In this document: piece after piece, positions 1 through 64,000 of the stretch
How positions within the stretch are numbered: the stretch's first letter is position 1
Layout of the letters: every line of letters starts with the position of its first letter
Position numbers and translations under genes: made by a program
Notes under the pieces: model-generated
The model's input: only the letters and a program-made list of their open reading frames with translations
Databases searched by the model: none
Told to the model about the DNA's origin: nothing
Assembly: GCA_036322835.1 (NCBI GenBank)
Contig: AP027304.1
Location: 2,604,001 to 2,668,000, forward strand
DNA: 64,000 bases
Direction: 5' to 3'
Source of the DNA: Tenuifilaceae bacterium CYCD
Lineage (GTDB): Bacteria > Bacteroidota > Bacteroidia > Bacteroidales > Tenuifilaceae

Positions 1-1424
1 GTATTCCTATTGCCAGTGCTCAGGGATATCATGTTGTTTCATTTATAATGCTATTTGTAGTTTCCACACTTGCAACAATTCTCGGTATAGGTCCGATACT
101 TTTGGCATCAACGTTAAGTTCTTTGATTTGGAACTTTTTTTTCATTCCTCCTCATTACACATTTCATATCAGTAAAACTGAGGATATTCTTCTGTTTTTT
201 ATGTTCTTCTTTATAGCTTTGCTAAATGGCACATTTACATCACGGTTGAGAAAACAGGAGAAAATAACTCGCGATAGAGAGGCAAGAACCAACTCATTAT
301 TTCAGTTAACCAAAGATCTTTCAAAAGCGGTTGGGATTGATGAGGTGCAAAGGGTTACTGAAGCAAACTTGGAGAAATATTTTAGTGTTAGTTCTTTTTT
401 GATTCTTCAGGATGGAAATAATTTATTGGAGAATAAAAACAGGCTAAATGCTGAAAATAAATTAAGTTCTACGGAATTTAAGGTGGCAAGTTGGGTTTTT
501 GAGAACTCAAAAAAGGCAGGGAAGCATACTGAGGATTTTCCTTCGGCATTTTACACTTACTATCCGTTGGTGGGGACAAGAATAGTTCCTGGAGTTTTGG
601 CCATTAAATTGGAAGAACCTTTTGTTGGAGATAAAATAGCCTTTTGGAACGCTTTTATAACTCTAATATCGAATGCTTTAGAACGAGAGTTTTTGGGAGA
701 ACTTGTGCAAAAGGGTAAAATTCTTGAGGAGTCAGATAAACTCTATAAAACGTTATTTAGTTCAATTTCTCACGAACTTAGGATTCCTGTCGCAACAATA
801 ATGGGCGCGTCAGATACATTGATGACATTACAATCTAACAGTAAGATTCAGTCAGAACTAAATTACGAGATTTCGATTGCATCGTTACGTTTGAACAGGC
901 TTATCGAGAATCTTTTGAATATGTCGAGGTTAGAAAGTGGAAGGATAAGCATAAGGCTCGATTGGTACGATATAAACGATTTGCTTAATAAAGTTGTAGA
1001 TGAATTGAAGGAGGAGTTGAAACCCTTTAGGCTAAGCATAAATATTCAGGACGAAATGCCATTGGTTCGTTTTGACTTTGGGCTGATGGAGCAGGTTCTT
1101 TATAATTTGGTGTTGAATGCATGTCAGCATGCTCCCTTGAAATCGAGCATCAGGTTAAATGTTAGGCATAATGGTGGAATGTTGATAATTGAAGTGCTCG
1201 ATAGGGGAGCCGGTTTTCCCGAAGGTGCATTAAGTTGTCTTTTCGATAAGTTCTATAGAGTTTCTGGAAGCAAAACGGGAGGATTAGGTTTAGGGTTATC
1301 AATAGTTAAAGGTTTTGTAGATGCGCATAAAGGGAATGTTTCTGTTGGAAATAGGAAAAATGGAGGTGCTAAGTTCACGGTGAAAATTCCAACTCCCGAT
1401 TCCGTAATTGAGGAGATAAGTTGA
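1..1424 (+). CDS. kdpD: KdpD-type sensor histidine kinase, C-terminal part (5' end outside window)
   Basis: This is the C-terminal part of the membrane histidine kinase that senses K+ limitation and phosphorylates KdpE. The frame is open to the left edge, so the cytoplasmic KdpD/USP domains lie upstream. Visible in order: a DUF4118-type membrane block containing the typical FFFIPP turn, a short coiled linker, a GAF-like region, the H-box SHELRIP (His at nt 771-773), an N-box NLVLNACQH, the G1 box DRGAGFP and the G2 box GGLGLGLS. It ends 6 nt before kdpE, so the two are surely co-transcribed. The kdpFABC pump genes are expected upstream but cannot be seen. The family call is firm; only the missing N-terminus limits it. 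Confidence 0.93.
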   Translation, partial: IPIASAQGYHVVSFIMLFVVSTLATILGIGPILLASTLSSLIWNFFFIPPHYTFHISKTEDILLFFMFFFIALLNGTFTSRLRKQEKITRDREARTNSLFQLTKDLSKAVGIDEVQRVTEANLEKYFSVSSFLILQDGNNLLENKNRLNAENKLSSTEFKVASWVFENSKKAGKHTEDFPSAFYTYYPLVGTRIVPGVLAIKLEEPFVGDKIAFWNAFITLISNALEREFLGELVQKGKILEESDKLYKTLFSSISHELRIPVATIMGASDTLMTLQSNSKIQSELNYEISIASLRLNRLIENLLNMSRLESGRISIRLDWYDINDLLNKVVDELKEELKPFRLSINIQDEMPLVRFDFGLMEQVLYNLVLNACQHAPLKSSIRLNVRHNGGMLIIEVLDRGAGFPEGALSCLFDKFYRVSGSKTGGLGLGLSIVKGFVDAHKGNVSVGNRKNGGAKFTVKIPTPDSVIEEIS

Positions 1425-1430
1425 TTTGAT

Positions 1431-2114
1431 ATGAATGAGATTGATACAATATTGATTATTGATGATGAAATTCAAATCCGTAGATTGCTAGAAATAACGC
1501 TATCTGCAAATGGTTTTAATGTAATACATTCAATGAATGGGAAGGATGGATTGGTTGATGCGGCTACCCACAATCCTTCAATTATAATACTCGACTTGGG
1601 CTTGCCGGATATTGATGGGCAGGCTATTTTAAAAAGATTGAGGGAATGGTACAGCAGACCAATAATTATTCTGTCAGTGCGTAATTCGGAGGATGATATA
1701 ATAACAGCGCTTGATAATGGTGCTAACGATTATATTACAAAGCCTTTTAGGAGTGGCGAGTTGCTGGCTCGTATTCGTGTTGCGAAAAGGTTTAGCGAGA
1801 TTAATCAGAATGAGCCAGTACTAGAGTTTGAAAACCTTTCTGTTGATTTTATAAACCATATTGCTCGGAAAGGCGATGAAATTCTTAAGTTAACATCCAC
1901 AGAGTTTTCTTTATTGAGTCTTTTTGTTAAGAATCGTGGACGAGTTCTAACCCACAAGTTTATTCTAAGGCAAGTGTGGGGATTTGGGTACGTTGATCAA
2001 ACCCAGTATTTGAGGGTTTTTGTAGCACAACTCAGAAAGAAAATCGAGAAAAATCCGTCGAAACCCGAACTGCTTATTACAGAATCAGGTATTGGTTACC
2101 GATTTGGCGAATAG
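1431..2114 (+). CDS. kdpE: KdpE-type response regulator, OmpR family
   Basis: A cytoplasmic two-component response regulator, the partner of the kinase 6 nt upstream, expected to switch on a K+-uptake ATPase operon. Residues 1-120 form the receiver: acidic pair D11/D12, phospho-acceptor D55 in IILDLGLPD, and conserved K104 in ITKPF. Residues from about 130 to 225 form an OmpR/PhoB winged helix with the usual LTSTEFSLL start and the RVLTHKFIL recognition region. The length of 227 aa is normal. The assignment to KdpE rather than a generic OmpR protein rests on the KdpD-like partner and on close similarity of the receiver to KdpE. Confidence 0.92.
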   Translation: MNEIDTILIIDDEIQIRRLLEITLSANGFNVIHSMNGKDGLVDAATHNPSIIILDLGLPDIDGQAILKRLREWYSRPIIILSVRNSEDDIITALDNGANDYITKPFRSGELLARIRVAKRFSEINQNEPVLEFENLSVDFINHIARKGDEILKLTSTEFSLLSLFVKNRGRVLTHKFILRQVWGFGYVDQTQYLRVFVAQLRKKIEKNPSKPELLITESGIGYRFGE

Positions 2115-2134
2115 AATTTATGTGACTTTACTAC

Positions 2135-2159
2135 TCGTAAAAATCAACTATTTTTACGA
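2135..2159. other. Inverted repeat between kdpE and uvrB
   Basis: A 10-bp inverted repeat, TCGTAAAAAT and ATTTTTACGA with a 5-nt loop, fills the space between kdpE and uvrB and ends 12 nt before the uvrB ATG. Its right arm could act as a weak intrinsic terminator for kdpDE, or the repeat could be an operator over the uvrB promoter. The sequence does not decide between these. Confidence 0.45.
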
Positions 2160-2171
2160 AAAATTATTCCG

Positions 2172-4187
2172 ATGGAGTATAGGTTGACATCTGATTTTAA
2201 GCCTTCTGGCGATCAGCCCGAGGCAATAAAACAACTTTCGGAAGGGTTGGTTCGTGGCGATAGATTCCAAACATTGCTTGGCGTGACTGGATCGGGGAAG
2301 ACATTTACAATTGCCAACGTTATTGCCAACGCCAATAGGCCTGTCCTTATTCTCAGCCATAATAAAACACTGGCAGCACAGCTTTATGGTGAGTTTAAGA
2401 GTTTTTTCCCGGAAAATGCCGTTGAGTATTTTGTTTCGTATTACGATTATTACCAGCCCGAGGCGTATTTACCCGTTACCGATACTTATATTGAGAAGGA
2501 TCTATCTATAAATGATGAGATTGAGAAGTTGAGGCTTAGCGCAACTTCGTCGTTGCTTTCCGGCCGCAAGGACGTTATAGTGGTATCGTCGGTTTCGTGT
2601 CTGTATGGCATTGGAAATCCGCAGGATTTCTACAACAGCACAATTCATTTGAAGGTTGGTCAACGGGTAAGCAGGAACCAGTTTTTGCGTCAGCTTGTCG
2701 ATAGTTTGTACTCTAGGAACGAGGTTGAATTTAAGCGAGGAACATTCCGTGTAAAGGGCGATAGCGTTGATGTATACTTGGCCTATGGCGATAGGGGGGT
2801 GCGTGTAATGTTCTGGGGCGATGATATCGAGGCGTTGGAAGTTTTCGATCCTATTACCAATAGGCTAATTGATTCTTTTGATGAAACGGTAATTTATCCG
2901 GCCAACATATTTATAGCAGGGAAGGAGCGAATGACTCAGGCTATTTATCAAATTCAGGATGATATGATGAAGCAGGTTGAATACTTTAAAAGTATCGATC
3001 GGCATATGGAGGCTAAGCGACTTAAACAGCGCGTTGAGTATGATTTGGAGATGATTCGTGAGTTGGGGTATTGCCCAGGAATTGAGAATTACTCTCGTTA
3101 TTTTGATGGAAGACCAGCCGGAATGCGGCCGTTCTGCCTGTTGGATTATTTTCCTAAAGACTTCTTGATGGTTATCGACGAGAGCCACGTTACAATCCCT
3201 CAAATAAGGGCAATGTATGGCGGTGATAATTCACGCAAGCAAACATTGGTTGAGTATGGATTCCGATTACCGGCAGCCATCGATAATCGTCCTTTAAAGT
3301 TCGATGAGTTTGAAGGATTGGTAGGTCAAACCATATATGTTAGCGCAACACCTGCCGATTATGAGTTGCAGAGGTGTCAGGGTGTTGTGGTTGATCAGGT
3401 TGTTCGCCCAACAGGGTTGCTGGATCCTGTTATTTATGTTCGTCCCAGTTTGAATCAGGTTGATGATTTAATTGGCGAAATTAACCGTTGTGTTGAGTTG
3501 GAAGAACGGGTGTTGGTTACAACGCTTACCAAGCGTATGGCCGAGGAGTTGGTTAAGTATTTGGCAAAGATTGATATCCGTTGCCGTTACATTCACTCCG
3601 ATGTGGAGACATTGGAACGCGTGCAAATAATGGAAGATTTGCGCAAAGGACTATTCGACGTTTTGGTTGGTGTGAACTTGCTTCGTGAGGGGTTGGATTT
3701 GCCCGAGGTGTCGTTGGTGGCAATTCTTGATGCCGATAAGGAGGGCTTTTTACGTTCAGCCCGTTCGTTAACGCAAACGGCTGGGCGTGCTGCGCGTAAT
3801 ATCAACGGTAAAGTAATTATGTATGCCGATAAGGTTACCGAATCGATGCGGGTGACCATTGAGGAGACCAACCGCAGGCGCGAAAAACAGTTGAAGTATA
3901 ACGAGGTGAATGGAATTACTCCAACCCAGATAGTCAAGGCTACTACATCAATTTTAGGCTCTAAGCTTACAAGCGGGCAGACCCTAAATGTTTATGTAGA
4001 ACCCGAAAAAGTTGATTATGCAGCCGATCCGGTTGTTCAGTACATGAGTAAGGATCAACTAGTAAAGGCAATAGATAAAGCTAAAAAATCGATGGAGAAA
4101 GAGGCAAAAGAGTTGAACTTTATTGAGGCTGCTCGTTATCGCGATGAAATGTATGCTTTGCAAAAGATGTTCGAGCAGAAGCAATAG
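2172..4187 (+). CDS. uvrB: UvrABC excision repair protein UvrB
   Basis: The damage-verifying helicase-like subunit of nucleotide excision repair. It is loaded by UvrA and recruits UvrC. The 671-aa length is full size. Walker A GVTGSGKT is at residues 37-44, the beta-hairpin signature YYDYYQPEAYLP is at 90-101, the Walker B-like DESH box is at 336-339, helicase motifs V and VI (GLDLPEVSLV and QTAGRAARN) follow, and a C-terminal UVR domain at about 631-666 (EARYRDEM-like) binds UvrC. It starts with ATG directly after the inverted repeat. Gene and function are beyond doubt. Confidence 0.98.
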   Translation: MEYRLTSDFKPSGDQPEAIKQLSEGLVRGDRFQTLLGVTGSGKTFTIANVIANANRPVLILSHNKTLAAQLYGEFKSFFPENAVEYFVSYYDYYQPEAYLPVTDTYIEKDLSINDEIEKLRLSATSSLLSGRKDVIVVSSVSCLYGIGNPQDFYNSTIHLKVGQRVSRNQFLRQLVDSLYSRNEVEFKRGTFRVKGDSVDVYLAYGDRGVRVMFWGDDIEALEVFDPITNRLIDSFDETVIYPANIFIAGKERMTQAIYQIQDDMMKQVEYFKSIDRHMEAKRLKQRVEYDLEMIRELGYCPGIENYSRYFDGRPAGMRPFCLLDYFPKDFLMVIDESHVTIPQIRAMYGGDNSRKQTLVEYGFRLPAAIDNRPLKFDEFEGLVGQTIYVSATPADYELQRCQGVVVDQVVRPTGLLDPVIYVRPSLNQVDDLIGEINRCVELEERVLVTTLTKRMAEELVKYLAKIDIRCRYIHSDVETLERVQIMEDLRKGLFDVLVGVNLLREGLDLPEVSLVAILDADKEGFLRSARSLTQTAGRAARNINGKVIMYADKVTESMRVTIEETNRRREKQLKYNEVNGITPTQIVKATTSILGSKLTSGQTLNVYVEPEKVDYAADPVVQYMSKDQLVKAIDKAKKSMEKEAKELNFIEAARYRDEMYALQKMFEQKQ

Positions 4188-4270
4188 GAATTAATTACTT
4201 ACCTTAAAATCTCATTTTAAGATTGTTATTGTTCAGCCAATTTCATAAATTGCTTATAAAATTGGTTGTT

Positions 4271-7204
4271 ATGGATACAATATCTGAAGTGTCGAGATTC
4301 CTTAGGATCTCCATTTATTTGGCAACCTTATCAGTAGGATTGCTTTTGGCAAATGTTGCGCATACAAATGACTCATTGGCTTTACATAGATCTGATACCG
4401 CTTCGGTTTTGTATCAACCGGCGCAAGTCGAACATGAAGTAGCAGGGCAAGAAGATCGTAATGAGCATGAGACCAACCTCGCTCCATTGCTATTTATTAT
4501 CATTTCACTATTTGTTGGTACTGCAACCCGTCATTTACTGAAAAAGGGTCCGTTGCCATATACCATATCATTACTAATTATAGGCTTGTTGCTTGGTGTT
4601 TTAACTCGCTCCGACGTTCTTCAACGGTTTGGAATGATGTCTATTGCCGATTCTGTTAAATGGGCTGGTAGTATAAATCCGCATTTGATTCTATATCTAT
4701 TTTTGCCAACGTTAATTTTCGAAGCGGCATACGCTCTTCACATCCATACGTTTAAAAAATCTTTGGTTAATGCTTTAATTCTAGCAATTCCTGGAATTGT
4801 TGTGGCAATTATTATAACTGCATTATTTATAATGATGATTAATGGTCTTGGCTTGGGGTTAGGCCAGTGGACTTGGGTTTTAGCTTTTTTGTTTGGTGCA
4901 ATAGTGAGTGCAACCGATCCTGTTGCCGTTGTGGCAATTCTTAAGGAGGTTGGAGCCAGTAAAAAACTATCAACCATTACGGAGAGTGAGTCTATGCTGA
5001 ACGATGGGACTGCTATCGTATTCTTTTTGGCAATCTTTGCTTTGGTTGTTGGCGATAATTCTGGTGGAAATGCTTTTGTCCAGTTCCTAAAGGTTTCAGT
5101 TGGCGGTGTTGTAGTAGGGGGTGCTGTTGGGTGGCTAATTATTGGTTGGATAAAGCGAGTTTTTAACGATGCATTGATTGAAATTACCGTTATCATTGGA
5201 GCAGCCTATTTAACATTCTTTTTAGCCGAAAATGTGTTTCATGTTTCAGGTGTTATTTCTGTGGTTACTCTTGGTATTGCAATGGCTGGCCCCGGAAAAA
5301 CGAGAGTGAGCCCAGCTGTTACTCATTTCTTGCACGAGTTTTGGGAACTTGCCGCATTTATAGCCAATACTTTGATTTTTATTATCGTTGGAGTTGTAAT
5401 TGCTCAGCAGGTGGATTTTACTTTTAATGATTTGATTGTATTGCTGATTGTTTACGTTGGCGTTCATGTAGCGAGGTTAGGAACTATATATGTTTTTTAT
5501 CCTATCATGAGAAAAATCGGGTATGGGCTAACCTTTAAGGATTCAATAGTTCTATGGTGGGGTGGTTTAAGGGGTGCTGTTGGACTAGCGTTGGCGCTGA
5601 TTGTTGCTATTGAAAATAGAATTCCTTTAGAAGTACGGTCTCAGGTTTTAACGCTAACAGCAGGGTTGGTTGTGCTAACCTCGTTAATCAATGCTACCAC
5701 GGTAAAATGGTTGATTGATAAGTTGGGATTATCGAAAATTGGAGAGGTTAAGGCAGAACTAATGCAGCAATCGTTGAATCAGATCAAGTTAAGTGGAGAG
5801 AAGGAGATTGAGAAGTTGAAGGAAAGTAGATTTATGGCCGATGCCAATTGGGAGAAAGTGAGTGAGTTCTTAGTTGACACCTATGAGGTGGACGAAGTAA
5901 CAAAGGCATTTAATATTGATGAAGCAATTGCAGAAACTCGAAGCAGACTGCTGCAGAAAGAGAAAGAAAGTTACTGGCGCCAGTTTAGCGATGGTTTGTT
6001 AAGTTCAAATGGTGTTCAAATTCTTTCGGATCAAATTGATTACCTCGTCGATTCTGCAGGTCGGGTTCCTTTGTCGGCTAGGCAGGATATAGAAACACTA
6101 TGGCATACTCCTAAAACAATTGCGAAGTTACAGGGAATTCCGTTGGTTGGAGTTTTCTGGAAGCGACGTTTCTTTAATCGCTTGGCAATTAGTTACGATT
6201 GTGCAAGGGCCTTTGTAACTGCGCAGGAGGAAAATATTAAGTCTCTTTCCGGTTTAATTATAGGTTTCTCAATGACTGATGAAACTAATAAGCAAACCGA
6301 ATTGCTAACAGTTCTTGAGGATGAACTAAATGAGAATAGAATTACCGGATTAACATTTATTCGCAACCTTAAAGATACCTACCCTGATGTATGTAAGGCA
6401 ATTGAAACACAGTTAGCATCTAGGTTACTGCTGAATCAGCAGCAAGAGATGGTTGAAAAACTTCGCAAGCAAGGACGGCTTGAGCCCGATGAGGTTGAAA
6501 GAATTGAATCTTCGATTCATGCGGATATGAAGCGTTTGCTAGACACTTCTCCATCTATAGATTTTGCGCTGGAAGCGATGTCTGTATTGGTTAATACCCC
6601 CGGATTCGACAGGCTTTCGAGAACCGAATTGCATGCAGTTATTAAGATGTCTCAGGGGAAGGTTTATCCTGCGGAAAGTAAGGTTTACAAGGAGGGATCT
6701 GCGTTCGATGGAATTTATATTGTAATAAATGGTAGCGCAAGGGCGCTTGTTGGCGATAAATTGATAGCCGTTAAAGAAACCACCGATAGTATTGGATCCT
6801 ATGAGTATTTGTCGGGCGGGGTAAGGCGACATACCGTAGTTGCTGATACACCGCTAACAGTGTTGCGCATAAGTCAAAGTGTAATTGATAATTTGGTGTC
6901 GGCAAGTAAAGCCTATGCTGATTTATTCAACTTCTTGGCTGCCGCCGCTATCTCTTTAGAATTAATTAAAGATGTAAAACCATATTCTGAATATTCTGCC
7001 AAGAAGTTCCGATCAATAATTCGAGTAGGCCAAGTTTATATGTTGTCAGGCAATGAAAAACAGCGATTGGATGGCTCTGTGTGTATTCTGGCTAAGGGGA
7101 AAGCAATTGATGATGAATCGGAGAGAGAGGTAGAGTCTCCATCAATATTGGCCGATTGCAATGTGCGAAGCCTTGGTGATGCTATCGTGTTTGTGTTGCC
7201 ATAA
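4271..7204 (+). CDS. CPA1-type Na+/H+ antiporter with cyclic-nucleotide-binding-like C-terminal domain
   Basis: A membrane cation/proton antiporter of the NhaP/SOS1 type. I take the ATG at 4271 (977 aa); an in-frame TTG at 4223 would add 16 residues. After one N-terminal hydrophobic segment and a polar stretch, about 12 membrane helices span residues 70-510. They carry the CPA1 signatures SATDPVAV (about 213) and TESESMLNDGTA (about 236-247), the acidic ion-binding region. A long, mostly helical cytoplasmic part follows. Residues about 780-880 resemble a CAP_ED/cNMP-binding fold (EGSAFDGIYIVINGSA). This layout resembles plant SOS1 and many Bacteroidota antiporters. Control of transport by a nucleotide or another ligand is inferred. 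The ion (Na+ or K+) cannot be told from sequence. Confidence 0.9.
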   Translation: MDTISEVSRFLRISIYLATLSVGLLLANVAHTNDSLALHRSDTASVLYQPAQVEHEVAGQEDRNEHETNLAPLLFIIISLFVGTATRHLLKKGPLPYTISLLIIGLLLGVLTRSDVLQRFGMMSIADSVKWAGSINPHLILYLFLPTLIFEAAYALHIHTFKKSLVNALILAIPGIVVAIIITALFIMMINGLGLGLGQWTWVLAFLFGAIVSATDPVAVVAILKEVGASKKLSTITESESMLNDGTAIVFFLAIFALVVGDNSGGNAFVQFLKVSVGGVVVGGAVGWLIIGWIKRVFNDALIEITVIIGAAYLTFFLAENVFHVSGVISVVTLGIAMAGPGKTRVSPAVTHFLHEFWELAAFIANTLIFIIVGVVIAQQVDFTFNDLIVLLIVYVGVHVARLGTIYVFYPIMRKIGYGLTFKDSIVLWWGGLRGAVGLALALIVAIENRIPLEVRSQVLTLTAGLVVLTSLINATTVKWLIDKLGLSKIGEVKAELMQQSLNQIKLSGEKEIEKLKESRFMADANWEKVSEFLVDTYEVDEVTKAFNIDEAIAETRSRLLQKEKESYWRQFSDGLLSSNGVQILSDQIDYLVDSAGRVPLSARQDIETLWHTPKTIAKLQGIPLVGVFWKRRFFNRLAISYDCARAFVTAQEENIKSLSGLIIGFSMTDETNKQTELLTVLEDELNENRITGLTFIRNLKDTYPDVCKAIETQLASRLLLNQQQEMVEKLRKQGRLEPDEVERIESSIHADMKRLLDTSPSIDFALEAMSVLVNTPGFDRLSRTELHAVIKMSQGKVYPAESKVYKEGSAFDGIYIVINGSARALVGDKLIAVKETTDSIGSYEYLSGGVRRHTVVADTPLTVLRISQSVIDNLVSASKAYADLFNFLAAAAISLELIKDVKPYSEYSAKKFRSIIRVGQVYMLSGNEKQRLDGSVCILAKGKAIDDESEREVESPSILADCNVRSLGDAIVFVLP

Positions 7205-7266
7205 AGAATTTTCAGGAATTGCTTTTTCTTGCACATGCTGATTCCTTATATATTCGAATTCTATTT

Positions 7267-7305
7267 AATGTTGACTTCAATAATGAGTCAACATTTTTTA
7301 TTTTT
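7267..7305 (+). terminator. Intrinsic terminator after the antiporter gene
   Basis: A perfect 10-bp inverted repeat (AATGTTGACT and AGTCAACATT, 9-nt loop) is followed by TTTTTTATTTTT. It lies 62 nt after the antiporter stop. It also sits over the alternative upstream start codons of the next gene, which argues for the later start at 7325 there. Confidence 0.7.
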
Positions 7306-7324
7306 ACGTCCAAATTCATTCGCT

Positions 7325-8467
7325 ATGGCCTTTGTATTACTTATTGTTTTTTATGTTTTTGCTCCATTGTTGATTCTGCATTTATGTCACAAATTTCCAT
7401 TTGTGAATAAACTAGGGGCTGTGTTTATTGCTTATGTAGTGGGATTGTTAATTGGTAATTTGGGATTATTACCAGAGGGGGCTGACCAAGTTCAGAATGT
7501 TATGACTTCAATTACAATTCCCTTGGCTATTCCGTTACTCCTTTTCTCTGCGAATCTTAAGCAATGGTCAAAAGTTGCAGGAAAAACAATTATATCTCTA
7601 TTGGTTGGTGTATTTGCCGTAATGACATTTGTTGTGATTGGTTTCTTTATTTTTAGAGGAAATGGAATGCCTGATTTGTGGAAAGTTTCAGGCATGCTGG
7701 TTGGCGTTTACACTGGTGGAACACCAAATTTAGCATCACTAAAGATGATGCTTGGTGTAGATTCCGATACATACATTTTAACCCATACCTACGATATGGT
7801 CATATCAACAGTTTTCTTGGCTTTTTTGATGACTGTAGGACAACGGTTTTTCTTGCTGTTTCTGCCTAAATATAAAGATCAGAATGCCGAGGAGTTTGAG
7901 TATACTAATGGTTCCGATCCATTCTGGGGAATCTTTAGAAGAGATATATTTAAACCGCTACTAAAAACCTATGCATTATCTATTCTGATTTTTGCCATTG
8001 GTGGAGCCCTTTCGTTATTGGTTTCAAAGGATCAACAGATTGTTGTGGTGATACTTGTAATTACAACGCTTAGCATAGTTGCCTCAACGTTTCCATCAAT
8101 CAATCGGGTTGACAAAACCTTTGAGTCGGGGATGTACCTCATTCTGATTTTTAGTATCGTTGTTGCCTCAATGGCCGATATTCGTAGGTTTGCTGGTTTA
8201 ACCCCCGGGTTATTTGGCTATATTACCATGGTAGTGTTTGGCTCGTTGCTCTTCCAATCATTATTGGCAAAAGTTTTTAAGGTTGATGCGGACACTACAA
8301 TAATAACTTCAACAGCGCTTGTTTGTTCTCCTCCATTTGTGCCTGTGGTTGCTGCCGCAATTGGAAATAAAAAAGTGATTCTGTCGGGAATCACTATTGG
8401 AATCATTGGTTATGCTATTGGCAATTACCTAGGTTATGCGTTGGCCGAGATACTTAAAGGTTATTGA
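7325..8467 (+). CDS. DUF819 family membrane protein (YjcL-like)
   Basis: An integral membrane protein of the DUF819/YjcL family, whose substrate is not established; family members look like secondary transporters. About ten hydrophobic segments are visible, with the conserved MLVGVYTGGTPNLASL loop and the polar NKKVILSGITIGIIGYAIGN end. I chose the ATG at 7325 (380 aa, normal for the family). Earlier in-frame starts (7229 TTG, 7235, 7268, 7283) lie in or before a terminator hairpin, and a TATTTTTAC box stands about 20 nt before 7325. The family call is strong; the function is open. Confidence 0.85.
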   Translation: MAFVLLIVFYVFAPLLILHLCHKFPFVNKLGAVFIAYVVGLLIGNLGLLPEGADQVQNVMTSITIPLAIPLLLFSANLKQWSKVAGKTIISLLVGVFAVMTFVVIGFFIFRGNGMPDLWKVSGMLVGVYTGGTPNLASLKMMLGVDSDTYILTHTYDMVISTVFLAFLMTVGQRFFLLFLPKYKDQNAEEFEYTNGSDPFWGIFRRDIFKPLLKTYALSILIFAIGGALSLLVSKDQQIVVVILVITTLSIVASTFPSINRVDKTFESGMYLILIFSIVVASMADIRRFAGLTPGLFGYITMVVFGSLLFQSLLAKVFKVDADTTIITSTALVCSPPFVPVVAAAIGNKKVILSGITIGIIGYAIGNYLGYALAEILKGY

Positions 8468-8482
8468 TTTTTATTGAAAAAG

Positions 8483-8508
8483 AAACGGTTGCTTAAGCAA
8501 CCGTTTTT
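8483..8508. terminator. Bidirectional intrinsic terminator
   Basis: A perfect 10-bp stem, AAACGGTTGC and GCAACCGTTT, with a TTAA loop and T/A runs on both sides. It lies between two convergent genes (DUF819 from the left, the Omp85-type barrel from the right) and can serve both. Confidence 0.9.
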
Positions 8509-8518
8509 GTTATATCTG

Positions 8519-9865
8519 TTAGAACAGAAAATTTAGCCCGATATATGTTCCCGCAGTTCCATCTTCCTTTTTGAATACCCTACCGTGATCCACTGCTATA
8601 ATGAAGTTTTGATTCATTACAATTCGTAAGCCTAAACCCCAGCTTGCATGTAGCGTTTCGTTATCATCACTAAAGTAATCACTTTCGGTATAGCCTGTTT
8701 CTGAGAATGTTTTGTTAATTTTTATTGGTTTTACAACCTGTCCGCCATCGATAAACGTATTTAGCGATAGATAGAAATTCTGTTTTATAAAGTAGAATTT
8801 GACAAATTTCCAGCGTAGTTCAATATTTCCATAAACAATTCCATCTCCTTCAACGCGGTTGCGGATAATTCCCCTCAAGCTTTTTGCACCGCCGAGTCCT
8901 TCGTTGGTTGCTCCACGTAAGAATAGCGTTGTCATGTTGGGTTGTAGGTAGAATGGGCATTTCCCGAATAGCGTTCCTTGGTATCCCAAGCGGTAAACAA
9001 ACGATAATTTTTCTGGAATCAGCGTAAAGTATTGTCTGTGGGTTATCGATAGTTTTGCATGCTCGTATTTTTCCCCAACACCAAGAAATGAAGGTGCATA
9101 GGTTAGAACTGCTTCGGTCCAAATACCTTTCATTGGGTTGGGCTCATTGTCGCGTGTGTCGAAGACAGCGCCAACCTTTAGGTAGGTGGCAAAGCCTCCA
9201 TCTTTTTCATCAGAATTAATGATTCCCCAATCAACGTAGCGTTGGTATAGTCCTCCGTTTACGTAGGGGAGTTTGTCGCTCTCCGATTTGCCTTTGTTTA
9301 ATTTGTCAACATCAACCGAGTCAATCTGAAAGTTGTATAATCCTACTCCTGCAACCCAACCAAAGCGTTGATCCTTCAATTTGCCCTGTATGTCGGTGGT
9401 AAATCGGGTTAATTTTCGATCGTACTTGTAGAATACTCGGCTACGGTAGTCGGTTGATCCATCATCGGCCCAATCGGAGTTGTAAATCGATTCATAGCCA
9501 TTGAATCCGTAGAAATCGTATGTCTTATCTGTTAAATAAGCCAAGTCCGAGGTTACTCGCAGTCCGGGAATTACGTATTTTGAGTCGTAGAATAATCTAT
9601 TTATACCGCTTCCTTTAGTGTAGCGCGATACCTCGGCGTAAACATTATGCTTGTATTTTGGATAGATTGAACCGTCGCCATAGTTGAAGAAGTTAACCAA
9701 TGCGCCGTACTCAAAGCCTAAATCGGTATCGTATGCAACTACAGGCAATCCACCAACATTCCAGCCAGTCTTAATTTTATCAGCCTTTTTATCATCGGTT
9801 GTATTTTGTGCAAATAATCCAATCGAAAGAGTTGAAATAGTAAGCAGTATCAAAATCTTTTTCAT
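8519..9865 (-). CDS. Omp85-superfamily outer membrane beta-barrel protein
   Basis: A predicted 16-stranded outer-membrane barrel of the bacterial surface antigen (BamA/TamA barrel) family. Residues 1-19 form a signal peptide ending at FAQ. There are no obvious POTRA domains, since the barrel begins by about residue 35. Amphipathic strands with many aromatic residues run to the C-terminus, which ends in the beta-signal-like YIGLNFLF. The GGAKSLRG stretch matches the loop-6 VRGF/Y motif of Omp85 proteins. A POTRA-less 448-aa member could be a lipid or protein transporter or a simple pore. A TAGTTTTG box lies 26 nt before the start. Confidence 0.82.
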   Translation of the reverse strand: MKKILILLTISTLSIGLFAQNTTDDKKADKIKTGWNVGGLPVVAYDTDLGFEYGALVNFFNYGDGSIYPKYKHNVYAEVSRYTKGSGINRLFYDSKYVIPGLRVTSDLAYLTDKTYDFYGFNGYESIYNSDWADDGSTDYRSRVFYKYDRKLTRFTTDIQGKLKDQRFGWVAGVGLYNFQIDSVDVDKLNKGKSESDKLPYVNGGLYQRYVDWGIINSDEKDGGFATYLKVGAVFDTRDNEPNPMKGIWTEAVLTYAPSFLGVGEKYEHAKLSITHRQYFTLIPEKLSFVYRLGYQGTLFGKCPFYLQPNMTTLFLRGATNEGLGGAKSLRGIIRNRVEGDGIVYGNIELRWKFVKFYFIKQNFYLSLNTFIDGGQVVKPIKINKTFSETGYTESDYFSDDNETLHASWGLGLRIVMNQNFIIAVDHGRVFKKEDGTAGTYIGLNFLF

Positions 9866-9890
9866 TGATGGCTTGGTTTTAGGTTTATAG

Positions 9891-9898
9891 CAAAACTA
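9891..9898 (-). promoter_or_regulatory. -7 box (TAGTTTTG) of the Omp85-type gene
   Basis: On the minus strand a perfect TAnnTTTG element stands 26 nt before the ATG at 9865, the usual place for a Bacteroidota primary promoter. Confidence 0.65.
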
Positions 9899-9938
9899 TA
9901 AGTTTTTTTTGATTTATAATGATTTAGGTTCCTTCAAC

Positions 9939-11552
9939 TTAAAAACCACTAAGAGGCATAAATAAAGTTGGTAGGAGTAGTAGAAATCCAATAATTATTA
10001 GAATAATCATCAAGGGTAGGAACCACCTAAACCATTTGTTGTAAGGAATCTTTGCAATACTTAAAACGCCAACCATTACTCCCGATGTTGGGGTTATTAG
10101 GTTTGTGAAACCACCTCCTAATTGATAGACTGTTACTGTGGTTTGTCGGCTTATCCCAATCAAATCTGAGAACTGCGACATCAACGGAATTGTAAGTGCT
10201 GCTTTTGCCGAACCCGATGCTATGATGAGGTTTAGTAGGTTGTAGAAGATGTACATAATGGCAACGGAGGTTACTTTTCCGTAGCCCTGCATTGCTTCGG
10301 CCGAGTAGTTTAGTAACGAATCGATAATTTTTCCTTGCTCAAGAATAACCACAATTCCGCTTGCCAAACCAACAACCAATGCGGCCGACATAATATCTTT
10401 AGCCCCTTCAATAAAAAGACGCGCCAATTGATTGGCATTCTTACCGAATGCAATTCCAGCAAGCAGTCCCATAACAAGGAATAGCGTGGCAATTTCCTTG
10501 ATATACCAGCCATATCCCATAACTCCAACAATAAGGAATAGAATTGTGAAAAGAAGTATGTTCACAATAAAAAGTTGAACTGAATGGCGCATTGCAAGTA
10601 TTCCAACTAAAATCCAAATTCCTGTAGCAATTGGAATTATTGGCGCCGAGATGGTGCTTTGCCCTATTACTAAATGGCTGATAGGGTAGAAGATGGCGAA
10701 AATTGCGAATACAATGGATAGTCCAAAGAATACTCCCCACGCACTTTTCCCTGCTTTGGTTTTGGTTCCATTCTCCTCGTGGGCAGCTTTATGTCTCCAG
10801 TACTCGTCAATTTCGTATACAGGCGATAGTTTGGGGTTCTTCTTAATCCTGTTGGCATACCACAAAACGTAACCAATGCCCACGGCATTAATCACCAACC
10901 AAATCACAAATCGGTATTCGATACCCGAGAATAGCTGAATGCCCGAGAGTCCCTGTGCTATACCAATGGTGAATGGATTCAACAATGCACTTGCAAATCC
11001 AAGGCCTGCGCCCAGAAAACATAGGCTAACTCCAACAATGGAGTCGTATCCCATGCTGATGGCCAGTGGAACGAATATTACCACAAAAGCGATTGTTTCC
11101 TCGCTCATTCCTATAACGGCACCAAAGAAACTGAAGCAAATCATTATGAGGGTTATCACCAAGTTATTCACTCCAATTAGTTTTAAGGGCTTGAATCGCT
11201 CAATTCTTTTGGTGAAGTTAAGGAACGATAGAATTGCAACATCTAATGCCTTGCTTTCATTCAGAAGCCAGAATGCACCACCAATCATGAGGATGTAGAA
11301 AATGATATCGTAGGTGCGTTTCATTCCTTGAAAAATGGAGGTGAATACTTGCCACGTTTGTGGGCTGTTATCAACCTGATGGAATGATCCTGGAACAATT
11401 ACGCTTCGATCTATTCCATTTATGTTCTTTACCTCACGGGCGAATTCTCCGCCTGGAACAAACCAGGTTAGAAGTGCTGCCAATACTATAAGCGAAAAAA
11501 TAATTACGTATGTATGGGGAAACTCCCGTTTCTTTTTCTGCTGTTGTTCCAT
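9939..11552 (-). CDS. YfcC family (DcuC-like) membrane transporter
   Basis: A 537-aa inner-membrane protein of the YfcC/C4-dicarboxylate anaerobic carrier superfamily. Residues 1-30 start with a charged tail and the TYVIIFSLIVLAALLTWFVPGGEF segment that opens this family. About 12-13 membrane segments follow, including the conserved MSEETIAFVVIFVPLA and the paired re-entrant-like loops SALLNPFTIGIAQGLSG and SGSAKAALTIPLMSQFSDL. The final conserved QLGGGFTNLITPTSG is also present. Relatives are annotated as basic amino acid antiporters or dicarboxylate carriers, and the substrate cannot be chosen from sequence. It has no close co-directional partner, so it is probably a single transcription unit. 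Confidence 0.88.
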   Translation of the reverse strand: MEQQQKKKREFPHTYVIIFSLIVLAALLTWFVPGGEFAREVKNINGIDRSVIVPGSFHQVDNSPQTWQVFTSIFQGMKRTYDIIFYILMIGGAFWLLNESKALDVAILSFLNFTKRIERFKPLKLIGVNNLVITLIMICFSFFGAVIGMSEETIAFVVIFVPLAISMGYDSIVGVSLCFLGAGLGFASALLNPFTIGIAQGLSGIQLFSGIEYRFVIWLVINAVGIGYVLWYANRIKKNPKLSPVYEIDEYWRHKAAHEENGTKTKAGKSAWGVFFGLSIVFAIFAIFYPISHLVIGQSTISAPIIPIATGIWILVGILAMRHSVQLFIVNILLFTILFLIVGVMGYGWYIKEIATLFLVMGLLAGIAFGKNANQLARLFIEGAKDIMSAALVVGLASGIVVILEQGKIIDSLLNYSAEAMQGYGKVTSVAIMYIFYNLLNLIIASGSAKAALTIPLMSQFSDLIGISRQTTVTVYQLGGGFTNLITPTSGVMVGVLSIAKIPYNKWFRWFLPLMIILIIIGFLLLLPTLFMPLSGF

Positions 11553-11662
11553 GTTTTTTAATTTTTCGAAGGCTAAAAATAGTGATTTTGTTGAAAATGG
11601 CTAAAGGTCAAGAGTTAAAGCGTTGTCATATTTACTAAAAGCTATTAACAAATAGACATCAA

Positions 11663-12385
11663 TTAGCTGAGATTCATCCTTTCAATGATCAAAGGGAGAT
11701 CACTAGGCGTGATAATTCCAACCAGCGGGCTGTTGGGTTGTCCATTCTTGGTTACAAGCACTGCCTGTATGTATGTGCCCCGTTTTATGGAGTTTTTGAA
11801 CATTCCAACTAGGGATATTATGTCGATATTTTCGCTGATTATACAGTAATCCATTTTTTCAGTATATGGAATCAATTCCGATACTTTTGAACCGTTGAGT
11901 TCAACCTTGCTTTGCTTTTGGCTAGTTAGCCACCTTGATATTGTTTTTGCGGTGATTACGCAGGCGATAGTTCCTTTATCCACCACAGGACAACGCATAA
12001 TTCCTTTTTCGGATAGGGTGGTGAGTAATTCCACTATGGAGTTTTCTGGTGAAATGAAGTATGGATTGTTTTTCATTACCGATGAAACCCTTGGCGGGTT
12101 ATTCAGCAATGTGTGTATATGCCGAATTTCCTTGATTACGTCGGGATGTGGTTCTGCAATTATAAAGTTCTCGCGTCGGGTATGAACAATAGCATTCCGT
12201 AGTTGAGCAAATTCCTTTAGATCCGACGCATACTGATTTACGACGGCATTTAACCCTCTAGCCTTGCGGAGCAAGTCGGAGAAGGTGCTGTGGAATTCAT
12301 CGTTACAAATAGTTTTTAGTTTCTGCTCTATTTCGGAGAAAAGTTCAATGAATATCTCTGAGTTAGGTTTTGTGATTTCAGCCAT
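11663..12385 (-). CDS. HEPN-like helical domain fused to a CBS-domain pair
   Basis: A 240-aa cytoplasmic protein. Residues about 100-155 and 168-237 are two CBS domains, a pair that usually binds adenine nucleotides and regulates a partner domain. Residues 1-90 are predicted all-helical and contain R63-N-A-I-V-H68, an RX4H motif in the context LRNAIVH. That is the active-site pattern of HEPN ribonucleases and of related helical domains. I infer a nucleotide-gated HEPN-type module; nuclease activity is not shown, since some HEPN-like domains only bind. No antitoxin-like partner is adjacent. The promoter may be TACCTTTA about 45 nt upstream, one base off consensus. Confidence 0.72.
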   Translation of the reverse strand: MAEITKPNSEIFIELFSEIEQKLKTICNDEFHSTFSDLLRKARGLNAVVNQYASDLKEFAQLRNAIVHTRRENFIIAEPHPDVIKEIRHIHTLLNNPPRVSSVMKNNPYFISPENSIVELLTTLSEKGIMRCPVVDKGTIACVITAKTISRWLTSQKQSKVELNGSKVSELIPYTEKMDYCIISENIDIISLVGMFKNSIKRGTYIQAVLVTKNGQPNSPLVGIITPSDLPLIIERMNLS

Positions 12386-12414
12386 TGTTGTGCGAATTAA
12401 ACTTGGCTTAAAGG

Positions 12415-12555
12415 TATAAAAATGTTGGAAAAAATGAGGAATGTGATGAATTTAAAAGAAGTTAGATGAAGTTAAATGGATAGGATGGAGTTAAAAGAAT
12501 GAATGTTGGGTTGCAACTTCCTCTAACTTCCTTTATCTTCCTTTTATTCTTCCTT
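12415..12555. repeat. Low-complexity GAAGTTAAA/TTCTAACTTCC intergenic stretch
   Basis: Between the CBS gene and miaA lies a purine-rich run of GAAGTTA-like words (about 12437-12500). A pyrimidine-rich run of CTTCC-like words (about 12520-12560) follows, partly complementary to it. It belongs to the same word family as several other intergenic arrays in the window. No gene is visible. Confidence 0.55.
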
Positions 12556-13464
12556 CTATTCTTCCATTCTCTCTTTTAGAAATAGAACGATTTCCTCCTC
12601 TTGTTCAGGGTGAAACCAGTGTATTTTATTATCTCGAGCCCACCATGTTAGTTGGCGCTTGGCGTATCGGCGCGAGTTGCGCTTTATCAGTTCAATGGCC
12701 GTCTCGAGGTTATGTTTACCATCCAAATAATCGAACAGTTCTCGGTAACCAACTGTATTTAATGCGTTGAGGTGTTTTAGCGGATAAAGGCTTTTCGCTT
12801 CGTCAAGTAACCCTTGTTGTATCATTTCATCAACCCGTTGGTTGATTCGGTTGTAAAGTTCCTCTCTCTCCCTGTTTAATCCAACCTTAATTATTTGGAA
12901 TGAACGCTGTTTGCTAGGATTGGTAAGAAACGATGTGTAGGTTCTTCCTGTTTGCAGGCAAACTTCTAGTCCTTTCAGGACTCGATGAGGATTCTTAAGG
13001 TCAACCGAGTTGTAGTATTCGGGATCTAAGAGTTTTAGTTGAGCGCGTAAACTCTCAACTCCTTCGTTTTTCAGTTGGTCAAGCAGCGATTGCCGTAATT
13101 CCGCATCGGGTGTGGGGAAATCATCTATTCCATTGCAAAGCGCATCAATGTACAAGCCCGAACCACCTACAAGCATTGCTGCTTTACGTGTTTTGTAGAT
13201 TTCGGTTAGCAGGTTTAACGCGTCAATCTCAAACATCCCGCAGCTATAGCGCTCGGTAACCGATTTGTGTCCTATGAAGTAATGCGTGGCTGAATTCAGT
13301 TGATAATCGCTTGGAACCGCTGTTCCAATTTTCATCTCCTTAAAAAACTGTCTGGAGTCCGATGATAGGATAGGAGCGTTAAAGGTTTTGGAAAGAGAAA
13401 TGCTAAGATCAGTTTTTCCTACACCTGTTGGACCAAGCAGTACTATAAGGGAATTTTTGTACAT
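12556..13464 (-). CDS. miaA: tRNA dimethylallyltransferase MiaA
   Basis: Transfers a dimethylallyl group to N6 of A37 in tRNAs that read UNN codons. The P-loop GPTGVGKTDLS is at residues 10-20, the SSDSRQFFKEMKIGT element at about 34-48 and GGSGLYIDALCNGI at about 105-118. C-terminal features are QLTWWARD and the conserved tRNA-binding RNSRRYAKRQ stretch. The length of 302 aa is normal. A perfect TAACTTTG box stands about 38 nt before the ATG. The adjacent pRiA4b-ORF3-like gene is a common neighbour of miaA in Bacteroidota. Confidence 0.97.
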   Translation of the reverse strand: MYKNSLIVLLGPTGVGKTDLSISLSKTFNAPILSSDSRQFFKEMKIGTAVPSDYQLNSATHYFIGHKSVTERYSCGMFEIDALNLLTEIYKTRKAAMLVGGSGLYIDALCNGIDDFPTPDAELRQSLLDQLKNEGVESLRAQLKLLDPEYYNSVDLKNPHRVLKGLEVCLQTGRTYTSFLTNPSKQRSFQIIKVGLNREREELYNRINQRVDEMIQQGLLDEAKSLYPLKHLNALNTVGYRELFDYLDGKHNLETAIELIKRNSRRYAKRQLTWWARDNKIHWFHPEQEEEIVLFLKERMEE

Positions 13465-13501
13465 TGATGTTGGTGAATTATTCGCAAAATATAAATTGTA
13501 G

Positions 13502-13509
13502 CAAAGTTA
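13502..13509 (-). promoter_or_regulatory. -7 box (TAACTTTG) of miaA
   Basis: A perfect TAnnTTTG element on the minus strand, 38 nt before the miaA ATG. No good -33 TTTG is obvious. Confidence 0.6.
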
Positions 13510-13512
13510 TCT

Positions 13513-13565
13513 GTCATGCTGAACAAAACGGGGCATCTAGATTTCTCACTAACGCTCGAAATGAC
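13513..13565. repeat. GTCAT...ATGAC intergenic element
   Basis: A 53-bp element starts GTCATGCTGAAC and ends CGAAATGAC, so its ends are inverted (GTCAT/ATGAC), with GATTTCTCAC inside. A longer relative is at 22305-22436. Elements of this wording are scattered between genes in many Bacteroidota genomes. Confidence 0.6.
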
Positions 13566-13621
13566 AAACCTATAAAAAAATGTCTGATGTCTAAAGTCTG
13601 GTGGCTGATGTCTGTATTGAA

Positions 13622-14155
13622 TTATTCATCGCTACCATCAAAGCCTTCGGCACCGAACTCGTCGGAATCGAACTCGCCAAAAATATCATCAATTTCATCG
13701 GTTTCCTCAAAGTCTTCTTCTGGCATGGCAACTGAGTCGTCGGCAAGTTGAACAGGAGGCTCTCCAACCGAAGCTGAGCATATGGGGTATTTTACGCCTT
13801 TGGTAGGCTCAAGAATATCCAGTAATTCAAGGAATAAACTGTGATCGGTGAAGATGTCGTAAACGTAAAGCAAGCGCTCCTTGCGATCCTTTATAAGTTC
13901 GCTAATTTTTACAGAATCCATTGGGATTGCCGCCAAACCGCCTTCGTTTTGCATGTCAATCAGGGTTAGCTCCATCCCTTTGTTCCAGTGCTCATCGGCA
14001 AGAAAGAACGATGCCAGTTGGGTTGGGTCGAAACCCAGATTATCTTGAATTGCATTGTGGAATGCCAGAAATGTTTGATTGGAGTCAACCTCATAGTCAC
14101 GGAGAAACGCTTTGTCGTCCGCTGATATCATTCTGAATTTGTATATCATACTCAA
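13622..14155 (-). CDS. pRiA4b ORF-3-like (PRiA4_ORF3) family protein
   Basis: A 177-aa cytoplasmic protein of the PF07929 family, also named IS1096 TnpR-like passenger. The family is widespread beside miaA in Bacteroidota and its biochemical role is unknown. Residues 1-130 carry the family core: an opening strand MIYKFRMISAD, the helix TFLAFHNAIQDNLGF, ASFFLADEHWNKGMELTL, and LLYVYDIFTDHSLFLELLDI. Residues 143-177 form a strongly acidic tail dominated by D and E with GF/EF repeats, which would be disordered. There is no transposase nearby, so the transposon-derived family name should not be taken as evidence of mobility. Confidence 0.82.
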   Translation of the reverse strand: MSMIYKFRMISADDKAFLRDYEVDSNQTFLAFHNAIQDNLGFDPTQLASFFLADEHWNKGMELTLIDMQNEGGLAAIPMDSVKISELIKDRKERLLYVYDIFTDHSLFLELLDILEPTKGVKYPICSASVGEPPVQLADDSVAMPEEDFEETDEIDDIFGEFDSDEFGAEGFDGSDE

Positions 14156-14167
14156 TGTTTATTTATG

Positions 14168-14175
14168 CAAAAATA
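14168..14175 (-). promoter_or_regulatory. -7 box (TATTTTTG) of the pRiA4b-ORF3-like gene
   Basis: A perfect TAnnTTTG element on the minus strand, 13 nt before the ATG, which would give a very short leader. Confidence 0.55.
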
Positions 14176-14241
14176 GAAAGAGTTTCGATATAAAATTATA
14201 GTTGATGGTTGATTGTTGATGGAAGTTAAATGAGAGAGGAG

Positions 14242-14360
14242 GTTGAAAGTTGAAAGTTAAAAGTTGAAAGTTGAAAGTTAAAAGTTAAAAGTTAAAAGTT
14301 AAAAGTTAAAAGTTAAAAGTTAAAAGTTAAAAGTTAAAAGTTAAAAGTTAAAAGTTAAAA
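14242..14360. repeat. Tandem 7-bp microsatellite, 17 units of GTTAAAA/GTTGAAA
   Basis: Seventeen uninterrupted 7-bp units fill 119 bp. The first five mix GTTGAAA and GTTAAAA, and the last twelve are identical GTTAAAA. It lies in the gap between the pRiA4b-like gene and the acyl-CoA reductase gene. A homogeneous end next to a mixed end suggests recent expansion by slippage. Confidence 0.95.
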
Positions 14361-14407
14361 TGAAACCTATATAGCACACTCAATAATCCAACTACCGGTA
14401 ATAATTA

Positions 14408-15472
14408 TTAGGCAGAAGTCTTTTGTCCGAAGTCTTGCATCTGAATTAAAAACTCCATTGTATCAACACCGTCAGCATAATCGTTTATTTTGGGCGATTG
14501 AGTTGTTCCGAAGGGAATGGCTTTGGGGTGGGTATTTGCATTGCCAACTATGCACTGTACGCGTTCCTCGTTTTGGTCGATATACTCCACGGCATCCTTA
14601 ATCGTGCCATATTCCTGATAGAACAGAACACCAACGGGCGATTCAATGGCCTCGGAGGGTGTTGCAATAAGATACCCCGTATCGAGGTGCATTACCTGAT
14701 TCATTGTGTAAATAGCACGGTTGTACTCGTAATTGTTGGCGTATTTATTATGGTTGATAAGATTACTCCACTGGGCAAAGTTATCGAGCATGTGGGTGTA
14801 GCTATACCCTTTTGGTACTAGCAGTTTCGATACATTCCTACAACCTAGGCCAAAGTAGGTGAAAATATCGTTGCTTAATTGTTCAAAATCACTTGCTGTT
14901 TCATCCCCAGTAATGATAGCAATGCTATTCCTATGCTTACGGATTATTGATGGGTAGTTCTTGAAGTAGTAATCGAAGTACCGCGATGTGTTATCGCTAC
15001 CGGTTGCAATAACTGCATCGAATCCTTTAAGTTGGCTTTCGGTAATTTCAATATAGTTGGCAAATTCAGGTTCAATCTCAATGAGCATTTTAGCGATGGT
15101 TTGCATCAGGTTTCCATCCTTGGAGGAGAATTTTCCAATAAACCGATTGCCGCTCATTAATACACACATTAGATCGTGGAAGCCCACGAGGGGAATATTC
15201 CCGGCCATTATCACTCCAACCCACTTGGGCATTGCAGGGTTGATGTTGTCCATTGGGTACGATGTTATCCATTTACCCAAAGTTTCGTTATTTAACCATT
15301 GCAGTGCTATTGCGTTTAATGCATTCCGAACATTATTTGGAGTGAACCAAGGATTGTGAATATGAGCATTTTCTATCACAATGCTAAGATCCGAATTACT
15401 TATTTGGCTTGTCTCCGAAATAATCCTGCTACCCAATGCAGCAAATGCATTAATCCTTTTGTCAATATTCAT
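14408..15472 (-). CDS. Acyl-CoA reductase (LuxC family)
   Basis: A 354-aa member of the LuxC/acyl-CoA reductase family in the aldehyde dehydrogenase superfamily, which reduces activated fatty acyl groups with NADPH. Visible are the nucleotide-binding core GVIMAGNIPLVGFHDL, the GSDNTSRYFDYYF and RKHRNSIAIITGDE stretches, and the catalytic-Cys region FTYFGLGCRNVSKLLVPKGY. I start at the ATG at 15472; an upstream in-frame TTG at 15496 would add 8 residues over what looks like a promoter (TACACTTG). No luxD/luxE or luciferase genes are near, so light production is not implied. The likely role is fatty aldehyde formation. Confidence 0.87.
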   Translation of the reverse strand: MNIDKRINAFAALGSRIISETSQISNSDLSIVIENAHIHNPWFTPNNVRNALNAIALQWLNNETLGKWITSYPMDNINPAMPKWVGVIMAGNIPLVGFHDLMCVLMSGNRFIGKFSSKDGNLMQTIAKMLIEIEPEFANYIEITESQLKGFDAVIATGSDNTSRYFDYYFKNYPSIIRKHRNSIAIITGDETASDFEQLSNDIFTYFGLGCRNVSKLLVPKGYSYTHMLDNFAQWSNLINHNKYANNYEYNRAIYTMNQVMHLDTGYLIATPSEAIESPVGVLFYQEYGTIKDAVEYIDQNEERVQCIVGNANTHPKAIPFGTTQSPKINDYADGVDTMEFLIQMQDFGQKTSA

Positions 15473-15608
15473 ATCTAACAAGTGTATTTTGTGCAAACCT
15501 AAGCGAAATTTTAGTTTTTTTGAGTTAAGGGTGATGCTTTTTGTTGATATTTTAGTTCATCCTTAAATGTTTTAGCTTTTTTAAACTTTTCTGAATGAAT
15601 AGATGGTT

Positions 15609-15616
15609 TAACTTTG
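15609..15616 (+). promoter_or_regulatory. -7 box (TAACTTTG) before the ABC permease gene
   Basis: A perfect TAnnTTTG element 75 nt before the permease ATG. Confidence 0.5.
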
Positions 15617-15690
15617 AGTTGTTTGCATGTAAGATTTTATGGTATTGAAAAGTTAACTTAAAATTAATTACTCGAAATTCTTATTACCCT

Positions 15691-16938
15691 ATGAAAGCAG
15701 GAGCGCTATACAAAGAGATATTCCATATTTCTATCAATTCGATATTCGCCACTAAGTTAAGGTCAATCCTTACAATTCTGATTATTGCCTTAGGTATAAT
15801 GGCGTTGGTGGGTATATTAACCGCTATTGATGCCATTAAAGGCAGTATTAGTGATGAGTTTGCCATGATGGGTGCAAATACGTTCACGATTGCCAGCCGA
15901 GGAATGCGGGTGAACATTAATGGGAATCGTTATAGAACCAAGAACCACCCTCAGATAAATATAAGGCAGGCCAAAGAATTCAAGGAACGATTTACTTTTC
16001 CGTCCGATGTTTCAATTTCAATTTGGGCTACCGGGGCAAGTACCATCAAGTATAAATCCAACAAAACGAATCCCAATATTGGCGTTCGTGGAATTGATGA
16101 GAGTTACATAAAAACAGGGGGAATTGAAATTGGTAAGGGTAGGAACTTAACGACCACCGATGTCCAGGACGCAAAGAATGTTGCGCTGATTGGCGATGAG
16201 GTTGCCCGAAAGCTCTTTCTGAAAAACGAGGATCCAATAGACAAGATTATTAGTGTAGGCGGAGGAAAATACCGGGTTGTTGGGGTGATGAAATCGAAGG
16301 GAAGTGGTTTTGGCGGAGGCCCCGACCGAGCAGTAATGATTCCTTACACCAATGTTGCAGTTTATTTTGCCCGACCCAATATGGATTATGCTATAAGTAT
16401 TCAACCTCACGATCCCAAGTTGCTCGATTATTCAATCAGCGAAGCTGAAGGAGTTTTCCGTATAGTTCGTAATTTGAGCGCAAGCGATGAGTCTGATTTT
16501 AATATCGAAACTAGTGATAGCCTTGCTAAGCTATTAATCGATAATTTGAAGTATGTTTCAATTGCGGCAACTATAATTGGTATAATTACACTTATTGGAG
16601 CTGCTGTAGGGCTAATGAACATTATGCTAGTAGCAGTTGCTGAGCGAACCCGTGAGATTGGAACCCGTAAAGCAATTGGTGCAAGATCTTCTACCATAAA
16701 ACAGCAGTTCCTTTTCGAGGCAATCCTGATTTGCCAGATGGGCGGTTTGCTTGGAGTTATTCTAGGAATTCTTATTGGTAATATAGTTTCGATGATGACC
16801 GATAGTCCTTTTATTGTACCCTGGGGTTGGATGTTCGGAGGGTTGGGATTGGCTTTTGTGGTAGGTTTGGCCTCTGGTTATTTCCCTGCAGTTAAGGCTG
16901 CCCGGTTAGATCCTATTGAGGCTTTACGTTACGAGTAA
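15691..16938 (+). CDS. MacB/FtsX-type ABC transporter permease
   Basis: A 415-aa inner-membrane permease of the MacB/LolCE-like exporter superfamily. One membrane helix at about 22-45 (SILTILIIALGIMALVGIL) is followed by a large periplasmic MacB_PCD domain at about 50-265. Three C-terminal helices form the FtsX domain at about 285-412, with the family motif ERTREIGTRKAIGA and the ending ARLDPIEALRYE. The matching ATPase and membrane-fusion subunits are not adjacent, so they must be encoded elsewhere. A good terminator follows, making this a monocistronic unit. The exported substrate is unknown. Confidence 0.9.
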   Translation: MKAGALYKEIFHISINSIFATKLRSILTILIIALGIMALVGILTAIDAIKGSISDEFAMMGANTFTIASRGMRVNINGNRYRTKNHPQINIRQAKEFKERFTFPSDVSISIWATGASTIKYKSNKTNPNIGVRGIDESYIKTGGIEIGKGRNLTTTDVQDAKNVALIGDEVARKLFLKNEDPIDKIISVGGGKYRVVGVMKSKGSGFGGGPDRAVMIPYTNVAVYFARPNMDYAISIQPHDPKLLDYSISEAEGVFRIVRNLSASDESDFNIETSDSLAKLLIDNLKYVSIAATIIGIITLIGAAVGLMNIMLVAVAERTREIGTRKAIGARSSTIKQQFLFEAILICQMGGLLGVILGILIGNIVSMMTDSPFIVPWGWMFGGLGLAFVVGLASGYFPAVKAARLDPIEALRYE

Positions 16939-16961
16939 CTATTGGTATTGTAGTGATATCG

Positions 16962-16987
16962 AAGGCACAGCGTTGGCTGTGCTTTTT
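16962..16987 (+). terminator. Intrinsic terminator after the permease gene
   Basis: Stem GCACAGC/GCTGTGC with a GTTG loop, extended by A/T pairs, followed by TTTTT. Confidence 0.88.
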
Positions 16988-17065
16988 GTTTGATAATTTT
17001 TGGAGAGTTCGTTTAATTTGGATGTATTCTGATTGTAGTATTTGTATTAAAAAGAAAAATAGATT

Positions 17066-18661
17066 ATGCAAAAAAAGAAAACAATAGAAAAACTAAAAGA
17101 ATCATTCGGTAAAATTAAAGACGATGGTTTTAGGTTTGATTTAATTAAGAAATACTTTACTAGCAAAGACAATGCTGATGCATTGCAAGTATTATCAGAT
17201 AAAACTTGTGATGATTTGGATTTTGAAGAGTTGTTTATGTTTCTTGATAGAACTACATCAAGGGTTGGACAGCAATACCTCTATAACAGGTTAAGAACAT
17301 TCCCGAATGCCTCTGATGCAATTGACTGTAAAAAAGAAAAGTTAATACAAAAACTAACTGAAGATGTAGAGTATAGGGTTAAAGTTCAATTACAACTTGA
17401 GAAATTAAATAAAGACGATGTATACCATATTTCATCGTTGTTTCAGGAGGAGCATGAGAGGCCTCCAAAATGGTTTTTTGTACTCCGATTATTGTCCTTT
17501 ACGAGTTTGCTGTCTCTTATTATTCTGCCTTTTAATCCTCAGATGTTTTTTGTGTTTTTGGGTGTTTTTGTAGTTAATATTGGTTTTCATTACTGGAATA
17601 AACGCAATTTGTACAGATATCTTGGTTCGGTTCCTCAGCTTTTAAGGTTAAATGGTGTCGCTAATAGTTTTAGTAAAGATCAGCTTTTAAATGAACTAAA
17701 CCCAGATATCTCTAATTCTATTCAGGAAATTAATCGGGTTAGGAATCGGATGGCATTTTTTCGGTTGGAATCGAATCTGCAAAGCGATGCCGATGCTCTA
17801 TTCTGGGGAATACTCGAATTGTTTAAAATAGCCTTTCTTATTGAACCCTTGCTTTTGTTTGGAGTGTTAAGTCGTTTAGATTCGAAAAGAAAAGAAATTG
17901 AGGATGTTTTTTGCTTTGTGGGTGAGGTTGATATGCTAATTTCGGTTGCTTCGGTAAGAAGTGGCTTGGGCATTTACTGCATGCCTGTGATTAACGATTC
18001 GAGAATTTCGGCAAAAAATATTTATCATCCTTTAATACATAATTGTATTACAAATACTATTGAGGTTTCGGGCAAGTCAATTTTATTGACAGGTTCAAAC
18101 ATGTCGGGTAAAACATCATTTATCCGAACAGTAGGATTAAATGTGATAACTGGCTTGACCATTAATACATGTTTTGCAGAATCAATGACTATTCCTCAAT
18201 TACGGATTTATTCGGCAATTAGGATAAGCGATGATTTGCTGAACGATAAGAGTTACTATTTCGAAGAGGTGCTGACAATAAAAGAAATGCTTGAAAAAAG
18301 TATCAGTGGTATACCAAACTTATTCCTTTTGGACGAGATCTTTAAGGGAACAAATACTACTGAGCGAATTGCGGCGGGTAAAGCTGTGCTATCAAAACTT
18401 TCCAAAAACAATAATATTGTATTTGTATCAACTCACGACATTGAATTAGCCGATTTGCTATCGGACGAATACGAGTTGTACCACTTTAGTGAGATTGTAA
18501 AAGAAAACAATGTGGATTTTGATTATAAGTTAAAGGAAGGAAAGTTGAAAAACAGAAATGCTATAAGAATTCTTCAACTAAATAATTATCCTAATGATTT
18601 GATTGAAGAGGCTATGGTAATTTCAAAAAGACTTGATGTTGCCAAGGTGTCCGAAACCTAA
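17066..18661 (+). CDS. Membrane-anchored MutS-like ATPase
   Basis: A 531-aa protein with a C-terminal MutS ATPase domain: Walker A GSNMSGKTSF at residues 343-352, Walker B LFLLDEIFKGTN at about 417-428, and the STHDIELADLL switch region. It lacks the mismatch-recognition and connector domains of MutS. Two strong hydrophobic segments at about 133-175 and another at about 240-268 put it in the membrane. It therefore belongs to the MutS-related proteins of Bacteroidota that are unlikely to take part in standard mismatch repair. The region at about 50-110 (FLDRTTSRVGQQYLYNRLR) is the start of the MutS lever domain. Role unknown. Confidence 0.88.
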   Translation: MQKKKTIEKLKESFGKIKDDGFRFDLIKKYFTSKDNADALQVLSDKTCDDLDFEELFMFLDRTTSRVGQQYLYNRLRTFPNASDAIDCKKEKLIQKLTEDVEYRVKVQLQLEKLNKDDVYHISSLFQEEHERPPKWFFVLRLLSFTSLLSLIILPFNPQMFFVFLGVFVVNIGFHYWNKRNLYRYLGSVPQLLRLNGVANSFSKDQLLNELNPDISNSIQEINRVRNRMAFFRLESNLQSDADALFWGILELFKIAFLIEPLLLFGVLSRLDSKRKEIEDVFCFVGEVDMLISVASVRSGLGIYCMPVINDSRISAKNIYHPLIHNCITNTIEVSGKSILLTGSNMSGKTSFIRTVGLNVITGLTINTCFAESMTIPQLRIYSAIRISDDLLNDKSYYFEEVLTIKEMLEKSISGIPNLFLLDEIFKGTNTTERIAAGKAVLSKLSKNNNIVFVSTHDIELADLLSDEYELYHFSEIVKENNVDFDYKLKEGKLKNRNAIRILQLNNYPNDLIEEAMVISKRLDVAKVSET

Positions 18662-18703
18662 TGGTTTGAGATTACTCCTTTCAAACCGGCTTCTAGTGTG
18701 CAA

Positions 18704-18711
18704 TATTTTTG
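18704..18711 (+). promoter_or_regulatory. -7 box (TATTTTTG) of the SpoIIE phosphatase gene
   Basis: A perfect TAnnTTTG element 33 nt before the ATG. Confidence 0.6.
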
Positions 18712-18743
18712 TATATTATCTCGTTTAGTAAAAACATAGAAGT

Positions 18744-20240
18744 ATGAGGTCGAGAAAAGATGATATCAAGATTCTTCCCGAAGTTCTTCAGGTAATAAAG
18801 TCGAAGGAACTTGAAATGGAACGATTAATCAACTGGTACAGAATCTTTATAACCACTTTTTTGATAATTGCAGCTTTCTCTTTGCTGTACCATTATGGAT
18901 TATTTCGGCCTCACTTTATAACTGTTAGTCTTCCTGTCATTATTCTGCTATACGTGGGAATGATAGGATTGAATGTTGCAACTAAGAAAAATAAGAAGAT
19001 TCCTCTGCTTAAATATTTCACAGTTTTTGCGGATTACATAGTCGCATTGGGGATTATTTATGAAATGAGAATTGTAATAACAGGTATAACAGGGATTCCT
19101 ATTCAAAGTTACTTAATATTAGCATCAATATTCCTTATCACTATTAATGCCTTTTCGGCACTTCGGGTGCAGTTTAAGATTATTGCGTTTAGCACCATTC
19201 TGGGGTTATGCATAAATACGGCAATTTATCATTTGTGGGGTGGAATGCTATTTACGGCTATCTACACCGGATTGTTTATCATCATTTCAGGATTTCTTAA
19301 CCTATTTATTTCAGGGTTTGTTTTCCGTTCATATTTTCTCAACCATAGACTAACAAACACTCTTAAAGAATTGGAGGCGGCAAACAGCGAGATATCGAGC
19401 ATAAACAACTATTTGGTTGAGCAGAATAATCAGATTGAGAAACAGCGGAAACAAATTGTTAGCAGTATTGAGTATGCTAGTCGTATTCAGGAGGCGGTGC
19501 TTGATACAACCGAGGAAATAAATGCCGTTGCCCCCAATAATTTTATTCTATTTAAACCCCGCGATATTGTTAGTGGCGATTTTTACTGGTTCAAAAAGGT
19601 GGAAGTGTTTACTAAGGAATATTGTGTTTTTACTGTTGCAGACTGTACTGGACATGGCGTGCCTGGCGCTTTTATGAGTATGTTAGGGACGTCGTTTCTG
19701 AATGAAATAGTAATGGAGTTTTATACAGAGCTTAATGCCGCAGATATTCTAAATAGAATGCGAGAGGAGATTAAGAAGCACTTGCATCAGGAGGCTGGTA
19801 GTAAGATGGTGAAGGATGGCATGGATATGGCGCTATGTGCTATTGATTACGAAACAATGCAGTTACAGTTTGCTGGGGCAAACAATCCTTTGTTCATAAT
19901 AAAGTACAACGATGGAATTTATGCATCGGAGGTGCTGGAGCTTGTTCCCGATAAAATGCCGATAGGCGTTCATTTAAAGGAAAAAGCATCGTTTACAAAC
20001 CATACTGTAGAGGTGAATAAAGGCGATATGCTTTATGTGTTCAGCGATGGCTATGTCGATCAGTTTGGTGGCGAGAGTGGCGATAAGTTTAAGAAAAAAC
20101 GGTTTAAGGACTTGTTGCTTCGAGTTGTTGATTTGCCGCTGCTAGAGCAGAAAGTTGAGTTGGAGAAAGAACTTGCTATATGGATGGGTGATAGGTATAG
20201 CCAAATTGACGATATTACAGTTATTGGGGTGAAGGTGTAG
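18744..20240 (+). CDS. Membrane-bound SpoIIE-type PP2C protein phosphatase
   Basis: A 498-aa signalling protein. Six hydrophobic segments cover residues about 30-195, a coiled coil (NTLKELEAANSEI...QIEKQRKQI) about 200-245, and a SpoIIE/PP2C domain about 255-498. The metal-binding acidic residues are in PRDIVSGDFYWF and VADCTGHGVPGAFMS (about 297-311), and near the end in FSDGYVDQFGG and QIDDITVIGVK. Such proteins dephosphorylate anti-anti-sigma factors or similar phosphoserine targets in response to a membrane or cytoplasmic signal. No anti-sigma kinase or STAS gene is adjacent, so the target is unknown. Confidence 0.9.
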   Translation: MRSRKDDIKILPEVLQVIKSKELEMERLINWYRIFITTFLIIAAFSLLYHYGLFRPHFITVSLPVIILLYVGMIGLNVATKKNKKIPLLKYFTVFADYIVALGIIYEMRIVITGITGIPIQSYLILASIFLITINAFSALRVQFKIIAFSTILGLCINTAIYHLWGGMLFTAIYTGLFIIISGFLNLFISGFVFRSYFLNHRLTNTLKELEAANSEISSINNYLVEQNNQIEKQRKQIVSSIEYASRIQEAVLDTTEEINAVAPNNFILFKPRDIVSGDFYWFKKVEVFTKEYCVFTVADCTGHGVPGAFMSMLGTSFLNEIVMEFYTELNAADILNRMREEIKKHLHQEAGSKMVKDGMDMALCAIDYETMQLQFAGANNPLFIIKYNDGIYASEVLELVPDKMPIGVHLKEKASFTNHTVEVNKGDMLYVFSDGYVDQFGGESGDKFKKKRFKDLLLRVVDLPLLEQKVELEKELAIWMGDRYSQIDDITVIGVKV

Positions 20241-20246
20241 GCCTAT

Positions 20247-20284
20247 AAAAAAAAGAACCCGAGATTTCTCGGGTTCTTTTTTTT
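20247..20284. terminator. Bidirectional intrinsic terminator
   Basis: A long stem with AGAACCCGAG and CTCGGGTTCT at its core, bounded by eight A and eight T. It sits between the convergent SpoIIE phosphatase and gap genes. Confidence 0.95.
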
Positions 20285-20296
20285 GGAAAGTATCTA

Positions 20297-21651
<1,355 letters not shown>

Positions 21652-22275
21652 TTATAGCAACCCTTTTGCTTTTGCAATGTCGGGGGGAGTGTTAATGTTG
21701 ATAAACGAGTTGATGTTTTCAAGGGTAGCGTCTATCTCAACAAAGATAGCATTGTTGGTTTTAACCAATTCGTTTACCGAATATCCTTTTTTATTCTGAA
21801 GGATTTTAAATGCAATGTTTTCCAAATCTTTCTTGTAGATGCCCAGCAGTGGTTCTATAAATCCATTAATAGTTGGTACTGCTATATCGGCATTGGGCTG
21901 GTTGAGCATATACTCATCAATCAATTGCTTTACTATGCCATAGCCTATAAATGGCATGTCCGATGGTGCTATTAGCACAGCATTGTTTGATGCGTGATGT
22001 AAAGCGGAATGAATACCGCTTAATGGGCCACAATCGGGAATTATATCGGGGTAAACTTTTGCTGGGATTCCGTAGTTGGTCTGGGGTTGGTTCGAGATGA
22101 TTATTATTTCATTGCAGAAAGAGCTTAGCGTTTTGTATACCTTTTGGATTATTGTTGCACCATCAATCTCTATCAACGCTTTGTTCGTTCCATCTAACCG
22201 GGTTGCTTTGCCTCCGGCAAGAATGGCAAGGGTAGTTGTTTGTTGCTTGTTGTTCGTTGAGGGTTGATGAGCCAA
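21652..22275 (-). CDS. mobA: Molybdenum cofactor guanylyltransferase-like MobA
   Basis: Probably attaches GMP to molybdopterin to make the dinucleotide form of the cofactor. The nucleotidyltransferase signature LAGGKATRLDGTNKALI is a variant of LAGGxSxRMGxDKA, and the metal-binding PSDMPF and GPLSGIHSAL motifs follow. The 207-aa length fits. No ATG exists in frame between the upstream stop and LAGG; the only standard alternative is a TTG at 22275. The first dozen or so codons are built from an ACAACRAAC-type repeat seen elsewhere between genes here, so the 5' end may have been altered. No other cofactor genes are near. A related sugar nucleotidyltransferase is the alternative reading. Confidence 0.78.
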   Translation of the reverse strand: MAHQPSTNNKQQTTTLAILAGGKATRLDGTNKALIEIDGATIIQKVYKTLSSFCNEIIIISNQPQTNYGIPAKVYPDIIPDCGPLSGIHSALHHASNNAVLIAPSDMPFIGYGIVKQLIDEYMLNQPNADIAVPTINGFIEPLLGIYKKDLENIAFKILQNKKGYSVNELVKTNNAIFVEIDATLENINSFININTPPDIAKAKGLL

Positions 22276-22304
22276 GTTTTTTAATGTTAAGTTTTAATGC
22301 CTTT

Positions 22305-22436
22305 TGTCATTGCCTTCGGCGAACTCGTAAACTCGGTTTCGAACGAAGTGAGAAATTTAATATTAATCAGAAATTAGAGATTACCTTCGGTGAACTCACA
22401 TATAACGCTCGGTTCTTCGCTTTGCTCAGGATGACA
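22305..22436. repeat. TGTCAT...ATGACA intergenic element
   Basis: A 132-bp element with inverted ends TGTCAT/ATGACA. Inside are the typical wordings GCCTTCGGCGAACTC, GAACGAAGTGAGAAAT and TTCTTCGCTTTGCTCAGG, with a shorter relative at 13513-13565. It lies between mobA and the YciO/TsaC gene and has no coding potential. Confidence 0.65.
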
Positions 22437-22485
22437 ATACACCATTAATCCACCACTTCATATGTAGTATCACATTAACTCATTG

Positions 22486-23106
22486 TCAAACTAGTTCTCC
22501 TAGTCCTTCCCTAATAATTTCGGGTTCGGAGCCGGTGCAGTCAACCACTGTTGATGGAACGTTGTTTCCAAAACCACCGTCAATAACTACATCCACCAAA
22601 TGCTGGTAGTTTTCGTAGATCTGTTCGGGATCTGTAGTGTACTCAACCAATTCGTCGTCATCCTTTAACGATGTGGTTAGTATTGGTTTGCCAAGTTGGT
22701 TTACAATTTCGAGCGGGATAGAGTTGTTGGGTATTCGAATACCCACGGTTTTGCGTTTACTTATGAAATGGTCGGGTACTCTATTCAGCCCTGGAAGAAT
22801 AAAGGTGAATGGGCCCGGTAGGTTTTTCTTCATCAGTTTAAAGGTGGGATTGTCAACCTTGGCGTAATCGGCAATGTTACTTAAATCGTAGCAGATAAAA
22901 GAAAAATGGGCTTCTTTGGGTTTTATCCCTTTTATTTTGATAATACGTTCTACCGCTTTGGCGTTGGAAATATCGCATCCAATTCCGTAAACGGTATCGG
23001 TGGGGTAAATTATAACGCCACCATTTTGCAAAATCCCAACCACACGTTCAATTTCGCGCGGGTTGGGATTTTCGGGATAGATCTTTATGTAAAGGCAGTC
23101 GGACAT
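22486..23106 (-). CDS. YciO/TsaC/Sua5 family protein (L-threonylcarbamoyladenylate synthase-like)
   Basis: A 206-aa protein of the YrdC superfamily. TsaC/Sua5 members make threonylcarbamoyl-AMP for the t6A37 tRNA modification. The core motifs are visible: [46 protein letters not shown] and REGLGEL. Overall wording, including the start [10 protein letters not shown] and the family-specific [11 protein letters not shown], is closer to the YciO branch than to classical TsaC, so the t6A role is likely but not certain. It is 3 nt from the fsa stop and is probably co-transcribed with it. Confidence 0.87.
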
Positions 23107-23109
23107 TTA

Positions 23110-23766
23110 TTAGCCGTTTACCTTCTTGTAGTCCTCGAGGAATTTCTTTAAACCGATGTCGGTTAAAGGATGGTTCAACAAACCAACAATAGCATTTAAT
23201 GGGCAGGTTGCAACATCGGCACCAGCCTCTAGGCACTGAACAATGTGCATTGTATGACGAATTGATGCGGCAAGTACCTTTGTTTCGTACTCGTAGTAGT
23301 TGTAAACATCTACAATTTGGCGGATTAGTTCAACACCGTCGGTTGAAACATCGTCCAAGCGGCCAATAAATGGAGAAACGTAGGTTGCTCCAGCCTTTGC
23401 AGCAAGCAATGCTTGTCCAATCGAGAATACCAATGTGCAGTTGGTACGAATTTTATTGTCGGTGAAGTATTTAATAGCCTTGATACCTTCCTTGGTGCAA
23501 GGAACTTTCACAACAATTTGTGGGTGCAACGCAGCCAGTTCTTTACCTTCGCGGATCATTCCTTCGTAGTCGGTAGCAATAACCTCGGCGCTAACATCCC
23601 CCTTAACTATATTGCAGATATCTACATAGTGCTTTTTAATGTTGGCCTCACCCTTGATGTTCTCCTTGGCCATTAGCGATGGATTGGTAGTAACACCATC
23701 AAGTACTCCCAAATCGTTTGCTTCGCGGATTTGGTCTAAGTTTGCTGTGTCGATAAAAAACTTCAT
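23110..23766 (-). CDS. fsa: Fructose-6-phosphate aldolase / small transaldolase
   Basis: A 218-aa class I aldolase of the FSA/TalC subfamily, which interconverts sedoheptulose-7-P and F6P in the pentose phosphate pathway or cleaves F6P. The start MKFFIDTANLDQI, GVTTNPSLMAKE, the Schiff-base lysine in VVKVPCTKEG, TLVFSIGQALLAAKAGA and SPFIGRLDD are conserved. Short transaldolases of this size serve as the transaldolase in many Bacteroidota. A perfect TAGCTTTG box lies 32 nt before the ATG, and the YciO/TsaC gene follows after 3 nt. Confidence 0.95.
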   Translation of the reverse strand: MKFFIDTANLDQIREANDLGVLDGVTTNPSLMAKENIKGEANIKKHYVDICNIVKGDVSAEVIATDYEGMIREGKELAALHPQIVVKVPCTKEGIKAIKYFTDNKIRTNCTLVFSIGQALLAAKAGATYVSPFIGRLDDVSTDGVELIRQIVDVYNYYEYETKVLAASIRHTMHIVQCLEAGADVATCPLNAIVGLLNHPLTDIGLKKFLEDYKKVNG

Positions 23767-23797
23767 GATTGTTAAATGTTAGATTATTATCAAGCAG

Positions 23798-23805
23798 CAA
23801 AGCTA
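23798..23805 (-). promoter_or_regulatory. -7 box (TAGCTTTG) of fsa
   Basis: A perfect TAnnTTTG element on the minus strand, 32 nt before the fsa ATG. Confidence 0.65.
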
Positions 23806-23934
23806 CATATTTTTTTAGAAATCGGAAATCGGATGTTTTTCATCCCGGGGGTGTTTTACTATTTAAAAATTCTGTTTTGCCGTTTCGGAATTACTTATTA
23901 TCCTTGTATGGTATTAATTTTTAAAAAATAGTAA

Positions 23935-25884
23935 ATGAAGAACAGGTTTGTATTGTTGATTGTTGCACTATTTATTTCCCCGGTTATTCTTGCACAACAC
24001 TATAGTTTCGAGAAGGCTCCTTTGTGGGTTAAAAGTGTAGAACTACCTCGAAAATCGGATGTTTCTAAGAATGATGTATCGTTGGGGTACTACTTGACGC
24101 TTTACGATTGTCAGGTGAATTTGGAGAACAACGAAGTGTATAACCGTGAGGTTCGCAATGTATTCTCGTATAGCGGAATTACCAATGCTTCTCAGCTAAT
24201 GGTATCGTACGATACCTCGTATCAGAAGTTAAAGATTCATCACCTTTATGTGTGGCGGAAAGGTCAAAAGATTGATCGTACAAGTAGTTTGAACTTTAGG
24301 AAGATGAATAACGAGTACTACCTTAACCAAGGGCTATACCTGGGTAAAATAATTGAGTACGACATTCTGGATGATATCCGCAAGGACGACATGATTGATT
24401 TTGCGTACACCTTGGTTGGTAACAATCCTATTTTCGAAAACGAAAAGTATCTCTTTATCCCTTTTGAATCGACAAACTATATCGATTTGTACACCTTTAG
24501 AGCAGTATTCCCGAAGGATAAGGAGTACACCTATAAGTGTATGGATTGCGATAGCTTGAATTGTACCGATACTATTGTGGATGGTTATAGGCAAATTGCT
24601 ATTGATACTAAGAATTTAAAGGCGGTTAACTACGAGAATTCGATGCCTACTTGGATTATTCCCTATAAATACTTTTCGTTAACCAGTTTTAAATCGTGGA
24701 GCGATGTGAACAAGTGGGCACAGAACGTTTTTGCCTTATCCAAGGAGCCTAACCTCGACGTTGTATTCAAGGAGATATTTACAGGAACCGAAACAACCGA
24801 GGAGAAAATCAACAAGATTATAAACTATGTTCAGGACGATATCCGTTACATGGGCGTTGAATCGGGTATAGGAAGCATTAAACCTTTTGCTCCCGAGGAA
24901 GTTGCTACGCGCAGGTACGGCGATTGCAAGGATAAATCCTTGCTGTTGGTATCGTTGCTAAAGCAGGTGGGTGTAGCAAAGGCGTACCCAGCTTTGGTAA
25001 ATACCTATATGCGTAGCGAGGTGGCTAAGTTCTACCCTAGCAATCAGGTTTTCAACCATTGCATTGCAACATTCGTGTATAACGATAGCACCTATTGGGT
25101 TGACCCTACCATTACGTTACAGGGTGGCGATTTTAGAAATATGTATCACGATGATTACGGAAAGGCCTTAGTAATAGGGATGCCTTCGGATAGTTTACAG
25201 AGTATGATTCCATCGAGGGTGCCAACGGAGGTTGATATTGTGGAGGAGTTAACCGCAAAATCATTCACGGAACCTGCAACACTTAAAATTACGGCAAGCC
25301 GTATTGGGTCCGAAGCCGACGAACGCCGCGTGTTGCTGGAGAACTATGCGGCCAACGATCTCTCTAAAATGGTGATGGACGACCTGAAATCGATATACCC
25401 AACCGTAAACAAAGCTTCCGATATGGAGGTTGCCGATGATATTGATAAGAACAACATTGCAGTAACCTATAGCTATACTGTTGATGGATTCTGGAAGGAT
25501 GGCGATGAGTCTGAGGATGGCTCTGCAAAAGGTTACTGGATATTCCGTTTCGAGCCCCTCTCGTTATACCCTTGCTTTGGAATGTTTGCCTCGGAGGAGC
25601 GAAAGTTCGATTTGGCATTGACTTACCCTCAAAACTTTAAGTATCATGTTATATTCCATTTGCCCAAGGATGTTTTAATTTCCGACGATTATAAGTCGTT
25701 CGAGAGCAAGGCCTTCTTCTACGACGAAAAGATAGAGCAGCTCAGCAGTAAGAGTTTTCAGGTTGACTATACTTTTAGGGTGAAAACCAAGGTTATTTCT
25801 CCAGGCGAGTACAAGGAGGTTTACGATCAGAAAACCAAAATAATGAAAGGTCTACCTATTGTTTTATACTTCTTAAAGAATTAA
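23935..25884 (+). CDS. Secreted DUF3857/transglutaminase-like protein
   Basis: A 649-aa periplasmic protein with a signal peptide (residues 1-20, ending ILAQ). Residues about 45-230 match the DUF3857 beta domain that precedes transglutaminase cores in Bacteroidota. Residues about 265-390 hold the transglutaminase-like core with the catalytic triad Cys in RRYGDCKDKSLLLVSLL, His in NQVFNHCIATFV and Asp in YWVDPT. A DUF2569-like beta C-terminus follows. Such proteins probably act as proteases or amidases, or as cross-linkers; substrate unknown. The next three genes run in the same direction and also encode secreted proteins. Confidence 0.85.
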   Translation: MKNRFVLLIVALFISPVILAQHYSFEKAPLWVKSVELPRKSDVSKNDVSLGYYLTLYDCQVNLENNEVYNREVRNVFSYSGITNASQLMVSYDTSYQKLKIHHLYVWRKGQKIDRTSSLNFRKMNNEYYLNQGLYLGKIIEYDILDDIRKDDMIDFAYTLVGNNPIFENEKYLFIPFESTNYIDLYTFRAVFPKDKEYTYKCMDCDSLNCTDTIVDGYRQIAIDTKNLKAVNYENSMPTWIIPYKYFSLTSFKSWSDVNKWAQNVFALSKEPNLDVVFKEIFTGTETTEEKINKIINYVQDDIRYMGVESGIGSIKPFAPEEVATRRYGDCKDKSLLLVSLLKQVGVAKAYPALVNTYMRSEVAKFYPSNQVFNHCIATFVYNDSTYWVDPTITLQGGDFRNMYHDDYGKALVIGMPSDSLQSMIPSRVPTEVDIVEELTAKSFTEPATLKITASRIGSEADERRVLLENYAANDLSKMVMDDLKSIYPTVNKASDMEVADDIDKNNIAVTYSYTVDGFWKDGDESEDGSAKGYWIFRFEPLSLYPCFGMFASEERKFDLALTYPQNFKYHVIFHLPKDVLISDDYKSFESKAFFYDEKIEQLSSKSFQVDYTFRVKTKVISPGEYKEVYDQKTKIMKGLPIVLYFLKN

Positions 25885-25949
25885 AATCACAAAGCATCTA
25901 TTGGTAGATTATTTGATAGCGAATGTTAGTTTAAAAGATAAATAGATGA

Positions 25950-26018
25950 AACACCCATGTGATACAGTTTGCACAACCGAGCTTGCGAACTTGGCGAAGT
26001 TAACAAAGTATGGGTGTT
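25950..26018. other. Inverted repeat in the leader before the MORN gene
   Basis: AACACCCAT at 25950-25958 pairs with ATGGGTGTT at 26010-26018, enclosing 51 bp, and a smaller CGCTTT/AAAGCG hairpin follows at about 26033-26040. It may be a leader structure or a leftover terminator; there is no U-run. Confidence 0.3.
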
Positions 26019-26094
26019 CCATCCGCTTTACAAAAAAGCGTTAAGAACGATACAGTAATATTTTAATTGTTAATACACTAAATATCTTATACGG

Positions 26095-27090
26095 ATGAAA
26101 TTCATATTCTTTAATATTGTTTTCTCCTGTTTTGTGGCAAGCCACATTATGGCACAAGATACTATTACCATTTACTACGATAATAAGTGGAAGGAGATAT
26201 CCGACAAGGATGCGGCTTCGTTTTACCGAAAAGCATTTTTGGATAGCAATAAGGTTTGGGCTGTACGCGATTGTTACATCAGCAATAAATTACAGATGGA
26301 GGGCACCTACAAATCCAAAAGCTTAAGTGTTAAGAATGGCCATTTTGTGTACTACCACGAGAACGGGAATAAAAGCTCCGAGGGAACCTACATTAACGAT
26401 AAGCGGGATGGTGTTTGGACTTTTTGGTACGAGAATGGAACAAAGAACTACGAGGGAACATTTAATAACGATAGGGGTGAAGGGACTTGGCGGTTCTGGC
26501 ACGAGAGTGGCGAAAAGAAATCCGAAGGCCAATTTGTGAACGATAAGCGCGAAGGCATTTGGACATACTGGTACGAGAGTGGCGAGAAAAAATCCGAGGG
26601 AAAGTATGTGGCTAACAATGCCGAGGGTACATGGAATAGTTTCTATAAGAATGGGCAAAAGGAGTCGGAGGGTAGTTTTGTGAAGGATAAAAGGGAGGGC
26701 CAGTGGTATTACTGGTTCGAGAACGGCCAGAAGCAATCGGAGGGGAATTACCTTAACGATGATAAGGAAGGTTTGTGGAAGTACTGGTACGAAACAGGCC
26801 CCTACAAGTGCGAGGAGAGCTATAAAAAGGGATTTCTTGTTTCCACTGCGGTTTGTTACTACGAGAACGGCAAGTTAAGCTATAAGGGCGAATACGAAAA
26901 AGGGTTACGGCAAGGCGAATGGGTTTTTGGCAATGTTGATGGACGAATTATTTTTAAGGGAAGCTATAGTAAGGGGAGGATGGATGGTTTGTGGATTCGT
27001 TCTTTCCCAAAGGAGAACATAAGGATTTACTATAAGAATGGTGTTTTGGATGGAAAACAGTTCGGGGGAATTATCCGGAATAGGCAGTAG
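26095..27090 (+). CDS. Secreted MORN_2-repeat protein
   Basis: A 331-aa protein with a signal peptide (1-20, ending IMAQ) followed by tandem repeats of about 23 residues. The repeats carry the MORN_2/YwqK pattern (Y-E-N-G-x-K-x-x-E-G-x-[YF]-x-x-D-x-x-E-G-x-W). About nine to ten copies run from residue 75 to 310, and the central ones are nearly identical, for example ESGEKKSEG twice in succession. The repeats form a beta-meander thought to bind proteins or lipids. Near-identity of neighbouring units suggests recent expansion. YwqK is annotated as a toxin antitoxin, but the fold alone does not support that here, and no toxin is adjacent. Confidence 0.85.
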   Translation: MKFIFFNIVFSCFVASHIMAQDTITIYYDNKWKEISDKDAASFYRKAFLDSNKVWAVRDCYISNKLQMEGTYKSKSLSVKNGHFVYYHENGNKSSEGTYINDKRDGVWTFWYENGTKNYEGTFNNDRGEGTWRFWHESGEKKSEGQFVNDKREGIWTYWYESGEKKSEGKYVANNAEGTWNSFYKNGQKESEGSFVKDKREGQWYYWFENGQKQSEGNYLNDDKEGLWKYWYETGPYKCEESYKKGFLVSTAVCYYENGKLSYKGEYEKGLRQGEWVFGNVDGRIIFKGSYSKGRMDGLWIRSFPKENIRIYYKNGVLDGKQFGGIIRNRQ

Positions 27091-27183
27091 ATGGTAGTGG
27101 ATTGTTGTTAGTTGATCATTGTTAGTGGGGAAGATAGAAATCAGAAATCAGAATACTTATTATTAATATAAAATTTAGTACAG

Positions 27184-28008
27184 ATGAAAAAACTAATTGT
27201 TATCCTTTCAATCTCATTGCTGATGTGTAGCTGCGAGAAGGATGATAGCTCATCGGAGCATAAGTTGAAGAATTGTAGCGTAGAGTACCTCTTTTTTTAT
27301 GATAATATATATTTGTCCGATTTCTATTCTGTGGGTTTTCCTCCTAGCAATGAATTTGCTTGTCGCTGTTCTTACACCTATGCTGGCAGTAAAGCAGTGA
27401 AATCAGTTGGAGGGTTTGTTGTAATTCCCTCTGGAGGAGGGTTTGGAAATTATATGTTCTCAACCAATGCTTACGATTCCATTTCCCATGCCGGTAACAC
27501 AATTTTGGTGTATGCTAAGTATAAAGCCGAGAACATCACTCAGGAGTTAGGTTATAATCCAACTGTATTCTCATTCAATTCCGAGGATAAACTTCAGCAG
27601 ATTACAATAAGGAATGCGAATTATCCCGATGGGTACAATTTGAACTATACATATTCCGACAATCGGATTACCGAGACCTACGATAATGGCGATGTTTACA
27701 GAACCTTTTACTTTGAGAACGGTAACCTTGTAAAGGTTGTTAGGGAGCAGACGAACGAGCAGGGTGTTGTGGTATGGAAAAAGGAAATCCTGTTCAACGA
27801 TTTCGATAGCAACCCCAATCCATTTAAAGGCTTGTGCTACGTTAGGGGTGCCTTTTTCCGTTCGTTTTCAAATAATAACTACCAGGGTTATACTATTAAG
27901 GTATATTCTCAGCAGGACGATGAATCGTTGACATTGATTAGTACATATACCTATTCCATGCCAATAACCTATAATGGCGATGGTTACCCTGAGTTTGGCG
28001 ACTACTAA
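27184..28008 (+). CDS. Hypothetical lipoprotein
   Basis: A 274-aa protein I do not recognise. The N-terminus is a lipoprotein signal with lipobox LMCSC, so it should be acylated at Cys18 and anchored to a membrane, probably the outer one. The mature part is rich in Tyr, Asn and Ser with alternating beta pattern. A stretch at about 135-185 (FNSEDKLQQITIRN...YTYSDNRITETYDNGDVYRTFYFENGNLVKV) reads like RHS/YD-type or DUF4595-like beta repeats common in Bacteroidota lipoproteins. It lies between the MORN gene and another lipoprotein gene, 27 nt before the latter. Confidence 0.7.
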   Translation: MKKLIVILSISLLMCSCEKDDSSSEHKLKNCSVEYLFFYDNIYLSDFYSVGFPPSNEFACRCSYTYAGSKAVKSVGGFVVIPSGGGFGNYMFSTNAYDSISHAGNTILVYAKYKAENITQELGYNPTVFSFNSEDKLQQITIRNANYPDGYNLNYTYSDNRITETYDNGDVYRTFYFENGNLVKVVREQTNEQGVVVWKKEILFNDFDSNPNPFKGLCYVRGAFFRSFSNNNYQGYTIKVYSQQDDESLTLISTYTYSMPITYNGDGYPEFGDY

Positions 28009-28035
28009 CGGTTATTAATAATCCAAAAAATATTT

Positions 28036-28536
28036 ATGAAGAAACAATTGCTATTTGCATTTGCAGTTCTTTTACTAATGGTTGCCTGCTCAACGGATAA
28101 TAATAGTACAATTACTATTTCGGGAATAACCGAGAGCAATGCGTATGGCGAGCGCACCGGGGAAGTGGATGAAACGGATTGGACGGGTGATACCTATCTC
28201 CCCGATACTGTTTATCCTTTATTTAACTTCTCCGATGATGTGGACTACACCAATGCTAGTGTTGCCGTAGTTCAAATTCTAGAGTACCCAAACCCTGTGG
28301 ATAGCGAGTTCCGCCTAAATTTTAATGTATCGTGCCAAACCGTGGTTAAGTTTATTATTGTTGACGAGAACCTAAATGTGTACCTTGCACAGACCCTGAA
28401 ACTGGATGTTGGCAGCAATACAGTGGCTATCCCGACCGATGGCCTGAAAAGTAAATACTACAGGGTGTACTACGCCTTTTACGACAGCTTCAAGTCAATC
28501 TACTTTAATGGACACGGAGATATTCTGAAGAATTAG
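28036..28536 (+). CDS. Lipoprotein with T9SS C-terminal-domain-like segment
   Basis: A 166-aa protein. Residues 1-18 are a lipoprotein signal with lipobox MVAC. Residues about 85-160 resemble the beta-sandwich sorting domains of the type IX secretion system: a YPNPVDSEFRLNF opening, then FIIVDENLNVYLAQTL and GSNTVAIPTDGLKS strands. A protein that is both a lipoprotein and carries a sorting-like domain is unusual, so the domain may here be structural only. It follows the previous lipoprotein gene by 27 nt. Function unknown. Confidence 0.68.
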   Translation: MKKQLLFAFAVLLLMVACSTDNNSTITISGITESNAYGERTGEVDETDWTGDTYLPDTVYPLFNFSDDVDYTNASVAVVQILEYPNPVDSEFRLNFNVSCQTVVKFIIVDENLNVYLAQTLKLDVGSNTVAIPTDGLKSKYYRVYYAFYDSFKSIYFNGHGDILKN

Positions 28537-28657
28537 CCCTGCTTTTTGTGGGGAGTAGGTGCTGTTTAAGCAACCCCATACATCTAAATGCTAAAAGCGC
28601 CAACAGTCAGGTATTTTTTACTACTTTCGGGACGAGTTTTTAAATGCATTTCGAGAT

Positions 28658-29521
28658 ATGATTAAAGATACTGCGTTGGTGCTTGAGGGTGGTGGATTCC
28701 GCGGTGTATTTACCGCAGGTATTCTGGAGGTATTCCTGGAGAAACAGCTGTTTTTTGATTCGGTTTATGGCGTTTCGGCTGGAGCAACGTACGGAGTTTC
28801 GTACGTTTCGAAACAGCTGGGGCGTAACATTGCCGTGAACGAGTTTATTGGCGATAAGCGCTACTGCAGTTTCAGGAATCTGCTGCGCGAACAATCGTTG
28901 TTCTCCTGGGGTTTTATACTGGAGGAGATTCCACAGAATATCATTCCGTTCGATTACCAAACGCTTAAGGAATCGGACAGCAAATTCTATGTGGGAACCA
29001 GCAATTGCCTAACCGGGGAGTCCGAGTTCTTCCTTTTAAATAGTGCCAATAAATCCGATTTTAGAACAATCCTATCGGCCAGCTGTTCGTTACCGTTAAT
29101 TGCGCCCATTGTTCGGTACGATGGTAAGCTGCTGCTCGATGGTGGTCTTGCCGATTCTATTCCTTTTGAGTATGCCCTGAGCAACGGGAGCAAAAGGGCT
29201 GTTGTTGTGCTTACTCAGCCCCGGGGATACCGTAAAGATCCATTAAAGCACGCCACGCTTTTTAAATGGTACTACCGTAATTATCCCAAGGTTTACGAGA
29301 TGCTACTCAGCCGAGCCGAACGTTACAACGCATCAATCAGTAAGTTGGAACTGCTGGAGAAGGAGGGTGTTGTTTACATTATAAGTCCCGATACAACCCT
29401 ATCGGTAAGTAGGCTCGAGAATAATCCCCAAAAAACATCAGCAGTTTACTACAGCGCCATGGATAAGGCACGGAACAATTTCCACAGCTTACAGCAGTGG
29501 TTGGAGGGGGTGAAGGGTTGA
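28658..29521 (+). CDS. Patatin-like phospholipase (YjjU-like)
   Basis: A 287-aa cytoplasmic or peripheral serine esterase of the patatin family. The oxyanion-hole motif GGGFRGVFTAG is at residues 11-21, the nucleophile elbow GVSAG at about 39-43, and the catalytic Asp in LLLDGGLADSIP at about 165-176; Ser and Asp form the dyad. The length and the PRGYRKDP loop match the YjjU-type single-domain patatins, which hydrolyse phospholipids or acyl esters. There is no signal peptide. A TACTACTTTCGG box 40 nt upstream resembles a promoter. Confidence 0.9.
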   Translation: MIKDTALVLEGGGFRGVFTAGILEVFLEKQLFFDSVYGVSAGATYGVSYVSKQLGRNIAVNEFIGDKRYCSFRNLLREQSLFSWGFILEEIPQNIIPFDYQTLKESDSKFYVGTSNCLTGESEFFLLNSANKSDFRTILSASCSLPLIAPIVRYDGKLLLDGGLADSIPFEYALSNGSKRAVVVLTQPRGYRKDPLKHATLFKWYYRNYPKVYEMLLSRAERYNASISKLELLEKEGVVYIISPDTTLSVSRLENNPQKTSAVYYSAMDKARNNFHSLQQWLEGVKG

Positions 29522-29524
29522 TTG

Positions 29525-29695
29525 TTGTTCGTTGTTCGTTGTTCGTGAAGAAGACAGAAGTTAGAAGTTAGAATTAAGGAGTTAGAAGGCTGAATTTAGA
29601 AATTAGAATTTAGAAGATTAAGAATAAGTGCGAAAACCTTTACCAAAAATATTCCTTACCGAACAAACCTAAAAATAACATAGCCCCAACGGGGT
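29525..29695 (+). repeat. Composite dispersed repeat, copy A (inverted partner at 48135-48290)
   Basis: It reads, in order, GTTGTTC units, GTGAAGAAGACAGAAGTTAG, an array of TTAGAA words, AAGAATAAGTGCGAAAACC and ATTCCTTACCGAACAAACC. The same blocks in the same order occur on the other strand at 48135-48290 with roughly 85 percent identity in the parts I aligned by eye. The two copies bracket the accessory region. Confidence 0.8.
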
Positions 29696-29738
29696 TGTGA
29701 GCAAATAGCCCCGGGTTAAACCCTGGGGTTTAATGCGG
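29682..29738. repeat. REP-like palindromic element, copy 1
   Basis: Contains CCCCAACGGGG, TTGTGAGCAAATAG and a GCCCCGGGTTTAACCCTGGGG-type hairpin, ending in AATGCGG. A second copy is at 29829-29886 in the same orientation. Confidence 0.85.
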
Positions 29739-29828
29739 ATTGCATTGGTTTAATTAATCAACTTTCTTGACGTGATACATGAAAGTTGCAAAGAAGATCA
29801 AGGCCGGAAAGGCTTGACCGATGATATT

Positions 29829-29886
29829 AACCCCAACGGGGTTGTGAGCAAATAGCCCCGGGTTTTAACCCGGGGGTTAAATGCGG
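29829..29886. repeat. REP-like palindromic element, copy 2
   Basis: Nearly identical to the element at 29682-29738. The differences lie in the hairpin (GGGTTTTAACCCGGGGG) and keep it paired. The 90 bp between the copies hold AAGGCCGGAAAGGCTTGACC, another wording of this repeat class. Confidence 0.85.
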
Positions 29887-30135
29887 AGCATTAAAAAGCG
29901 ATGCACGCATTGCCCATGCTAGGGCAGTAATAACTCTGGTTTGCATCGCAAGGGAGGAGGATTGTAGGTATCACGCGTTAAAAGACGTGCGATAACTTTA
30001 GATTTTAACCGGAAAAGAGAACCTTAAACCCCGAATAGGAGCTAAACAGCCAGTATAATTACCATTTTACAGGGAAAAAATATTGAATTGTTCCCAAAAA
30101 TATTAGGATACAACCCATTCTTTTTCTCTGCAAAC
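29887..30135. other. Non-coding stretch between REP elements and tandem array
   Basis: No gene is visible. It contains a CACGCGTTAAAAGACGTGCG hairpin (about 29972-29991) related to the hairpin at about 39098-39124, and otherwise unassigned sequence. Confidence 0.45.
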
Positions 30136-30136
30136 C

Positions 30137-30405
30137 CGTTTTTGTATTTTTCATCCTTGTTTTTGCAAAAACGGCCTTGTTTTATAACTTTTCGTCCTTG
30201 TTTTATACAAAAACGGCCTTGTTTTTATATTTTTCATCCTTGTTTTATACAAAAACGGCCTTGTTTTATAATTTTTCGTCCTTGTTTTGTATAAAAACAT
30301 CCTTGTTTTTATATTTTTCATCCTTGTTTTGTATAAAAACATCCTTGTTTTATAATTTTTCGTCCCTGTTTTATACAAAAACGTCCTTGTTTTTAAATTT
30401 TTTGG
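30137..30405. repeat. 42-bp tandem repeat array
   Basis: Units begin at 30172, 30214, 30256, 30298 and 30340, with partial units at both ends. Each 42-bp unit splits into two related 21-bp halves that both start CCTTGTTTT. Alternate units differ at the same places (TTATAATTTTTCG versus TTTATATTTTTCA), giving an 84-bp higher-order period. Because 42 is divisible by 3, several frames stay open on both strands, but no start signal or known protein supports a gene. Confidence 0.93.
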
Positions 30406-30837
30406 GTTTGTATTGAACTTTTTTATGCCTATTCACACCATAAACAGGCTTTAGCACAGCATAGTAGCAGCAAACCCCAACCGCAGCGAGTAGCATTTAT
30501 GGCGGTTACTGTACTCTTTACTTAGCATTTACCCCGCATTGGTAACCCGTAAAGGGTTATTTATCACTTCTATTGCCCCATTGGTAAATTACAGGGTAAC
30601 AAATAGCCTGCATACGTAATTAAACAGCATAAAACGGCACAATGGTAAATTTATAATGCACTTATTTGCATTGTATTACAAAAATATTTTGCTAGTTTTA
30701 TAGTGGGTTTAAGAGTGTGCTGGTGTATAGCACATTCTTTAAAGGAGTGGGAGGTACTGTTTTTTGAGTGTTACAGGAGAGTTGTGTAGTATGTTTTAGA
30801 AGAGAAGGTTTTATTGACAAACTAATTACTTAAAGAT
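30406..30837. other. Non-coding stretch before the HsdR_N gene
   Basis: No gene is visible. It contains GGTAA-rich sequence, a TGTGCT...AGCACA hairpin (about 30717-30733) and the left member of a direct repeat (30746-30773) whose partner follows the HsdR_N gene. Confidence 0.45.
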
Positions 30838-31614
30838 ATGACAACAATTCCAACGAAAGTTCAAAGCAGATTAAGTGCTGGACTCAAAAAATTTCAGTCA
30901 ATAGTAAGTTCTGCAAAAGCTAAAGACATTAATGAATCCGATACTGTTGTAATTATTACCGACATGTTATCGGAGTTGTTTGGTTATGACAAATACTCCG
31001 AAATCACCTCAGAGCAAGCCGTAAAAAAAACTTATTGTGACTTAGCAATAAAAATTGACAACAAAATTCGGTTTATAATAGAAGTAAAAGCTGCGGGCTT
31101 AGACTTGAAAGAGGATCATATTAGACAAGCCGTTGATTATGGTTCTAATTCAGGCGTAGAATGGGTGATTTTAACAAATAGCAATGATTGGAAGGTGTTT
31201 AAAATAATATTTGGTAAGCCAGTAAGTCATGAATTAGTTTATGACTTTGCATTTACTCAATTGAATGTGAAAAAAGAGAATGATATTGAACTTTTATACT
31301 ATGTATGCAAGGAAAGTTTAGGGAAATCATTGCTTGAAGATTTTCATATTCAAAAACAAGTTATGAGTAGGTTCTTCCTGGGACAGTTAATCTTAAATGA
31401 TGCAGTAATTGATACCATTAGAAAAACCTTGAAAAAAGTTGTTCCTGAGGTAAAAGTTTTAAATGAGGAAATAAAGCAAGTAATTGAGCAGGAGGTTTTG
31501 AAGAGAGAGGTGCTTGAGGGGAAGCCTGCCGAGGATGCAAAGAAAAGAATTAGTAAAGCCCTAAAAGCGTTGTCGAAAGATGCAAACCCCAAAACTGAAG
31601 TTAATATTGAATAA
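30838..31614 (+). CDS. Stand-alone HsdR_N-type PD-(D/E)XK nuclease-like protein
   Basis: A 258-aa cytoplasmic protein matching the N-terminal nuclease domain of type I restriction enzyme R subunits (HSDR_N_2). The active-site pattern is D68, E82 and K84 (YCDLAIKI...FIIEVKA), followed by the motif HIRQAVDYG typical of this branch. The helicase domains of HsdR are absent, and the last 60 residues are a charged helical tail. No HsdM or HsdS gene is near. Similar stand-alone proteins occur in mobile and defence-rich regions. A defence role, perhaps with the OLD nuclease 168 nt downstream, is inference. Imperfect direct repeats flank the gene. Confidence 0.8.
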   Translation: MTTIPTKVQSRLSAGLKKFQSIVSSAKAKDINESDTVVIITDMLSELFGYDKYSEITSEQAVKKTYCDLAIKIDNKIRFIIEVKAAGLDLKEDHIRQAVDYGSNSGVEWVILTNSNDWKVFKIIFGKPVSHELVYDFAFTQLNVKKENDIELLYYVCKESLGKSLLEDFHIQKQVMSRFFLGQLILNDAVIDTIRKTLKKVVPEVKVLNEEIKQVIEQEVLKREVLEGKPAEDAKKRISKALKALSKDANPKTEVNIE

Positions 31615-31782
31615 TTAATAAAGCACATTTGTATGGCAACTTGGACTTTTGAAGAATAGTGGGTGCTGTTTTTTGAGTCTAATAAGATTTATGGGTGTAT
31701 CTATACTAAAAATGGTATATATAAGTAAGTTGGCGGTCATGCTAAGAAAGATACCTACCAGCTTGATAAATAACTAGAAATT
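31615..31782. other. Spacer with the right-hand direct repeat
   Basis: Contains AGCACATT and AGTGGGTGCTGTTTTTTGAG, matching AGCACATT and AGTGGGAGGTACTGTTTTTTGAG before the HsdR_N gene. The rest (31680-31780) has short frames only. Confidence 0.5.
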
Positions 31783-33744
31783 ATGATTATTAGGAAAGTA
31801 CTTATTGAGAATTTCAGAGCTTATAAGAACATTGATATTTCATTTAATAAGGGAATAAATGTTATTATTGGTAAAAACGATGTTGGAAAGTCTACAATTC
31901 TTGAGGCTCTTGATATATTCTTTGGGCAAAGTAGAATTAAAATTGATATTTCAGATAAGTGCGTCTATTCTTCTGGGAATATTGCAATAACAGTTGTTTT
32001 TGAGATTGACAAAGACAAAGAATATTTGATTGATTCTGATGTTCGAACCAATCTTGTTAATGAGTTTCTATTAAATAAAGAAGGGTATTTAGAAATTCGC
32101 AAAGAATGGGATTGTTCAAAGGAAAAATTAACCGCTTCAAGTTTAAAAACATCACTTAAAGCATTTTATCCAAAGACATTTTCAGATAATCCATTACCTA
32201 CTTTAAAAATCACGGATTTAAAGAAACTCCTAGAAGATAAAAATAGTATTGTTGATTTGGTCGACTTAAGTGAATACCTGAATAATAATGAATTTGAAGG
32301 AATTGATATTGAATCTTATGACCCTGATTCAAATAAAAAGCCTGTTGTAAAAATTGACAATCGAAAGAGGGCAGATATTAGGGGACTTTTATACAAGCTA
32401 TCCAATAACTCAGAGTTATGTGAATTGTCAATACCAATGGATAAAGAAGATGGGAAAAATATTTATCAAGCATTAGAAAGTGATTTCCCTCAATATGAGC
32501 TTTTTCAGTCTGACAGAGAAAACAAAGACAATGAAAAAGACGTGCAAGACCCCTTAAAAGTCATTACTAGGAAAGTTATCAAGGAGCAACAAAGCGTATT
32601 AGATAAGATTTCAAAAGAATTAGAGGAAAGAGTAGAAGAAATAAGCAATCAAACCCTCGAAAAGCTTAAAGAAATGAACCCTGAGTTAGCAAAGGAATTA
32701 TCCGCAGAATTACATAGTAAGGATTGGGCTTCGCTTTTTGATTATTCATTTACAAGTGATAGCGGAATTCCATTGAATAAAAGAGGAAGTGGTATTAGAC
32801 GACTCGTTTTACTTAATTTTTTTAGAGCAGAAGCCGAAAATAGGAATACTTCAACAAATAATACTATTTATGCTTTGGAAGAGCCTGAAACCTCACAACA
32901 TGCCGATAACCAAAAGATGATAATGAAAGCATTTAAGGAGATAGCTCAAAAACCGAATCACCAAGTTTTCATTACAACTCATAGCAATAACTTAATAAAA
33001 ATGGTTCAGCCTGATGAAATTACTTTCATAAAAAAAGGAGAAACCCAACCTGTTATTGTTGAATCTGATAATGTTATTTATGAGGTTGCAAAGGATTTGG
33101 GAACTTTGCCAAGTTTGAATAGTAATGTTGTAATCCTTGTAGAAGGTATAACCGATAAATATTTTTTAGAAAATATAAATCAACTTATCCCTGAATATAA
33201 GGAAATCATAGATTTAAATGTTTCTCACATTCCATTGTTTTGGGTAGGCGGTTCTAATGTCTCAAATTGGGTGGATACAAGACCTTTGCAATCTCAAAAC
33301 ATTGTGGAGTTTCACTTATATGATTCTGATGGTAAAGACCATTATAAAACAGAAATAGATAAAATCAATGACTGGGGAAATGGGAGTTTTGCAATTCAAA
33401 CGAATCTACCAACCATTGAAAACTATATTCATCCTGATATAGTAATATTAGGAAAAGAAGATGGTCATATTCAAAATTATTTTGAATCAAATTTATCTAA
33501 TATTCAAAAAAATATTAGAGAAAAGTGGAATCAGGATAAATGGACTGAAATTAAGTCCAATTGGAAAAATACCATAGATGTTTCTAAAGAATTAACCAAT
33601 ATTGGGTATAGCAAAGTGAAAAACTATTTCAATGAATATTTAGTTAATATGATGACTAAGGATTTGTTGATTGAGTTAGGAGCTTTTGATGAAATCAGAA
33701 ATTGGTTTTTAAAGATTAAAGAATTAAACGACAAATACAATTAA
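31783..33744 (+). CDS. OLD-family ATP-dependent endonuclease (AAA15 ATPase + TOPRIM)
   Basis: A 653-aa protein with an N-terminal ABC/SMC-like ATPase and a C-terminal TOPRIM nuclease. Walker A GKNDVGKST is at residues 30-38. The signature/Walker B region lies at GSGIRRLVLLNFF and YALEEPETSQHADNQ (about 361-376), with the H-loop FITTHSNN after it. The TOPRIM begins ILVEGITDKYF (about 451-461), with LYDSDGKDH (about 510-519) as the DxD metal site and LPTIENYI after it. No UvrD-like helicase follows, so this is not a Gabija pair; it fits the class 1 single-gene OLD nucleases, many of them anti-phage. An attC-like palindrome begins 13 nt after the stop. Confidence 0.87.
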   Translation: MIIRKVLIENFRAYKNIDISFNKGINVIIGKNDVGKSTILEALDIFFGQSRIKIDISDKCVYSSGNIAITVVFEIDKDKEYLIDSDVRTNLVNEFLLNKEGYLEIRKEWDCSKEKLTASSLKTSLKAFYPKTFSDNPLPTLKITDLKKLLEDKNSIVDLVDLSEYLNNNEFEGIDIESYDPDSNKKPVVKIDNRKRADIRGLLYKLSNNSELCELSIPMDKEDGKNIYQALESDFPQYELFQSDRENKDNEKDVQDPLKVITRKVIKEQQSVLDKISKELEERVEEISNQTLEKLKEMNPELAKELSAELHSKDWASLFDYSFTSDSGIPLNKRGSGIRRLVLLNFFRAEAENRNTSTNNTIYALEEPETSQHADNQKMIMKAFKEIAQKPNHQVFITTHSNNLIKMVQPDEITFIKKGETQPVIVESDNVIYEVAKDLGTLPSLNSNVVILVEGITDKYFLENINQLIPEYKEIIDLNVSHIPLFWVGGSNVSNWVDTRPLQSQNIVEFHLYDSDGKDHYKTEIDKINDWGNGSFAIQTNLPTIENYIHPDIVILGKEDGHIQNYFESNLSNIQKNIREKWNQDKWTEIKSNWKNTIDVSKELTNIGYSKVKNYFNEYLVNMMTKDLLIELGAFDEIRNWFLKIKELNDKYN

Positions 33745-33756
33745 AAAAGCACGAAA

Positions 33757-33890
33757 CGCCAACAACGGCTCATAAGCAATGCGGGTTTAGAGCAATTTGC
33801 AAGTTCAGTTCTCGCAGGCAAGTTCAGTAACGGGTGATAGGTTCGCAGCCACGCAATCCCGCACTGCTCATAGCCGCGACAGTTAGGTGC
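33757..33890. other. attC-like imperfect palindrome (possible integron cassette recombination site)
   Basis: A 134-bp element. Its left arm CCAACAACGGCTCATAAGC plus AATGCGGG pairs imperfectly with the right arm CCCGCACTGCTCATAGCCG plus CGACAGTT. It ends in GTTAGGT, which fits the GTTRRRY core of attC sites, while the left end supplies only the CAAC part of the inverse core. The middle holds the direct repeat GCAAGTTCAGT twice. A gene stop 13 nt before it is the usual cassette arrangement. No integrase is in the window. Confidence 0.5.
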
Positions 33891-33957
33891 AAGATAACTT
33901 GACGAAAAATGATACATTTCCAGAAAGCGAAACAGTTAGAAAAGACTGCCTACCCAC

Positions 33958-34009
33958 AAAAGCAGAGTATGTCAGGGCTTTCTCTGCTCTGCCATACTCT
34001 GCTTTTTTT
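33958..34009. terminator. Strong hairpin with T-run before the IS element
   Basis: AAAGCAGAGTATG at about 33958 pairs with CATACTCTGC at 33993-34002, followed by seven T. It is long-looped and could serve the OLD gene from the left. Confidence 0.7.
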
Positions 34010-34060
34010 GCCACCCACTTGCTTTGTTGTAAGGTTTGAATCTTTTATCAATGGTTTTCC

Positions 34061-35082
34061 AATTTATTTAATATGATTATCCGCAATTATACCTTATTTT
34101 ACCATACCAAGTATCTTCTACAGCAGCAACCATAAGTCGTTCAAACAACTCTTTGCCAAAATATCTTCGATTGGTTTTATAACAAAACTCGTCCAGATAG
34201 TTTTGCAGGTACACGTCTTTTATTTTGTGATTGACTCCTAAGAAGTTTCTCTTTGCATTGCTAATCATGGTATGCACCCATGGGAGTACTCTTGAAGCCT
34301 CCTCGGGTGGTACTATCTTTTTGATATGTCTGGAGCTTATCTCTTTGATTTTGTTAAAACCACGCCAGCCATCACTCTTAATCACCGATGAAGAGCTGGT
34401 GCTCGCTGAGACTACTTTGTTCATCGTTTTCGACGAAGAGTCCGGAATGACAACCATCTTTACGTATCGGAATGCTGATGGCTTTTTGTTCCTGCGAGGT
34501 CGCCCCCGCCTGGGATCAACTTTGGCCATAACTAGAACTTTGCTTTGCCGCTGACTGCCTCTTCCTCTTTTGGTCAGCTCGTCATTTTCGTCCTCTGCAT
34601 GGGTTCTGAAAAAGGCATCGTCCAGCTCGACAACGCCCTCCAATTCATACCGCTCATCGCGCAATCCCATGACCGATCTGATCTTGTGCATCATGGCCCA
34701 AATCGGTTCGTAGCGCTTATGGCCAAGCTGCCGCTGAACCTCAGCAGCAGAGATCCCTTTTTTGGTCATGGTCATCAGGTAAATGGCGTACAACCAGTAC
34801 TGAAAAGGTAGCTTCGATGACTCCATAACGGTGCCGCTTCGTAAGGTGGTTCTGTATCCACAGCTGCTGCAATCGTGCGAATTGTAGGTTTTGTTCCAGT
34901 AATGATGCGTATTGCCACACTTCTTGCAGACGACTCCTTTTCGCTCCTTAACGGTTCGAAAGTGTCTTATGCAGCTGGCTTCATCTGGATATTTCTTTAC
35001 AAAATCGATAAAATTCATCTCAAGTGTTTTTGTAAAGATAATTATTTTGGTACATTAGCGGATATGCATATTATTTAAATAG
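34061..35082. mobile_element. IS1595-family insertion sequence
   Basis: About 1.02 kb around one transposase gene. The two ends are imperfect inverted repeats: AATATG..TATCCGC..AAT at 34070-34087 and its complement ATT..GCGGATA..CATATT at 35055-35072, with weaker matching outwards. The left repeat overlaps the 3' end of the transposase gene. I could not recognise a clean 8-bp target duplication, so the exact ends are uncertain. Confidence 0.7.
34077..35018 (-). CDS. IS1595 family transposase
   Basis: A 313-aa transposase of the IS1595 (ISXO2-like) family. The N-terminal zinc ribbon has C31/C34 and C50/C53, and the helix-turn-helix region includes GISAAEVQRQLGHKRYEPIWAMMHKIR. The DDE-type core has an acidic pair in VELDDAFF (D133/D134), D216 in IKSDGWRGF and E277 in NYLDEFCYKTNRRY, and H249 stands in the characteristic WVHTMISNAKR. 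The frame is intact and full length, so the element may still be active. It stands alone with no passenger gene. Confidence 0.93.
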   Translation of the reverse strand: MNFIDFVKKYPDEASCIRHFRTVKERKGVVCKKCGNTHHYWNKTYNSHDCSSCGYRTTLRSGTVMESSKLPFQYWLYAIYLMTMTKKGISAAEVQRQLGHKRYEPIWAMMHKIRSVMGLRDERYELEGVVELDDAFFRTHAEDENDELTKRGRGSQRQSKVLVMAKVDPRRGRPRRNKKPSAFRYVKMVVIPDSSSKTMNKVVSASTSSSSVIKSDGWRGFNKIKEISSRHIKKIVPPEEASRVLPWVHTMISNAKRNFLGVNHKIKDVYLQNYLDEFCYKTNRRYFGKELFERLMVAAVEDTWYGKIRYNCG

Positions 35083-35249
35083 TTTTAATCTATACCATTC
35101 AACAAATCGATTCCCTCAGGATAAATTTGCTGACAAAGAAATAATTAGTAAATTAGCATATGCATTAACAAGTGATAAATACAAAACATACTATTCACTT
35201 CCTAGGCATAGTAGTATTGTGTCTACTCTAATAATAAATATTTAATTAC

Positions 35250-35257
35250 AAAAGGAG
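35250..35257 (+). promoter_or_regulatory. Strong Shine-Dalgarno AAAGGAGG
   Basis: AAAGGAGG with 6 nt to the ATG of the caspase gene. Nearly all other genes in the window lack any such sequence. Confidence 0.75.
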
Positions 35258-35263
35258 GCGCTT

Positions 35264-38200
35264 ATGAAATCCAGATTTCCTTGGAAAATTACGATTATTC
35301 TCGTTTTTTCTACATCTTTTTGTTTTGCTCAAACTGATTATTATACTCTTGGAATTCAGGAATATAATAATCAAAACTTTGATAAGGCAATTAACCTATT
35401 TACAAAATATATTAATTCTGATAATTCTGATAATGCCAAAAAGGGATCGTCTTCTCTTCTAAAAAGCATTTCATATTATGCCTTAGGCAATATTGATAGT
35501 GCTTATTCATCAATAGCGTTTATGAGTAATTATAGGCCAAACAATGATCAAAAGAAAATCATGTATTATTATATGGCCAATTATGAAACAGTATTAAAAA
35601 ATGACAACAAAGCAATTGATCTATTAAAAAAGAGTATTGATGCTAAAGACGATGACAATGCTTATGTTTATCTATTAAGAGCTGATATATACATGCAAAA
35701 ATCACAACTTAGTTCAGCAGAAAATGATTGGCAAACGTGTGCTAAAAAAGATAAAAAAGGCATATATAATGCTTATGCACAGTATTATTTAGGTAATTAT
35801 ACTTCATCATTACAATCGCTATTTGAGTATTTAACATTTAACCCGAACTCAAATGTATATTATGATGCAAGTACTTACTTTTGTTATATAGGTGATTATA
35901 ACACCTGCTTTAAATATTTAAGACTTGCACTAGATATGGGGTTTAAAGGGAAAGGTTATATTATTAACAATAAAGTATTTTTAAGAATTAAAAATAACCC
36001 TGATTTTATCAATTTAATGAAAACCTATTTTCCAGAACAACAAATAAATATAGTAGAGGTTGATACGTCATATTTTGCTAACTATAAAAATTATAAAGAA
36101 CAAAATAACATTCCTCCATATTCAAATAAACTATTGACGCGTACAACTAATAGTTGTGAATCAACAATGGAAAGTACTAGCAATAAACCTGATGTTGTTG
36201 CATATACTTATGACAATGTTACATTTTATTTTGAAATCAACAAAAATTATTTTGAAAAAGATGTATGTATTGCATACAATTCATTTTTAAATAAAGCATA
36301 TGCATTGGAATTTAATTCTCCCTTAGATTTAAGAAAAGCCAGAAAAGTTAATTTTTATAGTTTAAAAAATAATAAATATTTCTCGCTTAGCCAATCTTTA
36401 CTATATACTCAAACAATATCAAATGAAACGGGGATGTTTAAAACAAATACAAGTGGGAAAGATATGTACTCTAAAAACTATACAATTTATCAGTATGATT
36501 GTTTATCAAAACTTCTAACGTTATTAAATGAAGATGAAAGGGAACTAATAGCCAACCTGATCAGAGATGGCTTTTCTCGTATAGAAAATAGAAATGCAAT
36601 AATTTCAGATGTTATTACTAATGATGGTTCTATGAAAGAAGATTTATATAAATATCTTCTTGAAAATGAATCAGAAATTGCCAATGTATCAAAAATATTA
36701 AATATTTCATTAGGCAAATCTGTATTAATGTACAAATACAATATTGCACAACAAAAAGAAATAGACCAAATGGGGTTATTTGCTTCTAAAGATGAATTTG
36801 AAACAGAAAAACAATTTCAAGAACGAAAAACGAAATTTGAAGAACAAAAAGCGATTATTTTAAAAAAATACGATAAACTCAAGCAAGATGCTACAATCAA
36901 TTTAATACAGAATTCGTATAGCCATATAATATTAAGCATCGATAAAATTGGTAACTATAACGCAGAAACTCAGAAATTACCGATAACAATCAATAATAAA
37001 ACAGAACAGATCCTTATTCCTTTAAGTGAAGCTAAATCTTTTAAAGAAAATATTCAAAAAGTTAAAGTTAGCGGTGATAAACAGTTAATAGCAGATGGTT
37101 TTACTTATGATATCTTTAATATCAAAGTCGTTCATCCAATTACGGGTAGTTCTTATAATTTTGGCATTCAAAAAGCGCCATTATATACGGACATTATTAC
37201 GGACAATATCGAGAATGGTGTACCTAAATTAGTAGCCACTGCTTCTTCATTACAAGAACTATCAGGTAATGGTCTCTTAGATGGGGATGAAAGTGGTATT
37301 ATTACTGTAAAGATTAAAAACGAAGGTGAGGGTACTGCAAGAAATATAAAAATCGAACTGGTCGGTAGTGATATAATAAAAGGTTTACAATATGATAATG
37401 TACAAAGAATTTCGGGCATTGCTCCGAAACAAGAACAATCTATTAATTTTAACTTAAAAACGGATCGAACTATTCAAACCTATAAAGATATAACCTTTAC
37501 CTTTAATATTTCAGAGGAAAAAGGGTTTAACCCACCTCCTATTAATTATACATTCAGCACACAGGCATTTAAAGAACCAAAACTAGTTTTCATTGAATCC
37601 AGAATAAAAGAAATTACAGGTAACAACAATAATATTATTGAGAATAATGAGGTAATTGAAGCATCAATCCTAATTCAAAACCAAGGACAAGGTGTATCGC
37701 AAAATACTCAAGCAGTAATTAAAATTAATGATCCAAATATTATTTGTACAACACCTAAAAACCTTAATCAAGTTATTGGTTCATTAGAACCAGGTGCAAG
37801 TAAAGTTTTAACATTTAATTTTTCAGTTAATAATGAATACGAGGGGAATGATATTTTACCTGTCGAGATTATTTTATCAGAAAAATATCAATCATATGGT
37901 TGTATTTCACCTCTTGGTTTGCAGATGAAAAAAATCCTCATGGCAGCAACAAACCTAAAAACAACAGGAACTTTTGACCAAACTATTCAAATAAAAGAGG
38001 TCTCAATGTCCTCTGATGTTGATAAAAATATACCAGAATCAAAAATCATTAAAACAAATGTATTTGCTTTGATAATTGGAAATGAAGACTATAGTAGTTA
38101 CCAGCAAAATCTATCAAGCGAAGTAAATGTTGAGTTCGCCAAAAACGACGCACAAGTATTTAAAGAATATATTAACAAAACACTTGGTATACCAAACGAA

Positions 38201-38809
38201 AACATTACTTTACTTCTTGATGCAAAGTCCATTGAGATGAATCGTTCAATTGAGAAACTTAATCTAATTGCAAAAAATTCTAATGGCGATTGCGAACTGA
38301 TTTTCTACTATGCGGGTCATGGTTTGCCCGATGAAAATACAAAAGAAGCTTATATTATGCCCGTTGATGTTAGTGGAACAGACCTCAAATTTGCAATAAA
38401 AGTTAACGAACTTTACAAGAAACTGACTCAGTTTCCAACTAAAAAAGTTACAGTATTTTTAGATGCCTGTTTTAGCGGGGGTGCCAGAAATAATGCTCTA
38501 GTTGCTGCCCGAGGGGTAAAAATAAAACCTAAAATTGATGCTATTAGTGGAAATATGGTTGTATTCGCTGCTAGTAATGGCGAGCAATCTTCTCTACCAT
38601 ATAAAGAAAAGCAGCATGGAATGTTTACATACTTTTTGCTCAAAAAACTTCAGGAAAAAAGTGGAAATGTTAGCTATGCTGAATTATCTAATTACCTTAT
38701 AAAAGAGGTGTCCTTAAAATCTGTTTTGGTTAATAATAAGGAACAAAATCCACAAGTTCTTTTTAGCCCACAGATTGATCAAATATGGTCTACTTGGATT
38801 ATAAAATAA
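35264..38809 (+). CDS. Secreted TPR protein with C-terminal caspase (C14) domain
   Basis: A 1181-aa protein with a signal peptide (1-22, ending CFAQ). Residues about 25-260 are TPR-like helical repeats. A coiled, charged segment occupies about 495-540. Two CARDB-like Ig domains cover about 650-770 and 780-890 (NGLLDGDESGIITVKIKNEGEG and a second copy NNIIENNEVIEASILIQNQGQG, each starting with a D/E-rich turn). Residues about 925-1175 are a caspase-like peptidase with catalytic His1019 in YYAGHG and Cys1069 in FLDACFSGG, both intact. Substrate and partner are unknown. An AAAGGAGG Shine-Dalgarno lies 6 nt before the ATG, which is exceptional here. The gene is very AT-rich. Confidence 0.88.
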   Translation: MKSRFPWKITIILVFSTSFCFAQTDYYTLGIQEYNNQNFDKAINLFTKYINSDNSDNAKKGSSSLLKSISYYALGNIDSAYSSIAFMSNYRPNNDQKKIMYYYMANYETVLKNDNKAIDLLKKSIDAKDDDNAYVYLLRADIYMQKSQLSSAENDWQTCAKKDKKGIYNAYAQYYLGNYTSSLQSLFEYLTFNPNSNVYYDASTYFCYIGDYNTCFKYLRLALDMGFKGKGYIINNKVFLRIKNNPDFINLMKTYFPEQQINIVEVDTSYFANYKNYKEQNNIPPYSNKLLTRTTNSCESTMESTSNKPDVVAYTYDNVTFYFEINKNYFEKDVCIAYNSFLNKAYALEFNSPLDLRKARKVNFYSLKNNKYFSLSQSLLYTQTISNETGMFKTNTSGKDMYSKNYTIYQYDCLSKLLTLLNEDERELIANLIRDGFSRIENRNAIISDVITNDGSMKEDLYKYLLENESEIANVSKILNISLGKSVLMYKYNIAQQKEIDQMGLFASKDEFETEKQFQERKTKFEEQKAIILKKYDKLKQDATINLIQNSYSHIILSIDKIGNYNAETQKLPITINNKTEQILIPLSEAKSFKENIQKVKVSGDKQLIADGFTYDIFNIKVVHPITGSSYNFGIQKAPLYTDIITDNIENGVPKLVATASSLQELSGNGLLDGDESGIITVKIKNEGEGTARNIKIELVGSDIIKGLQYDNVQRISGIAPKQEQSINFNLKTDRTIQTYKDITFTFNISEEKGFNPPPINYTFSTQAFKEPKLVFIESRIKEITGNNNNIIENNEVIEASILIQNQGQGVSQNTQAVIKINDPNIICTTPKNLNQVIGSLEPGASKVLTFNFSVNNEYEGNDILPVEIILSEKYQSYGCISPLGLQMKKILMAATNLKTTGTFDQTIQIKEVSMSSDVDKNIPESKIIKTNVFALIIGNEDYSSYQQNLSSEVNVEFAKNDAQVFKEYINKTLGIPNENITLLLDAKSIEMNRSIEKLNLIAKNSNGDCELIFYYAGHGLPDENTKEAYIMPVDVSGTDLKFAIKVNELYKKLTQFPTKKVTVFLDACFSGGARNNALVAARGVKIKPKIDAISGNMVVFAASNGEQSSLPYKEKQHGMFTYFLLKKLQEKSGNVSYAELSNYLIKEVSLKSVLVNNKEQNPQVLFSPQIDQIWSTWIIK

Positions 38810-38859
38810 TATGAGTAAAAGAATGGCAATGACCCTTTGATTAAGAAAAAACTAATTCT

Positions 38860-38948
38860 AAAAGTTGTCCCTCGCTCGGCGTAGATTAGCGCAGCGTATC
38901 TACATCGTAGTTAAGCGGCGGTCTCTGACCGCACAAAATTCAACTTTT
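38860..38948. repeat. REP-like element with nested hairpins
   Basis: Bounded by AAAAGTTG and CAACTTTT. Inside are GTAGAT...ATCTAC around AGCGCAGCG, and GCGGTC/GACCGC. The arrangement is typical of a folded intergenic repeat rather than a gene. Confidence 0.75.
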
Positions 38949-38989
38949 CATCCGTTATATTTTTAGCAAAAATTGCTAACTTGCTACCA

Positions 38990-39114
38990 CCTCGCTGGCG
39001 CGCGTTTACAACGCGTGCCCAGTTTAAATCATATAACCACTAAACTATTATATAATAGTGTTGCCGTGCAACACAAGAATGCTTTGGTAAGGAAGAACGC
39101 ACGCGTCAAAAGAA
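38990..39114. repeat. Intergenic repeat family C, copy 1
   Basis: Starts CCTCGCTGGCGCGCGTTTA and continues through CAGTTTAAATCATATA, CCACTAAACTATTATATAAT, GTGCAACACAA and GAAGAACGCACGCG. It matches a second direct copy at 40564-40710. It is GC/AT mosaic and non-coding. Confidence 0.85.
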
Positions 39115-39199
39115 GACGTGCGCGAACAGGGATTGGAGACTCACCCCTAAATCCCTTTTCTCACCTGTTGTCGGTTGTAGCGGGGATTTTTGGCTACTA

Positions 39200-39469
39200 C
39201 TAATGCGTTGAGTTATTGTTTTGATTGTCTTTATTCAATAACTCAATAATCATATTCAACTTTTCATCTTGAGTTTTACTTGGAGTCCCAACAATGTAAG
39301 GTATTATAAAGAAATTCACAAAAGGAATACATGCCAAAATAGTCCAAAGTATAACGTTTTTTCCTTTTTCTTTTGCCAACCGGGAAATAGCAATAATCAT
39401 TGGCACCATTATTAAAGCAAACATTATCAAGGTTGAAAATGGGTTTGGTTGTTGCGCTACTTGTTGCAT
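39200..39469 (-). CDS. Small two-helix membrane protein
   Basis: An 89-aa protein I do not recognise. Two hydrophobic segments (about residues 12-30 and 39-61, the second containing WTILACIPFVNFFIIPYIVG) are separated by a basic turn RLAKEKGKN, and a polar C-terminal tail (DEKLNMIIELLNKDNQNNN) follows. The second helix wording is typical of small phospholipase-D-nuclease-N-like or superinfection-immunity-like membrane proteins, without enough to assign one. It has its own start far from other genes, between two copies of a repeat family. Confidence 0.6.
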   Translation of the reverse strand: MQQVAQQPNPFSTLIMFALIMVPMIIAISRLAKEKGKNVILWTILACIPFVNFFIIPYIVGTPSKTQDEKLNMIIELLNKDNQNNNSTH

Positions 39470-39565
39470 AACTTTCGAATTTTGGTTCTAAAATTAGTTA
39501 TTAGTAAACTGCAATATATATTGCTTTAACAAATATATATCTTTTGCCAATATGTCAAACAATCG

Positions 39566-39597
39566 CTAGTGCTTGAAAGGCGCGCGTCAAGCACTAG
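39566..39597. repeat. 11-bp perfect inverted repeat
   Basis: CTAGTGCTTGA and TCAAGCACTAG separated by AAGGCGCGCG. It lies upstream of the secreted 274-aa gene and behaves like the GC-rich REP elements nearby. Confidence 0.7.
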
Positions 39598-39730
39598 TGC
39601 GCCAACAGTTGCTATTGCTAAAGTGTTGGGTTATTGCTTTGTGGCTTTAATTAAACTTTACTATTGCAATAATTCATCAACATTAGCTATATTCAACAAT
39701 AATTAAACTGTAAAACAAACCTTTATTCAC

Positions 39731-40555
39731 ATGAAAAAACTAACCCTTCTACTTACTATTCTGTTTATTAATGCCAGCACATTTTGTCAAACCCAGAAAG
39801 AATCGGATAGTCTAGTTCTTCTCGGTGGCTCTATATATGCAAATGTGGTTGATAAATCCAATAATCTTACATACTGCACCTACAGACGAGGAACTGAAAT
39901 AACTTTCAGCTATAAGTATACCGATAGGAACGGCAAACAACAGTATTTCGTTGTTAATAATGGGAATTCTTGGGACTTTACCAGCGTAGGTAATTCATCG
40001 GAGAGTGTTAAGGATTTTAAGCTTAGAGTTCTGAACAGTAATATGAATTATAACGATCCCAAGCACTATCAGGTTGAAATATCGTACATAATTGAAAAGA
40101 AAGGTGCAAGAACTCATACAACAGGGCTTATTGAGAACGAAAAGAATATTTGGTTACACCCTCCACGCCAATTTTTATTTCAGATTTTAGAGCTGAATCC
40201 TTTCCCTTTCATTAAATATCCATTGCAAATTGGGCGTACATGGAGTTGGGAACTTGAAATTGGAGACCAATGGGGCGATAAACGCTGGAAAGAGTGGAGT
40301 GGAGATATCATGAACAAATGTCAGTATAAAATATCGGGTAAAGAAACACTGAATACAGCCGTTGGCTCTTTAGAATGCTACGTTGTAGAAAGCGAAGCCA
40401 AAAGTGAGTTGGGCACAACAAAGCTGACCAGCTATTTTAACGAACAATTCGGATTTGTTAAGTTAATGTATACCAATATTAATAGTTCAACCATTGAGAT
40501 CAACATTCAGCGTGTACAGCAACAAATGGATAATGTTTTTAAACCAAGTTTTTAG
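39731..40555 (+). CDS. Hypothetical secreted protein
   Basis: A 274-aa protein with a signal peptide (1-19, ending TFCQ). The mature part is predicted mostly beta: alternating hydrophobic strands with many Tyr and Trp, for example YPLQIGRTWSWELEIGDQWG. The end of the chain reads KETLNTAVGSLECYVVESEAKSELGTTKLTSYFNEQFGFVKLMY. That type of ending (a value set from an earlier one, then a status line on conversion) recalls the DUF3108-like and TapB-like beta proteins, but I cannot assign a family. It sits alone between two direct copies of repeat family C. Confidence 0.6.
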   Translation: MKKLTLLLTILFINASTFCQTQKESDSLVLLGGSIYANVVDKSNNLTYCTYRRGTEITFSYKYTDRNGKQQYFVVNNGNSWDFTSVGNSSESVKDFKLRVLNSNMNYNDPKHYQVEISYIIEKKGARTHTTGLIENEKNIWLHPPRQFLFQILELNPFPFIKYPLQIGRTWSWELEIGDQWGDKRWKEWSGDIMNKCQYKISGKETLNTAVGSLECYVVESEAKSELGTTKLTSYFNEQFGFVKLMYTNINSSTIEINIQRVQQQMDNVFKPSF

Positions 40556-40563
40556 GTATTTAA

Positions 40564-40710
40564 CCTCGCTGGCGAGTGTTTATAGCGTGTGCCCAGTTTA
40601 AATCATATAGCCACTAAACTATTATATAATAATGTTGCCAGTGCAACACAATAATACTTTGGTAATGAAGAACGCACGCTGGCGCGCGTTTATAACGCGT
40701 GCCCGTTAAC
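40564..40710. repeat. Intergenic repeat family C, copy 2
   Basis: Direct copy of 38990-39114 with scattered substitutions, ending in an extra GGCGCGCGTTTATAACGCGTGCCC hairpin unit. A fragment of the same family is at 45853-45895. Confidence 0.85.
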
Positions 40711-40787
40711 ACCAAGGTTAAAAAAACTCAACAATACTTCATATTTATTCGTAACTTAATTCACGGAAGATAAAAACGATGAAAAAC

Positions 40788-40818
40788 AAACCCTTTGCAA
40801 AAGGGTTTTAAATTTTTT
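40788..40818. terminator. Terminator-like hairpin
   Basis: AAACCCTTT and AAAGGGTTT with a short loop, then AAATTTTTTT. Confidence 0.65.
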
Positions 40819-40906
40819 TATCCATCCGCCTTGCGCCCGCAGTGCGCATTAGGGATTAAGAAACCCACCGCATATTGCAGAACTTTTGCAAACACGTACA
40901 AGCCCA

Positions 40907-40917
40907 CCCCCCCCCCC
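40907..40917. repeat. Homopolymer of 11 C
   Basis: An uninterrupted run of 11 C in AT-rich surroundings, about 100 nt before the RiPP regulator ATG. It is prone to slippage and to sequencing error. Confidence 0.9.
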
Positions 40918-41017
40918 TGGTTTATTTTAAAAATGAGCTTCTGCTTTTGAGGGTAACAAAAGTTATGCTATCCACATTAAACAATTAAAGAGTAAAAAAC
41001 TAATATAAATTGAACCG

Positions 41018-41329
41018 ATGAATTTCAAAGAACTGTTTTTAATTGAACGTATTGACCAATTGATAAGATTAAGAACAACTGGAAATCCCTTAAACTTAGC
41101 GAACAAATTAAACATCTCTGAAAGGCACGTTTACAATATTATCAACAAGATGAAAGATGTTTACAAAGCACCCATAGAATTTGATAAAGATTGTAATTCG
41201 TACATATATAAGGAAACTGGACGAATAGTAGTTGGATTTCATAAAGAAACGATACCATTAAATAATTTGAAGAAAATTACAGGTGGGAAAAAATTATCAC
41301 TGAAATTTTATTTCAGTGAACTCGGTTAA
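41018..41329 (+). CDS. Small HTH DNA-binding protein of a RiPP locus
   Basis: A 103-aa protein. Residues about 8-50 form a helix-turn-helix of the HTH_11/DeoR-like type (ERIDQLIRLRTTG, then NLANKLNISERHVYNIINKMK with the recognition helix SERHVYNIINKM). Residues 50-75 (YKAPIEFDKDCNSYIYKETG) make the wing strands. Small proteins of this build precede GG-leader peptide genes in many Bacteroidota and are presumed local regulators. The last 22 codons contain the palindrome that is repeated before each precursor gene, so the gene end doubles as a regulatory site for precursor 1, which starts 45 nt later. Confidence 0.78.
   Translation: MNFKELFLIERIDQLIRLRTTGNPLNLANKLNISERHVYNIINKMKDVYKAPIEFDKDCNSYIYKETGRIVVGFHKETIPLNNLKKITGGKKLSLKFYFSELG
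41297..41319. promoter_or_regulatory. Palindrome before RiPP precursor 1
   Basis: TCACTGAAA and TTTCAGTGA with a 5-nt loop, inside the 3' end of the HTH gene and 55 nt before the precursor ATG. Identical copies are at 41770-41792 and 42236-42258 at the same distance. It is a candidate operator for the HTH protein, or an RNA hairpin. Confidence 0.6.
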
Positions 41330-41374
41330 TATTGTATTGACATTTATTTTACCATTAACCTAAAATTCATTACA

Positions 41375-41566
41375 ATGAAAAAATTAAAAGATTTGATGGA
41401 CGTTGAGAAAATTAATGTTCCAGAATTAATGAAGCTAAAAGGCGGTGTTGCTGAACTAGAAAAAGAGGAAGCGGGATGCTTCACCCATGCTTGCGCCAGC
41501 TCTATAGAATCTGTATGTACTAACATGGCATGCATAGTTCAAGCACGTGCAACTTTTGGGGTTTAA
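41375..41566 (+). CDS. RiPP precursor 1 (GG leader, divergent Cys core)
   Basis: A 63-aa ribosomal peptide precursor. Residues 1-24 are the leader shared with precursors 2 and 3, ending in the double-glycine motif MKLKGG. This fits the GG-Bacteroidales natural product precursor family. The core after GG is short and polar, with four cysteines in a CX4C-X7-CX4C arrangement (CFTHAC, then CTNMAC). The motif xHAC is shared with the other two precursors, but two cysteines are lacking and a longer hydrophobic tail follows. It belongs to the first of three tandem units and should be modified by the downstream radical SAM enzyme. The mature product is unknown. Confidence 0.85.
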   Translation: MKKLKDLMDVEKINVPELMKLKGGVAELEKEEAGCFTHACASSIESVCTNMACIVQARATFGV

Positions 41567-41670
41567 TCCATAGGGATATAAACCGAAAAATCCCTGATGG
41601 ATTGGATAAATCAGTGCTTCTTTAAACTTTAGTGGTATAGGTAATAACGAGGTTAAAAAGTAGAAAAAAC

Positions 41671-41705
41671 GCAGATACAGCAATTTGCATATCCGCATTT
41701 TTTTT
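41671..41705 (+). terminator. Terminator-like hairpin after precursor 1
   Basis: GCAGATA and TATCCGC pair with one mismatch around a 12-nt loop, followed by A and eight T. The corresponding site after precursor 2 is weaker. Confidence 0.45.
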
Positions 41706-41738
41706 CTTGTTAAGCATTAAACGTGAGAAGTGAAAAAA

Positions 41739-41804
41739 GATTTAAGGAAAATTACTGGTAAAAAAAACATCACTGAAATTTTATTTCAGTGAACACGGTT
41801 AATA
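41739..41804 (+). pseudogene. Remnant of the HTH gene 3' end (unit 2)
   Basis: GATTTAAGGAAAATTACTGG and the following palindrome match the last 22 codons of the HTH gene with a frame change (KDLRKITGKK versus NNLKKITGGKK). It is a by-product of the tandem duplication. Confidence 0.7.
41770..41792. promoter_or_regulatory. Palindrome before RiPP precursor 2
   Basis: Identical in sequence and spacing to the palindrome at 41297-41319. It has been conserved although the coding sequence around it has decayed. Confidence 0.6.
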
Positions 41805-41847
41805 TTGTATTGACATTTATTTTACCATTAACCTAAAATTCATTACA

Positions 41848-42045
41848 ATGAAAAAATTAAAAGATTTGACTGACGTTGAGAAAATCAATGTTCCAGAATT
41901 AATGAAACTAAAAGGCGGTGTTCTTGAACTAGAACAAGTTGATCGGGGATGCGACTCACATGCTTGCAACCACAATGCATGCACGGGATCTTCCTGTGTT
42001 GGCAACACATGCAAAAATGAAGCCTGCGTGTCTTCTATGGATTAA
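41848..42045 (+). CDS. RiPP precursor 2 (GG leader, six Cys at five-residue spacing)
   Basis: A 65-aa precursor. The leader (residues 1-24, ending MKLKGG) is nearly identical to the other two. The core carries six cysteines with exactly four residues between each: CDSHAC, NHNAC, TGSSC, VGNTC, KNEAC. The remaining positions are mostly small or polar residues (S, N, A, T, G, H). There is no signal peptide. Regular CX4 spacing suggests repeated modification of every unit by one enzyme, for instance thioether cross-links made by the radical SAM protein downstream. The nearest described relatives I know are CXXX-repeat peptides, which have a period of four rather than five. Confidence 0.88.
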   Translation: MKKLKDLTDVEKINVPELMKLKGGVLELEQVDRGCDSHACNHNACTGSSCVGNTCKNEACVSSMD

Positions 42046-42136
42046 TCCATAGGGATATAAACCGAAAAATCTGAAAAATCAGTGCTTCTTTAAACTTTAG
42101 TGGTATAAGTAATAACGAGGTTAAAAAGTAAAAAAA

Positions 42137-42171
42137 ACACAGGTATAGCAATTTGCATATCCGTATTTTTT
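42137..42171 (+). terminator. Degenerate terminator-like hairpin after precursor 2
   Basis: Counterpart of 41671-41705 with two mismatches in the stem and six T. If it has lost function, transcripts could run from precursor 2 into precursor 3. Confidence 0.3.
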
Positions 42172-42204
42172 CTTGTTAAGCATTAAGCGTGAGAAGTGAA
42201 AAAA

Positions 42205-42270
42205 GATTTAAGGAAAATTACTGGTGAAAAAAACATCACTGAAATTTTATTTCAGTGAACACGGTTAATA
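42205..42270 (+). pseudogene. Remnant of the HTH gene 3' end (unit 3)
   Basis: Almost identical to the remnant in unit 2, which shows that unit 3 was copied from unit 2 or the reverse. Confidence 0.7.
42236..42258. promoter_or_regulatory. Palindrome before RiPP precursor 3
   Basis: Third identical copy of the TCACTGAAA/TTTCAGTGA palindrome, again 55 nt before the precursor ATG. Confidence 0.6.
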
Positions 42271-42313
42271 TTGTATTGACATTTATTTTACCATTAACCT
42301 AAAATTCATTACA

Positions 42314-42511
42314 ATGAAAAAATTAAAAGATTTGACTGACGTTGAGAAAATCAATGTTCCAGAATTAATGAAGCTAAAAGGCGGTGTTGTTGAACTAGAA
42401 CAAGTGGATCGGGGATGCGACTCACATGCTTGCAACCACAATGCATGCACGGGATCTTCCTGTGTTAGCAACACATGCAATACTGAAGCTTGTGTGTCTG
42501 CTATGGATTAA
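42314..42511 (+). CDS. RiPP precursor 3 (GG leader, six Cys at five-residue spacing)
   Basis: A 65-aa precursor that differs from precursor 2 at only a few positions: VVELEQ for VLELEQ, VSNTC for VGNTC, and NTEACVSAMD for KNEACVSSMD. All six cysteines and their CX4 spacing are kept, while several spacer residues change. This suggests the cysteines are the selected feature. It is the last unit, 120 nt before the radical SAM gene, and no strong terminator intervenes, so it may be co-transcribed with the maturase. Confidence 0.88.
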   Translation: MKKLKDLTDVEKINVPELMKLKGGVVELEQVDRGCDSHACNHNACTGSSCVSNTCNTEACVSAMD

Positions 42512-42631
42512 TCCATAGGGATATAAACCCCCAAAAAACTTAAATTTAATATCAAGTTGGCTTGATTATAATTTCAGCCAACTTGATTTGTAGTTTAATA
42601 AATTATTTATTAATCAATTAAATTTCATTAA

Positions 42632-44098
42632 ATGGATTCATTTATTTTTAATCATGATTATATACTAAGGCATGATGAAAAAAGGACCTTTCTCGTTCAA
42701 AAAAATCATAATAACGATAGTTCTCGTAGTTGGATATCAGTTATTCATCCAATTCAGGCAATGATTCTTTCCTTCTTTTCGGAATCAAAACAATACGATA
42801 AGGTAATAGAAGAAATATCATTCTTTTTGGAAATTAGTAAAGAAGACACTATTAGAATGATAAAGCCATTTATTGAAAATAGCGAAACATTTTATACAAA
42901 GCATGACAATCAGGAATTTAAATTCCCTAAAAATGTTTTAATTAAAACAAGCTCCAATAAGTCGCCAATAAGGAGATATCTTGTAGAGCAATTTACTTTT
43001 AAAGAACTGGACTTTGTTTCAAAACGATTCTACTCGGGGCCTTTAAATATAACACTGATGCCCACTAATATATGTTCAACGAACTGCATGTATTGCTATG
43101 CCGACAAATCATACAAAATAAAAAACTACCTAAGCCTTGAGCGCATAAAAGAGATACTAGATGAAGCAAACGATCTAAATGTAATGTCTTTTGAAATTGT
43201 TGGTGGAGAGGTATTTAAGCATCCTGAATGGGAAAAAATATTGCAATATTATGTTGATAAGGGATTTGATCCTAGGCGAATTTCGACAAAAGTTCCATTA
43301 AGTAAAGACGATATTATAAAACTGAAAAAGATTGGAATCAATAAAATTCAAATTTCATTAGATACATTGATAGAAAAAAATTTATCCTATATTTTAAAAA
43401 CCAATAAAAAGTATTATGATCAAATACTTGAATCTATAAAATTGTTAGATGAAGAAAACATTGATATAAAAATTCAGACGATTCTAACTAAGTACAATTG
43501 TACAAAAGAAGATATGCTCTCCATATTTAACTATATTAAAACTTTCAAAAATGTTAATGGTTGGGCAATAAGACCTGCTTTCACATCTATTTACAATGGA
43601 AATGATTTTGTTCCTTCGCTATCTCAAATTAATGAAGTGTTCAACAGTGTTGAACCATTAAAATCGGAGATAAAAAACATAGATTATGATCGTACTTTTT
43701 TGGATAGAGGTTACATGTCCATAGAAGGAGGCAGTGAGAATTTTAAAGGTGCAGAATGCTCTTCAAATAGATCCCACATCTTTATTCTACCTGATGGAAA
43801 AGTTACAATTTGCGAACAATTATATTGGAAACCAAACTTTATAATAGGAGATATTTCGACACACACAATAAAAGAGATATGGAACTCGGAACGATCGCTT
43901 TTCCTTTACAACTTGAAAAAATCAGATTTATCAGATCATAATCCTTGTAAAACTTGCGAAATATTTGACAGTTGTTACAAGAATATGAATAGATGCTGGG
44001 CCGAAGTTGTTAAAGCATATGGCGATGAGAACTGGGATTACCCTGACCCTCGTTGCAAAATGGCTCCTAAAATGAAAACAAACCTTATATACCAATAA
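42632..44098 (+). CDS. Radical SAM/SPASM RiPP maturase
   Basis: A 488-aa cytoplasmic enzyme. Residues 1-110 resemble a PqqD-like RiPP recognition element (a beta start DYILRHDEKRTFLVQ, then helices), expected to bind the shared leader. The radical SAM core starts with C148-X3-C152-X2-C155 (CSTNCMYC), which binds the [4Fe-4S] cluster that cleaves SAM; FEIVGGEVFKHPEW follows. The SPASM part has Cys376, the Cys in VTICEQ, and a C-terminal cluster CKTCEIFDSCYKNMNRC for auxiliary clusters. It stands right after the three precursors. Thioether (sactipeptide/ranthipeptide) or C-C bond formation on the CX4 cores is the likeliest reaction; the exact bond is not predictable. Confidence 0.9.
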   Translation: MDSFIFNHDYILRHDEKRTFLVQKNHNNDSSRSWISVIHPIQAMILSFFSESKQYDKVIEEISFFLEISKEDTIRMIKPFIENSETFYTKHDNQEFKFPKNVLIKTSSNKSPIRRYLVEQFTFKELDFVSKRFYSGPLNITLMPTNICSTNCMYCYADKSYKIKNYLSLERIKEILDEANDLNVMSFEIVGGEVFKHPEWEKILQYYVDKGFDPRRISTKVPLSKDDIIKLKKIGINKIQISLDTLIEKNLSYILKTNKKYYDQILESIKLLDEENIDIKIQTILTKYNCTKEDMLSIFNYIKTFKNVNGWAIRPAFTSIYNGNDFVPSLSQINEVFNSVEPLKSEIKNIDYDRTFLDRGYMSIEGGSENFKGAECSSNRSHIFILPDGKVTICEQLYWKPNFIIGDISTHTIKEIWNSERSLFLYNLKKSDLSDHNPCKTCEIFDSCYKNMNRCWAEVVKAYGDENWDYPDPRCKMAPKMKTNLIYQ

Positions 44099-44223
44099 GT
44101 TCTTGATATACTTCGTTTGGTTATGTATTAGTTATAAATTGCAAATAAATTTTATGGGTATTATCTTTATTTGATTTTCCTTTTTATAAATTAATCTATT
44201 AATTGGTTGCTTGTATTAATTAC

Positions 44224-45810
44224 ATGAAATATTTTTTTTTAATATTACTCATCATTGGTAATGTTTTTTTGCTACAAGCGCAAAACACCAATTCTGATTT
44301 TAAAACTACTGTAATTAATAAGAAAATTATCGAATATCTCGATAGATTCGATTTAAGTTCTGTTTTATCGACATTAGTAACGCTTAAATATACAGAGGCA
44401 AACGGTCGGGATGGTTTATACCGATCGATTTGCCTTAAGAGAAATATTAGTTATTGGCCAGAATCGAATTCAATCAACAGCGCAGTTCCTGAAAAAAAAA
44501 GAATGGAGATTCTGAATCAAGAGATCAAAGAGATAATTACTTACAAAGATTCGGTTGCCTGTTCAATTCTAAGAAAAGATTCTGCTTATCGTATCCGTTA
44601 CTACGAACTAGATAATGGTGATTGGTTGGTGGGAGCAGAGGATGTGCGGTACAGTATGGAGGATGCTCGTAAGCTATTCCATTCCCTGGCCGAAGGATTA
44701 TTACAAGCACAGAAACGCAGTAAATTAGTACTCAAGATGCCAACTGATACGCTTTCCTTTTTGGATTATATTGATAAAAACAAAAAGGATCCTACAGATT
44801 TTATTCTAGATGCATTGAAAAGGTATAAAATTGTAGTCTATGGTGAAATTCACAATAGGCCTCCCTCGTGGGAACTATGTCGGGATGTAATCAGAAGTAA
44901 ATCCTTTTCTGAAAATGCAGGGACAATATTTTTGGAGTTATCGGCTCACAAACAACAACAAATAGATCTTTTTTTGGAGTCCAAAACACTGGATGTTAGC
45001 CTGATTCAGGATGTTTTTCATGAAACATTCGACGACCAATTTTGGGCTGGCATGTATGACTTTTTGATTGATGTGTGGAATATTAATCAGGATTTAAATA
45101 GCAATAGCAAAATTAGAGTTATTGCTGTTGATATACCTAGGCCATATAGCTTCTTAAGAACTAGCGACGATTTTCTAAATCATTTCCAGAAATTTGAAAG
45201 TCGAGATTCCTTTATGGCTGAAACTATTGAGAATTACCTAAATAAATCAACCGATAAACGAAATTCACTTTTCATAGTAGGCGCTATGCATGTTTGTAAA
45301 TCATTTCAATCAGCAGGAAGTTTATTGACCAATAAATTTTCAAACGATAGTGTTTATAGCATTTTTACGCATTGCCCAATAATTTCAAATGATGGTAATA
45401 TACCAGGACTTATAAGGGGTGGCATATTTGACTATGCTTTCTATAAATACGGCAACACACCAATTGCTTTTTCTCTCAAAAATAGTCCTTTTGGAAAAGA
45501 GCCATTTGATGCTTTCACTGAAATTAGCTACTCGAATAAAACAGGATGCTTTTCAGATAACTTTGATGCTTATATTTTCTTAGGATCATTGTCCAACGAA
45601 ATAACTGATCGAATTTTATTCGAAGTTTATACCCCGGATTTTATTAGTGAATTAAAGCGTCGTTGCGATCTTCAGAATCTTTCATTTAAAGAATATTATG
45701 GCATTTCTGAGCCAAATCGAGCATCCTTAATCTCGATACTTATAAAAGAAAAAGAACCCTATCGATGGCGAAAATCAATCATACATTTTCTGAAAAATAA
45801 TTCTTACTAA
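44224..45810 (+). CDS. Secreted EreA/ChaN/TIKI-superfamily protein
   Basis: A 528-aa exported protein; I start at the ATG at 44224 because an upstream in-frame TTG adds only seven residues before a clear signal peptide (MKYFFLILLIIGNVFLLQAQ). The C-terminal half has the superfamily signatures G207-E-I-H-N, LELSAHKQQQID, RDSFMAETIE (about 327-336) and G353-A-M-H-V. These are the metal or catalytic positions in erythromycin-esterase-like, ChaN-like and TIKI/TraB proteins. The N-terminal 190 residues are specific to this protein. It follows the RiPP maturase by 126 nt on the same strand. A hydrolase acting on a secreted peptide or on iron/haem would both fit. Confidence 0.75.
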   Translation: MKYFFLILLIIGNVFLLQAQNTNSDFKTTVINKKIIEYLDRFDLSSVLSTLVTLKYTEANGRDGLYRSICLKRNISYWPESNSINSAVPEKKRMEILNQEIKEIITYKDSVACSILRKDSAYRIRYYELDNGDWLVGAEDVRYSMEDARKLFHSLAEGLLQAQKRSKLVLKMPTDTLSFLDYIDKNKKDPTDFILDALKRYKIVVYGEIHNRPPSWELCRDVIRSKSFSENAGTIFLELSAHKQQQIDLFLESKTLDVSLIQDVFHETFDDQFWAGMYDFLIDVWNINQDLNSNSKIRVIAVDIPRPYSFLRTSDDFLNHFQKFESRDSFMAETIENYLNKSTDKRNSLFIVGAMHVCKSFQSAGSLLTNKFSNDSVYSIFTHCPIISNDGNIPGLIRGGIFDYAFYKYGNTPIAFSLKNSPFGKEPFDAFTEISYSNKTGCFSDNFDAYIFLGSLSNEITDRILFEVYTPDFISELKRRCDLQNLSFKEYYGISEPNRASLISILIKEKEPYRWRKSIIHFLKNNSY

Positions 45811-45852
45811 TCATAAAGCCTTAGCCCTAATATTGTAGAATATATTTATCTC

Positions 45853-45895
45853 CCTCGCTGGCGCGCGTTTATAACTCTTGTTCTCGTTAATATTT
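45853..45895. repeat. Fragment of intergenic repeat family C
   Basis: CCCTCGCTGGCGCGCGTTTA is shared with the copies at 38990 and 40564, after which the similarity fades. Confidence 0.65.
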
Positions 45896-45961
45896 GCCTG
45901 CAAGTATTTTTTGCGGTTTGCCAGCCTAAAAATAAAGACCTGATAACAAATAGAAAAAGGT

Positions 45962-46501
45962 ATGGAAATTAGAAAATCGCTATTTTTACTTATTAATACT
46001 TTGGCTATGTCCGGATTATTTTCTTGTTCAACAATCCCTAAAGGGGTAATGGCTGTAAAGCCTTTCGAAAAAGAACGGTACCTTGGCAAATGGTACGAGA
46101 TTGCTCGGATTGATTTTAAATACGAAAAAGATTTGAACAACACTACCGCGGAGTACTCCCTAAATGATAATGGTACAATTAAAGTAACGAATAAAGGGTA
46201 TAATACCAAAACGGGGGCGTGGAAGCAGGCAATAGGAAAGGCTAAGTTTGTTGAAAACGATACTGTTGGAATGCTTAAGGTATCGTTTTTTTGTCCGTTC
46301 TATTCGGGGTATAATGTAATTGCAATTGATCCCGAGTATAGGTATGCACTAATTGCCGGGGCAAGCTATAGGTATCTGTGGATTCTTTCCCGGGAAACGA
46401 GCATACCCGATGAGGTAAAGAATGAATATATAAAAATTGCCGAGGGTTTTGGATACAATACATCGGAACTTTTATGGATTGTCCACAATAAGCAAGAGTA
46501 A
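45962..46501 (+). CDS. blc: Lipocalin family lipoprotein (Blc-like)
   Basis: A 179-aa outer-membrane lipocalin. The lipoprotein signal ends at lipobox LFSC (Cys22). The lipocalin signature 1 is GKWYEIARIDFKYEKDL. The following strands carry NGTIKVTNKGYNTKTGAWKQAIGKAKF, and SYRYLWILSRE marks conserved region 3. These features and the length match bacterial Blc, which binds lysophospholipids and is induced by envelope stress. It is 81 nt before another small lipoprotein gene, with which it may be co-transcribed. Confidence 0.92.
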   Translation: MEIRKSLFLLINTLAMSGLFSCSTIPKGVMAVKPFEKERYLGKWYEIARIDFKYEKDLNNTTAEYSLNDNGTIKVTNKGYNTKTGAWKQAIGKAKFVENDTVGMLKVSFFCPFYSGYNVIAIDPEYRYALIAGASYRYLWILSRETSIPDEVKNEYIKIAEGFGYNTSELLWIVHNKQE

Positions 46502-46581
46502 GACCATTGTCGTAAAATTGAAAATAGTATAAACCTATTAAATCATCAATTAAAAAGTTTTTAATTTAAAATAAAAAAACG

Positions 46582-46986
46582 ATGAAAAAATTACTTCTTT
46601 TTGTTGGTTTGGTTTTGCTCATAACCTCTTGCGATCCGGGTGCAACCGATGTGTTTAATGTGGATAACCAATCGGATTGGGAGGTGCTTGTTGGGTACAA
46701 GCAATGGGATGTTGATACGGTAATTGCTGTAGCCCCAAAAGAGTTAAGAACAGTGTATGTCCAAAATTATTTGGGGGTTGCCGGTGATGGAGGCGATAGT
46801 TTTCTAAGCCCTTTCGATACGCTCTATATCAACGTAAACGATACAATGGAACTGGGCATGAGCTGTATGCAACGTCGAAACTGGGAGTTAAAAGTTTCGT
46901 CGAAAAATTGCTGGCGGGGTGATGGTGGTATTGCTGAATATAAATTGATTATAGAGAATGATGATATTGTGAGGAGGCATGAGTAA
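46582..46986 (+). CDS. Hypothetical small lipoprotein
   Basis: A 134-aa protein I do not recognise. The lipobox LITSC puts the acylated cysteine at about residue 17. The mature part is a small beta protein (FNVDNQSDWEVLVGYKQW, TVIAVAPKELRTVYVQ), with two further cysteines (in MSCMQRR and KNCWRGDGG) that could form a disulfide. It is likely in one transcription unit with the lipocalin before it and the CarboxypepD_reg-like protein after it. Confidence 0.68.
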   Translation: MKKLLLFVGLVLLITSCDPGATDVFNVDNQSDWEVLVGYKQWDVDTVIAVAPKELRTVYVQNYLGVAGDGGDSFLSPFDTLYINVNDTMELGMSCMQRRNWELKVSSKNCWRGDGGIAEYKLIIENDDIVRRHE

Positions 46987-47062
46987 AACCCATCGCAAGC
47001 GCGAGTATACTATTAGTGCTATTTTTGATACGTTACTGGCAAATAAATAGGCAAAGCTGTAA

Positions 47063-47989
47063 ATGAATAAGAAATTCATAGTAACACTGTTTCTGCTAAC
47101 AAATGCCTTAATTGGCTTTTGCCAGTTGAGCATAACAGGTACTGTTATTAGTAAAGATGATAACATAGGTATTCCTGGAGTATTGGTTGTGGTTAAAGGG
47201 AACGAAGGTGTTGGTACATCAACAGATATGGATGGTAAGTTTATGTTAGATGTTCCGGATTCAGACGTGATTTTGATTGTTTCCTTTGTTGGAATGAAAT
47301 CCAAGGAAGTTAAATTGAATGGACAAAGATATCTGACAATTGTTATGAAATCGGACTGCCATATGGATTCTTTTGATCATCAATTGATAGGCTTTTCTGT
47401 AAGTAGCGGGGTAATTCACAGTCCAATTGGAGGGGAGGTTGACTTTTCGTTCCCTGCTTTTTTTAGGTCAACAACTCTAAAGGCCGGAATGAGCTATCAA
47501 ACCAACCTCCACAAAAATGAGTTTATTAATGCACAAGTTGAATTTGACCATGTGATTTTTCAATGTGATATTCGAATGGATTTGAAATGGTACTACCACA
47601 AATTTTCGGACAATAATAGCTTACATTCAACTTCCTACTCATTCGAATCACATGTAATGTTTCTGGATATTAATGATTGGAACATTAATGACATTGGATT
47701 AATAGTGGGTTATGGCGAAAATTCGTATGAAAGTATCAATAAGGGTATTCGTATTGTTTCAACAGGCCCAACTATTGGAGTAAGAGCATATCTGGCAAAT
47801 CCATTGCATGCAACAGTTGCTGCGAAAATATCGGTATACAATGGCGTTGCTTTGTATCAAGGAGAAGTAAATAGGCTGTTTAGAAAGTTTTCAGCATTTG
47901 CTAGATATTATCAACTCGATTCGTTTGTAGAATTAAGTTTAGGTGTCGGGATTGATATAAATTATAGATTTAAAAAACAAAAAGTATAA
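47063..47989 (+). CDS. Secreted CarboxypepD_reg-like domain protein with barrel-like C-terminus
   Basis: A 308-aa exported protein. The signal peptide ends at FCQ (about residue 20). Residues about 22-98 are a carboxypeptidase regulatory-like Ig domain (ISITGTVISKDD-type start, GIPGVLVVVKG, TSTDMDGKFML, VSFVGMKSKEV), the module found at the N-terminus of SusC/TonB receptors. Residues about 110-305 are amphipathic strands rich in Tyr and Phe, ending in a short basic tail, with no TonB plug. It looks like a small outer-membrane beta protein with the regulatory domain. Function unknown. Confidence 0.75.
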   Translation: MNKKFIVTLFLLTNALIGFCQLSITGTVISKDDNIGIPGVLVVVKGNEGVGTSTDMDGKFMLDVPDSDVILIVSFVGMKSKEVKLNGQRYLTIVMKSDCHMDSFDHQLIGFSVSSGVIHSPIGGEVDFSFPAFFRSTTLKAGMSYQTNLHKNEFINAQVEFDHVIFQCDIRMDLKWYYHKFSDNNSLHSTSYSFESHVMFLDINDWNINDIGLIVGYGENSYESINKGIRIVSTGPTIGVRAYLANPLHATVAAKISVYNGVALYQGEVNRLFRKFSAFARYYQLDSFVELSLGVGIDINYRFKKQKV

Positions 47990-48340
47990 ATATCCGCTGA
48001 TGCGGGTATGTTATTAGTGCCATTTAATTTGATTTTAATATCCGTTATTGTACCAATAGCTAATATTTCGGCCTCATCGGTTGTTATGCCTTTCAGAGTT
48101 GCCAGACCTGAAAGATTCTGCTTTAATCCCGTTGATGTTATGCTCTTTTTAGGTTTATTCGGTAAGGGATGTTTGCGGCAAAGGTTTTTGTGCTTATTCT
48201 TCTAAATTCTAAATTCTAAATTCTAAATTCTGACTTCTAACTTCTTTCTTCTTCACAAACAACAAACAACGAACAACCATCAACGAACAACCATCAACTA
48301 TTTTTTACTACTTTAGCCCGCCTTATAAATGGAGTAAATA
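47990..48340. other. Non-coding stretch after the CarboxypepD_reg-like gene
   Basis: Almost wholly occupied by copy B of the composite repeat and its low-complexity arrays. The part at 48060-48130 matches, on the minus strand and weakly, the AAGGCCGGAAAGGC wording seen between the REP elements at 29.8 kb. A TACTACTTTAG promoter-like box lies about 35 nt before the PrsW gene. Confidence 0.6.
48135..48290 (-). repeat. Composite dispersed repeat, copy B (inverted relative to 29525-29695)
   Basis: On the minus strand it reads GTTGTTC-type units, GTGAAGAAGAAAGAAGTTAG, four TTTAGAA units, AAGAATAAGCACAAAAACC and ATCCCTTACCGAATAAACC. This is the same block order as copy A. Confidence 0.8.
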
Positions 48341-49972
48341 ATGAGAACATTCTTGGCTATTCTGATGGTTACTATTATTACCGGAGTAATACTCAATATT
48401 GCGGTTGATAATCCACGTTTCGATAATATCTACGAGGAAATAGACCATGCCATTAAAACCGATAGTAGAAACCTTGCCGAGAAGTTGTTCTTAAAAGAAT
48501 TACCCAGTAGAACGCACGACTTGGATTTTAACTATAGGTATGTAGTTAACCATTTCGAGATTCCAGAGAAAACTAGGATTCGAAAAAACACCTACTCGTA
48601 CAGGGACGATACTTCAATTTCCAATTACTATACCCAACTTTCAACTTCCGCCGATTCCGTTGAGTGCGATTTGGGATTTTACTGTTTAGGATTATGTAAT
48701 TACAGTAAGGGCGATTATATTGATGCCACGGAGTGTTTTAAGCAGGTAAAGAACCGCAACTTAAAGTACCTGAATAACTCCATTGGCAATGTTTTTAAAA
48801 CGTGGAACGAAGAAAAGACTATTCCTTACTACGAGAAAGAGATTGTGCTGAACGGCAATGTTTCCGGTGCGGTTAGTAACCTAAGTAGTATATTTATTAA
48901 ACGGAGAGATCTGGCTCGTTTCGAAGTGTTAATGGCAAACCCTAAGGTTGCAAAGTACATATCGCTTTCAAAACAGCGCGAGTTCTATTACCTAAAGGGG
49001 CAATTTTTTAGCTATGCCAAAACGCTATGGAAAACGTTTATTCGATCCATCGATCGTTACGGATTTATTGGGGCATTGCTTATTGCAATTATCTGGCTTT
49101 TCTATTTAAGGTTCATCGATGTGTTTGAGCGTGAGAAGTGGTACGATATAGCCATCGTTTTTACTGCCGGTGCGGCGTTCACCTACTTCTCGTTTCCGCT
49201 TTACGACATGTTTAACCTGATCCTTGGCTTCGATTTGAATGGCGGTTGGCTGAACGATTTGCTTTACTGCATATTTGGCATAGGATTGATTGAGGAGATC
49301 ATAAAGTTTATTCCCTTTTTGCTGTTTCTGGCTTTCTCTAAATCGGTGAATGAACCAATCGACTATATTATATACGCCTGTGTGTCGGCCATTGGCTTTT
49401 CGTTTACCGAGAATGTCATGTACTTTCAGGACGATAGCTACCATATAATGCATGGTAGAGCATTGGCCTCGGTTGTTGGCCATATGTGCGATAGCGCTAT
49501 TGTGGCCTATGGTTTTATTTTGGGCAAGTACCGAGCCAAGTTGCCAACATTTATTTGTGTGATAGGCGGTTTGCTTCTGGCCTCATTTGTGCATGGCATG
49601 TACGATTTCTGGCTTTTGAACGATACGGTAAAGGATTTTAACCTCTTTTCGATAGTTGTGCTTATATCGAGCGTGGTTATTTGGAACTCCATAAAGAACA
49701 ACGCTCTGAATAACTCCCCGTTTTTTGATGATACCAAAAGGCTGGAATCGCAGAGTATCTCGCAGTACCTCTTTATCGCGTTAAGTATTGTGTTTATCTT
49801 CGAGTATCTTGTTATATCCATAAACTATGGGCCATATACAGGCAATAGGTTGCTGCTAAAATCAATACTATCGGGAACATTCCTGATGATATTTATGGTT
49901 GGACGGTTGGCTCAGTTTAAACTGAAGTTTGGCGTTTGGAACCAGATTAAAATATGGGATTCGAGTAAGTAG
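48341..49972 (+). CDS. PrsW family intramembrane metalloprotease
   Basis: A 543-aa membrane protein. After one N-terminal helix there is a soluble, TPR-like helical region to about residue 225, then about eight membrane helices. The PrsW motifs are GLIEEIIKFIP (about 313-323), GFSFTENVMYF (about 350), VVGHMCDSAIVAYG and ASFVHGMYDFWLL; the two Glu and two His are the proposed metal ligands. In Bacillus, PrsW cleaves an anti-sigma factor; the substrate here is unknown, and no anti-sigma gene is close. The N-terminal TPR-like extension is long for the family and may bring substrates in. Confidence 0.88.
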   Translation: MRTFLAILMVTIITGVILNIAVDNPRFDNIYEEIDHAIKTDSRNLAEKLFLKELPSRTHDLDFNYRYVVNHFEIPEKTRIRKNTYSYRDDTSISNYYTQLSTSADSVECDLGFYCLGLCNYSKGDYIDATECFKQVKNRNLKYLNNSIGNVFKTWNEEKTIPYYEKEIVLNGNVSGAVSNLSSIFIKRRDLARFEVLMANPKVAKYISLSKQREFYYLKGQFFSYAKTLWKTFIRSIDRYGFIGALLIAIIWLFYLRFIDVFEREKWYDIAIVFTAGAAFTYFSFPLYDMFNLILGFDLNGGWLNDLLYCIFGIGLIEEIIKFIPFLLFLAFSKSVNEPIDYIIYACVSAIGFSFTENVMYFQDDSYHIMHGRALASVVGHMCDSAIVAYGFILGKYRAKLPTFICVIGGLLLASFVHGMYDFWLLNDTVKDFNLFSIVVLISSVVIWNSIKNNALNNSPFFDDTKRLESQSISQYLFIALSIVFIFEYLVISINYGPYTGNRLLLKSILSGTFLMIFMVGRLAQFKLKFGVWNQIKIWDSSK

Positions 49973-50153
49973 TTTGTTTTTATTTCCGGCTAAGTGTTCT
50001 TGTAAATATTATTTTGATGTTTAAACTATAAGTCAAAAAGGATGTCTAGTTAAATGATAAAAATGAATAAGGTAAGCGATTCGTGCTAGTGTTTGAAACT
50101 TGAATCGTATGCAAATTAATTCTATTAAAATCAACTATTAACTATTTAAAAAG

Positions 50154-52223
50154 ATGAAAAAATTAGTAACATTATTTTCGCTAGTGGGTATTTGCTTTGC
50201 AACGAATGCTCAGGTAAAGTTTAATCCACCAGCAACGCCTAGAATTCCTGTTGTTGATACCTTACATGGCGTGATTTTAACCGACGATTACAGTTGGTTG
50301 GAGGATAAAACCGATCCCCGAGTAGTTGAATGGACAAAGGCGCAACACGATTATGGTGTTGAATACTTAAATACAACGCAAAAAATGCATTCGGGTTTGC
50401 ATGAGGATATTGCAAAGTACATCGATTTGGATTACGAGGGACCTCTATCGCGAGTAGGGCAAAGGGTCTTCCAAACTGTGAAGAAAAAAGGTGATAAGCA
50501 GTATAAGTTATATACAATTATTAAGGGCGATAAAAAACTTATCTGGGATCCTGTAATGTTGGATTCTACCGGTAAAACATCTACATCGGGCATTGACTAT
50601 ACTTACGATGGCGAACGTGCCGCAATTAGCGTTCAGAAAAGTGGAGCCGAAATAGAAACCACTTACATTATTGATACCCGTACAGGTAAAATTTTATATA
50701 AACCCTTGGAGAATGTATTTGGGTATCAATGGACAAAGGATCAGCAACACGCATACTTTACCATCCGTAGCAAAGAAGATGTCGATAAACAATTACCCCT
50801 GAAAACATACTACTGGAAGGTTGGCGATCCTATTAAAAAGGCAGTTTTCATTGGCACTACAACCGATGCTCAAAACTCATTCTACATCTACGATAACCGC
50901 TACAGCGATGTAACATTCTTTGGCGAAAGCGATTTCTACGCTAATAATCTTTACATGCGCAAAACTGGAACTTTCGATAAGGGTACATTGATTTACGAAA
51001 GTAAAACTGACCGGGCTTACCCCGAAGCCATTGGCGATAAACTCTACATTTTTACCAACGATAAGGCGCCTAACTTTAAGCTAATGGTTGCCGATAAGGC
51101 CAATGCTGATTACAAGAATTGGAAAACACTTATTCCTGAGGGTGAAACCGTTTTGCAGAGCTATGTTATAACCAAAAACAGTATCATCATTCAGGATAAA
51201 GTGGATATTCAAAGCCGTTTAACATTGTACGATTTGAATGGCAATAAGATAAAGCAAATTGAACTACCCGAACTGGGTAATGTTGCTGGCGTTAGTTACG
51301 ATCGCGAGGAGGATTCTCTATATGTAAGCATGAGTACGTTTACATCAACCTCTAAAACATTTGTGGCTTCACCCTCCGATTTTAAATGGCGATTATTCTT
51401 CCAGCGCGAACTTCCTGTTGATATGAGTAACATTGTTGGCGAGATCAAGTTTTACAAGTCAAAGGATAGCACTCGTATTCCTGTGTTTGTGGTTCATCGC
51501 AAGGATATGAAGTTGGATGGGAATAATCCTGTGCTTATTACTGCGTACGGTGGATTTAACTCCGGTATTGAGCCGCATTACTACGGATTCTACTCTGCAT
51601 TCATAAACCGTGGTGGTGTTGTTGTTGAGGCTGGTATTAGGGGTGGCGATGAGTATGGCGAAAAGTGGCATCAGGATGGAATGCTTTCGAAAAAGCAGAA
51701 CTGCTTCGACGATTTCAATGCTTGTACCGAGTGGCTAATCAAGGAAGGATACTCTAACACCAACCGTATTGTGGCAATGGGCGGAAGCAACGGAGGTTTG
51801 TTGATGGGAGCCATTGCTGTTCAACGTCCTGATTTGTATAAGGCTATTGTTTGTGAGGTTCCTTTGCTGGATATGCTAAAATACCACAAGTTCCTTATTG
51901 CCCGTTACTGGATTCCTGAGTATGGCTCGTCGGAAAGTGAAGAGCAGTTCCGTTGGTTGTTGCGCTACTCGCCTTACCATAACATTCGCTTAGGGGTAAA
52001 CATCCCAACTATGCTGGTAACATCGGGGGCAAACGATAGCCGTGTGGATCCAATGAATGCCAAGAAGTTTGTAGCTGCGCTACAGAATAATATCGGACAG
52101 GTTAGCCCGGTTATCCTTCACATGGATTTTGATAGCGGACACGGTTCGGGACAAAGTACAGCTCAGTCTATTGATAACTGGACCTTTATTTTTGAGTTTA
52201 TAATGAATCAATTGGAAATGTAA
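50154..52223 (+). CDS. Secreted prolyl oligopeptidase family serine peptidase (S9A)
   Basis: A 689-aa periplasmic peptidase with a signal peptide (1-20, ending TNAQ). Residues about 25-430 form the seven-bladed propeller, starting with DDYSWLED and DPRVVEWTKAQ, as in prolyl endopeptidases. The alpha/beta-hydrolase part has the nucleophile in GGSNGGLLMGA (about 544), Asp in GANDSRVDP (about 627) and His in DSGHGSG (about 662). It cleaves short peptides after proline in the family. A strong terminator follows, so the gene is monocistronic. Confidence 0.95.
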   Translation: MKKLVTLFSLVGICFATNAQVKFNPPATPRIPVVDTLHGVILTDDYSWLEDKTDPRVVEWTKAQHDYGVEYLNTTQKMHSGLHEDIAKYIDLDYEGPLSRVGQRVFQTVKKKGDKQYKLYTIIKGDKKLIWDPVMLDSTGKTSTSGIDYTYDGERAAISVQKSGAEIETTYIIDTRTGKILYKPLENVFGYQWTKDQQHAYFTIRSKEDVDKQLPLKTYYWKVGDPIKKAVFIGTTTDAQNSFYIYDNRYSDVTFFGESDFYANNLYMRKTGTFDKGTLIYESKTDRAYPEAIGDKLYIFTNDKAPNFKLMVADKANADYKNWKTLIPEGETVLQSYVITKNSIIIQDKVDIQSRLTLYDLNGNKIKQIELPELGNVAGVSYDREEDSLYVSMSTFTSTSKTFVASPSDFKWRLFFQRELPVDMSNIVGEIKFYKSKDSTRIPVFVVHRKDMKLDGNNPVLITAYGGFNSGIEPHYYGFYSAFINRGGVVVEAGIRGGDEYGEKWHQDGMLSKKQNCFDDFNACTEWLIKEGYSNTNRIVAMGGSNGGLLMGAIAVQRPDLYKAIVCEVPLLDMLKYHKFLIARYWIPEYGSSESEEQFRWLLRYSPYHNIRLGVNIPTMLVTSGANDSRVDPMNAKKFVAALQNNIGQVSPVILHMDFDSGHGSGQSTAQSIDNWTFIFEFIMNQLEM

Positions 52224-52240
52224 GATAGCTAAACTTTAAT

Positions 52241-52284
52241 GAAACGCTGGAAGGAATTAGCCTTTCCAGCGTTTCGTTTTTTTT
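52241..52284 (+). terminator. Intrinsic terminator after the prolyl oligopeptidase gene
   Basis: A 12-bp stem GAAACGCTGGAA/TTCCAGCGTTTC, followed after one G by eight T. Confidence 0.93.
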
Positions 52285-52324
52285 GAGGGGATGGATTTTA
52301 CGTTCTAGTTTGATTTTAAATGCA

Positions 52325-52332
52325 TAACTTTG
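52325..52332 (+). promoter_or_regulatory. -7 box (TAACTTTG) of the Crp/Fnr gene
   Basis: A perfect TAnnTTTG element. It overlaps an upstream in-frame TTG and so supports the ATG at 52357 as the start. Confidence 0.7.
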
Positions 52333-52356
52333 GATTTACAAAGCGATAAGGGAACA

Positions 52357-52920
52357 ATGATAAAACTTGCGAATTACATTAAATCGTTAATTGATATAAG
52401 CGATAATGATTTAAGAATAATCTTATCGAATTTTAGCAAAAAGGAGTTGGCAAAAGGATCTTACATTCTAAAGCGAGGGCAAATCGCATCGTCTTACTAT
52501 TTTATTGCTTCGGGTGCCGTAAGAATATTTTCCGACGAGGAGCCCAACGGCAAAACGCTCTGGATTGCTTTTGAGAATCAGTTTGTGGCAGAGTTGCCAA
52601 GCATTCGATTTCAAACTCCTTCGGAATTTAGTTTTCAGGCAATAGAGGATACTGTAATAATGATTATTGATTCGGCCAGGATGGAACAACTATATGCTCA
52701 GATTCCGCAGTGGCAAGCATTTGGCCGACAGATATGGGAAAAGTCTTTTTTAGCTGTTGTTCAGAATGTGGTGTTGCTGCAGACGCATAACGCTACCGAA
52801 CGTTATAAAAGAGCCGTATTGGAAACTGAGTACATTCAGAGAGTTCCTTTAAAGTATCTATCGTCATTTCTTGGAATAACTCCATCGTCGTTAAGCCGTT
52901 TGCGAAAAAAAATCAAATAG
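52357..52920 (+). CDS. Crp/Fnr family transcriptional regulator
   Basis: A 187-aa regulator. Residues about 20-115 are the cyclic-nucleotide-binding-type sensor (LAKGSYILKRGQIASSYYFIASGAVRIF), and residues about 140-187 are a short winged helix ending in YLSSFLGITPSSLSRLRKKI. There is no Cys cluster for an [4Fe-4S] centre, so it is not a classical oxygen-sensing FNR. It may bind cAMP-like or other small ligands, or haem. A promoter box directly before it fixes the start. The efflux gene 66 nt later is the likely target or partner. A link to the nitrite genes at 55-64 kb is possible but not shown. Confidence 0.88.
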   Translation: MIKLANYIKSLIDISDNDLRIILSNFSKKELAKGSYILKRGQIASSYYFIASGAVRIFSDEEPNGKTLWIAFENQFVAELPSIRFQTPSEFSFQAIEDTVIMIIDSARMEQLYAQIPQWQAFGRQIWEKSFLAVVQNVVLLQTHNATERYKRAVLETEYIQRVPLKYLSSFLGITPSSLSRLRKKIK

Positions 52921-52923
52921 TTT

Positions 52924-52944
52924 AATTGCCAAAAGGCAATTTTT
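52924..52944 (+). terminator. Short terminator-like hairpin
   Basis: AATTGCC and GGCAATT with an AAAA loop, then TTT. It lies between the regulator and the efflux gene, upstream of that gene's own promoter box. Confidence 0.5.
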
Positions 52945-52961
52945 GAGGATCGGCTTAAAAG

Positions 52962-52969
52962 TAGTTTTG
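52962..52969 (+). promoter_or_regulatory. -7 box (TAGTTTTG) of the Bcr/CflA gene
   Basis: A perfect TAnnTTTG element 17 nt before the ATG, with TTTTG 16 nt further upstream as a possible -33 element. Confidence 0.65.
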
Positions 52970-52986
52970 CACACAAATTTTAGAGT

Positions 52987-54219
52987 ATGCAAAACAGTAA
53001 AAACATTTCATTTCTTGTTGTATTCATGGGGCTTTTGGTTGGATTACCTGCCTTAACAACCGATATTTATTTGCCAAGTTTTCCGGCATTGGCAAGTTTT
53101 TTTGACACGTCAGCGTCGAGTATTCAAATGACCCTTACAGCAACCATGATAGGGGTTGCACTGGGACAATTAGTAATTGGTCCATTAAGCGATAGGTATG
53201 GGCGGAAAACTCCCTTAATAGTTAGTTTGGCCGCATTTATAGTTACAACCGCTTTTATTATCTATACAAAAGATGTTCGTTACTTTATAGCGCTTCGATT
53301 TGTGCAGGGGTTTGCCTGTTCGTCGGGGATGGTGCTTTCGCGTGCAGTTTTGGCAAGTACCTATTCGGGATCTCAGCTGGCAAAGGCATTGTCTATTAAC
53401 ACTGCAATTCTTAGTGTTATGCCAACTTTTGCACCTGTTGTTGGCGGTGTTATACTCACCTTTGCTAGTTGGCAGGGGCAATTTATATTTCTATTGATTA
53501 TTAGTGCGGTATTCCTTATTTCATCTTTTGGTTTAAAGGAATCGTCTACCAAGGAGAGCGTGGCCGATAATTCATCGAGTAGTTTGGGTAAGGGTTTGTT
53601 ACTTCTGCTAGGAAATAAGAGTTACATTTCTAATGTATTGATATTTGCCTTTGCTATGGCCGTTATGTTTGCCTATATTGCGTCATCGCCTTTTATTTTT
53701 CAGGAACATTACCAGTTATCGCCGTTGCTCTATAGCATACTGTTTGGATTAAATGCTGTAGCATTGGCCATAGGATCGCTATTTGCATCGCGGTTTCGGA
53801 ATCAGGAAAAGGCTCTGCAACTAGGCGCCTTGGGTTTAATCGTTATGAGTGTGGTTTTGGTTGCTACCCTATTCTCGGGATTATCCTATGTGTTTTTCGA
53901 GATGGCGTTCTTTGTTATGTTCATCTTCAATGGTTTAATTTATCCCTCGTCAACTACATTGGCTTTAGGATCGTGCCAGCAGAATGCGGGAACTGCATCG
54001 GCTATACTTGGTACAACTCAATTCTTGTTTGGAGGTATTGTTTCGCCATTAGTGGGAATTGGTGATATTTTGTATTCAACATCTGTTGCAATAGTTGTGT
54101 GCTCGCTGATAGTTTTCTTGTTGGTTTTGCAGCGAATGCTGTCGGGTAATGGATCAACGGTTCAATTGATTTACGTTCGAATAATCAACAGACTTGGGAG
54201 GGTTGATATAAAAGATTAG
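52987..54219 (+). CDS. Bcr/CflA family MFS drug exporter
   Basis: A 410-aa inner-membrane major facilitator with 12 hydrophobic segments. The family start LVGLPALTTDIYLPSFPAL and the motif A loop GPLSDRYGRKTPLI are clear, and FAPVVGGVIL matches motif C of drug:H+ antiporters. Members export bicyclomycin, chloramphenicol, sulfonamides or small metabolites such as cysteine. The adjacent Crp/Fnr gene is probably its regulator. The substrate cannot be told. Confidence 0.92.
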   Translation: MQNSKNISFLVVFMGLLVGLPALTTDIYLPSFPALASFFDTSASSIQMTLTATMIGVALGQLVIGPLSDRYGRKTPLIVSLAAFIVTTAFIIYTKDVRYFIALRFVQGFACSSGMVLSRAVLASTYSGSQLAKALSINTAILSVMPTFAPVVGGVILTFASWQGQFIFLLIISAVFLISSFGLKESSTKESVADNSSSSLGKGLLLLLGNKSYISNVLIFAFAMAVMFAYIASSPFIFQEHYQLSPLLYSILFGLNAVALAIGSLFASRFRNQEKALQLGALGLIVMSVVLVATLFSGLSYVFFEMAFFVMFIFNGLIYPSSTTLALGSCQQNAGTASAILGTTQFLFGGIVSPLVGIGDILYSTSVAIVVCSLIVFLLVLQRMLSGNGSTVQLIYVRIINRLGRVDIKD

Positions 54220-54258
54220 CCGATGGAATAATATTGGCTAATATCCGTAACAGTTTAG

Positions 54259-54266
54259 TACCTTTG
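54259..54266 (+). promoter_or_regulatory. -7 box (TACCTTTG) of ywbE
   Basis: A perfect TAnnTTTG element 24 nt before the ATG at 54291. It excludes the upstream TTG start. Confidence 0.7.
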
Positions 54267-54290
54267 CGGCATAATAAAGATTTTTGCGAA

Positions 54291-54485
54291 ATGGATGGAA
54301 CTAAACGGGCAGATATAAAGCCAGGGCTGCATGTTAATATTGTGCTGAAGAAGGATCAACGAACAGGAACATTAACCGAAGGATTCGTTAAGGATATTCT
54401 AACCAGTGCTCCTGTTCACCATAGAGGAATTAAGGTTAGGTTAGAGGATGGACAAATTGGTCGTGTAAAGGAGATATTAGACTAA
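54291..54485 (+). CDS. ywbE: YwbE family protein (DUF2196)
   Basis: A 64-aa cytoplasmic protein of the YwbE family, role unknown. The family wording IKPGLHVNIVLKKDQRTGTLTEGFVKDILT and HHRGIKVRLEDGQIGRVKEIL covers the whole chain, which looks like a small SH3-like beta barrel. It ends 4 nt before the RluA-type gene; the two form an operon. This suggests an RNA- or ribosome-related role, but that is inference. Confidence 0.92.
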   Translation: MDGTKRADIKPGLHVNIVLKKDQRTGTLTEGFVKDILTSAPVHHRGIKVRLEDGQIGRVKEILD

Positions 54486-54489
54486 AACC

Positions 54490-55398
54490 ATGGCAAAGAA
54501 AGAGTATCGGCACAAACCCGATGATGCGAAGAAACGGGAGATTCGCTTAACGGTGACTGAGGAAGGTGTACTTATGAAGTTTCTGCTTGCACAGATTCCC
54601 CACAAGAATCGCGATAACTTTAAAACCTTGCTTAACGATAGGCAAATAAGGGTTGATGGTTCCGTGGTTACATGGTATAACCATCCGCTAAAACCGGGTC
54701 AGGTGGTTACGGTTAGTTGGTTTAAGATGCCATCAACCAAGCAGTATCCTGGTATTAAGGTGCTTTTCGAGGATCAACACATTATTGTAATCGAAAAGGA
54801 TTCGGGTGTACTGTCCATTGCAACCGATAAGGAGAAGGATGTAACAGCCTATAGTATGCTCCGCAGCCATGTTAAGGAGCAAGGCGCATCGAATAAGATT
54901 TTTATTGTTCACCGGATTGATAGGGAAACATCGGGTGTTATTATATTTGCCAAGAGCGAGGCGGTTAAAACAACCCTACAGAAGAACTGGAACGACTCTG
55001 TTCTGGAACGAACTTACATAGCTGTGGTTGAGGGTGCTGTGGAGAAGCCCACTGGAACCATAACATCTTACTTAAAGGAGAGTCCCGCGTTTGTGATGTA
55101 CTCGTGCGATGATCGTGCCGAGGGGCAAAAGGCCATTACTCACTACAAGGTGATGAAACAGAATGCACAGTATACTCTGCTAAAGGTGAATTTGGAAACG
55201 GGACGAAAGAATCAGATAAGGGTTCATATGCAGGATATTGGACACAGCGTAATTGGCGATAAAAAGTATGGATCGAAGGAAAGCCCCATAGGCCGGTTAG
55301 GTTTGCATGCGCAGGTGTTGGCTTTTACTCATCCGGTAACCAGCAAACCAATGCGGTTCGAAACGCAGATTCCAAAAGCATTTCTAAAGTTATTCTAG
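54490..55398 (+). CDS. RluA family rRNA/tRNA pseudouridine synthase with S4 domain
   Basis: A 302-aa RNA-modifying enzyme. Residues about 20-80 form an S4 RNA-binding domain (FLLAQIPHKNRDNFKTLLNDRQIRVDG). The catalytic domain follows, with the active-site Asp in HRIDRETSGVIIFAKS, then ERTYIAVVEG, LETGRKNQIRVHM and GDKKYGS. It converts specific uridines to pseudouridine; which site cannot be told. It is directly downstream of ywbE. Confidence 0.94.
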   Translation: MAKKEYRHKPDDAKKREIRLTVTEEGVLMKFLLAQIPHKNRDNFKTLLNDRQIRVDGSVVTWYNHPLKPGQVVTVSWFKMPSTKQYPGIKVLFEDQHIIVIEKDSGVLSIATDKEKDVTAYSMLRSHVKEQGASNKIFIVHRIDRETSGVIIFAKSEAVKTTLQKNWNDSVLERTYIAVVEGAVEKPTGTITSYLKESPAFVMYSCDDRAEGQKAITHYKVMKQNAQYTLLKVNLETGRKNQIRVHMQDIGHSVIGDKKYGSKESPIGRLGLHAQVLAFTHPVTSKPMRFETQIPKAFLKLF

Positions 55399-55424
55399 GA
55401 AGTGTTTTTAATAGATATTGGTAT

Positions 55425-55730
55425 TTAAAAGATTTTAAATACCAATACTTTAAGATTTGAACTACCCGTATTGGCCATCCCGCGCTGTTTATTCTTTTCA
55501 ACAAATAGGCTGTGGTTTGCCTTTACAGGCATGGACTCATCATCAACATTGATTTTACCTTCGCCTTCTAGAATGTAAAAGATTACATCGAAGGGATTAG
55601 TGTGCGGGGCAACCTCCTCGTTGGGATAAAGGTTAAGATGGATAAGTTCCACCTTTTCGCTTGTAAACATTTTGTGGCCATCGAGGTTGAATGGAACCTT
55701 TTCGGCACTTTCGAGCGTGATTAGTTTCAT
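55425..55730 (-). CDS. Small cupin protein (nitrite operon end)
   Basis: A 101-aa single-domain cupin. Cupin motif 1 is LNLYPNEEVAPHTNPFDVIFYILEGEG, with only one His of the usual pair, and motif 2 is HSLFVEKNKQRGMANTG. It shares the NPFDVxFYxLEGEG wording with the cupins at 60181 and 60558, so the three are paralogues. Such proteins may bind a metal or small ligand. It is the last gene of the minus-strand nitrite/Hcp block, 71 nt after ccsA. Confidence 0.85.
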   Translation of the reverse strand: MKLITLESAEKVPFNLDGHKMFTSEKVELIHLNLYPNEEVAPHTNPFDVIFYILEGEGKINVDDESMPVKANHSLFVEKNKQRGMANTGSSNLKVLVFKIF

Positions 55731-55801
55731 TATTATTTAAAAGTTAGGCTTATATACTATGCTGTTTTAAACACGATCAACGAACAACAATAAACGATTA
55801 T

Positions 55802-56599
55802 CTACCCTCCATAAACATGTACACTCTGCATTCCAGTTGGCATATATTTTATGCCCATCCATGTAATAATTAGAACAATGAATGAGAGTGCCAGCAGTGT
55901 TATGATAAGTTTCTTCTTATTGGGTAAAAACTTATGGATATGGATTAGTATTAGATAGAAGAACCAAGTTAGTAATGCCCATGTTTCCTTTGGATCCCAA
56001 GCCCAGTAGTTTCCCCAAGCAATTTTTGCCCAGAATGCACCAAGTAGCATTCCCCAGGTTAGAAAAGCAAAGCCAGGGTAAACCAACTGCATTGATAGAG
56101 CAATGTCCTTTTCTACTTCACTGTTTTTTCTATAGTAGTAGAAGGCCTTTAGTGTTGATATGCTTGCAGCGCCTAGTATAGCGTATGATATCATATACAC
56201 TATAACGTGAGGGATAAACAAATAGCTCTGCAATGCTGGCATCAACGATTTGCTTTGGTACTCAGGATGAATAATATCTACAATCAGAAAAACTATCGAC
56301 ATTATGTATCCAAGTGCAAACATCGCTTTGTTGCTTGTTTTTAGGTAGATAATCCAAGTTACAATGCTCACAAAAAGAGAGTACCATAGCCTTGTTTCGG
56401 CCATTGTACGCATTGGAGGGCGTTCAAGCGTAACCCAGAGACCTGCAACAAATGCCACTAAAAGAATCGTGCCCAGTAAAGCGATGATTAAACCAACCTT
56501 TCGGTAAGTCTCGGTGAACTTCGGAATTAAAACAATGGCGATGCTTAAAGCCCAAAGAATTATTGCTGATACAGATATATAGTTAAATATTTGCCACAT
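55802..56599 (-). CDS. ccsA: Cytochrome c assembly protein CcsA
   Basis: A 265-aa inner-membrane protein of the CcsA/ResC (system II) haem lyase family, which hands haem to apocytochromes c in the periplasm. Eight hydrophobic segments are visible. The tryptophan-rich WWD motif is in WAKIAWGNYWAWDPKETWALLTW, flanked by conserved His (PHVIVYMISY and HIHKF). It lies just after the ResB-like gene, and the two make the system II pair needed for NrfA and NrfH. Confidence 0.94.
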   Translation of the reverse strand: MWQIFNYISVSAIILWALSIAIVLIPKFTETYRKVGLIIALLGTILLVAFVAGLWVTLERPPMRTMAETRLWYSLFVSIVTWIIYLKTSNKAMFALGYIMSIVFLIVDIIHPEYQSKSLMPALQSYLFIPHVIVYMISYAILGAASISTLKAFYYYRKNSEVEKDIALSMQLVYPGFAFLTWGMLLGAFWAKIAWGNYWAWDPKETWALLTWFFYLILIHIHKFLPNKKKLIITLLALSFIVLIITWMGIKYMPTGMQSVHVYGG

Positions 56600-56638
56600 A
56601 GTTCAGACGTTAGAAATTAGACAGAAGATATTAGATAA

Positions 56639-57868
56639 TTAATGCTGATTTTTATAAAAGTTGCTCAATGACATTAGAATAGTTCCAAAAAGAATCATCA
56701 GCATACCAGCATACACAAACTTTAACCAAGGGTCGTAAATTGCTAAAAATATGCTGTACTCGGAATCTGCACCAGCCCTGTTGTCGTATCCATATTGGTA
56801 AACAAACCAGCCGTCAACTTTTAAGGGAGAATTAACCTCAATTCGGTGCTTTTCCTCAGCAATTCCACTTTTAGTGTAAAGCAGTATGTCAGAGGCGTAG
56901 TATTTGGGTTCAGCAGGAAGTAGCCTAAGAATGGTATCTTCATTGATTGTTAGGTATCGTTCTGCAAACGAGGCGCACTCTGGTGCAATCCAACCCTTGG
57001 TGGATTTTCCATTTTTGATTGAAACTTCCACAAGTGCTGCGGGACCTGTAAATGGAACTCCTCTGGCATCAATAAAACCGCTATCGGAGATATATGCTCT
57101 TTGGTAGTATTGGTGAACCTTAACGTCAATACCTTCGATGCAAAAAATACTATCTATTGATATGTCTGGATGATTTTGGGGAAGAAAGGGTAATTCTGTT
57201 CCACGAACCATCAATGCTGGTTTTGGAGTGTAATACTCGGCAATAAATTTTTCCAATTTAATGGCGATTGGTAATTCAACATCTTTGCCCTTATCATTTA
57301 TTCCATACCATACAAGTTGGTCAACGCTTACCTGTATTTTTACTTCCTGTTTATCACCATAGCCTAGCAAACCAGCAATAACGCAAAGCCATAAACCAAG
57401 ATGATTCAAGGTAAATGCAATATTGGTAAAGGTGAAGGGATAAATCCTTTTTGCAATTGCAAAGCAAAGGGTTAATGTTAAGTACAACGCTGATAGGGTA
57501 AAATACCATGTTCGTGTTATGATATGTAACCCAGCAGGCATTTCCCCTTGCTTTTGTGGAATTACTGCGAGCAAGAATACCTGAAACGAGAAAAGAATAA
57601 TTGCAGGAATTGACGATTTTATGGATGATAACCACACAACAATAGATTTTTTGCGCCACAAGGTGCTTGTGACTATTGTTGTTATTACAAGAATGGCAAT
57701 GTAAATGAAGTTATACGGGTAGCGTGGCGGAATATAATGGTGTAAGGGATTTACAATCTCCATTAAAAAACCCAAAACCAAAAATCCAAAGGCAAAAACA
57801 AATCCTTCCTTATAGTTCCAAGGGAAAGACCAAATTGGCTTTCCCTTGGTATTTTGTTCATGATTCAT
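56639..57868 (-). CDS. ResB-like cytochrome c biogenesis protein
   Basis: A 409-aa inner-membrane protein. I start at the ATG at 57868; an upstream in-frame TTG would add five residues. Four membrane segments lie in residues about 25-160, then a large periplasmic beta domain (about 170-370) containing the ResB-type stretches LPIAIKLEKFIAEYYTPKP and SPLKVDGWFVYQYGYD. A last membrane helix follows at about 380-400 (PWLKFVYAGMLMILFGTILM). It works with CcsA in system II haem attachment. It is a divergent member, as in other Bacteroidota NrfHA operons. Confidence 0.88.
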   Translation of the reverse strand: MNHEQNTKGKPIWSFPWNYKEGFVFAFGFLVLGFLMEIVNPLHHYIPPRYPYNFIYIAILVITTIVTSTLWRKKSIVVWLSSIKSSIPAIILFSFQVFLLAVIPQKQGEMPAGLHIITRTWYFTLSALYLTLTLCFAIAKRIYPFTFTNIAFTLNHLGLWLCVIAGLLGYGDKQEVKIQVSVDQLVWYGINDKGKDVELPIAIKLEKFIAEYYTPKPALMVRGTELPFLPQNHPDISIDSIFCIEGIDVKVHQYYQRAYISDSGFIDARGVPFTGPAALVEVSIKNGKSTKGWIAPECASFAERYLTINEDTILRLLPAEPKYYASDILLYTKSGIAEEKHRIEVNSPLKVDGWFVYQYGYDNRAGADSEYSIFLAIYDPWLKFVYAGMLMILFGTILMSLSNFYKNQH

Positions 57869-57950
57869 AATGTCTAAAGGCAAAATTCAAAAGTTTATTT
57901 TATTTTTTAAAAATTTTCAAATCATCAACTTATCTCATTTCCAAATTGCC

Positions 57951-59462
57951 CTACATTATTTTAGCAGGCAAAGGCATTTGTTTTTGACGTTCCTCCGCTT
58001 TCTTTAACCACTCGGGCAGTTTTGTTTCTTTCCAAGCCTTTTTCTCCGATTTTAGTTTGCTCATATCTAGGCCAATGGCGGTTTGGGCTTTATCCTTGGT
58101 GCTGATATCAGGTAGTTCAACAGGCTTATTGTGGCCTAAATCCGCAAGTATTCTAGAAAGCTCAAGCCTTGCTTGTGATGCTTTGTTCATTCCGTCGGCA
58201 ATAATACGCATGCACTCAAGAGGTGCGTGGAACGAGGCTCCATGGCTTGCAGCCACAAAATCCCATCGCCATTGTGCCTGACGGATAAGTTTCATTACAG
58301 GTTCCATCATCTTTTCGGTTGCACCTTTATCCCAAGCAAATTTTGCCTCGAAGTGTGCTTTTACAAGTAAATCTTCCAGCGCAATTTTTTCCTTGTAAAC
58401 TTTATCCTGCCTATCGTATACATTTTTAGTTAATTCCTCTTTTGATTGGCGGTGGCAAACCATGCATGATGCTTCCATGTTGTTCAGCGGACTTTGAACC
58501 TTATGGTCGGTAATTTTTTGGCTACCCTCTGTGGTGTAAGGCATATGGCAATCGGCACACGATGCTCCACGTTGATAGTGGATGCTGTGTTGGAAAAGTT
58601 CAAAGTCAGGATGTTGAGCCTTTATAATTGGAACTTTACTTATTGCGTGTGTCCAGTCCGAGAAGTTGAAAGAATCATAATACTCTTCAATTTGTTCCAT
58701 ATCCATACCCTTATCCCAAGGGAATGTAACGTATTTACCATCGCCTTTAAAGTAGTACTCCACGTGACATTGTGCACAAACCATCGTACGCATTTGGTTC
58801 AATGTTGCTTTGGTTATATCTTTTCCTTGCCTTTGATATGCCTCAATAAATGGCGGTTGGTAAAAACGAAGATTCATTGTCTTGGGTTCGTGGCAGTTTG
58901 CACATCCTATGGGGTTTACAATCTCCGAAAGCATTGTCGACCATTTTGTTTTATAAAAATCGGCTGGGGATGTTTGGGTAAACATTCTTGGAACATCAGG
59001 GCTTTTGCAAGCCCAACAGCTAGAGTATTGTGGTCCTTCATGTTCATCCTGGGGAGTTCCTGTTCTTAATGTGTTTTGTATATCTTTAATAGCATAAACG
59101 TGTCCTCTTGGCTGGTTGTATTCCTTTGAGAACGCATATCCTGCAAAAAGTACAACTATTCTCGGGTCTTCCTCAAGAGCATCGCGCATTGCACTTCCGT
59201 TATATTTTGAATGAAATGATGTGTCGGCCATTTGCGAGTATGTTTGATACTCGCGAGGGTATGCAAGACCCCAAACCTCGTTTCGTGGCTCAAATTCGGC
59301 TAAATCGTATTTAGGTTGATTCATAAGGGTTGCTTCAGTTCTGCGTTGAACAATGCTTGCTGCAAGCAATCCAAGCACAAAAACTACAGCCATTGTACCT
59401 AGGAAAAGCGCCCAGCCAATCCATGGTTGCTGTTCTATCTTCTTGCTTAATGGGGTACTCAT
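57951..59462 (-). CDS. nrfA: Cytochrome c nitrite reductase, catalytic subunit NrfA
   Basis: The pentahaem enzyme that reduces nitrite to ammonium with six electrons in the periplasm. After an N-terminal membrane anchor (about 15-37) there are five haem motifs: the lysine-ligated active-site CWACK, then CANCH, CAQCH, CADCH and CMVCH. The catalytic region HSIHYQRGASCADCHMPYT is present. The 503-aa length is normal. It follows nrfH by 18 nt, so NrfH feeds it electrons from menaquinol. It also reduces NO and hydroxylamine, matching the adjacent hcp. Confidence 0.97.
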   Translation of the reverse strand: MSTPLSKKIEQQPWIGWALFLGTMAVVFVLGLLAASIVQRRTEATLMNQPKYDLAEFEPRNEVWGLAYPREYQTYSQMADTSFHSKYNGSAMRDALEEDPRIVVLFAGYAFSKEYNQPRGHVYAIKDIQNTLRTGTPQDEHEGPQYSSCWACKSPDVPRMFTQTSPADFYKTKWSTMLSEIVNPIGCANCHEPKTMNLRFYQPPFIEAYQRQGKDITKATLNQMRTMVCAQCHVEYYFKGDGKYVTFPWDKGMDMEQIEEYYDSFNFSDWTHAISKVPIIKAQHPDFELFQHSIHYQRGASCADCHMPYTTEGSQKITDHKVQSPLNNMEASCMVCHRQSKEELTKNVYDRQDKVYKEKIALEDLLVKAHFEAKFAWDKGATEKMMEPVMKLIRQAQWRWDFVAASHGASFHAPLECMRIIADGMNKASQARLELSRILADLGHNKPVELPDISTKDKAQTAIGLDMSKLKSEKKAWKETKLPEWLKKAEERQKQMPLPAKIM

Positions 59463-59480
59463 ATCTGTTTAGGTTTGGGT

Positions 59481-60068
59481 TTAATCGATTAACTTTTTAA
59501 GCCATTCGGGAGTGTCTGATTTAGGGACAGGAGCGCTTCCGAATGGAGTAGAGGAGAGACTTTTTACTCGTCCATGCGGAACATCGCGGTGGCAATCCCA
59601 GCACAAACGTCCATTGCCTTCAATGGTTTGGTCATAGGTGACATTTGCTTTAACCATTTCGGTTAAGTTGCCGTGACAGCGAATGCAGTTCTCCTGAACC
59701 ACTTTGCGACCAGGAGGAAGCATTGTTATGGTTTGAGAATAAGTATTTAGGGTAAAAATGCTTGCGTGTCGCATCCCGTCAGAACCTTTGAAGTAGTATT
59801 TTCGGAAAATATTGTCGTGTGGAACGTGGCAGTCGTTACAAGTGGCAACTTCCCGATGCGACGAGTGATGCCATGTAACGTACTCCGTTCTCATAATATG
59901 GCAATTAACGCAAGTTGCAGGGTCGTTTGAAACGTACGACCAGGCTCTGGATGTGTAAAATGTAAAAGTGGCAGTGCCCATAAAAATTCCAGCAACAATA
60001 ATCACCGGGATGCGCCATTGTGCTGGAGGGTTAAGTTTCTGTATGAATGTCTTAACTTTTGGCATCAT
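59481..60068 (-). CDS. nrfH: Cytochrome c nitrite reductase, small subunit NrfH
   Basis: A 195-aa tetrahaem membrane cytochrome of the NapC/NirT family that oxidises menaquinol and passes electrons to NrfA. One N-terminal membrane helix (about 18-38) is followed by four haem motifs: CVNCH, CNDCH, CIRCH and CWDCH. The DVPHGRVKSL ending is typical. The gene is 18 nt before nrfA on the minus strand. Assignment is firm. Confidence 0.96.
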   Translation of the reverse strand: MMPKVKTFIQKLNPPAQWRIPVIIVAGIFMGTATFTFYTSRAWSYVSNDPATCVNCHIMRTEYVTWHHSSHREVATCNDCHVPHDNIFRKYYFKGSDGMRHASIFTLNTYSQTITMLPPGRKVVQENCIRCHGNLTEMVKANVTYDQTIEGNGRLCWDCHRDVPHGRVKSLSSTPFGSAPVPKSDTPEWLKKLID

Positions 60069-60180
60069 ACATGTAATTTTATTGGGTTAATTTAATTGCA
60101 TCAAGTTATGAATTATTAGATAGAATACCAATAGTAAGAATGTTTTTATGAGTTATGCTTAAGTCGATTAAGCAATTATT

Positions 60181-60507
60181 CTACTCCTTTATCATTGTTA
60201 GCACCATTTTAAAACGTTCTGTAGCCTGTAGTGCGTGAGTAATGTTTGCTGGCATAATAATGGTTTCGCCCGTTGCCAAATCGTGAGGGTTTCCACCAAT
60301 AACGATTCTTGCTTTACCTTCAATAACCTGAACCATTGCATCGAAAGGGGCGGTATGTTCGCTCAACCCTTCGCCTTTATCGAATGCGAAAAGAGATATA
60401 TTGCCAGTGGGGCGTTTAAGCACATTCTTGCTTACAATTCCACCATTGCTATAGTCAACTTCGGTTGCGAAGTTAAATTTTGCTCCTTTTGGAAATTCGT
60501 TTGTCAT
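60181..60507 (-). CDS. Small cupin protein (upstream of nrfH)
   Basis: A 108-aa cupin. Motif 1 is FAFDKGEGLSEHTAPFDAMVQVIEGKARI and motif 2 is GETIIMPANITHALQATERF, giving the usual metal-ligand candidates in the EH and TH positions. It is one of three cupins in this block and lies between hcp/BFD and nrfH. Similar cupins next to Hcp and NrfHA are frequent in anaerobes and may sense or bind a metal or reactive nitrogen species; this is inference. Confidence 0.88.
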   Translation of the reverse strand: MTNEFPKGAKFNFATEVDYSNGGIVSKNVLKRPTGNISLFAFDKGEGLSEHTAPFDAMVQVIEGKARIVIGGNPHDLATGETIIMPANITHALQATERFKMVLTMIKE

Positions 60508-60557
60508 ATTGTTTTGTTTTTCAACCCTGGTGGGTGATTAATAAAATTATAACAAGA

Positions 60558-60905
60558 TTAAAGCACTTTTGTTGAGTTTTGTGGGTTTGGCGTTTTTACC
60601 ACAAGTATTCGTGCAATCTCATTGCTGCTATTGCTTAGGTAGTGTACAATTTCTTTTGGACTTTCAACTAATGTATCTTTTGTAAAGACTGTTGAATTAT
60701 CGCCGATATGAACAGTTGGAGTGCCCTCTAGTATATAGAAAAACACATCAACTGGGGTTTTATGTGGTTTGAGCGATTCGCCTGGTTGCAAGGTAATGTG
60801 CATTGCCTGTGCATCGGGCTGGCTGTACATTTGTCGAACATCTACTTTGTGTGGAGTGTCCTTAAAAATAGCTGTTGATAAATGCGTTGCTTTAATCTCT
60901 GTCAT
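60558..60905 (-). CDS. Small cupin protein (next to the BFD-like gene)
   Basis: A 115-aa cupin. Motif 1 is ITLQPGESLKPHKTPVDVFFYILEGTPTV and motif 2 is KDTLVESPKEIVHYLSN. The pattern PVDVFFYILEG is close to that of the cupin at 55425. It begins 7 nt after the BFD-like stop and 50 nt precede the next cupin, so all three are in one operon. Role unknown. Confidence 0.88.
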   Translation of the reverse strand: MTEIKATHLSTAIFKDTPHKVDVRQMYSQPDAQAMHITLQPGESLKPHKTPVDVFFYILEGTPTVHIGDNSTVFTKDTLVESPKEIVHYLSNSSNEIARILVVKTPNPQNSTKVL

Positions 60906-60912
60906 TGTTATT

Positions 60913-61089
60913 CTATTTAGTGTGTTCCTTGATTATGTCGTTGATATCATCCTCGCAACAACCACAAACAGTTCCTGCTTCGGTTTCGCGCTGGATATCC
61001 TCGAAAGTTTTGCAACCCTTTTCTTTGATTGCTTTTACAATTTGGCCGTATGTAATTTCCATACAGTTGCATACTATTTTATCGTCCAT
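60913..61089 (-). CDS. BFD-like [2Fe-2S] protein
   Basis: A 58-aa protein of the bacterioferritin-associated-ferredoxin-like family, just below a length of 60 residues. The four cysteines are in CNC (residues 7 and 9) and CGCC (with C42 and C45 as the likely ligands), which is the usual CxC...CxxC spacing of BFD-like [2Fe-2S] domains. The frame runs cleanly from MDDKIVCNCMEIT to DIIKEHTK. It lies between hcp and the cupins and probably serves as an electron carrier or an iron-sulfur sensor for this block. Confidence 0.85.
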   Translation of the reverse strand: MDDKIVCNCMEITYGQIVKAIKEKGCKTFEDIQRETEAGTVCGCCEDDINDIIKEHTK

Positions 61090-61103
61090 AGTTGTATTTT
61101 TAT

Positions 61104-61136
61104 AACCCTGACAGGATTTAAAATCCTGTCAGGGTT
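61104..61136. terminator. 33-bp perfect palindrome after hcp
   Basis: AACCCTGACAGGATTT and its exact complement around a single central base. It sits between hcp and the BFD-like gene and has no long T-run on either side. It may attenuate the operon or be an inserted REP-like palindrome of the type scattered in Bacteroidota. Confidence 0.6.
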
Positions 61137-61151
61137 GGTTTCTTTATAAAA

Positions 61152-62798
61152 TCATCCTACTAATAGTTTGATATCCTCATCAACTGTTTTAATTCCTGCT
61201 ATTCCAAAGTTCTCAACCAAAACTTTTGCTACGTTTGGCGATAGGAATGCTGGCAATGTTGGGCCGAGGTGGATATTCTTCACTCCTAGGTAAAGTAGTG
61301 CAAGGAGAACTATTACAGCCTTTTGCTCGTACCAAGCAATGTTGTAAGCAATTGGTAACTCGTTGATATCGTTCAGTTGGAACACCTCTTTTAGTTTAAG
61401 GGCAATAACAGCCAATGAGTAAGAGTCGTTACACTGACCAGCGTCAAGTACACGTGGAATTCCACCTATATCACCCAATGGAAGTTTGTTGTAACGGTAC
61501 TTAGCGCAACCTGCGGTTAGAATAACGGTATCCTTTGGAAGTTTTTGAGCAAATTGAGTATAGTAATCGCGGTCCTTCATTCTACCATCGCAACCAGCCA
61601 TTACAATGAACTTCCGGATAGCACCACTCTTAACAGCGTCAACAACTTTATCGGCCAATGCGAATACCTGTGCGTGTGCGAATCCACCAATAATCTCGCC
61701 AGTTTCAATCTCGGTTGGAGCCTTGCAGGTTTTTGCTAAAGCAATAATCTCCGAGAAATCTTTTTGTTTACCAGGCTCACGGTCTGCAATGTGTTTGCTT
61801 CCTGGGTAGCCAGCAGCACCTGTGGTGAATACTCTATCCTTATATGTTGCTGTGTTTGATGGAGGAACAATACAGTTTGTGGTGAAAAGGATTGGACCAT
61901 TGAAGGTTTCGAAATCTTCTTTCTGGTGCCACCAGCTGCTACCGTAGTTTCCTACAAAATGTTTGTATTTCTTGAAAGCAGGGTAGTAGTTTGCAGGAAG
62001 CATTTCGCTATGGGTGTAAACATCAACTCCAGTTCCTTCGGTTTGAGCAAGTAACTCTTCCATATCTTTTAGGTCGTGACCGCTGATAAGGATACCAGGA
62101 TTGTTACGTACTCCAAGGTTAACCTTAGTAATCTCGGGGTTACCATAGCTGGTAGTGTTTGCCTTATCCAGCAATGCCATAGCATTAACACCAAGTTTAC
62201 CAGTCTCAAGGGTAAGGCCAACCAACGCATCAACCGATAAATCTTTGGTGATATCGGCAAGAGCCTTTTGCATAAATGCGTAGTTTGCAACATCCTCATG
62301 ACCTAGGTTGTATGCATGCTCAACGTATGCTGCCATACCTTTAATACCGTAGGTGACAAGTTGTTTAAGCGAGCGAATATCTTCGTTGGCTTCAGCAAGA
62401 ACACCGACTGTCATCGATTTTGCCTCGTAGGTTTCTGGTTTGCCAGTCCATGTAGTTCCTTCAAACGATGTGTCAACCTTTACGCCTTGCTTTGCAGCTT
62501 CTGCTTTAAGCATTTCGCGAAGTTCTAAACCTTTAGTTACGCGGTTCTCGATAACCTTTTTGTCGAAGTTAGCGTTGGTAATGGTGGTGAACAAACTGTC
62601 GAATACAAACTTGTTCACGATAGGGTTTTCGTACCCTTTTTGTTCGCGGAGTGCAACGCTGTAAACACTAATACCCTTTGTTACGAACATCAATAGGTCC
62701 ATCATGTTGGCTAGGTCGTCGGATTTTCCGCACACACCCTTAATTGTACAACCTGTACCTTTTGCTGCCTCTTGGCATTGAAAACAGAACATACTCAT
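61152..62798 (-). CDS. hcp: Hybrid cluster protein / hydroxylamine reductase
   Basis: A 548-aa cytoplasmic iron-sulfur protein that reduces NO to N2O and hydroxylamine to ammonium under anaerobic nitrosative stress. The N-terminal cluster motif is C-X2-C-X8-C-X5-C (CFQCQ...CTIKGVC), the class 1 spacing of strict anaerobes. The hybrid cluster ligands appear later in ITGHDLK-type [38 protein letters not shown] and [10 protein letters not shown]. The 4Fe-4S protein upstream is the probable electron donor. Confidence 0.97.
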
Positions 62799-62945
62799 GA
62801 TTGAAAGTTATTAAGTTATTAGTTTTAATTTGAAGAAATTATAAGTTAGTTAATTGTTTCTATAAAGTCAATTTTTGTTGTTAAATGAGTTGTTAATCTG
62901 AAATGCTGATTCGTATTTCGTTTCACATTTAACTATTTACGTAAA

Positions 62946-63878
62946 TTACACCCAAACCGATTCTAAGATATCGCCCTGAATTCCAACGGTCATCATCTTG
63001 ATTGGCACTTTACGTTTTGCGCGTTCCATGGCCATTTTTGCAAGTTGAAGTAAGCCACCACAGCAGGGAACTTCCATTTTCATTATGGTGATAGTATCAA
63101 CCTGTGCATCATCAATAAGCGAAGTGATTTTCTCAATGTACGATTCCTTGTTGGAGTCTAACTTTGGACAAGCAATAGCTAAAGTTTTTCCTTTTAGGTA
63201 GTTACTGTGGAAGTTTCCGAGCGAGAATGCTACGCAATCGGCCGCAAGTAGTAGGTTTGAGCCACGGAAATGACCCGATTGTGGGTTGATAAGGTGTAGT
63301 TGAACAGGCCAGTGTGTAAGTTCGGATTTTCCTGAAACCATTGCGTTATCCTGAGCCATTGCTATTCCACCTCCAAAACTGCGTGCTGCAGAACCAGGGC
63401 ATCCACCACCATGATGATGTGCGTGTTGCTGAACGTTTACTTGTGCTTGTTTTGGCTGATTATCGCCACATCCGCAAGCGACCCCTTTTGAGTGATTGTG
63501 AACTTCCTGCATTACTTCATCTAAGTTAAAGTTGAGTTTATCTCTGTTGGCTAGTAACCATTCTACTCCCTGACGTAAATATTCTTTCTCGTTATAATCC
63601 TTAAGGTGTTTAAGGTGAGCTATAACTGTGTTCTTACCATTGGCAACCATCTTACTGATCGTTAGAGCCTCATCGTAAGCCTCGGCCTCACGGCGTTCGA
63701 TAGTGATTGCTCCTTCGGGGCATTCGCCTATGCAAGCACCCAAACCATCGCACATTAGTTCGCTAATTAAAACTGCCTTGTTGTCGATTAACTGTAAAGC
63801 ACCCTCGTGGCATCCGCTAACACATAGTTCGCATCCGTTGCACTTATCTCTATCTATTGTAATAATATCTCGCTTCAT
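62946..63878 (-). CDS. Ferredoxin-type 4Fe-4S protein associated with Hcp
   Basis: A 310-aa cytoplasmic protein. I use the ATG at 63878 (MKRDIITIDRDKCNGC), since the frame upstream of it lacks family similarity. Residues 10-70 hold two [4Fe-4S] motifs: CNGCELCVSGC and CDGLGACIGEC. The middle is His/Cys-rich (VACGCGDNQ, HAHHHGGGC) and probably binds another metal. The last 120 residues are an alpha/beta domain with ALACPKLD-type IACPKLD and EVPCCGGLLQL. The gene heads the minus-strand block, 147 nt before hcp, and probably feeds electrons to Hcp. The His-rich linker is unusual. Confidence 0.85.
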   Translation of the reverse strand: MKRDIITIDRDKCNGCELCVSGCHEGALQLIDNKAVLISELMCDGLGACIGECPEGAITIERREAEAYDEALTISKMVANGKNTVIAHLKHLKDYNEKEYLRQGVEWLLANRDKLNFNLDEVMQEVHNHSKGVACGCGDNQPKQAQVNVQQHAHHHGGGCPGSAARSFGGGIAMAQDNAMVSGKSELTHWPVQLHLINPQSGHFRGSNLLLAADCVAFSLGNFHSNYLKGKTLAIACPKLDSNKESYIEKITSLIDDAQVDTITIMKMEVPCCGGLLQLAKMAMERAKRKVPIKMMTVGIQGDILESVWV

Positions 63879-63949
63879 ATTTTTAGTTTTTATTGTTATC
63901 TGGTGTTTTGTGTCTGATATCTGAAATCTGTTCTTCATTTTTCTTGATA

Positions 63950-63957
63950 CAAAAATA
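63950..63957 (-). promoter_or_regulatory. -7 box (TATTTTTG) of the hcp/nrf block
   Basis: A perfect TAnnTTTG element on the minus strand, about 72 nt before the ferredoxin-type ATG. Confidence 0.65.
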
Positions 63958-63978
63958 TGGCACCCCACCTCCGTGGAA

Positions 63979-63994
63979 TGTAACATATGTTACA
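63979..63994. promoter_or_regulatory. Crp/Fnr-type palindrome TGTAACATATGTTACA
   Basis: A perfect 16-bp palindrome. Its centre lies about 41 bp before the transcription start inferred from the TATTTTTG box, the classic class II activation position. A Crp/Fnr family factor such as HcpR is the likely reader; which one is inference. Confidence 0.65.
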
Positions 63995-64000
63995 AACAAG

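Follow-up and report, generated by a model that had tools for sequence, protein, structure and literature searches.

Why would a small peptide carry a Cys at exactly every fifth residue? The question is raised by a locus of Tenuifilaceae bacterium CYCD that lies in the 64,000-nucleotide stretch of DNA analysed here (the window).

A RiPP locus with period-five precursors

The locus spans positions 41018-44098 of the window and holds the five genes of the original prediction, all on the plus strand. The first codes for a small HTH protein (41018..41329), a probable regulator that is itself under the Pfam cut-offs and has 30% identity over 67 amino acids to the HTH_11 protein of a second RiPP locus in the genome. 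Three precursor genes follow (precursor 1, 41375..41566; precursor 2, 41848..42045; precursor 3, 42314..42511), each with a leader ending in LKGG, and the last gene codes for an intact radical SAM/SPASM maturase (P0005, 42632..44098) with a CX3CX2C motif and seven SPASM Cys. The reading as a RiPP locus in which a SPASM enzyme accompanies Cys-rich precursors is well supported. A possible neighbour upstream, P0006 (39731..40555, plus strand), has 274 amino acids, a start that resembles a signal peptide by eye, and a DUF3108-like match under the cut-off. The genome yielded a single paralogue (52% identical), which stands directly before the second RiPP locus, and both copies of this genome precede a RiPP locus. 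As a general RiPP component P0006 was rejected: RiPP genes were absent from the surroundings (about 1.5 kb) of its homologues in six other genomes. We consider it possible that P0006 belongs to the locus.

Precursors 2 and 3 each contain six Cys with gaps of 5,5,5,5,5, and precursor 1 has gaps of 5,8,5 (CX4C-X7-CX4C). With the residues after the GG shuffled, five consecutive gaps of five never arose, either for precursor 2 or for precursor 3 (20,000 trials each), which confirms the unbroken CX4 pattern. It had also been noted that neither a Cys nor a spacing differs between the two copies. This is literally true but weak evidence, because the precursors are 92% identical, with five replaced and four silent codons, and belong to a set of tandem repeats, each about 470 bp; one of the silent changes falls in a Cys codon. 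Judged by sequence, they are recent copies. The repeats (41227..42465, plus strand) comprise three copies with the precursor genes, spaced by 473 and 466 bp; copy 1 starts inside the HTH gene, at its 3' end, and copies 2 and 3 contain similar sequence. Period five gains support from a second genome, G697, because its cores are built differently from those of the window and have the same period: their gaps are 5,5,5,5,5,2 and 5,5,5,5,2,3,2,3. These two cores resemble each other, and they adjoin enzymes 42-43% identical to the window maturase.

A palindrome, TCACTGAAATTTTATTTCAGTGA, is present three times, where shuffled sequence is expected to contain none: within the 3' end of the HTH gene (41297..41319), at 41770..41792 and at 42236..42258. 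The first copy is followed by a promoter-like TTGACA-18-TAAAAT. This copy also matches a terminator pattern on the minus strand.

The maturase and its relatives

The maturase matches Pfam Radical_SAM and SPASM above their cut-offs (SPASM at 43.9 bits against 21.5). The radical SAM Cys (C148, C152, C155) and the SPASM Cys (C376, C394, C439, C442, C448, C455, C475) are invariant in 16 of 16 aligned enzymes; this alignment leaves out plasmid hits and two of the 13 enzyme places, L009 (internal stop) and L011 (fragment). An RRE-like N-terminus had been predicted, and here the results are only suggestive. The region matches WgkC, which is PqqD-related, with a score of 15 bits (E 0.018; cut-off 110), and an AlphaFold model made from two sequences, of low confidence (mean pLDDT 46), has three strands followed by three helices. 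PqqD was absent from the Pfam matches of the 16 enzymes at E up to 0.1. 

A small GG-leader peptide with at least two Cys adjoins 15 of the 16 aligned enzymes, and in G697 the precursors alternate with two enzymes. The exception is the closest relative: its contig starts 184 bases upstream of the enzyme gene, and nothing in that genome matched a profile built from 13 precursors, which was run without a positive control. Leaders are similar among the nearer relatives. Cys spacing in the enzyme's own clade (clade A) varies and is mostly 5 or 7: sister enzymes adjoin cores with gaps of seven, and the cores of the other clade (clade B) have gaps of four. Period five does not come with the enzyme, since related enzymes stand beside cores with gaps of seven and four. 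The gap table covers 27 peptides; outside it are the G105b precursor, a small Cys peptide from L050 (535-711) and the small GG peptides at L039 15181-15336 and L048 8074-8268, which carry no more than one Cys. Three L050 cores, which supply 13 of the 27 clade B gaps of four, were assigned to that clade because their broken enzyme, which is not in the tree, resembles the one in L047.

Searches for fresh cores yielded no further intact locus, and no relative was found on viral contigs. Phages yielded one distant match. Two plasmid records are nearer to this family, both with split or truncated enzymes.

A common register follows each Cys

If the enzyme does not set the spacing, what do the cores of clade A share? 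We found that the residues after each Cys keep a single register, C-x-small-small-(Ala/hydrophobic), despite the varying Cys spacing. Among 48 distinct Cys-to-Cys segments from 11 clade A cores, Gly occupied +2 in 21/47 and +3 in 20/45 and was never seen at +4 (0/45, against 10.7 expected from shuffles that ignore the common descent of the cores). Ala or a hydrophobic residue stood at +4 in 33/45 and at +2 in 1/47. All these counts come from the very cores on which the register was noticed. The 11-core count leaves out P0004 and G689 as near copies, together with G105b and the Phocaeicola core; a later count takes in all 15 cores, with six five-mers that have an inner Cys excluded. Position +4 was also distinctive where it does not touch the next Cys: among the segments of at least six residues (n = 27), 21 had Ala or a hydrophobic residue there and none had Gly. 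Such residues numbered 8 to 14 out of 30 when positions were taken backward from the next Cys, and 23 out of 30 at +4. Gly was also high at -2 and -3, as it must be in period-five cores. Two cores fit the register poorly, that of G105b (CGLGCFLGGIY) and that beside a truncated Phocaeicola enzyme.

Taken alone, the window has 13 distinct units, of which 10 carry Ala or a hydrophobic residue at +4 (p 0.002), and the absence of Gly from +4 is uninformative (p 0.57). Gly is found in these units at +2 in 2/13 and at +3 in 0/13; most have Ser, His, Asn or Thr at these positions. The +4 residues of precursor 2 are A, A, S, T, A and M. That the Cys have no fixed partner residue is literally correct. 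A fixed partner position, however, is likely on sequence grounds, namely +4, mostly Ala or hydrophobic across differing spacings.

A model for ring formation and its alternatives

We propose, at a probability of roughly 0.4, that the maturase would form one five-residue ring per Cys, from the Cys to the residue at +4, unnested and, in the window core, without linkers. Transcription of the three precursors would probably be under the control of the HTH protein and of the palindrome that precedes each of them. The maturase would bind the leader, perhaps by way of an N-terminal domain, and radical chemistry would join the sulphur of each Cys to a carbon of the residue at +4. The resulting rings would be adjacent rather than nested; rings without linkers would place a Cys at every fifth residue, and a period of seven would be a five-residue unit plus a two-residue linker. 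After cleavage behind the GG, the product would be exported, perhaps by the genome's only C39 transporter. The single Peptidase_C39 match (3788640-3789014) is at the second RiPP locus, 1.14 Mb from the window locus, and this transporter may serve only its own locus. A Peptidase_C39 ABC transporter was confirmed in 7 of 12 wide stretches (L039-L049, L051). Our guess is that the product acts on neighbouring bacteria. Extended to the whole group, the model says that one clade writes modular C-x-small-small-(Ala/aliphatic) units that become five-residue thioether rings at an unactivated +4, that evolution tunes the product through a linker of 0 or 2 residues, so that one chemistry yields both Cys-every-fifth and Cys-every-seventh peptides, and that the sister clade does likewise with four-residue CxxG units; we regard this wider form as doubtful. 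It counts against rings of this kind that the acidic acceptor side chain of freyrasin is missing from Ala or Leu at +4, and the Cys run may be there only for folding or for binding to the enzyme.

The Cys could instead be linked or modified without involving +4, as CX4C disulphides formed after export, by single-residue changes or by epimerisation through the enzyme. Precursor 1 and the G216 core each consist of two CX4C pairs, and all three window precursors have even numbers of Cys. The number is odd in 5 of 14 clade A cores, however, many gaps are 7 to 12, and the +2 to +4 register would go unexplained, so we think this account unlikely. A sactionine hairpin of the subtilosin or thurincin kind, nested or long-range and with distant donors and acceptors, is brought to mind by AlbA, the second-best among the maturase's best 25 of 61 NCBIfam matches, and by SkfB, which is one of the two solved structures that the maturase matches. 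Yet the AlbA match is far under its cut-off, the Cys are spread evenly with no Cys-free half to hold acceptors, and the register is local to each Cys; we judge a hairpin very unlikely. Smaller still is the chance that the peptides are unmodified, serving as metal-binding or structural Cys-rich peptides while the enzyme acts on another substrate. Ring formation by the maturase is a prediction, which leaves room for this idea, but GG-leader Cys peptides adjoin nearly all the aligned enzymes and interleave with those of G697.

Period five had been taken as undescribed. This did not hold, because NCBIfam already includes a 'Cys-every-fifth RiPP peptide CefA' (NF038108) and a 'Cys-every-fifth radical SAM/SPASM peptide maturase CefB' (NF038107), and the locus could be a Cef system or close analogue with CefA/CefB chemistry in another guise. 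Precursors 2 and 3 share the Cys at every fifth residue and match the CefA model at 19.9 and 20.5 bits (best E 0.0003), but the match is limited to the Cys region and falls under the cut-off of 30; precursor 1 lacks the pattern and has no match. Only these two of 13 precursors match CefA at E up to 1; therefore, the G697 cores do not. CefB (cut-off 600) is absent from the maturase's best 25 of 61 NCBIfam matches, which span 67.7 to 35.8 bits (E 3.4e-9), and the genome's CefB match is another protein, P0008 (151.5 bits), in a scoring that covered four of five candidates from this genome. Among 395 genomes sampled from the phylum, none passed the CefB cut-off, and the CefA model gave 22 matches, 10 of them over its cut-off. 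The 20 loci examined (L014-L033) were rejected collectively as CefA peptides, since none had a GG-leader period-five peptide under our filter; six (L015, L018, L022, L023, L028, L030) have long AEVC-type stretches that resemble wrong-frame pentapeptide repeats. By cut-off the locus is not a CefA member, and its pairing of a GG leader and a period-five core with this enzyme lineage looks different from Cef when judged by sequence. We consider a Cef system or a close analogue distinctly unlikely.

Comparison with known systems

With Cys-to-+4 rings, an odd spacing becomes a rule with a bond prediction. If the model is true, an uncharacterised clade makes bead-like ring peptides with variable linkers and acceptors such as Ala, Leu, Ile and Met. 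This would be useful in peptide engineering and would explain the Cys periods of four, five and seven beside related enzymes. The closest likeness in pattern is to CefA/CefB, which combine Cys at every fifth residue with a radical SAM/SPASM maturase. The term 'Cys-every-fifth' was not found in the literature searched, nor 'CefB' among the matches listed; the locus offers a second case for comparison with this named pattern, as far as found unpublished.

Freyrasin, the product of PapA/PapB, resembles the model in having several Cys, each with a likely +4 acceptor, and in-line rings. The original prediction had set the locus apart from freyrasin. Cys-X3-Asp/Glu is indeed absent here, but the contrast is smaller than thought, since freyrasin (CX3D) also links Cys to +4, according to the part of the source consulted (PMC9413430). 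The difference lies in the acceptor, which is Asp or Glu in freyrasin and Ala, Ser, Thr or Met in precursors 2 and 3; the acceptors reported for PapB, Asp and Glu, are likewise unlike the Ala, Leu, Ile or Met predicted for the window clade. The maturase scores 36.5 bits against the PapB family cut-off of 340. PapB accepts Cys-X0-6-Asp in vitro, as described in the portion seen of the same source (PMC9413430), so such enzymes need not fix the spacing.

Streptosactin (GggA/GggB) has small unnested thioether rings and a SPASM enzyme, in the account available to us in part (PMC8172795); its acceptors are at +3 (Ser, Gly), closer to the CxxG cores of the sister clade than to those of the window. 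The CXXX-repeat target family TIGR04115, absent from the maturase's best 25 of 61 NCBIfam matches, is alike by name in its short-period Cys core and radical SAM maturase. Bacteroidales GG-leader radical SAM RiPPs (PMC10352776; TIGR04149), in the sections of that source consulted, have no periodic Cys core mentioned. For TIGR04149 (GG_sam_targ_CFB), with its cut-off of 25, the leaders of the locus score 13.1 and 10.9 bits, and what the two groups share is the GG leader, the radical SAM/SPASM enzyme and the C39 transporter logic.

Gene content and organization of the locus

The window comes from a genome, probably of the Bacteroidales, that is a single contig of 3.92 Mb. The locus at 41018-44098 has the gene content given in the original prediction, an HTH gene, three precursor genes and a radical SAM/SPASM maturase gene. 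All are on the + strand and encode 103 aa (HTH), 63, 65 and 65 aa (precursors) and 488 aa (maturase). The prediction's claim of an unbroken period of five also held: precursors 2 and 3 each contain six Cys with gaps of 5,5,5,5,5, and a run of five such gaps arose in 0 of 20,000 shuffles of the residues after the GG motif of each. Precursor 1 has Cys gaps of 5,8,5. Because precursors 2 and 3 are 92% identical, with five replacement and four silent codon differences, their common spacing is by itself weakly informative. The next gene after the maturase (44203-45810), which may or may not be linked to the RiPP locus, encodes a protein whose ChaN/Tiki-type domain scores just over the Pfam cut-off (29.4 bits vs 27.7).

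The precursors lie in a tandem repeat of three copies (unit about 470 bp; spacings 473 and 466), and each unit comprises the HTH gene's 3' end (look-alike sequence in copies 2 and 3), a palindrome of 23 bases with 10-base arms, a promoter-like TTGACA-18-TAAAAT site, and a precursor. With up to three mismatches allowed, the palindrome was found at three sites in the window, all in repeat copies, and shuffling predicted none. Promoter-like sites taken together are not enriched (24 vs 20.8 in shuffles) and the palindrome also matches a terminator pattern on the - strand, so we can propose an operator or promoter role for these elements only as an inference.

Cysteine periods in related loci

Small GG-leader peptides with at least two Cys adjoin 15 of the 16 aligned enzymes. 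In G697, whose genome belongs to the same family, two enzymes sharing 42 and 43% identity with the window enzyme alternate with the precursors; cores such as DCSGGLCWGGDCTGGACTGGACTGGSC also have a period of five and are otherwise unlike the window core. In the enzyme tree, a branch with 100/99 support separates ten rows, including the window enzyme (clade A), from the other six (clade B). Beside clade A enzymes, 28 of 67 Cys gaps are 5 (12 from the window and 11 from three G697 cores) and 19 of 67 are 7; beside clade B enzymes, 27 of 43 are 4. Since the clade A gaps include both 5 and 7, several Cys periods occur beside one enzyme clade. One precursor in genome G129 (L043 1594-1899), adjoined by a clade A enzyme, comes near to Cys-every-seventh, with gaps of 7,7,7,7,7,8,11,7.

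A repeated unit after each cysteine

In clade A, the residue register after Cys is maintained regardless of the distance to the following Cys. Eleven cores gave 48 distinct Cys-to-Cys segments; these are also the data on which the pattern was found, and the register shuffles leave common descent of the cores uncorrected. Gly occupies +2 in 21/47, +3 in 20/45 and +4 in 0/45 (10.7 expected), and Ala or a hydrophobic residue occupies +4 in 33/45 and +2 in 1/47. The +4 preference is present in segments of at least six residues (21/27), in the window units alone (10/13) and across all 15 cores, including the two misfits from G105b and Phocaeicola (41 of 61 distinct five-mers, with Gly in 2/61). The window units lack the Gly signal (2/13 at +2, 0/13 at +3). 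When 30 long segments were counted backwards from the next Cys, Ala or hydrophobic residues reached 8 to 14 of 30 at a position, compared with 23 of 30 at +4. With this weak backward signal and the forward counts, we conclude that each Cys opens a unit that runs forward from it, C-x-small-small-(Ala/hydrophobic). Judged from sequence, a period of five appears to be this unit free of linker, and a period of seven the unit plus two residues. The clade B counterpart would be C-x-x-G; by raw count, 18 of the 40 distinct four-mers there carry Gly at +3.

Proposed chemistry and export

By analogy, the simplest reading for clade A peptides is a thioether from Cys to the +4 residue. PapB, the freyrasin enzyme, is described as linking Cys to an acidic +4 residue in six motifs and as tolerating other spacings in vitro (PMC9413430), and GggB, which makes streptosactin, as forming two unnested rings in which Ser or Gly at +3 is the acceptor for Cys (PMC8172795). 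By these precedents, clade A enzymes would close rings from i to i+4, and clade B enzymes from i to i+3. A bond to the alpha carbon is weakly favoured, because most +4 places lack acidic side chains. The leader would be cut after GG and the peptide exported through a C39 transporter, a logic described in Bacteroidales (PMC10352776). Of 12 wide stretches surrounding relatives, seven have a confirmed C39 transporter.

The single C39 match in the window genome lies 1.14 Mb from the window locus, at a second RiPP locus (L054, G000:C1:3780000-3798000) with an HTH gene, three GG precursors, a radical SAM enzyme, an S41-like protein and an HlyD-like protein. Its precursor cores are of the form CxC...CxCxC, and its radical SAM enzyme scores far under the cut-offs of its nearest models, TIGR04463, Clo7bot and CefB. 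Only two copies of a protein family of about 270 aa were found in this genome, 52% identical (window 39731-40555; L054 13323-14138), each directly preceding a RiPP locus with an HTH gene and three precursors; homologues in six other genomes had no RiPP genes within about 1.5 kb.

Distribution and relation to known families

From the order, 295 genomes were sampled and 11 matched the enzyme (E 1e-30); from the family, 3 of 27 matched (E 1e-20), own genome counted in both; and neither of the two other genomes of the genus did (E 1e-20). In the phylum sample, with at most four candidates scored per genome, 3 of 395 genomes matched at E 1e-40, all from the same order. Such a scattered distribution suggests transfer or loss. 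The nearest named relative is from a Prevotellaceae MAG (54% identical). A Phocaeicola massiliensis plasmid (OY725993, unannotated) encodes only the SPASM half of a related enzyme (130 aa; L058 3750-4363), preceded by a GG-leader peptide and followed further downstream by what looks by eye like the start of a C39-like transporter. A distant relative on a Paenibacillus peoriae plasmid (L057 4541-6427) is split over two annotated genes, preceded by two small Cys-rich peptides without a GG leader.

At 64 bits for Radical_SAM and 44 bits for SPASM, the maturase passes both Pfam cut-offs, and there are weak signs of a possible leader-binding domain in its first 120 residues. The only solved structures related by sequence are PqqE (E 2e-5) and SkfB (E 7e-5). 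NCBIfam scores fall far below cut-off for PqqE (67.7 vs 381), AlbA (65.6 vs 850) and PapB (36.5 vs 340), and the first 25 of 49 matches of the 16-row alignment held general families and no group-specific one.

The original prediction also saw a period of five without a fixed partner residue as different from described peptides. This needs correcting, as NCBIfam already names Cys-every-fifth peptides (CefA, NF038108) and their maturases (CefB, NF038107). In a literature search with most subscription journals outside its coverage, no paper used the term 'Cys-every-fifth', and the papers listed for radical SAM peptides mentioned no family of this kind. CefA model matches in L014-L033, some over cut-off, include AEVC-type frames resembling wrong-frame pentapeptide repeats, and the model may have false members. 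The window system appears to differ from these families: CefB is missing among the enzyme's best 25 of 61 NCBIfam matches, and precursors 2 and 3 score 20 bits against the CefA model (cut-off 30), with the match confined to the Cys region.
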